Part shown: piece by piece, positions 1 to 23,473 of the stretch
Numbering within the stretch: the stretch's first letter is position 1
Layout of the letters: each line of letters starts with the position of its first letter
IMG/VR virus record: IMGVR_UViG_3300030106_001000
Span: 1-23,473 of that record
Source of the DNA: a virus
DNA: 23,473 nt
Strand: one strand, 5' to 3'
Program-made: the position numbers and the translations under genes
Notes under the pieces: model-generated
Seen by the model: the letters and a program-made list of their open reading frames with translations, nothing else
Told to the model about the DNA's origin: nothing
Database searches by the model: none

Positions 1-1024
1 ACCGTACATATCCCCAGACCGACGCAGAAGCGGCTATAAGGCTCCCCCCTCCTACCCACACGGGAACCCAGGGAACCGAGAAAAACCGCGTAATAACCGC
101 TACGAGAACGCCTAGAACTAGTATTACTAATAGCTCCCCCGCTACCGCCCAATCGGGTCGAACGGGGGCGGTTCCTTGAATTAACGTCTCAAATAAAGCC
201 GCCTGAATACGATGAGGATGCATTAACCCAATAGGAGTAGGAACCATAGGACTAATACCTGCCGCAGTCACTCCTACAAAAACAATACGCCCTTCTACAG
301 GAGCTTCAAATGTGGTGTTCCAATCAATCCACACCCTACCTACGCTATCTGTTTCAATCGTATTGAAGCTAGGAACCCGTACCGCTTGTACCCCCGCTTC
401 ACTAGCTTTCACCTGATAACTAGGATCTCCTGCTAACCCCCTTAGTACATCCAATCCAAGAGCGGGGTACAGTTCTTCCCCTACTCGAAGCAACATAGGA
501 ACTCTGCGCACTAATCCATCTACCTCGGGACTAGAATTTACAATCCCTGTACCGACAGCCGCCTCTTGTAAGATTGAAACATTGGGCAAGATCCCAGGAT
601 AGCGGAGTACTTTATCTTTGACAGGTCCCATCATGGCGACCCCTGTATGCCAGCCCTGTTGTCGTTCTTCTTGAATAGCTACCGCAGAAAGGAACGTAGG
701 TAACCCAGCCATACTATTTGCGAACTCAGCGTCTCCGTCAAAACGGTCAGGTTCTGGAAAAAGAACCGTATATACCACCGCCGAAGCCCCTTGTTCCAAC
801 AGCTGTTGATTTAACTGGGCAAGGTCTTGCCGTGGCCAAGGCCACTGGCCCTGCTTCTTTAACGCTTCTTCGTCAATATCATAAATAGCTAGGTAGTCAC
901 TAGGTTTAGCGTCTTTTAGAGAAAAAAGTGTATCAAAATACTTTAAGCGTAGCGTTTCTATTGGCCAAGGGTCCCATATTCGAAGAAAAAGGAGACCGAC
1001 GACTAAAGCTAAAGTTAAACGCAT
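1..1024 (-). CDS. CHASE2-domain membrane protein (3' end beyond window)
   Basis: A 341-residue open frame begins at 1024 (ATG overlapping the upstream TAA as TAATG) and runs off the left edge, so the C-terminus is missing. An N-terminal hydrophobic segment (residues 3-15) is followed by a periplasmic domain with CHASE2 hallmarks: the IDEEALKKQGQWPWPR stretch (50-65), LFPEPDR (88-94), GIVNSSPEVDGLVRRVPML (160-178) and FVGVTAAG (249-256). Two hydrophobic segments follow (about 297-313 and 320-339), as in CHASE2 sensors, which usually have three such helices before a cyclase, kinase or other output domain. Any output domain lies outside the window. CHASE2 domains are extracytoplasmic sensory modules and are often encoded beside FecR-domain proteins; here a FecR gene lies two genes upstream. 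No clear ribosome binding site precedes the ATG, so translational coupling is likely. The family call is strong; its role in a phage is unknown. Confidence 0.85.
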   Translation of the reverse strand, partial: MRLTLALVVGLLFLRIWDPWPIETLRLKYFDTLFSLKDAKPSDYLAIYDIDEEALKKQGQWPWPRQDLAQLNQQLLEQGASAVVYTVLFPEPDRFDGDAEFANSMAGLPTFLSAVAIQEERQQGWHTGVAMMGPVKDKVLRYPGILPNVSILQEAAVGTGIVNSSPEVDGLVRRVPMLLRVGEELYPALGLDVLRGLAGDPSYQVKASEAGVQAVRVPSFNTIETDSVGRVWIDWNTTFEAPVEGRIVFVGVTAAGISPMVPTPIGLMHPHRIQAALFETLIQGTAPVRPDWAVAGELLVILVLGVLVAVITRFFSVPWVPVWVGGGSLIAASASVWGYVR

Positions 1025-1815
1025 TAGTCTTGCTGAGTAATACTAATTGTCTTGTTGCAGTTGCTCGTGCAATTAAACGTGGCACTGTACGACTTGTTGG
1101 TCGCGCCTTTCTGTACCACGGTGACATCATAGTCACTAGTATAAAACCGCATTAGCGAGGTGTGCGCTCCATTGCCTTGTTGGGTTAACGTCACCTCTCC
1201 ATCATCTGCATTGCTGTACCAGAATATATCCGCGTCTTTGTTACCAGAGCCTTTCTGTATCAAGCGTGTTGAGGCGTTATCTGCGCTGTAGTTATAGACA
1301 TACGCATTATGGTCGCCCGTTCCTTCTTGCGTGATCCAAATATCTGAATCATCCGCAAAGGAAATAATCTTTCCGTATTGGCTCTCCCCGTCCTGCTCAA
1401 TTTTGTAGACATTGTCATCCCCGGAACCCAGTATCCACGCTTGATGGTCATTGCCTGTTTGGATAATCGTAGAGGTATTATCGTCTTCATCCATGTCGAT
1501 CACGGAATAGTTTGAGTTACCGTTCACTGTCGTGATCCACGATTGGCCGTCATGATTAGACCAAACGGACTGCACGTACGCCTGATTCGAGTCACCCGTC
1601 ACGTTCACCGTTATGGTCGCATTGTCGCAGGTATGGTTCTGAACGAGTGTGTTGTCAAAGCTACCCAATCCACAGTAGATACCCGTGGTATTACTGGTTC
1701 CCACTTGTTTTGTCGTAATAGTCGCTCCGGTCCCTTGAGCCTTTAGCGTGATGACGTTATCGCCTGCAAAACTATGGAGACTGAAAAATAATAATGGAAT
1801 TATCGCCCACACCAT
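1024..1815 (-). CDS. curlin-like repeat protein 2 (CsgA/CsgB-like secreted protein)
   Basis: This 263-residue protein has a short signal peptide (residues 1-17, ending SFA before GDN). The mature part is built of irregular beta-strand repeats rich in Q, G, N and T, such as IIQTG (117-121), ITQEGTGDHN (161-170), LIQKGSGNKD (185-194), LTQQGNGAHT (210-219), VVQKGATNK (233-241) and a final SITQQD. These resemble the curlin pattern of Q-x-G-x-x-N ladders that stack into amyloid, though spacing is less regular than in E. coli CsgA. Unlike classical curlins it carries cysteines (48, 63, 249, 253), including a C-x3-C near the C-terminus. The ATG at 1815 sits behind GGAGG and overlaps the FecR gene by 44 bases. 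Being in the same run as CsgG and CsgF homologues, it is a likely substrate of that pore. It could instead be a minor nucleator or a surface adhesin. Confidence 0.75.
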   Translation of the reverse strand: MVWAIIPLLFFSLHSFAGDNVITLKAQGTGATITTKQVGTSNTTGIYCGLGSFDNTLVQNHTCDNATITVNVTGDSNQAYVQSVWSNHDGQSWITTVNGNSNYSVIDMDEDDNTSTIIQTGNDHQAWILGSGDDNVYKIEQDGESQYGKIISFADDSDIWITQEGTGDHNAYVYNYSADNASTRLIQKGSGNKDADIFWYSNADDGEVTLTQQGNGAHTSLMRFYTSDYDVTVVQKGATNKSYSATFNCTSNCNKTISITQQD

Positions 1816-2851
1816 TCACCTCCACATCCATAATCGTTTCTACACTATTGATCCGCAAGGACGTTGATTTGTACTTATCAATCGCGATATCAAACGTGTT
1901 CGTTCCTTGGTGCACAAAGAATAAGTGCTCCCCTTCAATGAACGTGTACGTTTGAAGTACCGGATCAAACCCCGGCAAAATACCCGCGATTTCTATTCCG
2001 TCCATTTCGTTGACTACTTCTGTCTTTTTCTTTGAGCTGGTTTCCATCACCGCCAAGAGGTCTACCAAGAAATCAAACGACAACAAATCGATATCCAACC
2101 GCGTAATCTCTTCTTCCTCTTCTAAAAAGTCCTTATCCAAATCTGGTGCGTCTTCAAAGAAGTCTCGGTCCAGATCTGAAGAGGTTTCCCCTTGCTGTTC
2201 CGCTTCTGCTTCCACAATAGCGGGAGGTTTATTGACAATCAGCATGTTGTCGATCAAATCCAAGCTGATATTTCCCAGCACTACTGCCTTGGTGGGGCGC
2301 GACTCAAACGTACTTACCATAGTCGCTTGGAACGGTTGGTCGAGTATTTCCGTACCGGACCAAGTCGTTACCGATATAGCCCCAGATGAGTTGCCACTCG
2401 CATCAGGTAGTAAAATAATCAGGCTACGCCCTAGCTCATCAACGGTTGTCGTGAAATCTGTACCACGTATACCAATGGTTGCACTGGGCGTCTTAATGAA
2501 AATGTTTTCTTTCTTGATTCCAGACAGCCGACCCGTAATAAATCGGGCAGTTCCGGAGGCCATATTGAGAGCCAGTTTTGATTTATTGGGGTCCGGGTCA
2601 TATACGAAATCATCGATGACAAGTTTCGAATGCTCCGTTAAACGAACCACCGAAGAATCTAAAAACTCAATAGCGATGCGACCATTTCCGGTACGAACGT
2701 CGTCGTAAGAGGAAATTCCTAGAGCCAGCTCTGCCAGCAACTTATCATCAGAACCCTGTCGAATGACCTCCCCGTTTCCACGTAACTCCGAGATGGCCCC
2801 CACATCAACGGCATTAGCCCATCCTGCGAGAATCAGCAGCCAGAAGCGCAT
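1772..2851 (-). CDS. FecR-domain periplasmic protein with curlin-like C-terminus
   Basis: A 359-residue secreted protein with a signal peptide (residues 1-14, WANA before VDVG). Residues about 20-150 form a FecR domain: ELRGNGEVIRQG, then DVRTGNGRIAIEFLDSSVVR (51-70), SKLVIDDFVYDP and TPSATIGIRGTDF (121-133). A strongly acidic linker follows (about 225-250) with a twice-repeated DLD-[RK]-DF motif. The last 50 residues switch to VHQGTNTFDIAID (313-325) and VEVNGVGDNSIIIFQ (343-357), which look like curlin strands. Stand-alone FecR proteins outside iron regulation often accompany CHASE2 proteins and surface systems. Here it sits between two curlin-like genes, overlapping both (19 and 44 bases), so it probably acts on or anchors the secreted fibre in the periplasm. 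The start at 2851 lacks an obvious SD and is presumably coupled to the upstream gene. The domain call is firm; the curlin-like tail is by-eye inference. Confidence 0.82.
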   Translation of the reverse strand: MRFWLLILAGWANAVDVGAISELRGNGEVIRQGSDDKLLAELALGISSYDDVRTGNGRIAIEFLDSSVVRLTEHSKLVIDDFVYDPDPNKSKLALNMASGTARFITGRLSGIKKENIFIKTPSATIGIRGTDFTTTVDELGRSLIILLPDASGNSSGAISVTTWSGTEILDQPFQATMVSTFESRPTKAVVLGNISLDLIDNMLIVNKPPAIVEAEAEQQGETSSDLDRDFFEDAPDLDKDFLEEEEEITRLDIDLLSFDFLVDLLAVMETSSKKKTEVVNEMDGIEIAGILPGFDPVLQTYTFIEGEHLFFVHQGTNTFDIAIDKYKSTSLRINSVETIMDVEVNGVGDNSIIIFQSP

Positions 2852-3651
2852 TGGTCAATATTAATACTACTGTCGGTTCCACCACTAGATTGTAGTAATA
2901 AATTCGCTACGTTACTACTCGCCGTATCCGTTTGATCAATATCAATATTCATGTTGGAACCCGCGTAGGTCATAGCTATCGTGTGCTCTTTACCCGACTG
3001 CGTAACATCGATGTCGTTACTGGCTCCGGTAACCGTGGCGGTGAAGTTCTTTTTATCCCCCGACTGGGTGATCGTCACCTCGTTGGAGTTCCCAGTTAAT
3101 GTGCCGGTGATATTGGAATCCGCTGATCCCGCTTGTGTGGTATCCACATCACTACTGTTTCCTGCAACCGTCCAGTTGTTCACACAGCCAACCACATTAC
3201 ATTTCACGTTCATGTTGTTGGATGTTCCATCGATATCGAAATCCTGATTACCACTGGTCGCCGTTGCCGCATCACCTTGTGTGAATACCAAAACGTTACT
3301 ACCGCCTAATGCGTCGTAATCGAAATCCGATTGTGCTACATCGCCCGTACCACCCACCGTAAAGGTAGCTGTGTTAGAATCACCTTCAGCTTTATAAGTC
3401 CAACTACTGCTTCCAGCCTGCAAGATGCTTGCCGCAATGGTGTTGGTATCACCAAGCTGATCTATATCTACCGTCATACTTGCGCCACTAATAATGGCTC
3501 GTGCTTGTGACGTACCTATTTTGTTAGTAGCACCGATCTGGTCTATAGTGAGTGTTAACCCAGTTCCTGTCTGTGTTAAATAGATGTCATTATTGCCTGC
3601 AAACGACATGAAAGGAACGCATAGTATAAATATACTAAGAAGCCTCTTCAT
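2833..3651 (-). CDS. curlin-like repeat protein 1 (CsgA/CsgB-like secreted protein)
   Basis: I start this gene at the ATG at 3651 rather than at upstream in-frame codons, because it follows GGAGG at good spacing and begins a clean signal peptide (MKRLLSIFIL...SFA, residues 1-18). The 272-residue product is a run of beta-strand repeats of the curlin type: IYLTQTGTGLTLTIDQIGAT (23-42), VDIDQLGDTNTI (61-72), LVFTQGD (121-127), VTITQSGDKKNFTATVTGAS (192-211), IDVTQSG (214-220), MNIDIDQTDTASSN (234-247) and SINIDQ (262-267). It is longer than E. coli CsgA (about 150 residues) and less regular. It contains C-x4-C (151/156) and ends in C-x3-C (268/272), unusual for curlins. It overlaps the csgG-like stop by 17 bases and the FecR start by 19 bases. 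The best inference is that it is a main substrate of the CsgG/CsgF pore. Confidence 0.8.
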   Translation of the reverse strand: MKRLLSIFILCVPFMSFAGNNDIYLTQTGTGLTLTIDQIGATNKIGTSQARAIISGASMTVDIDQLGDTNTIAASILQAGSSSWTYKAEGDSNTATFTVGGTGDVAQSDFDYDALGGSNVLVFTQGDAATATSGNQDFDIDGTSNNMNVKCNVVGCVNNWTVAGNSSDVDTTQAGSADSNITGTLTGNSNEVTITQSGDKKNFTATVTGASNDIDVTQSGKEHTIAMTYAGSNMNIDIDQTDTASSNVANLLLQSSGGTDSSINIDQCASGC

Positions 3652-4459
3652 CGCTGTCCTCCAATGTTGTATAGTCGAAGTCCCAAACTTGTTGTTCAAG
3701 TCCTTTAATGACAAGCCCATACACTGCCGCTTCTATGGCGGCTCGTACTGCGTGATTGACCGCTTCATTTTCTGTGCTGCCGCTCTCTGCTTCGACTAAT
3801 TGGGTTCCTAATTCATAAAAACGGAAAAAATCCGTACCTCCCCCTGTAGATAGTATCGTTTTAGTAGCCGTTGCATTGAGTAAAACCTCTCCCGTTTGCA
3901 CGAGGACTGCTCGCAATACGACTGTTACTTTATCTTCTCGATATTGGTGGCGCATCCCAATACCGAGTGTTCTTGCTCCAGAACCTCCAGTTCTTAGATT
4001 GGTATCATAGCCTATGATTCCTCCTTCAATAATAAGACCTGCATATAGCAAAGGCTTTAGTTGATTTGCTCCCTCACCTTCATACATATCACGGGTATTC
4101 TTAATCAGTTGACGTTCACGGGTTAAACCGTCTAATCCCGCACGTTCCACCACCGCAAACCAATTGCCACGCCCCGCGTCTCGTAACGCTTCGATAAGAA
4201 TATCAACACCACCCTGCGTCACGGCTGTACTAAACGATGCAATATTATCTAAGGCTTTCCGCTGTCCTGTTTTGTCCTGAAATTCGTACACTGCAATGAC
4301 GGCTTTAGTCAAAGGGGGTGGTAAATTTAGTAATTGGTGGGCCGCGCTAGGTACGATTTCTGGTCCTTGCCGTTCAAATTCTAAGCTGCGCTGGACTCCT
4401 GTGAACGCAGTGCACCCACCAAGAAACAGAAGACATAGCAATAGTAAGTCACGAGTCAT
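3635..4459 (-). CDS. csgG: CsgG-like curli secretion channel lipoprotein
   Basis: The 274-residue product is close in length to E. coli CsgG (277) and matches it along its whole length by eye. It has a lipoprotein signal with lipobox LGGC (acylated Cys16), then VIAVYEFQDKTGQ (54-66), FSTAVTQGG (76-84), ERAGLDGLTRERQLI (105-119), GLIIEGGIIGYDTN (141-154), a GGSGARTLGIG turn (158-168), VVLRAVLVQTGEVL (180-193), TKTILS (199-204) and the C-terminal helices. CsgG forms a nonameric outer-membrane pore that exports curlin subunits. I chose the ATG at 4459 over a TTG at 4483 because it places the lipobox normally and gives only an 11-base overlap with the CsgF-like gene. In the channel constriction, Phe76 aligns with E. 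coli Phe56, but the Tyr51 and Asn55 positions differ. This is the firmest evidence for a curli-type system in this phage region. Confidence 0.95.
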   Translation of the reverse strand: MTRDLLLLCLLFLGGCTAFTGVQRSLEFERQGPEIVPSAAHQLLNLPPPLTKAVIAVYEFQDKTGQRKALDNIASFSTAVTQGGVDILIEALRDAGRGNWFAVVERAGLDGLTRERQLIKNTRDMYEGEGANQLKPLLYAGLIIEGGIIGYDTNLRTGGSGARTLGIGMRHQYREDKVTVVLRAVLVQTGEVLLNATATKTILSTGGGTDFFRFYELGTQLVEAESGSTENEAVNHAVRAAIEAAVYGLVIKGLEQQVWDFDYTTLEDSDEEAS

Positions 4460-4940
4460 CGCACTCGGCCCAGCAACCGCCAAAGTTGCCTACGGGAATC
4501 ACAATTTCTGTCGTAGAAATCATGACGCCATCAAACCATTCTTCGATAGTGAGTGTGATTGTTGTTCCATCATTCACCCATCTCAGGATGTTTCCCTCTA
4601 AATTTATCTCTCCTGTAATGGGGTTCTCAGAGGTTGGAATACCGTCGTAATTAAACAACGACTCCGAAAGATCCTTTGCTAACGTGGAGTAAATCCGAGA
4701 CTCTAAGTTTCGAATAAACTTAGACAGTACGGTGTTGTCTGCCTCTCGTTCTGCCTCATCCAGCTTCTCTTGAATCTCACTCGCTAGATCGTCGGCCCGT
4801 GTGCGCTCTTGCTCATCGATAGTCAAGTAGTGCGCGGATTGATTAATGCCATTAAAACTGGGGCTATTGAAGCGATGGACTAACTCGGAGGCCATCACCG
4901 GCAATACCAGAAACAGCAGGCTAATCTTTACGCTGGTCAT
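4449..4940 (-). CDS. csgF: CsgF-like curli assembly factor
   Basis: This 163-residue protein has a signal peptide (1-17) followed by ELVHRFNSPSFNGINQSAHY (19-38), which lines up with the mature N-terminus of E. coli CsgF (Phe-Arg-Asn-Pro-Asn-Phe-Gly-Gly). In CsgF that N-terminus inserts into the CsgG channel and forms a second constriction. A charged helical middle (about 44-95) and a beta-rich end (LEGNILRWVNDGTTITLTIEE, within 114-134) also fit the family layout. It is about 25 residues longer than E. coli CsgF (138), mainly in the acidic linker, and ends in Cys-Trp-Ala-Glu-Cys (156-160), which E. coli CsgF lacks. It overlaps the holin-like gene upstream by 20 bases and the CsgG start downstream by 11. 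The adjacency to a clear CsgG makes the assignment solid. Confidence 0.88.
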   Translation of the reverse strand: MTSVKISLLFLVLPVMASELVHRFNSPSFNGINQSAHYLTIDEQERTRADDLASEIQEKLDEAEREADNTVLSKFIRNLESRIYSTLAKDLSESLFNYDGIPTSENPITGEINLEGNILRWVNDGTTITLTIEEWFDGVMISTTEIVIPVGNFGGCWAECDDS

Positions 4941-5271
4941 CCCGATCTGCTTTGGCTACTTTTTCTATATCAATTAGATTCGGTACACCCAGCAACGTTT
5001 TGAGCAAGACATCTTGCCGTATAGTTTGATTGTCCACAGCGCGTACCCTATCGATAAGAGAAATGATAATTCCATGCTGAGTTTCCAGTTGGGACATGAG
5101 CCTCTGCTCCATATTGTCCATCTTTGTATTAATACTGTCGTCTATCGCATCAATTTTTTGTTCAATAGTCCCCATTATCTTAGAAAGAAGCTGCCACAGA
5201 AGCCAGCCTAATCCTAAAAGACCCGCTACGGGTACACCCACCTCATTGATAATAGTAACAAAATCATTCAT
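4921..5271 (-). CDS. holin-like membrane/coiled-coil protein
   Basis: The 116-residue protein has one predicted transmembrane segment near the N-terminus (about residues 11-32, VGVPVAGLLGLGWLLWQLLS) followed by a long amphipathic, coiled-coil-prone region (35-90) and a charged tail. One membrane anchor plus coiled coil resembles BhlA/UviB-type holin-like proteins and some phage spanin or lysis-accessory proteins. Its ATG overlaps the stop of the M15 endolysin as TAATG, so the two are almost certainly co-translated; that position supports a lysis role. It also overlaps the CsgF-like gene downstream by 20 bases, physically joining the lysis genes to the curli-type cassette. No enzymatic motif is seen. 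It could alternatively be an inner-membrane partner of the secretion genes. Confidence 0.6.
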   Translation of the reverse strand: MNDFVTIINEVGVPVAGLLGLGWLLWQLLSKIMGTIEQKIDAIDDSINTKMDNMEQRLMSQLETQHGIIISLIDRVRAVDNQTIRQDVLLKTLLGVPNLIDIEKVAKADRDDQRKD

Positions 5272-5732
5272 TACTCAAAGAAGCTATACCCTGATTTATT
5301 ATAAATCAGAGCTTCCTTCCGGTTCTCTTCTTCCGAGACATAGGAGACATGAACCCATCCGCTATTAGGGTCCACTCCATCATAAAACTCTAAAATTAAC
5401 TGGTCATAATCAAGATTTTCTTTAATCCAACGGGCTAAACTTTCATTAGATATGGTAGAAATTTCAAAATCAATAGCCTGACCCTTACAATGCTGAGACT
5501 TCGCGCTGCTTCCAATAGCCTCATTCAATTCTAAACATCGAAAGCCACTATTCGGAGCAAAAGGCTTATCAAAAAACACTCGAACAGGTTCTAACACGTT
5601 TTCAGTCACCTGTTTTAAGCATTCTAATTCATCTTCATTAGGAAGATTTTCAATACCCAACCGTTCAGCAGTTTGAGACTTACACAGCTCACCTAACGTA
5701 AAATGATCACTTATCCTAGTCGTTTTATCCAT
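5271..5732 (-). CDS. M15-family peptidoglycan endopeptidase (endolysin)
   Basis: Read from the ATG at 5732, the 153-residue protein begins ISDHFTLGELCKS (7-19), the usual opening of phage M15A (Peptidase_M15_3) peptidases. The zinc ligands are visible: His81 and Asp88 in SQHCKGQAIDFE (79-90) and His128 in WVHVSY (126-131). The NSGFR motif (61-65) is also typical. These enzymes cleave peptide bonds in peptidoglycan stems or cross-links and serve as phage endolysins. A longer in-frame reading to 5897 exists but would overwrite the well-supported 109-residue gene in another frame, so I reject it. The start has only a distant CGAGGT upstream and lies two bases from that gene's stop (TGATATG), suggesting coupling. 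No signal peptide or membrane segment is seen, so release to the cell wall needs a holin, plausibly the next gene. Confidence 0.9.
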   Translation of the reverse strand: MDKTTRISDHFTLGELCKSQTAERLGIENLPNEDELECLKQVTENVLEPVRVFFDKPFAPNSGFRCLELNEAIGSSAKSQHCKGQAIDFEISTISNESLARWIKENLDYDQLILEFYDGVDPNSGWVHVSYVSEEENRKEALIYNKSGYSFFE

Positions 5733-5733
5733 A

Positions 5734-6063
5734 TCAGAGAATTGCAACCTCGATTGATCCAGCGGTGGTGATTTGAAGGGTTCCAACGGCTCCTGTGCCG
5801 CTGACTCCTGCGGAATTGGGAGTGGAAATATTTTCCCAACGATCTGTTTCCCAAACTTGAAGAACGCCTTCATCCAAATTCCAAATAAGGTCTCCATTAT
5901 TAAACTTTATCTCATCTCTCGTAGAAACAATAAAAGCTGGAGTAGCGTTCGTATCATAAGACCCTAAATTCAGTTCTAATACTCGAATAAGTTTATTGAA
6001 TATGTCACTGCGAACTTGCGGATCTGTTGCTAAAGGTAATCTGGTTTCTAAAAGACGACCCAC
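5734..6063 (-). CDS. small tail-associated protein with C-terminal GAVG module
   Basis: This 109-residue protein starts at a GTG overlapping the upstream TAG (TAGTG), behind GGAAG. Residues 1-80 have a helix-like N-terminal part (RSDIFNKLIRVLELN) and a beta part ending in DLIWNLDEGVLQVWETDRWE (58-77), a pattern seen in small phage tail proteins. Residues 86-109 are GVSGTGAVGTLQITTAGSI plus five more, a single copy of the 22-residue beta module that is tandemly repeated in the 231-residue protein at 13647-14342 and ends the zinc-ribbon protein at 16478. I do not recognise an enzyme. Between the 629-residue tail protein and the endolysin it is most likely a virion component. Confidence 0.7.
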   Translation of the reverse strand: MGRLLETRLPLATDPQVRSDIFNKLIRVLELNLGSYDTNATPAFIVSTRDEIKFNNGDLIWNLDEGVLQVWETDRWENISTPNSAGVSGTGAVGTLQITTAGSIEVAIL

Positions 6064-7952
6064 TATCGTCTTCCAGCTGGCTGTATGTCCAATCGAGTTC
6101 CACCAATTCGAAAAGATACACCGAGACGCGCTTCAGAAGAGGCATCATCATCAGATTCGAAACGAACTACTGCTTGTCTTGCACGAGCACGAAGATCTAC
6201 TTTATTCGTAGCGGCTGTTATAGAAGTAGTGCTATTTGTAGATAAAGTCTCTGCAGGGTAATTTCGGGTTTTTAATACGACATTTAAAACTTGGTCAGAA
6301 CCACCGTTTCCCGTGAACTTCACATCAGGAATCATGCGTCGGATAAATTGAACGTCTTCACCTTCTCCAATATCGAAATCTCCTGACTCAATATACACAT
6401 TGTCCATAGGGGAACCATCATTATCGTTTCCTGATTCTTGTGCGTATATATAATGAGTAGAACCATCAAGCCCCGCCGCTCGTGGATAAGACACAATTCC
6501 TTCATCTAACCATGCGGTACGACTCAATTCACCTATCGACCATGTTTGCTCCACATAGTTATAGGTTACATATTTATTAATTACAGTTTCCGAACCAGAA
6601 CAATAGAACCACCCAACCTCATCAAATTGTTTATTAAGAAATGCAAAAAATTGAAATGCCTGACCTTCATTTAAATTATCAAACACGTAACTATGTACAC
6701 TTGAAGGCAGAGGAGAAACAGAACCATTGTATTGATAAAACCCTTTTCGGTCCATCCAAAAAATACCTGAAGGAGTATTAATACACGCATTAGGACCCAT
6801 TAAACTAATCCCTTCATTCAAGAGATTTAAGCTGAATGTATAGGGAGGACCTACAAACTGCATACTATATAAAGCAGTGTCCGTCCAGATTAACGTTTCC
6901 TGTCTTGCGCGTATCCCACCTATAATTTCAGAACCAGCAGAACAACGCATTGAACCCGCTGTGTTTGTATTCTTAGGTTCCCATTCGGCTGGGTTTTCTT
7001 GATCAGACCAAGCAATAAGTAATGGATCAAGAACATCGCTTCGTTGATTAATGGACGCATCAATTGGATCCGCTCCTAAAACAATCGCGTGACGATCTAT
7101 ATCAGAAACAAGAACCTGTAATCCTCGCGTGGGACAGAGGTTTGCTCCTGGTAAATCCGCAAGAGCCTTCCCACGAACATTAACGGTATCACTATTATCC
7201 CAATAATAAACACCCCCTGCCCGAGGACAAGCAATTAAATCTTCTCCAAAATTATCTAAAGACCATAATCGAAGCTGGTTTTTGTCCGTTAAAGAGCTAC
7301 TAGAACCCCATGTTCCTGCTCCCCATGTATCAGAACTCCAACCAGTGCTTGAAACATAAACATCTAACCCCGAACTAATTTGATAAGCGCCAACAACACT
7401 CGAGCCTCCGTTTCCAGAGTCGCTACTGTTTGCAGTGACAGTATCTCCGCTTGTGTCTTTAGCCGTAAAGGTAAATGTATTAGCAGTTGGAACACTAGCT
7501 ATTTGATATTCTTGATTAAGTACCGCAGCAAGCACAGTACCCCCTAAACTAGCTGCCCCAGAAAAAGTTACAAAATCTCCTTCCGAGGCTCCATGTGCTG
7601 TGTCTGTAGCAGTGATAGTTGAAGACCCGTTACTAGCTGAAAATGTAACATCGCCTGCAGAAGTCGTGGCTCGTATAGGTGTGACATCATAAAAAACATC
7701 ACCCTCTTGAACGTACAGCTTATAGCGAGTTCCTAATCCAAGAAGTTTGGTGCCACTGACTGTAACCCAAGCATGAAGAAGCCTTCCGGTTCCTAAGTAA
7801 GTGTTACTGGTGTCTTTTTCCCACCCACCAATTTTCTCGGGGAACCCTTTTCGAAACCGAACTAAGTTTCCATCAAACCAGCCACCTTCAGCTGTGTAAG
7901 CGGTTCCTTCTCGATTAATTCCTGGGTTTAATAGAAATTTTTGAAGAGGCAC
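6063..7952 (-). CDS. large virion/tail protein with inserted beta domain
   Basis: The 629-residue product opens with LNPGINREGTAYTAEGG and WFDGNLVRFRKGFPEKIGGW (25-44), a signature of marine podovirus tail proteins in the position where P22-like phages carry a gp10-type stabilisation/tail-hub protein. Repeated W- and G-rich strands through 200-600 suggest a propeller-like fold. Residues about 101-187 look like an inserted beta sandwich rich in S, T and G (ITATDTAHGASEGDFVTFSG, 113-132). A W-G rich patch (TGWSSDTWGAGTWGS) follows. The gene starts at GTG 7952 behind GAGGG. It contacts neither an enzyme nor a membrane motif that I can see. A structural role is well supported by context; the exact position in the tail is not. 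Confidence 0.75.
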   Translation of the reverse strand: MPLQKFLLNPGINREGTAYTAEGGWFDGNLVRFRKGFPEKIGGWEKDTSNTYLGTGRLLHAWVTVSGTKLLGLGTRYKLYVQEGDVFYDVTPIRATTSAGDVTFSASNGSSTITATDTAHGASEGDFVTFSGAASLGGTVLAAVLNQEYQIASVPTANTFTFTAKDTSGDTVTANSSDSGNGGSSVVGAYQISSGLDVYVSSTGWSSDTWGAGTWGSSSSLTDKNQLRLWSLDNFGEDLIACPRAGGVYYWDNSDTVNVRGKALADLPGANLCPTRGLQVLVSDIDRHAIVLGADPIDASINQRSDVLDPLLIAWSDQENPAEWEPKNTNTAGSMRCSAGSEIIGGIRARQETLIWTDTALYSMQFVGPPYTFSLNLLNEGISLMGPNACINTPSGIFWMDRKGFYQYNGSVSPLPSSVHSYVFDNLNEGQAFQFFAFLNKQFDEVGWFYCSGSETVINKYVTYNYVEQTWSIGELSRTAWLDEGIVSYPRAAGLDGSTHYIYAQESGNDNDGSPMDNVYIESGDFDIGEGEDVQFIRRMIPDVKFTGNGGSDQVLNVVLKTRNYPAETLSTNSTTSITAATNKVDLRARARQAVVRFESDDDASSEARLGVSFRIGGTRLDIQPAGRR

Positions 7953-7975
7953 GATATCCCTCTAAACTATGTTAG

Positions 7976-8152
7976 TTACCCTACGTACTTAGCCAGTAAA
8001 ACAGTTCCAACAATAAACGGATAGACAGCCCAAAGCATTGTCTCTAACTTGTCAAAACGCTTCGCGCCAGCAGCAAGTCTTTGTTCGATATTCTCATACC
8101 GAATCGCACATTCCTTTTCGTGCGACTCTAAAGCTGATCCTCTATTTTCCAT
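7976..8152 (-). CDS. small C-terminally anchored membrane protein
   Basis: I start this gene at the ATG at 8152, giving 58 residues: a charged helical N-terminus (HEKECAIRYENIEQRLAAGA, 11-30) and one hydrophobic segment at the C-terminus (about 39-56). A longer reading to 8230 would overlap the neighbouring membrane protein gene by about 90 bases and adds only a basic stretch, so it is less likely. It overlaps that gene's TAG by 11 bases. The pairing of two tiny membrane proteins of opposite topology suggests a holin/antiholin-like pair or membrane-linked virion components. No family is recognised with certainty. Confidence 0.6.
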   Translation of the reverse strand: MENRGSALESHEKECAIRYENIEQRLAAGAKRFDKLETMLWAVYPFIVGTVLLAKYVG

Positions 8153-8330
8153 TTTGTTGGTTACTTGGCTTTTCCTTCGCTTTGCCGATATTAAGCGCCA
8201 AAGTTTCAATGATTTTATATAACTTACCAATCAACACATCGTCTTTAGGCGTTGGTGTTAGACTGCAGACAATACTCGCTATAGCTATTACGGCCACAGC
8301 CCCTTGTACGATACTCACAATTAAATCCAT
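8142..8330 (-). CDS. small N-terminally anchored membrane protein, holin-like
   Basis: The 62-residue product has one N-terminal transmembrane segment (about 4-24, rich in V, A and I) and then SLTPTPKDDVLIGKLYKIIE (23-42) and a basic, polar tail. The TPTPKDD...GKLYK...LALNIGKAK pattern occurs in small membrane proteins of many tailed phages, sometimes annotated as holins. Together with the next gene it forms a two-gene membrane pair about 2.4 kb upstream of the endolysin. I cannot prove a lysis role from sequence; a structural or superinfection-related role is also possible. Confidence 0.65.
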   Translation of the reverse strand: MDLIVSIVQGAVAVIAIASIVCSLTPTPKDDVLIGKLYKIIETLALNIGKAKEKPSNQQNGK

Positions 8331-8346
8331 TGATCCTCCTCTTATT

Positions 8347-8601
8347 TCAGGCTTGTTCAGATTGGGCTTCTTCTACCTGCATTAAAACCACGCATTGCTG
8401 AAAGGCCAGTTGCGCTGTTTCTAATTTTTCGGCAATCTCTGCAATTTGAGCTTGGTATACCGAGATCTCTTGGTTTAGCCGTGCTTGTTTATTCTGCAAC
8501 CTCTGTATATTGTGCGGCAGTTCAACGACCTCCGTTTCCTGTGCCTCTTCCGCTAGAACGTCTTCTTCTTTAGTGAGGTTCTCTAGTGCTTCTTCCGCCA
8601 T
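8347..8601 (-). CDS. small coiled-coil protein
   Basis: The best start is the ATG at 8601, because TTGGAG lies at proper spacing upstream; a longer in-frame reading to 8655 has no ribosome binding site and would deepen the overlap with the oxygenase gene (32 bases with the chosen start). The 84-residue product is acidic at its N-terminus (MAEEALENLTKEEDVLAEEA) and then mostly heptad-like helix (LQNKQARLNQEISVYQAQIA and onward), ending in a glutamate/glutamine-rich tail. It has no membrane segment or catalytic motif. It is likely a small oligomeric virion or chaperone-like protein of unknown function. Confidence 0.65.
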   Translation of the reverse strand: MAEEALENLTKEEDVLAEEAQETEVVELPHNIQRLQNKQARLNQEISVYQAQIAEIAEKLETAQLAFQQCVVLMQVEEAQSEQA

Positions 8602-9277
8602 TGTCTGTGCTCCAAACATTAAAATTTGCGGCAACGGTACGCCGCTCTCCTTCACCCTCGAAAGGATACACCATGTGTTGCAACCAGGAAGGGAACATCA
8701 AAAACTTCCCTATCTCCGGCTTAATTACAAAACTCTGCGGTGGCCGCAATCGCTCCACATCAATCACCGAATTCATTCCGTACTGAAATGCCAAACACCC
8801 GTCACTATTCCCACTAGCATTGTACAGGCTGTATTCAGGACTGCTCGCAGTTGGCTGATCCAGAATCTGCTGTGGCACTTTCGTCCATGACGTGCAGGAC
8901 AAACCCATAATCGTCTTTGTGCCATGATCGTGAATCGGATTGTAGTCGCCCGCGTAGCTGTGGACTGACCACAGTTCATCCACTTCAACATGGCGATGAT
9001 TTATCGGATTGCCTGTCGAGGCAAACCCTTTCAAATACTCCACCGCCAACGTACCACTCATGCGAACAAAGTCTTCAAGCCGTGAATCGTGATGATCCAT
9101 TGTCAGTTGCTCGCCGTGACCAATCTGTCCCACGAGTGTTCCCGCATGGGAATGGCGATCTTCCTCCTCCAACAGGTCATCCAGATAGTGGTTCAGACCA
9201 GACACCATCTCGTCGGGCATCTGCGCTTCCAGCAACAGTACCGAAGGAACCGTATGTATATGAAACTCTTGTTCCAC
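8570..9277 (-). CDS. 2OG-Fe(II) oxygenase family protein
   Basis: The 235-residue product resembles the phage/marine 2OG-FeII_Oxy_5 family: SYAGDYNPIHDHGTKTIMGL (107-126) carries the first metal ligands (His116, with Asp117/His118), and GKFLMFPSWLQHMVYPFEGE (190-209) carries the distal His201. Arg212/213 and VAANFNVW follow, as expected for the 2-oxoglutarate-binding arginine and last strand. Such enzymes hydroxylate proteins or small molecules using Fe(II), O2 and 2-oxoglutarate; the target here is unknown. The start is a GTG at 9277 without a convincing SD, two bases from the upstream stop. The gene sits between fibre-associated and small membrane protein genes and looks richer in G+C than the 6-8 kb genes, which may reflect separate acquisition. 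Confidence 0.85.
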   Translation of the reverse strand: MEQEFHIHTVPSVLLLEAQMPDEMVSGLNHYLDDLLEEEDRHSHAGTLVGQIGHGEQLTMDHHDSRLEDFVRMSGTLAVEYLKGFASTGNPINHRHVEVDELWSVHSYAGDYNPIHDHGTKTIMGLSCTSWTKVPQQILDQPTASSPEYSLYNASGNSDGCLAFQYGMNSVIDVERLRPPQSFVIKPEIGKFLMFPSWLQHMVYPFEGEGERRTVAANFNVWSTDNGGRSTREPH

Positions 9278-9279
9278 TA

Positions 9280-9606
9280 CTACGACGGGATCGAAAAGCT
9301 GTCGTCTGCTACTGGGTCCGTCACTGGATTAGTAATCACCGAATCCACTTGGCTGGCAAAGACATTATCCCAATGCGCGATAGGCATCAGCCCTTCAATC
9401 TCTGATTTAGTCCAACTGCCTTTGGCTTTCTTCGCAAAGTTCACAGTTCCATCCGGGGCTGTAGCTTCTGCCGTGGTACTGAAAGTAGATGTATAATACG
9501 TTGCATCACCTTCTGAGTCGTTCTCGTAGGTAGCGGAAAGCTCCCATCGCTCGACCTTGCTCGACTTGCTGTATGGCACAGCCTTTAAGGTTTTTTTCAC
9601 TGCCAT
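9280..9606 (-). CDS. small hypothetical protein downstream of the fibre
   Basis: This 108-residue protein starts at 9606 behind AAAGGAG, two bases after the fibre stop codon. It has a basic N-terminus (MAVKKTLKAVPYSKSSKVER), alternating beta-like strands (ELSATYENDSEG, ATYYTSTFSTTAEA) and a segment KSEIEGLMPIAHWDNVFASQ (67-86). No signal peptide, membrane segment or catalytic motif is visible. Its position directly behind the long fibre suggests a fibre-associated structural or assembly protein, but I do not recognise the family. Confidence 0.65.
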   Translation of the reverse strand: MAVKKTLKAVPYSKSSKVERWELSATYENDSEGDATYYTSTFSTTAEATAPDGTVNFAKKAKGSWTKSEIEGLMPIAHWDNVFASQVDSVITNPVTDPVADDSFSIPS

Positions 9607-9608
9607 TC

Positions 9609-12600
9609 TTATTCTCCTTTGAGTTTCGTTATTTCTGCGGATAGTTCTTGTACGGCTTTAACTAATATGGGTACGAACTTACTGTACTGTAATCCGTATT
9701 GTTTCCCGTCACCTGACAAAGATACAGTGAGATTTGTTTTATTATCAGTGCTGTATCCAGCAGCTTTTTCAAGTGCTTCAACTTCTTGAGCCTTAAAGCC
9801 TATATCCAGCCAATCTTCCTTGTGGGTTCCATCGTGGGTAATAGCGTTAAGGTCATAATCATCAGCAGTCTTATCACCATACTTTGAACGCTTGTCCCAT
9901 TTGTAAGTGACAGGCTTTAACTCATTTATAAACGCTAGTCCAAGGTCTAAGTCTGTAAAGTCTGTTTTGTCTCGCGCATCAGAAGCAACTGTCCAATCTG
10001 TTTGAATATTACAAGCAGACATATTTTCATCGCCAAGACACATGACATTACTTACAGTGGTAAAATTACCGCCTGGACTTCCTGTAAGTCCTGCATCATG
10101 CCCAAGAACTAAATTGTTGTTGCCAGTTGAAATTGCTGAACCTGCATTAAATCCTAGACCTGTATTGTCGTATCCTGTGGTTGCTTGTAATGCGTTTGAC
10201 CCAACTGCAGTGCATGTGCCCCCTGAATCTGCACTTAAAGCATCGTATCCAACTGCCGTATTGTCACTGCTATCAACAGTACCATCACCTGCAATACTAC
10301 CCACGAATGTGTTTTTCGCACCTGTCGTTACTGCGATTCCCGCACCTTTACCAACCGCAGTATTGTTATCGGCAGTGGTATTATTAGCTAAAGCACCTTT
10401 ACCTACAGCCGTATTTGATGCTCCAGTGGTGTTGTCGTACAAAGCAGTTGAGCCAACGGCAACATTATCTGCACCAGTGGTATTCGTGAATAAAGAACTA
10501 TAGCCAACAGACGTATTTTCAGCCGCTGTTGTATTGTTAGTTAAAGCATAATTTCCTAGCGCCGTATTATAATGACCTGTCGTGTGATCCTGTAGCGCAG
10601 ACTTACCAAAAGCAACATTATCTGTACCTGTGGTGTTTAGATATAGAGCCTCTACTCCAACAGCTACATTTCTTAGTCCAGTTGTATTCGCACCTAAAGC
10701 ACCTTTACCAACTGCCGTAACTTCAGCCCCCGTAGTGTTGGCATCTAAGGAATAATTACCTATAGCGACATTAGATGCACCTGTGGTATTAGCACCAAGA
10801 GCGTCTCTGCCCATAGCAGTATTATTATCAGCCGTCGTATTCGCATCAAGAGCGCCGAAACCGATTGCAATATTACCGCCACCTGTGGTGTTCTCGTATA
10901 GAGCTAGTCGTCCGATAGCTATATTGTCAGCACCTGTGGTGTTCGCTCCTAGTGCACTAGTTCCAATACCATAGTTATAATAACCAGTGGTATTCGCATC
11001 TAACGCATAGCTTCCTATGGCTATATTATCGGTTCCTGTGGTGTTAAGACTTAGAGCACTATATCCGATAGCCAATACGTCACTGGCATTATTTACATTC
11101 AAGGCTGCATAGCCTATAGCAATGTTTCTAGTACCAGTCGTGTTAGCGTCTAAAGCATTAGAGCCTACAGCCACGTTGTAACTAGCTGTTGTGTTGTTAG
11201 CTAACGCCCCCTTACCGAGAGCGGTATTGTGAGCGCCAGTGGTATTATCGAGTAATGCGTAAGCACCTAAAGCGGTATTGTAATCACCTGTAGTGTTCGT
11301 GGTTAAAGCACTGACTCCCACACCTACATTTTGAGTACCAGACTCAGTTTCCGAAAGAGCGCCATAACCCACTGCTGTGTTGTTAGAGTCCGTCGTAGAA
11401 GCATCTAAAGCATAGGTTCCAAGGGCGGTATTATAACTACCCGTGGTAACTGCTGCTCCTGCACTTGTACCAACAGCCGTGTTCCCTGTCCCTGTGGTGT
11501 TGGCTAATAAAGCATAATAACCAACTGCTGTGTTATTAGAAGCGGTGGTGTTTGCATTTAAAGCTGCTCTACCAACACCTGTATTAGCAGTTCCTGTTGT
11601 GTTTGCTTGTAAAGCAGCAGAACCCAAAGCCGTATTGTTAGAAGCTGTGGTGTTTGCGGCTAAAGCAGAATCACCAACTCCTACATTATCTGCACCTGAG
11701 GCATTTGCTGTTAAAGAATCATGTCCCACTGCAACATTTCTACTTGCTGTCTCGTTGGCGAGTAAAGCGTCTTTACCGATAGCGGTATTGCTTCCTCCAG
11801 TGGTGTTGGTATAAAGAGCATATAGCCCCATACCGACATTAGAAGCCCCTGTAGTAGTCGATTGCATGGAACTTCTACCTACAGAAGTGTTACCCGTCGC
11901 TGTGGTATTTGCGCTTAAGGCTTGCATGCCCACGGCTGTATTATCTGCACCTGTGGTGTTGGCTGTTAATGCGCTAGTCCCAACAGCCGTGTTGTTAGAA
12001 GCCGTCGTATTAGCTCCTAAAGCGCCTTTACCTATAGCGGTGTTGTCGGCCCCTGTTGTTGTCGCTTCTGCCGCCTCTTTACCCACTGCCGTATTGTTAT
12101 TTCCAGTGGTCAACGCGGTTAACGCTTCATACCCAATAGCCGTCGTATTAGCTGCGGTAGTTAAAGTGGTTCCTGCTTCATAACCAACCGCTGTGTTTCC
12201 AGCGCCAGTAGTCATGGAATATAGCGCGTTTTTACCTACAGCCACTGTGTCGCTTATTGTGGTCGCGGTAAATAAAGCCGCTCTACCTAGAGCTGTGTTG
12301 TCATCGCCTGTTGTAAGGTTTGCACCAGCAGATGCCCCTAATGCCGTATTCCTATTCCCTGTCGTGGCGTCGAGAAGAGCATTTACACCAACAGAAACAT
12401 TATCTGCACCCGTAGTGATGTTTTGTGAAGCACTTGCTCCTACTGCCGTGTTATTCGCACCTGTAGTGCTTTCATATAAAGAAGCATATCCTAAAGCGGT
12501 ATTGTAGTTTCCTGTTGTATGGTCAAGAAGTGCATCTTTACCAACAGCCGTATTCCCTGTCCCTGTAGTGTTGGCTGCTAAAGCTGATTTACCAACAGCT

Positions 12601-13646
12601 ACGTTGTTCGATGCTGTTGTGTTTACGTTTAAAGCTAAATGACCTACAGCTGTGTTTTCGGCCCCTGTGGTGTTTTGTGCTAAAGAAGAATAACCAACCG
12701 AAGTGTTATTACTAGCTGTGGTGTTGTTTTCTAGTGCATTTCTACCTAAAGCTGTGTTGTTTGCTCCTGTAGTATTACTGGTTAAAGCTAATCTACCTAC
12801 TCCTGTGTTTTCAGCTCCTGTGGTGTTGGCTGTTAAAGCATCCAAACCAACAGCGGTATTGTTATCCGCAGTGGTATTAGCTATTAAGGCATCTTTACCT
12901 ATCGCCACATTACCAGTGCCGGTGGTGTTCGCACCCAAAGCAGCATATCCAACAGCGGTGTTATAAGCGGCTGTCGTATTCGCGTCTAAAGTGTAATCCC
13001 CTATAGAGACATTTCCTGAGCCTGTGGTGTTTACCAACAAAGCGTTAGAACCTATAGCGGTGTTATTTCCACCCGTTGTGGTAGCACCCGCTGCATTATC
13101 TCCAACCGCCGTGTTATTCGACCCCGTCGTCACTGCATCGAGAGCGTTCTCACCTATCGCGACGTTATCTGTGCCGGTAGTGAGCGCAATACCCATGGCA
13201 CCTGAACCCAATGCAATGTTGCCCGTTCCACCCAGGACATCAAGCACATCGGTAACTGCCGCACCTGACCCTGCGCCGTCTGTCACGACCATGCGTATTC
13301 CACCATTGGGGATCACGACATTCGCTCCGGTTCCTTGAGTCAATGTCACCGAGTCACCGGCATTGTTCTCAATGCACCAAACCTTACTCAATGTATTCGG
13401 AGCCAGGGTAACCGTGCAGGCTTGAGATAAGCTGCCAGATAATTTCATGTTCATCGAACGCGCTGCGTCAGATGCACCATCTTGTACCGTAATTGTGCCG
13501 GTGGATGCATCGGACAACGCTTCTGTGCCGACGCTAAACGCTTCACCGATCAACTCTAAATTCGTATTAGTACTTGTTCCCCATGTACCCGATTCATCGC
13601 CTGTAGCGATTTCTTTTAATCGTAGGTCATTAACATATGTCGCCAT
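9609..13646 (-). CDS. long trimeric tail fibre with YadA-head-like repeats and S74 autocleavage chaperone
   Basis: The 1345-residue product has three parts. Residues 1-140 form an N-terminal virion-attachment-like domain (MATYVNDLRLKEIATGDESG at its start). Residues about 141-1190 are repeats: 56 almost uniform 17-residue units (156-1106) of consensus TTG-x-x-N-T-A-[VI]-G-x-x-A-L-x-A-N, then a few degenerate ones. This resembles YadA/Hia trimeric adhesin heads, where each repeat adds a coil to a left-handed trimeric beta roll. Residues about 1220-1345 are an intramolecular chaperone (Peptidase_S74): SDARDK (1222-1227) holds the expected self-cleavage Ser-Asp, followed by LKPVTYKWDK, DIGFKAQEVE and a C-terminal helix. 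The family trimerises the fibre and cuts itself off. The gene starts at 13646 behind AGAGGT. Host recognition is the likely role. Confidence 0.92.
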   Translation of the reverse strand: MATYVNDLRLKEIATGDESGTWGTSTNTNLELIGEAFSVGTEALSDASTGTITVQDGASDAARSMNMKLSGSLSQACTVTLAPNTLSKVWCIENNAGDSVTLTQGTGANVVIPNGGIRMVVTDGAGSGAAVTDVLDVLGGTGNIALGSGAMGIALTTGTDNVAIGENALDAVTTGSNNTAVGDNAAGATTTGGNNTAIGSNALLVNTTGSGNVSIGDYTLDANTTAAYNTAVGYAALGANTTGTGNVAIGKDALIANTTADNNTAVGLDALTANTTGAENTGVGRLALTSNTTGANNTALGRNALENNTTASNNTSVGYSSLAQNTTGAENTAVGHLALNVNTTASNNVAVGKSALAANTTGTGNTAVGKDALLDHTTGNYNTALGYASLYESTTGANNTAVGASASQNITTGADNVSVGVNALLDATTGNRNTALGASAGANLTTGDDNTALGRAALFTATTISDTVAVGKNALYSMTTGAGNTAVGYEAGTTLTTAANTTAIGYEALTALTTGNNNTAVGKEAAEATTTGADNTAIGKGALGANTTASNNTAVGTSALTANTTGADNTAVGMQALSANTTATGNTSVGRSSMQSTTTGASNVGMGLYALYTNTTGGSNTAIGKDALLANETASRNVAVGHDSLTANASGADNVGVGDSALAANTTASNNTALGSAALQANTTGTANTGVGRAALNANTTASNNTAVGYYALLANTTGTGNTAVGTSAGAAVTTGSYNTALGTYALDASTTDSNNTAVGYGALSETESGTQNVGVGVSALTTNTTGDYNTALGAYALLDNTTGAHNTALGKGALANNTTASYNVAVGSNALDANTTGTRNIAIGYAALNVNNASDVLAIGYSALSLNTTGTDNIAIGSYALDANTTGYYNYGIGTSALGANTTGADNIAIGRLALYENTTGGGNIAIGFGALDANTTADNNTAMGRDALGANTTGASNVAIGNYSLDANTTGAEVTAVGKGALGANTTGLRNVAVGVEALYLNTTGTDNVAFGKSALQDHTTGHYNTALGNYALTNNTTAAENTSVGYSSLFTNTTGADNVAVGSTALYDNTTGASNTAVGKGALANNTTADNNTAVGKGAGIAVTTGAKNTFVGSIAGDGTVDSSDNTAVGYDALSADSGGTCTAVGSNALQATTGYDNTGLGFNAGSAISTGNNNLVLGHDAGLTGSPGGNFTTVSNVMCLGDENMSACNIQTDWTVASDARDKTDFTDLDLGLAFINELKPVTYKWDKRSKYGDKTADDYDLNAITHDGTHKEDWLDIGFKAQEVEALEKAAGYSTDNKTNLTVSLSGDGKQYGLQYSKFVPILVKAVQELSAEITKLKGE
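10329..13181 (-). repeat. 56 tandem 51-base (17-residue) coding repeats
   Basis: Within the fibre gene, 56 consecutive units of 17 codons run without interruption except for one unit that is a codon short (NASDVLAIGYSALSLN). The TTG or TTA opening and the central [TV]-[AS]-[VI]-G are nearly invariant, while positions 4, 5, 11, 12 and 16 vary. Synonymous sites differ between units, so the array is old or codon-diversified rather than freshly duplicated. Further degenerate units flank it on both sides. Confidence 0.93.
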
Positions 13647-14342
13647 TTACGCTACCTCTTTCCAATCTGGGTTTTGTGTGTCACTAACCCCTGACCAAGA
13701 GGGGCTTTGGCTATCAGAAATCGTACTCCAATCTGGATCTTGTGTATCATCTACCTCTCCCCAGACCAATAACTGTGTGATTTCTCCGGTTCCGCTAGTC
13801 CCCGTAAGTACAACTGATGCCGTACCTGTCGGCGTAAGCGAACCCAATCCACTCGTTGCAGCATCGAGAGTGACTCCGATATTGTTGTCACAAATAATGC
13901 CCAGCGATCCGAGTGCTGTAGTTCCTGCCACTGTCGTTGGATAAACGTTCGCATCGCCAGTAACGGTTTCATCACCCAACCCGACCGTAGAGGCCGTGCC
14001 GCTAACTCCAGTGATCGCGAATCCTGCTGCAAGGATCGTGCCGAGCGCAGACGTTCCTGCCAGACCCGTAACCGATAAATTAGACGCCCCTGAGATAGAG
14101 ACTGAACTAACGGCACTAGAACTGGCAAGACCCGTAACCGAAACATTGGCAGCACCCGTTGCAACCACGGAGCCAACCGCTCCTGTACCGGCAACACCCG
14201 TTTCAGAGACATTGGCATCAGCTGTGACAGATAAGGAGCCAAGCGCGGATGTTCCCGCCAACCCTGTAAGCGCAATCGGATCTTCTTCGCTCCAAGCGCC
14301 AGATCCCCACGTACCACGGCCCCAACCTGTGACATTTGCCAT
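13647..14342 (-). CDS. beta-repeat virion protein (8 x 22-residue module)
   Basis: The 231-residue protein begins TGWGRGTWGSGAW (5-17). Residues 24-196 consist of eight units of about 22 residues with consensus V-x-x-TG-[LV]-AGT-[SG]-A-[LV]-GS-[LV]-x-V, for example TGVAGTGAVGSVVATGAANV (48-67) and TGLAGTSALGTILAAG (92-107). The C-terminus (197-230) holds three units of S-D-x-Q-x-P-x-W (VDDTQDPDWSTI, SDSQSPSWSGV, SDTQNPDWKEV). The composition and location, immediately upstream of the fibre gene with its TAA touching the fibre ATG, suggest a fibre-adjacent virion or adhesin protein. No enzymatic motif is present. Similar W-G and D-Q-P-W patterns recur in marine phage structural proteins; the exact role is unknown. 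Confidence 0.78.
   Translation of the reverse strand: MANVTGWGRGTWGSGAWSEEDPIALTGLAGTSALGSLSVTADANVSETGVAGTGAVGSVVATGAANVSVTGLASSSAVSSVSISGASNLSVTGLAGTSALGTILAAGFAITGVSGTASTVGLGDETVTGDANVYPTTVAGTTALGSLGIICDNNIGVTLDAATSGLGSLTPTGTASVVLTGTSGTGEITQLLVWGEVDDTQDPDWSTISDSQSPSWSGVSDTQNPDWKEVA
13653..13754 (-). repeat. triple S-D-x-Q-x-P-x-W coding repeat
   Basis: Three consecutive units of 11-12 codons encode the tail of the 231-residue protein. The Asp, Gln, Pro and Trp positions are conserved in all three, while the surrounding residues vary. Evenly spaced Trp residues suggest a solvent-exposed, regularly folded docking tail. Confidence 0.75.
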
Positions 14343-14345
14343 CGA

Positions 14346-14777
14346 CTAGGCAATTCGTATCACTGCGTTACTGGCATCAGCAGTAGGGAAGGTAATAGTA
14401 AAACTACCCGCCGTACTGGTCTTATCTCCACCGAAATCAAATACGGCTACGGCTGGATCACCAGAAGCTGAGTCATTAAAAATCATACATCCACGTGCTG
14501 TGATGGTTGCTGTCCCAAAAGTTAAATCAGAGAAATCAGTAAACGCTGTGGTCCCAGAAGTGGTTGGATTCACCCGCGTTAAAGATGCCCCCTTTGCAGT
14601 GTAGTTCGTACCCGACGCTTCCTGAGAAGTGGTGTATGCCGTTGTTGCAGCACTCATCGTTGCAGAACTGGTGTACAGAGCCAAATTAAAGGTGTTGCCA
14701 CCTGTCGCCAAAAAATTGTGTTTAGCTTCTAAAAGTTCTTTTTTGAAGCTGGTGCACATTGCCTGTGTGATTGCCAT
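14346..14777 (-). CDS. small beta-rich virion protein
   Basis: The 143-residue product opens MAITQAMCTSFKKELLEAKH and continues with NFLATGGNTFNLALYTSSAT (21-40), a pattern I associate with conserved structural proteins of marine podoviruses. The rest is Ser/Thr/Gly-rich and beta-like, with FDFGGDKTSTAGSFTITFP (113-131) near the end. The start at 14777 overlaps the upstream stop as TAATG and is preceded by TAGGAGAC. A head- or tail-associated structural role is inferred from context and composition; no enzyme motif is present. Confidence 0.7.
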   Translation of the reverse strand: MAITQAMCTSFKKELLEAKHNFLATGGNTFNLALYTSSATMSAATTAYTTSQEASGTNYTAKGASLTRVNPTTSGTTAFTDFSDLTFGTATITARGCMIFNDSASGDPAVAVFDFGGDKTSTAGSFTITFPTADASNAVIRIA

Positions 14778-15067
14778 TAAAGTCTCCTAATAATTTCGGC
14801 CATGTCACGGTGGCCTTGCTTCTCAAGTAAATTACAAATTGTACAAATATGGCCTTCTACAGCCTTTTGCATATAATCGGTTAATAATACTTCTAAATAA
14901 TCTTTAAACGCATGCGCCTGCTGACGAATCGGCTCCGGTGCGTCGTCGCTAATACTGACAATACGATCTGTAGCCATTTTTGCAAACTCTTGCGGTGTAT
15001 GGCCTCGGTATTGGGTAGTCTGTACGCCAAGGTCTCCAATCGATGTGTCCAAATCAACTTGAAACAT
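14777..15067 (-). CDS. small helical hypothetical protein
   Basis: The 96-residue product has an extended N-terminus (MFQVDLDTSIGDLGVQTTQY) followed by helices rich in charged residues (QEFAKMATDRIVSIS, PIRQQAHAFKDYLEVLLTDY, then KAVEGHICTICNLLEKQGHR, 68-87). The only cysteines are C75 and C78 in HICTIC, a C-x2-C pair that could bind metal but has no partner pair. The start and stop both form TAATG overlaps with neighbours. I do not recognise its function; a virion assembly role is inferred from context. Confidence 0.65.
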   Translation of the reverse strand: MFQVDLDTSIGDLGVQTTQYRGHTPQEFAKMATDRIVSISDDAPEPIRQQAHAFKDYLEVLLTDYMQKAVEGHICTICNLLEKQGHRDMAEIIRRL

Positions 15068-15792
15068 TAATAACTCGCTGGTTCAACAGGACGGGTGATT
15101 TCAACTCCATCCTCACGTCCGTAAATAGAAACAACTACTTCCTCTTCTTTTTCAATATTAGAGAAAGCCGTCACCTTTAATTCTCCATCTTCCGCATACA
15201 CCACTGGAGGATTACTCAACCGATGATACCCATACAACTTATCTTTTTCTGTTACATTAGTATCTAACAACGGTGATCTCGGGGCTATTGCTACTTCCAT
15301 TCCAGCAGACATACATCGCGCTAACCAAAACTCACAACACGCTCGCCCCAGTTCGGCATAATGCATATTGGTTGTATAGGTAAAGTCCACCCCAAATACA
15401 CTTAAGCGACCCACCTTTTTCCACAACGCAAATGCAATTGCATAAGACACGGTGTTATTAAAATAACCGCACCCCAAGTCTTGAACGACCTTGTCTAAGG
15501 GGTACGGTTCTATAGCGGGAACCCGTTCATCTAACTCGCAGGAATAAACGGGACAGTTAAGCTGTGGCAAGATCCTTCGCATAACCTGGGTCTGTCCACC
15601 CGCATCCTCACTATCAAAAAATCGCGAAGCAGGGTCCATCATAAACACCCGATCCGGCTGCACTACCGCGCACATGGCATTGATGGCCCACACCTCGTCA
15701 TACTCTTGGCTATGCGTCAAAGAGAGATGATAATCCAACTGACTATGACCTAGACCTAACAGAGCTACGTGTTTATTTTCTAAATCAGTCAT
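15067..15792 (-). CDS. Rossmann-fold protein, DUF115/MptE-like
   Basis: The 241-residue product begins with a nucleotide-binding-like loop, HVALLGLGHSQLDYHLS (8-24), then a core with EYDEVWAINAMCAVVQPDRV (30-49) and an acidic MDPASRFFD. The middle holds NNTVSYAIAFALWKKVGRLS followed by VFGVDFTYTT, a pattern I associate with DUF115 / 6-hydroxymethylpterin diphosphokinase-like (MptE) and motility-accessory-factor proteins, some of which act in surface glycan transfer. Finding one inside the tail module raises the possibility of virion or host glycan modification, but the catalytic chemistry cannot be read off here. It is followed by a TAATG overlap with the next gene. Family placement is moderate; function is unknown. 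Confidence 0.6.
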   Translation of the reverse strand: MTDLENKHVALLGLGHSQLDYHLSLTHSQEYDEVWAINAMCAVVQPDRVFMMDPASRFFDSEDAGGQTQVMRRILPQLNCPVYSCELDERVPAIEPYPLDKVVQDLGCGYFNNTVSYAIAFALWKKVGRLSVFGVDFTYTTNMHYAELGRACCEFWLARCMSAGMEVAIAPRSPLLDTNVTEKDKLYGYHRLSNPPVVYAEDGELKVTAFSNIEKEEEVVVSIYGREDGVEITRPVEPASY

Positions 15793-15799
15793 TTATTGC

Positions 15800-16474
15800 T
15801 TATCTAGGAGTAGGTGCATTAGGCGGGGCCTCCGTGGTGGTTGGACGACTACGCAAGTCATAACGGTATTCATCACTTAATGCTTCGCTCAACTGTTTTA
15901 ACGTAGCCATCGATTCTTGAAACCGCATTTCAAAAAGTTGCAGTTCTTGAGGAGGCATTTTTAAAAAGACCCCTCCTTCAATTAAAGAGCCATACAACAT
16001 TGCATTCATCGCATTCGTTGAAAGCCAGGTAGTGCTGTCAGTAGCTCCTGCAGTAAGGGAAGTAGGACGGTATTTGTAATGAAGTTCAAACGTATAATTA
16101 GCATCCGGTGTAGGAGCAAGAATAAACGAATCATCATCAAACACCCCGTAGTATTGAGGCGTACCAGTAGTCGCTGCCGCTGGGGTATAGTCTCGAATAA
16201 AGGTTACATGCTTAAACCACAAATACGAATAATTATTACTCGAAATTACCGCCAAACTATGTGGGGCTAAAAAGTCTGAAGGAGCACCTAAATAAGGAGT
16301 TCCAGAAGTAGCCGTTCCCGTTACGTTCTTTCGAAACACCGGAAGATCAAGACCTTTTAAAATCCGTTCTTCAGTAGATTTAATAAATGTGGACAAATTA
16401 CTTGTGAAGGTACTCTCTGTACTATCCAAATATTGTTTAATTGCAGTTTCCAAGGTAGCCTGTGTAAAGCTCAT
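15800..16474 (-). CDS. head-tail connector/adaptor-like protein 2
   Basis: The 224-residue product starts MSFTQATLETAIKQYLDSTE with a helical region containing STEERILKGLDLPVFRK, then LGAPSDFLAPHSLAVISSNN and beta strands (DSFILAPTPDANYTFELHYK, about 115-134). Then a helix-rich domain, SLIEGGVFLKMPPQELQLFE (163-182), and a Pro/Thr-rich tail (TTTEAPPNAPTPR). The alternation of membership-ring helices and a beta belt is typical of phage connector or gateway proteins between portal and tail tube. A second connector-like gene lies just upstream at 16828. It starts at 16474 behind ACAGGTG. I place it as an adaptor by context and fold-like pattern, not by a specific motif. Confidence 0.6.
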   Translation of the reverse strand: MSFTQATLETAIKQYLDSTESTFTSNLSTFIKSTEERILKGLDLPVFRKNVTGTATSGTPYLGAPSDFLAPHSLAVISSNNYSYLWFKHVTFIRDYTPAAATTGTPQYYGVFDDDSFILAPTPDANYTFELHYKYRPTSLTAGATDSTTWLSTNAMNAMLYGSLIEGGVFLKMPPQELQLFEMRFQESMATLKQLSEALSDEYRYDLRSRPTTTEAPPNAPTPR

Positions 16475-16477
16475 AAA

Positions 16478-16828
16478 TTACGCACCTGTGGTTATCGTTA
16501 GTTCTCCTACTGCGCCTTTTCCTACTAACCCATTAAACGCATGGCCAATCATAGAAGGTGGGTCATTAGCAGTTGAAGTCATAGGCCCTGGAACTTCAGT
16601 TGTTACAACCCCTAATTGTGATTGAGGTAACGAAACTTCCGGTCGAGGTTGATACAAGGATTCTGCATCTGGACCAAAATTTGGAGGATCTAATTGAGGG
16701 TTTTTTACCTCATAGCATTCAGGACAAACCTTAAAGCCTGTCCATTCCATCTGCATCTGCAAATACCGACACCGGAAACCACATCGGTCACAAATCCCCC
16801 AAGCGTGTTTTCCTTGTGCATAAGCCAT
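16478..16828 (-). CDS. zinc-ribbon virion-associated protein with GAVG tail
   Basis: The 116-residue protein has two C-x2-C knuckles (Cys13/16 in ICDRCGFRC and Cys35/38 in KVCPECYE), so a four-cysteine zinc ribbon is likely. The region ICDRCGFRCRYLQMQMEWTG (12-31) strongly resembles small phage proteins found next to connector genes. A proline-rich linker (about 45-90) precedes a C-terminal copy of the 22-residue beta module (GLVGKGAVGELTITTGA, 100-116). The gene lies between two connector-like genes, with its ATG overlapping the upstream stop as TAATG. A structural role in the neck is plausible; nucleic-acid binding is an alternative. Confidence 0.75.
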   Translation of the reverse strand: MAYAQGKHAWGICDRCGFRCRYLQMQMEWTGFKVCPECYEVKNPQLDPPNFGPDAESLYQPRPEVSLPQSQLGVVTTEVPGPMTSTANDPPSMIGHAFNGLVGKGAVGELTITTGA

Positions 16829-17499
16829 TAGAAATAAGTTGGCCTTGGTACTAAATGCACAGAAGAACGATCTTCATCATATCGCAAAGCATTTTGTAAA
16901 GAGGTTTCATATAATGGTTGTAAAATTTGTAATTTGCCAGGATTTTTCTTTATCGCTAACGAAGTAGCTAATCCCAACACCATACACGGAAGAAACCGTG
17001 ATGGAAGATCTAAATCATTTATCGCTGCATCGACATCTTGTATTCGAGTCCAACGATACGAAATAAATTTATCCGTAGAATTTTCAGGAGTAGGCCAAAG
17101 ATACACAGTAGGCGTGATTGTTCGCTCTACGTAAAATTGGCTTGGTCTACCTTTTGTAGTTTTAGTAGGAATACCAAGAAACTCATTACGGTCAATACGG
17201 GTTATTTGCAGATCTGTATCCGTTCCGCTTTCATCCCTTCGGATAACCGCGTCAAGAATATCTATGTCATACGCATTTAATGCATATGAATTCGTCCCTT
17301 CTACAAGAGAAGTGGTGACTTGGGTAACTTCCCAAAGTTGTATTCCTCGATTAGACCAATCAGCAAATATCAGATTTAAGGATCGACGCGCTGCAAGCGC
17401 GTCATACCCTGTTCGAAGCTCTAAGCCTGCAACCTCAAAGGCTTCCTCAATTGCCGTAGCCGCATCAAGACTAAACGTTCTAGTTCCAGATGTAGCCAT
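16828..17499 (-). CDS. head-tail connector/adaptor-like protein 1 (P22 gp4-like)
   Basis: The 223-residue product has an N-terminal helical domain (AATAIEEAFEVAGLELRTGY, 13-32) and the motif ARRSLNLIFADWSNRGIQLW (36-55), which resembles the tail accessory factor gp4 family and other podoviral adaptors that bind the portal. Then beta strands with VERTITPTVYLWPTPENSTD and a C-terminal helical part (FLPCMVLGLATSLAIKKNPG). No catalytic residues are seen. Its location ahead of other neck genes fits an adaptor ring that seals packaged DNA. The call rests on recognisable pattern and position. Confidence 0.72.
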   Translation of the reverse strand: MATSGTRTFSLDAATAIEEAFEVAGLELRTGYDALAARRSLNLIFADWSNRGIQLWEVTQVTTSLVEGTNSYALNAYDIDILDAVIRRDESGTDTDLQITRIDRNEFLGIPTKTTKGRPSQFYVERTITPTVYLWPTPENSTDKFISYRWTRIQDVDAAINDLDLPSRFLPCMVLGLATSLAIKKNPGKLQILQPLYETSLQNALRYDEDRSSVHLVPRPTYF

Positions 17500-17502
17500 A
17501 AA

Positions 17503-17910
17503 TCAACCGTAGTGCTTTAATAAATCAAGAACAATTACATACGTATCTAAATTAGCCGCCCCTATGGTTGTTAAGAGAATATCCCCAGTTTTTCCAGAAC
17601 CAGAGGTGTTCTGTATTCCACCAAAGTTGCTAAAATCCATATGCCCATTACTTGATTCTGCTAGTGCTAATGCAATAGTGTTCGTAGTTGCATCCCAAAA
17701 TAACTGTACTTGGGTAAAACCAGTTACAGAATGATGGACCTTGTCAATAGTTACACCACTGCAGGCAGTTCCGTCAGCTCTAGCATTTAGCGCACTAACA
17801 TCTACTTTATTGACGGCACTTTCTCCTGTGCCATCGCTTAAGCTCGTTATCTGAATTAATGCTCTATGAGTCCCATCTAAGATGGTCGTACTTGTTACAG
17901 CATCAGCCAT
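17503..17910 (-). CDS. small beta-rich virion protein
   Basis: The 135-residue product starts MADAVTSTTILDGTHRALIQ and runs through beta-like segments (ITSLSDGTGESAVNKVDVSA, GFTQVQLFWDATTNTIALAL) to GDILLTTIGAANLDTYVIVL near the end. GGGGGTGAT precedes the ATG at 17910. The short composition, rich in T, S, A and G, and its location between a head-associated gene and the adaptor suggest a minor head or neck protein. No family is recognised with certainty. Confidence 0.68.
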   Translation of the reverse strand: MADAVTSTTILDGTHRALIQITSLSDGTGESAVNKVDVSALNARADGTACSGVTIDKVHHSVTGFTQVQLFWDATTNTIALALAESSNGHMDFSNFGGIQNTSGSGKTGDILLTTIGAANLDTYVIVLDLLKHYG

Positions 17911-17923
17911 TAATCACCCCCAA

Positions 17924-18430
17924 TTACGCATCTGCAAACGGTGTGGCGAGTGTACCAGAACCTAGGATAATACCTTCAACAGCGTACTTAGCAGAAGCAA
18001 TAGCCGTGACGCGAACAATACTTCCAGCAATACCGCCTGTGGTTGTACCATTCATAGTAATTACATCATTACTTGCACCAGAAATGAACGTCTTACCCGT
18101 TGCATTAGTCACCCCAGTATAAGTACCCCCAACGAACTTATCAGTGCCGTCCGTTAGAATATCCATGTCTGTTGCCGCAGTTACGACAATAAAAGTAAAC
18201 GATGCACCAATATTATTAAGCTGTCCTGGATCTGTAGAATCAGCTGGGGTAGTTGCCACAATTGACGGTAATGTAAATTTACCATCCGCATCATTAGTGA
18301 GAAGAACTTTCCCCGCATGAGCAGCAACCGTTAATGTTGTATCAGCCGTTAAGCTAACAAAACTAGTTGAACCCGCGCTGATAAAACCACCAAGAGACCG
18401 AACAGGACCTGAAAAAGTAGTCTGTGCCAC
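17924..18430 (-). CDS. beta-rich virion protein translated from a GTG with a perfect SD
   Basis: The 168-residue product (MAQTTFSGPVRSLGGFISAG at its start) is a T/S/G/A-rich all-beta protein with segments such as HAGKVLLTNDADGKFTLPSI (38-57) and NIGASFTFIVVTAATDMDIL (73-92). It starts at GTG 18430, seven bases after the ideal Shine-Dalgarno AAGGAGGT, the strongest ribosome site in the window. It is the first gene after the capsid terminator. By position and composition it is probably a capsid decoration or virion protein made in quantity. No enzymatic motif is visible. Confidence 0.7.
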   Translation of the reverse strand: MAQTTFSGPVRSLGGFISAGSTSFVSLTADTTLTVAAHAGKVLLTNDADGKFTLPSIVATTPADSTDPGQLNNIGASFTFIVVTAATDMDILTDGTDKFVGGTYTGVTNATGKTFISGASNDVITMNGTTTGGIAGSIVRVTAIASAKYAVEGIILGSGTLATPFADA

Positions 18431-18442
18431 TTAAAGTACCTC

Positions 18443-18476
18443 CTTACGAAAGGGTTTGCTCTAGAGTCTTCGTAAG
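18443..18476 (-). promoter_or_regulatory. hairpin overlapping the Shine-Dalgarno of the 18430 gene
   Basis: An 8-base perfect inverted repeat (CTTACGAA / TTCGTAAG, arms 18443-18450 and 18469-18476) lies in the leader between the terminator and the GTG start. On the minus strand its 3' arm ends in AAG, the first three bases of AAGGAGGT, so folding would partly hide the ribosome site. A second inverted pair (GCTCTAG 18458-18464 with CTAGAGC 18495-18501) could form an alternative fold. I see no convincing promoter hexamers. Regulation is inferred only from the geometry. Confidence 0.5.
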
Positions 18477-18519
18477 CGTCTGCTAGGCCAGTCGCTAGAG
18501 CTATTTTTCCTAGAATTTG

Positions 18520-18546
18520 AAAAAGGGTGGTCTGCGAAGACCACCC
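18520..18546 (-). terminator. intrinsic terminator after the capsid gene
   Basis: On the minus strand a 9-base-pair perfect G+C-rich stem (GGGTGGTCT / AGACCACCC) with a four-base loop TCGC is followed directly by TTTTT. It begins seven bases after the capsid stop codon (TAG at 18554). The placement resembles the late terminator after the capsid gene of T7-like phages, where partial termination raises capsid levels over downstream tail products. Confidence 0.9.
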
Positions 18547-18553
18547 AGTTTCA

Positions 18554-19459
18554 CTATGCCCCAGGAGTACCGAAGATTCCTCTCCAGTCGCTCCAACCAA
18601 AGCTATATCGTTCTCTAGCTTTATAACGAACATTTCCGGTTTCGAAATCACCTTCCATATTCGTTGATACAGATGTACGAACGAAATGCTTAAGTCCATT
18701 AGGAACATCCGTCTTTAAGAACCACGCATCGGTGTCCGTCAAGAAGTGATTAACGGCATAACCCTGTGGAACCATTCCCATGTTCCTCACAGCATTAATG
18801 TCGTTATCTGCAGTTCCTGTACGGCCTGGAGATTCTAACAGACGATCTGCAACGAATTGCAGCGCAGACGGAATAAGAAGACGCGTGGCCTGAGCATTAA
18901 TTCTCAGCCCTCGTTCATCCTTAAAGCCTGCAATATCAATCAAAGCCTGTTCCAACGAAGTCTCATTCAAATCTGAAGCAGTGCTTAAGATGTTACTAAG
19001 ATTTACGTTTTCAACAGTGGGGTGGGATGCACTACAGAGATAGACTCCATCTCCACCTGTACCAGAATCAAACGCATTATTTAAAATATTTGCGCCTTTG
19101 ATCTGCTTTGTTTGTGACATGGATCGCGCCAGTGCTTTTGTATACCGCGAAGACAGCGTGTCATACAGATTATCTTCAATTGCTTCCTCGGTTAAAGAAA
19201 AAGCCATTGCGATAGTCTCATTGACATATCTTGCCGTCCATGCTTCTTGCGCCGTGTCGTAAACGACTGCGGAGCCTTCATTTTTCACTGGTGCTTCACC
19301 AAAACCAGTGAGCATAACTTCTTCTTCATACGCTCGTTCAGAGTTTTCCGTATCGAAGATGTCCTCATGCTCATTGGCATACCTATCATACTCAAGTCCA
19401 AAGAGAGCATGAAGGCCAGGAACAAGCTCTTTTACGAGTTGCGCTCTATTAATAGCCAT
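18554..19459 (-). CDS. major capsid protein (HK97-fold, Mu gpT-like)
   Basis: The 301-residue product fits the HK97-fold/Mu gpT-like major head subunits common in marine phages. The N-terminal arm (MAINRAQLVKELVPGLHALF) is followed by VMLTGFGEAPVKNEGSAVVY (48-67), an alpha-helical spine (VNETIAMAFSLTEEAIEDNL, 78-97), the P domain with RLLIPSALQFVADRLLESP (192-210) and AWFLKTDVPNGLKHFVRTS (245-263). It ends FETGNVRYKARERYSFGWSD (272-291) and RGIFGTPGA. AAGGAGAG lies ahead of the ATG. A strong terminator directly follows, as expected for the most abundant virion protein. No clear cleavage prodomain or protease gene is seen in the window, so maturation may not involve proteolysis, or the protease lies outside. 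Confidence 0.9.
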   Translation of the reverse strand: MAINRAQLVKELVPGLHALFGLEYDRYANEHEDIFDTENSERAYEEEVMLTGFGEAPVKNEGSAVVYDTAQEAWTARYVNETIAMAFSLTEEAIEDNLYDTLSSRYTKALARSMSQTKQIKGANILNNAFDSGTGGDGVYLCSASHPTVENVNLSNILSTASDLNETSLEQALIDIAGFKDERGLRINAQATRLLIPSALQFVADRLLESPGRTGTADNDINAVRNMGMVPQGYAVNHFLTDTDAWFLKTDVPNGLKHFVRTSVSTNMEGDFETGNVRYKARERYSFGWSDWRGIFGTPGA

Positions 19460-19471
19460 TAATTACTCTCC

Positions 19472-20011
19472 TTAAACCGCAAAGACGTTAGTCGGGAATG
19501 TGAAGTATGCTCGCGCATACGCTCCAATTGAGTTGCTGGGTTCATCTACGAACCCTACGCATAACGCAATTCCCGAAGAAGTAGTCGCAGTGACTCCCTC
19601 TTTTGAACGTCCATTCAAAGTACTACCAGCTGTAGTTGAAAGGGTGTACTTGTTGCCAATAAAACTTACGGCAGGCGTGCCTGCTGTAAACTGCGCTTCA
19701 TATACGATCCCAGGATCTCTATAGATATACGCAATGGCGTCTGCACTTGCCAGTGTCGCCGTACTCGCCGTCCACTGGTTGGACCATTTCGGAGTTCCGT
19801 CCGTAGCTGTCCACTGTACACCATAAAAAACTCCAGCTGGCGTTCCTGTTGCCGTGCCTTGGATTATATAACCACCCGAAAGATTAACAACGTCACCACT
19901 ACAAATTAGGGTGCCGTAGCCATTTTCGATCCTCGCTTTTGCGGCCTGCATTGTTCCACCATAGATGTTAAATGCAGGGGTAAATCCATTCGGCTTATCT
20001 GTGTTTGCCAT
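19472..20011 (-). CDS. MCP-adjacent beta-rich head protein
   Basis: The 179-residue product starts MANTDKPNGFTPAFNIYGGT and contains ARIENGYGTLICSGDVVNLS (26-45), ASADAIAYIYRDPGIVYEAQ (88-107) and VGFVDEPSNSIGAYARAYFT (152-171). Proteins with this start and layout sit directly beside the capsid gene in many marine phages and are usually treated as decoration or head-associated proteins. CGAGG precedes the ATG. Functional assignment rests on location and pattern only. Confidence 0.65.
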   Translation of the reverse strand: MANTDKPNGFTPAFNIYGGTMQAAKARIENGYGTLICSGDVVNLSGGYIIQGTATGTPAGVFYGVQWTATDGTPKWSNQWTASTATLASADAIAYIYRDPGIVYEAQFTAGTPAVSFIGNKYTLSTTAGSTLNGRSKEGVTATTSSGIALCVGFVDEPSNSIGAYARAYFTFPTNVFAV

Positions 20012-20033
20012 TACAAACCTCGTTTAAGCAAAA

Positions 20034-20510
20034 TTAGGTTTCAGAATTGTCAGGACGAGCCTGACCGCCAAATTCCACCTTCGATGATCGTTCAACGTCC
20101 CCACGTCGTAACGGCATCGTCGGATCACTTTCTCGCAAATAATCGTTATCAACACCCCTCATTTGTTCTGCTGATTGATGTTGAAAATAAGAATTCCGTT
20201 CTTCTACGGTTTCTTCCGGAATACGGGCGAGTACCAATCCTCCTACACCTATGACGCCTGCATGCTTACCGTCCTCAACCGTAGGAGCTTCGAAATCGGG
20301 GTATTCCTCTGCTCGAACGAGTTCGAATCCTTCACGAATACGTTTTGACATATTCGCTCTGTCATCATGACCTCGGACTTCTGCACGAATCCAGCGATGT
20401 TGATATCCTGGAGGTGCTTCTGGGGCGTCTAACATAGATGGCGGTTGCCATGGTTTACGGCGAGAGCTTTTCTCTCGTGAAGTAGCAGACCTGGAGTTAC
20501 GATCTGACAT
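20034..20510 (-). CDS. conserved-type head assembly-associated hypothetical
   Basis: The 158-residue product has a basic N-terminus (RSATSREKSSRRKPWQPPS) and a conserved-looking core APPGYQHRWIRAEVRGHDDR (32-51), REGFELVRAEEYP, then IGVGGLVLARIPEETVEERN (92-111) and ADNDYL-like acidic parts. The C-terminus ends KVEFGGQARPDNSET. Proteins of this type occur between scaffold and capsid genes in related marine podoviruses. Its charged, proline-rich ends suggest an assembly or scaffold-associated role. The GGAG before the ATG supports this start. No enzyme motif is seen. Confidence 0.68.
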   Translation of the reverse strand: MSDRNSRSATSREKSSRRKPWQPPSMLDAPEAPPGYQHRWIRAEVRGHDDRANMSKRIREGFELVRAEEYPDFEAPTVEDGKHAGVIGVGGLVLARIPEETVEERNSYFQHQSAEQMRGVDNDYLRESDPTMPLRRGDVERSSKVEFGGQARPDNSET

Positions 20511-20519
20511 ATTAAACTC

Positions 20520-21407
20520 CTAACTTGCGTATTTTGCGTAATCTTCTAAAGTAACCCCTAGGCGTTTTGCGACAGCAACCTGCGAAGGGCTTAACTTTAC
20601 TTTGCGTGTTCCAGATCTTGATGCCCCAGCCCCTCGGCTAGAACCTGCGACCTGTTGCACGTTTTTTGGCTGATCGAATTTTTGAGGAAAATATTCCCTC
20701 ATCTGTTCGTCGACTCGTTGGTAATATTCCTCAGAAGCAGGATCAACATTTTCATTGATCAGTTCCTGGTGAATTCCAAAAGCCGCGAACGTCATTCCTC
20801 GATCAGACCCAAACCATGAATTCTTTTCAGCCCATTCCTGTGCTCTAGGATCTGGTGCAGCTGCCTGAGGAGCTGCAACTTCTTGTTGGATATTTTGCTG
20901 GTTCCTTCGAACAGGTCTTCGAGCATTAGTTTTTTGCTGGGCTTGTAAACGCTGTACATTTTGCGCTTCCACAGAAGTTTTAGCAACGGCTTCCGTTGCC
21001 AAAGCAATCGCTTCCGCATCCCCTAGTTCTTGGGCTTCTTTTAAAGCCTTTCGAGCACGCTCTGTTTCTGAATTAACACGCGCTTCGTATTCATTAACCA
21101 AGGTAGCGTCGGAAGAACGTAGCTTCTGTTCTAAGGACCCATTCTGACCCTGTATTTTTTCCGCAAAATTGAGAGCTTCATCTCGTTGACGCTCCGCTTC
21201 TCGCATTTTATACGTTAACGCATTAATGCGTTTTTTAACGGTCTCACTATATTCTTCTAGCTCATCGGAAGATTCTTCTTGAACTTTATCTTCTTCCGTT
21301 GAAGAAGCACTAAAATCTCGATCTTCAGGTTTTTCTTGAACCACATCAGCTTCGTGAATATCTACTTCACCTTCGGGAAGTACTAGTTCAATGTCTTGTT
21401 CAGCCAT
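20520..21407 (-). CDS. scaffolding-like coiled-coil protein
   Basis: The start at 21407 follows AAAAGGAC and gives 295 residues; an in-frame reading to 21476 would overlap the GroES gene and is rejected. The N-terminal third is acidic (MAEQDIELVLPEGEVDIHEA and repeated E/D runs); residues about 50-165 are long coiled coil (KRINALTYKMREAERQRDEA and RARKALKEAQELGDAEAIAL). A Gln/Pro/Ala linker leads to a C-terminal domain with WAEKNSWFGSDRGMTFAAFG (190-209) and a short basic helix ending DYAKYAS. Acidic coiled-coil body plus basic C-terminal capsid-binding helix is typical of phage scaffolding proteins. Location between portal and capsid genes supports this. Confidence 0.75.
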   Translation of the reverse strand: MAEQDIELVLPEGEVDIHEADVVQEKPEDRDFSASSTEEDKVQEESSDELEEYSETVKKRINALTYKMREAERQRDEALNFAEKIQGQNGSLEQKLRSSDATLVNEYEARVNSETERARKALKEAQELGDAEAIALATEAVAKTSVEAQNVQRLQAQQKTNARRPVRRNQQNIQQEVAAPQAAAPDPRAQEWAEKNSWFGSDRGMTFAAFGIHQELINENVDPASEEYYQRVDEQMREYFPQKFDQPKNVQQVAGSSRGAGASRSGTRKVKLSPSQVAVAKRLGVTLEDYAKYAS

Positions 21408-21420
21408 GAAAGAGTCCTTT

Positions 21421-21843
21421 TTATCCGTGCAGAATTTCTTCTGGATTGTCAATGACTGCAAGTATTTCGTCGTCATTTAAAAGGCGCATATCGCCTCCTT
21501 CAATACGAAACCTTGCGCCAGCATAGCGGCCAAATATCACCCAATCGCCCTCTTTACACCAAGGACCATCAGAAAATTTGTCCGGATCGGCATAAGCATC
21601 AGGACCCAAAGAAACAACTAAACCTACAATCGTAGCTAGTTGTTCTTTTTCCATCGTTTGCTTGGCAAGCATAATTCCACCTTTCGTAGTAGAACTTGGC
21701 TTGAATGGTAGTATTAACACCCGATACCCCGTAGGGCGTGGGAGTTTATTTGCGTGGCTCTCTAAATTCTCAGGAGTAATCTGAGGCTCTTCTTCCTCAG
21801 AGGACCCAAAATTTAGGACACGTTCTGGAATCGGTTCACTCAT
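21421..21843 (-). CDS. GroES-like co-chaperonin (Cpn10 family)
   Basis: From the ATG at 21843 (GGAAG ahead, 8-base overlap with the upstream stop) the product has 140 residues. After a 33-residue acidic extension, PRPTGYRVLILPFKPSSTTK (35-54) and GGIMLAKQT (55-63) match the GroES core and mobile loop; IML corresponds to the GroEL-binding IVL tripeptide. ATIVGLVVSLGPDAYADPD (70-88), VIFGRYAGARFRIEGGDMRL (102-121) and LNDDEILAVID (122-132) complete the Cpn10 barrel. GroES caps the GroEL folding chamber. T4 gp31 is the known phage analogue, needed for capsid protein folding. No GroEL is present, so it should work with the host chaperonin. Its location among head genes supports a capsid-folding role. 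Confidence 0.92.
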   Translation of the reverse strand: MSEPIPERVLNFGSSEEEEPQITPENLESHANKLPRPTGYRVLILPFKPSSTTKGGIMLAKQTMEKEQLATIVGLVVSLGPDAYADPDKFSDGPWCKEGDWVIFGRYAGARFRIEGGDMRLLNDDEILAVIDNPEEILHG

Positions 21844-22033
21844 CGTTTTCTTCCAAATTTCCATGCAGGGTTACAATTTCCTGCTCAGCGAAGTTCAACC
21901 CTGAAATCTCCCCAACTAATCGTTGGTACTGAGCATAGTCTTGAGCACTCCCCGTGGAGAGTGTACGCGACAACGTCTCTTGACGTTCTCGTATTCTGCG
22001 GAGCAAATACTCCGAATACTTTAAAAAATCCAT
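21836..22033 (-). CDS. small helical protein between portal and GroES genes
   Basis: The 65-residue product is mostly helix: FLKYSEYLLRRIRERQETLS (3-22) followed by LSTGSAQDYAQYQRLVGEIS (25-44), GLNFAEQEIVTLHG and an acidic end. The Arg/Glu spacing and the YQRLVGEISGL motif recur in tiny proteins next to portal and capsid genes in phages. It could serve as an assembly or portal-associated factor; I see no catalytic motif. It overlaps the GroES start by 8 bases. Confidence 0.65.
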   Translation of the reverse strand: MDFLKYSEYLLRRIRERQETLSRTLSTGSAQDYAQYQRLVGEISGLNFAEQEIVTLHGNLEENDE

Positions 22034-22039
22034 CCAACA

Positions 22040-22255
22040 CTACTTAATGTAGCGATAAAACAGCAATCCTTTCGTTGCTGCACCTTTACCCTTTACAGAA
22101 GCCTTTTGTCCACCGTCAGAAATAAGGGTTCCTGCCTGAACTGTTTTAGATTGCGCAAGACCTTCTCCTGAAGCTTCCAATGCCTTAACAGAAACCCCCG
22201 CTGGCTGCTTTCCAGGTTTTGGATACTTAGTTAACTCTTTATTCCAATCTTTCAC
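22040..22255 (-). CDS. small basic hypothetical protein
   Basis: The 71-residue product starts at a GTG at 22255 behind AAAGGAAAG and overlaps the upstream TAG as TAGTG. It reads MKDWNKELTKYPKPGKQPAG (1-20) then VSVKALEASGEGLAQSKTVQ and ends KGKGAATKGLLFYRYIK. Such Lys/Gly-rich small proteins flank portal genes in marine podoviruses. No membrane segment or enzyme motif is seen. Function unknown. Confidence 0.65.
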   Translation of the reverse strand: MKDWNKELTKYPKPGKQPAGVSVKALEASGEGLAQSKTVQAGTLISDGGQKASVKGKGAATKGLLFYRYIK

Positions 22256-22392
22256 TATTTCTTTCCTTTCGACGATTTTATTTTGCCACCTTTATTGTAT
22301 TTCACCGATTTGCCCTGTCTTTTTGCAGCGGCCTTCGCAGCGGCCTTTCCTTTTGCCGTATACGGGTAATGCTTCTTACCTACCTTTGGCAT
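22255..22392 (-). CDS. 45-residue lysine-rich protein
   Basis: This gene is short but clear. An ATG at 22392, two bases after the portal stop and behind AGGAGAG, opens MPKVGKKHYPYTAKGKAAAK and 25 more residues to a TAG at 22255. About a third of residues are Lys and the rest are mainly Gly and Ala; KKHYPYTAKGKAAAKAA resembles tiny basic proteins beside phage portals. It may neutralise or bind packaged DNA, or assist portal assembly. Low complexity limits certainty about function, not about it being translated. Confidence 0.78.
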   Translation of the reverse strand: MPKVGKKHYPYTAKGKAAAKAAAKRQGKSVKYNKGGKIKSSKGKK

Positions 22393-22394
22393 AA

Positions 22395-23473
22395 TTAGTC
22401 TCTCCTGGCTTGCTCTGAAATTTTAGTGAGTTCAATAAATCCTTTATCTGATTCTTCCTGATGTTTCATCTCTGCTTCCTGTAAATCGGCTGCAGTGCGT
22501 AAATCTTCACGCCGTTCATCTGATTCAATCTTCTCACGGTCAATTTCCGCTTTAAGCTCTGTTTCTTCTTGTTTCTGATTAATCTTTTCGTATTCTAGCT
22601 GCATTTGCTCATCAAACATTTGCCGTTGCGGATCTGGGGTTTGCATTGCAGCAGCCAAGGCTTGTTCTTGTCCTGTGATCTGTTGTGTTGCTTGTGCCGC
22701 CGCCATTGCAATTTGACTCTCTGCTTCCGGAGGTAATTGCGGTAATTGCCCATCCGGTCCAGGTTGTGGCAATTGAACTCCTTGTTGCGTCAATATCTGC
22801 TCTACTTGGATGCGATACTTCAGAGCTTGGTGCTGTTGGATGTGTGCTTGAAGCCCAGACATAGCTCCTTGGTTTTGTTGCGTGTTTGGATTCTGCATAA
22901 ACGCGGTATGCGTCTGAATATGCGCATCATGATTCTGTTGAATAAATGCTTGCAATGGAACCGATGTTAATGCGTCTTGATTCTCTTGAACTGGGTCTTT
23001 TGGAGCAGGAGGCGTGTCAGGTAGCAAAACATCGTCAATATCACGAATATTTAGGGCTAAATACATTTTTCGGAAGGCTTCTTTCATATTATGCAACTGA
23101 GGTGCACTTTGAGCCATTTGAAGCTGTGTTTGCGCTAAAATTATACGTTGGGTGGTGCTAAATATGTTTGGATCCGAAACAGGGATCACATCTACCTGAT
23201 TACTGAAGTCTTCTCGGAAGACTGTCTGCTGTGCCCCCTGAACTTGATACGGATACTCCGGTGGGAGCGTTTCTCCGAAGACTCGTTTTAAAATCTTGAA
23301 CTCAGTGCGTTGCGCATAGTGCAATCGCTTATGAATTGCAGAAATAACCTTTTGACCCTTTTCCAAAACCGCAACAGTCGAACCAACAGGTGCGTTTTGG
23401 TTACTATCCGCTCCGGTCTGATCTAAAACCGAAGCAAATCGTTGACCGGACTCTACTAAAAGTCCCAATAGTG
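22395..23473 (-). CDS. portal protein, C-terminal part (5' end beyond window)
   Basis: The frame is open to the right edge, so only the last 358 codons are present; the leftmost in-frame TTG at 23468 is not a real start. The visible part begins GLLVESGQRFASVLDQTGAD and includes AVLEKGQKVISAIHKRLHYA, VFREDFSNQVDVIPVSDPNI and a run of helices with IILAQTQLQMAQSAPQLHNM. The C-terminal third is Gln-rich and coiled-coil-like (many QQ and EE pairs), as in podoviral portals whose barrel extends into the capsid. Position at the start of the head module fits. The portal is the dodecameric DNA gateway. The call is by context and pattern since the N-terminal core is missing. Confidence 0.78.
   Translation of the reverse strand, partial: LLGLLVESGQRFASVLDQTGADSNQNAPVGSTVAVLEKGQKVISAIHKRLHYAQRTEFKILKRVFGETLPPEYPYQVQGAQQTVFREDFSNQVDVIPVSDPNIFSTTQRIILAQTQLQMAQSAPQLHNMKEAFRKMYLALNIRDIDDVLLPDTPPAPKDPVQENQDALTSVPLQAFIQQNHDAHIQTHTAFMQNPNTQQNQGAMSGLQAHIQQHQALKYRIQVEQILTQQGVQLPQPGPDGQLPQLPPEAESQIAMAAAQATQQITGQEQALAAAMQTPDPQRQMFDEQMQLEYEKINQKQEETELKAEIDREKIESDERREDLRTAADLQEAEMKHQEESDKGFIELTKISEQARRD

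Follow-up and report, generated by a model that had tools for sequence, protein, structure and literature searches.

What could a phage gain from a curli-type secretion system? In the DNA of an ocean phage studied here (IMG/VR record IMGVR_UViG_3300030106_001000, positions 1 to 23,473; the whole stretch of 23,473 nucleotides is called the window), genes for CsgF, CsgG, a first curlin-repeat protein (curlin 1), a FecR protein, another curlin-repeat protein (curlin 2) and the truncated 5' portion of CHASE2 form one overlapping run on the minus strand (positions 1–4940). Such genes could build fibres on the infected cell, take part in lysis, form a pore for uptake, or send a signal to the host; the run could also be an assembly artefact.

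The cassette in its phage context

All six homologues claimed in the earlier note were found (Pfam CsgF, CsgG, Curlin_rpt in two genes, FecR and CHASE2; Table 1), and the Pfam matches of all six genes exceed the curated cut-offs. The start of CsgG was taken at ATG 4459 (the ORF is open to TTG 4483) and that of curlin 1 at ATG 3651; the Curlin_rpt match of the latter was computed on the ORF span 2833–3720. The cassette shares its strand with the portal, capsid, tail and M15 endolysin genes, with no gap in between, in agreement with the proposed near-complete type VIII-like cassette in a presumably late, lysis-adjacent run of a real phage. Window scans for a promoter or terminator of its own performed no better than on shuffled sequences, and no regulatory RNAs or tRNAs were found in the window.

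Table 1. Cassette features and the adjoining lysis gene, in window coordinates
Feature	Coordinates	Strand	Evidence and remarks
M15-type endolysin	5271..5897	-	Context; lysis gene directly upstream of the cassette; Peptidase_M15_3 1.6e-15, PHROG endolysin 3.2e-39
116-aa holin-like protein	4921..5271	-	One N-terminal TM segment and a coiled coil; cassette member (type a); phrog_18771 5e-13
CsgF	4449..4940	-	Pfam CsgF 4.4e-7; signal peptide
CsgG outer-membrane pore lipoprotein	3635..4459	-	Pfam CsgG 3e-54
Curlin-repeat protein 1	2833..3651	-	Curlin_rpt 4.8e-12; signal peptide; 4 strict curlin kernels
FecR-domain protein	1772..2851	-	Pfam FecR 7.2e-12; signal peptide, FecR domain (residues 50-140), acidic linker, C-terminal curlin kernel
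Codons of the FecR C-terminal kernel NSIIIFQ (residues 351-357)	1781..1801	-	Within the overlap with curlin 2
Curlin-repeat protein 2	1024..1815	-	Curlin_rpt 4.5e-6; predicted solenoid fold, 0 strict kernels
CHASE2 membrane sensor, 5' part of CHASE2-adenylate cyclase	2..1024	-	Pfam CHASE2 2e-41; cut by the window end

A bacterial curli fragment fused to phage genes during assembly has a next to negligible probability. In at least four other contigs (L004, L006, L087, L094) the gene for the stabilisation protein is likewise followed by the M15 endolysin, the 116-aa gene and csgF, the same junction is present in L089, there without an M15 match, and the base composition is alike on either side of the cassette boundary; cultured phages HTVC008M and Melnitz carry homologous cassettes. 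As the same endolysin–csgF junction is seen in several other contigs, misassembly, named beforehand as a way in which the reading might fail, was rejected.

The gene order is near-invariant over 47 distinct viral csgG loci, found in podoviruses, T4-like phages and large contigs, including phage contigs of 250–340 kb. Every locus with enough sequence contains csgF (41/41, upstream) as well as FecR and CHASE2-cyclase genes (26/26, downstream); two curlins are present in 25 of the 26 loci with enough downstream sequence. This near-invariance across differing phages argues that the whole set, including the putative curlin substrates, is likely under selection.

Components of the cassette

Strict curlin kernels, defined after PMC10192328, occur four times in curlin 1, with 0.15 expected; none was found in curlin 2. 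The AF2 models of both proteins are beta-solenoids (pLDDT 87.2 for curlin 1 and 84.5 for curlin 2), although beta-solenoids are also common among non-fibre proteins (PMC10192328). A Foldseek search with the curlin models gave no significant match, and Foldseek/VIA-align returned many beta-helix proteins (Z up to 17.5) with no curlin among the matches listed. These comparisons being uninformative on curlin membership, a sequence profile search of the PDB was used instead, where the curlin 1 profile matched solved curlin structures (8c50, 1.6e-4; 8enq, CsgA, 4.3e-3). With these matches and the solenoid models, the other ground for refutation given in the earlier note, repeat proteins lacking a curlin-like predicted fold, does not apply.

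The window CsgG matched E. coli CsgG in the PDB at 2.8e-42, and the lipobox LGGC can be read in its sequence. After its signal peptide CsgF has a conserved N-terminus of the CsgG-binding type, ELVHRFNSPSFNG, aligned with FQFRNPNFGG of E. coli; a single-sequence search of the PDB with the window CsgF gave no match, so its kinship with the E. coli protein is supported by the Pfam match and this alignment. Three features of a type VIII secretion system are present in the window: a CsgG pore, a CsgF with a CsgG-binding N-terminus and a curlin-repeat substrate with a predicted solenoid fold. The usual gate and substrate adaptor is CsgE. As the earlier note had stated, it is missing: phmmer found none in the window, and a search of 19 further records or genomes with the cassette also came back empty, although it did detect the E. 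coli control. Curli still form without CsgE, in smaller amount, and it is not strictly required (PMC7029224).

The cassette should be extended by one gene beyond the six-gene run, as the 116-aa gene at 4921–5271 belongs to it too. The protein is homologous to HTVC008M gp011/gp012 and Melnitz 97/98, and its family is present at 38 of 41 distinct csgG loci; these homologues were found only with profiles, single-sequence tblastn against the phage records yielding none. Relatives of the protein show weak matches to the holin family phrog_4898 (8 of 10, best 8.3e-7). Wittmers et al. 2022 call the gene in front of csgF a histidine kinase (PMC9599517). Since a HATPase_c domain was found in none of 28 cassette-bearing records, this gene, matched by its position and number, is most likely the holin-like TM/coiled-coil protein and no kinase.

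At its C-terminus FecR has a full curlin kernel, NSIIIFQ. Of the 45 viral FecR tails, 44 carry a looser tail motif, compared with 1 of 226 unrelated control ORFs; among the other cassette proteins it occurs in curlin-family tails (69/92) and in no CsgG (0/58) or CsgF (0/56). Of 10 distinct bacterial FecR proteins that are not linked to curli and whose end can be read, 9 lack this motif; the end of E. coli CsgB carries it too (IRVTQR). In the bacterial cassette FecR of L095 the final Gln is missing. The kernel and the near-universal tail motif suggest that FecR may dock on the fibre via its C-terminal curlin strand. The cytoplasmic sigma-binding N-terminal part of the FecIRA type is not present in this protein, which starts, as judged by eye, with a signal peptide followed by the FecR domain, and neither a FecI sigma factor nor a TonB-dependent receptor was found among the window proteins scanned (Pfam, PHROGs). 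As for the "sensor-like pair" proposed earlier, the term is reasonable for the CHASE2-cyclase, but FecR, by its C-terminal curlin strand, looks rather like a candidate for fibre docking.

The close relative L005 (identity to the window 95% for FecR, 95% for CsgG and 67% for CHASE2) has the gene in full length (L005:8659-10491), encoding a 611-aa protein with CHASE2 and a class III cyclase (Guanylate_cyc 2e-21) with the signature motifs DIVGFT, DKFMGD and VNTASRLE. Read from this relative, the last gene of the window shows itself as a predicted CHASE2-adenylate cyclase, whose cyclase domain would fall past the window end.

Possible functions

We consider it moderately probable that the cassette is a type VIII (curli) module for secretion and assembly, carried by an HTVC023P-type podovirus and expressed late along with its structural and lysis genes. 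CsgG would form a pore in the outer membrane, with CsgF as its gate or extension, and both curlin-repeat proteins would pass through it to stack on the infected cell as beta-solenoid fibres. FecR, exported and with no cytoplasmic part, would join the fibre by its C-terminal strand as an anchor, cap or nucleator and could report the state of the fibre to the CHASE2-adenylate cyclase in the inner membrane, leading to cAMP; the holin-like protein would also act at the inner membrane. What the phage would probably gain is an altered surface of the infected cell, by which this cell adheres to or aggregates with the next hosts, or keeps other phages out. Metatranscripts of cassette genes have been reported (PMC9599517). 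Several observations count against fibres: cultures of Melnitz, which has the same cassette, did not clump (PMC9004378), CsgE is lacking, curlin 2 has no strict kernel, the Foldseek search gave no significant match, and the L095 FecR deviates at its last residue. Coating, aggregation and lysis, the roles suggested in the earlier note, had all been proposed in the literature.

If the CsgG/CsgF pair served lysis, it would open or depolarise the envelope, timing lysis or aiding release, as suggested for Melnitz (PMC9004378). This seems unlikely, as the endolysin neighbourhood is not conserved (relatives have the cassette before the stabilisation gene), no lysis gene is annotated near the cassette in HTVC008M and Melnitz, and the curlins, FecR and cyclase, needless for a pore-only role, are kept in nearly all copies; on the other hand, the window cassette abuts the M15 endolysin, the gene between is holin-like, and the scanned window proteins included no further recognisable holin. 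An ungated CsgG could also admit nutrients or cofactors, the curlin and FecR parts modulating the exchange, an idea raised in PMC7029224 and PMC9599517 and consistent with the lack of the CsgE gate in all cassette-bearing records searched; we regard it as quite improbable, since two conserved curlin-repeat proteins, CsgF and the FecR tail would be left unexplained.

Finally, FecR, CHASE2 and the cyclase could reprogram the host via cAMP, with the curlin system as a stimulus or by-product. Here the curlin-kernel tail, found on the curli-linked FecR and not on others, ties signalling to the fibre, and no cAMP-binding regulator was seen in the cassette, making this rather unlikely despite the cyclase motifs of the L005 relative and the presence of FecR within ~3 kb of CHASE2 in the Caulobacterales genomes sampled (17 of 38 CHASE2 genes, hand count). 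Within the secretion and assembly module, a possible, though doubtful, arrangement is that the cassette FecR is a fibre-docking protein and no iron regulator: its C-terminal curlin strand would slot into the fibre as it grows, while the FecR domain would signal to the CHASE2 cyclase, the infected cell gauging fibre building and replying with cAMP. If true, this would be a virus-borne self-monitoring amyloid machine. With the FecR tail and the likely correction of the "kinase", the listed annotations become a scheme that can be tested: fibre, FecR and CHASE2 cyclase plus a membrane protein.

Known phage modules and bacterial copies

The joint presence of pore, partner, two substrates and FecR/CHASE2, regarded as unusual in the earlier note, is the standard composition in the 47 viral loci. 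The cassette is already known: phage curli cassettes were published in 2020–2022 (PMC7029224, PMC9599517, PMC9004378) and reported as widespread in ocean phages, and in HTVC023P-type podoviruses, the window's own lineage, the cassette was described by Wittmers et al. 2022 (PMC9599517). Added here are the FecR tail, the likely "kinase" correction, the Caulobacterales copies and the 250–340 kb contigs.

The lineage is shared with HTVC023P and 023Pt_psg01 (capsid 67–70%), and so is the order csgF-csgG-curlin-FecR-curlin-cyclase, preceded by one or two small genes, with no CsgE/C/D reported (PMC9599517); the core of the published module, csgF-csgG-curlin-FecR(-curlin-cyclase) within a phage, is thus found in the window. 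The front gene is labelled histidine kinase in the published module, whereas that of the window encodes a TM/coiled-coil protein without a kinase domain. As the G+C content of the window is ~45%, its host may not be SAR11. HTVC008M (KC465899) and Melnitz (MZ577098) have the identical order, including two holin-like genes, but are T4-like myoviruses where the cassette adjoins replication genes; their CsgF, CsgG and FecR are 33–48% identical to those of the window. Melnitz was stated to be without csgA/csgB (PMC9004378), yet its own record annotates two curlin-repeat proteins. Compared with csgBAC-csgDEFG of E. coli K-12, the window has CsgG, CsgF and curlin homologues in common, but no CsgE was found, FecR and the CHASE2-cyclase are added, and the genes form a single run in one direction where E. 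coli has two divergent operons. Published work derives the podovirus cassette from within those of myoviruses; the CsgG tree did not clearly reproduce this, grouping the window clade with other viruses and the bacterial copies (91/84).

The cassette is also present in three Caulobacterales genomes, Hyphomonas TMED17 and two Caulobacteraceae MAGs (L095, L097, L098), as csgF-csgG-curlin-FecR-CHASE2 cyclase flanked by bacterial chromosome. FecR and cyclase were said to be absent from bacterial T8SS operons (Wittmers et al. 2022, PMC9599517), whereas these three loci do contain both. Unlike the phage cassette, they have no holin-like gene, and all curlins (two genes, or one long) precede FecR. The phage-type FecR was found in 1 of 105 Hyphomonadaceae genomes, and two full-length copies in 398 Caulobacterales genomes, hence the bacterial form is rare. 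CsgG of the three bacterial loci nests inside the viral CsgG clade (98/92), suggesting that phages may also pass such systems to bacteria.

Gene layout and phage setting of the cassette

The main genes of the 23.5-kb virus record all lie on the minus strand, and by its capsid, portal and stabilisation proteins it belongs with the HTVC023P-type podoviruses (capsid, 67-70% identity to HTVC023P, 023Pt_psg01 and DSL-LC04; portal, about 50%). The M15 endolysin gene, directly ahead of the cassette, is followed by a small front gene encoding a 116-aa transmembrane (TM)/coiled-coil protein, then by csgF, csgG, curlin 1, FecR, curlin 2 and CHASE2, each cassette gene abutting or overlapping its neighbour. 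The window end truncates the CHASE2 gene; in contig L005, which shares 95-97% identity with the window in CsgG, FecR and curlin 2 and 67% in CHASE2, this gene runs on into a class III cyclase with the signature motifs. A 2OG-Fe(II) oxygenase gene is situated inside the tail gene run, and genes of this type also occur near the stabilisation gene of HTVC023P.

Coordinates of the features in the window and in the bacterial loci
Feature	Sequence	Positions	Strand
M15 endolysin	window	5271-5897	-
2OG-Fe(II) oxygenase	window	8570-9277	-
Bacterial cassette	L095 (Hyphomonas TMED17)	8459-14479	
Bacterial cassette	L097 (Caulobacteraceae MAG)	8510-14527	
Bacterial cassette	L098 (Caulobacteraceae MAG)	8310-14364	

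The cassette is real phage sequence, as the order stabilisation protein, 109-aa gene, M15, 116-aa gene, csgF, csgG recurs in contigs L004, L006, L087 and L094 with 65-100% protein identity to the window, and in L089 without an M15 match. Other close relatives have the cassette at a different site. Its predecessor in L084 is an 84-aa gene, whose window counterpart is located ahead of the stabilisation gene; contigs L085, L007, L008 and L013 have the stabilisation gene behind the cassette. Several core proteins of L005, L084 and L085 (CsgF, CsgG, FecR and curlin 2, to the extent that the contigs cover them) nevertheless share 93-99% identity with those of the window, whereas CHASE2 reaches only 65-67% and the front gene product 26-67%; thus, the core seems to be mobile or to recombine as a unit whose ends can be swapped.

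The cassette belongs to an already described kind, since the csgF/csgG cluster was reported in pelagimyophages (Zaragoza-Solas 2020, PMC7029224), Melnitz and a possible lysis role were discussed by Buchholz 2022 (PMC9004378), and the full gene set in the window's own lineage, its ocean spread and transcripts were described by Wittmers 2022 (PMC9599517). The roles proposed in the earlier note (coating, aggregation, lysis) appear in these papers, and the interest rests on corrections to published annotation and on the FecR tail. Melnitz was described as lacking csgA/csgB; its own record, MZ577098.1, annotates two curlin-associated repeat proteins.

Bacterial copies and spread among viruses

The series csgF-csgG-curlin-FecR-CHASE2 cyclase is present in three bacterial loci, all lacking the holin-like front gene, which contradicts the published statement that FecR and the cyclase are not found within bacterial T8SS operons. 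The flanks tested, those of L095 and L097, consist of ordinary bacterial genes, and FecR adjoining CHASE2 is common in Caulobacterales (17 of 38 CHASE2 genes, hand count). In the CsgG tree the three bacterial copies nest within the viral clade (98/92), which, with these copies included, is split from ordinary curli CsgG (100/99). The alternative to a phage source is an unsampled bacterial donor of the cassette; phage-to-bacterium transfer is the simplest reading.

The IMG/VR scan yielded 399 csgG relatives, and composition was counted on 47 distinct csgG loci, taking as denominators those with enough flanking sequence. FecR and the CHASE2-cyclase were present in 26/26 loci with enough downstream sequence and two curlins in 25/26; csgF was found in 41/41, and the front gene family in 38/41. 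Some cassette-bearing contigs carry a T4-type capsid gene; L179, L182 and L184 are 250, 217 and 340 kb long, and a Gp23-type capsid was detected in L179 and L184. Phage-type cassettes also occur on MAG contigs L096, L099, L100 and L101 (labelled Flavobacteriales, Sphingobacteriales, Pelagibacter and Pirellulales), which probably represent phage contigs that binning assigned to MAGs, since the CsgG proteins of L099-L101 group with viral ones. A 1499-bp "Salmonella phage" record, OR851715.1, encodes a CsgG that is probably host DNA.

Curlin-repeat proteins and the FecR tail

AlphaFold2 gave confident all-beta solenoid models for both curlins. Foldseek found no significant PDB match for them, and structural alignment retrieved generic beta-helix proteins only; the best matches of the curlin 1 profile among PDB sequences were a curlin-repeat protein and E. 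coli CsgA.

The window FecR carries a signal peptide and lacks a cytoplasmic portion, hence it is unlikely to act like E. coli FecR. It ends in GDNSIIIFQSP, where NSIIIFQ is a complete curlin kernel as defined by Sleutel et al. 2023 (N-$-psi-$-psi-$-Q; PMC10192328). A looser pattern, [IVFL]x[IVL]xQ at most five residues from the C-terminal end, occurs in 44/45 distinct viral FecR tails and 69/92 curlin-family tails, compared with 1/226 other proteins of the same loci, 0/58 CsgG, 0/56 CsgF and 1/40 cyclases; as the pattern was chosen once the alignment had been seen, and homologous sequences do not provide independent observations, these counts are descriptive and do not constitute a test. Among ten distinct non-curli-linked Caulobacterales FecR proteins with a readable end it was seen once, probably by chance. 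Of 41 tails, 19 carry the stricter, Asn-containing kernel. The C-terminal end of the E. coli nucleator CsgB shows the same looser pattern as viral FecR.

The small front gene and the published histidine kinase

According to Wittmers et al. 2022, one, sometimes two, histidine kinases (HK) always lie ahead of csgF. The front gene family agrees with this "HK" in position and number, being mostly a tandem pair ahead of csgF and otherwise one or two copies elsewhere; in L028, L038, L066 and other loci the pair is on the opposite strand, behind the cyclase. A separate scan with this family retrieved 80 loci, nearly all with csgF or more of the cassette adjoining, the exceptions being stretches that end at that point. 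From position and number we infer that the two are the same gene. The products of the front gene family (about 85-125 aa) comprise one N-terminal TM segment and a coiled coil; no family member matched a kinase model, and a HATPase_c domain was found in 0/28 cassette records, compared with 14/14 control genomes. As similarity to a holin family is weak but repeated (8/10 members, best 8.3e-7), "holin-like" is the better label.
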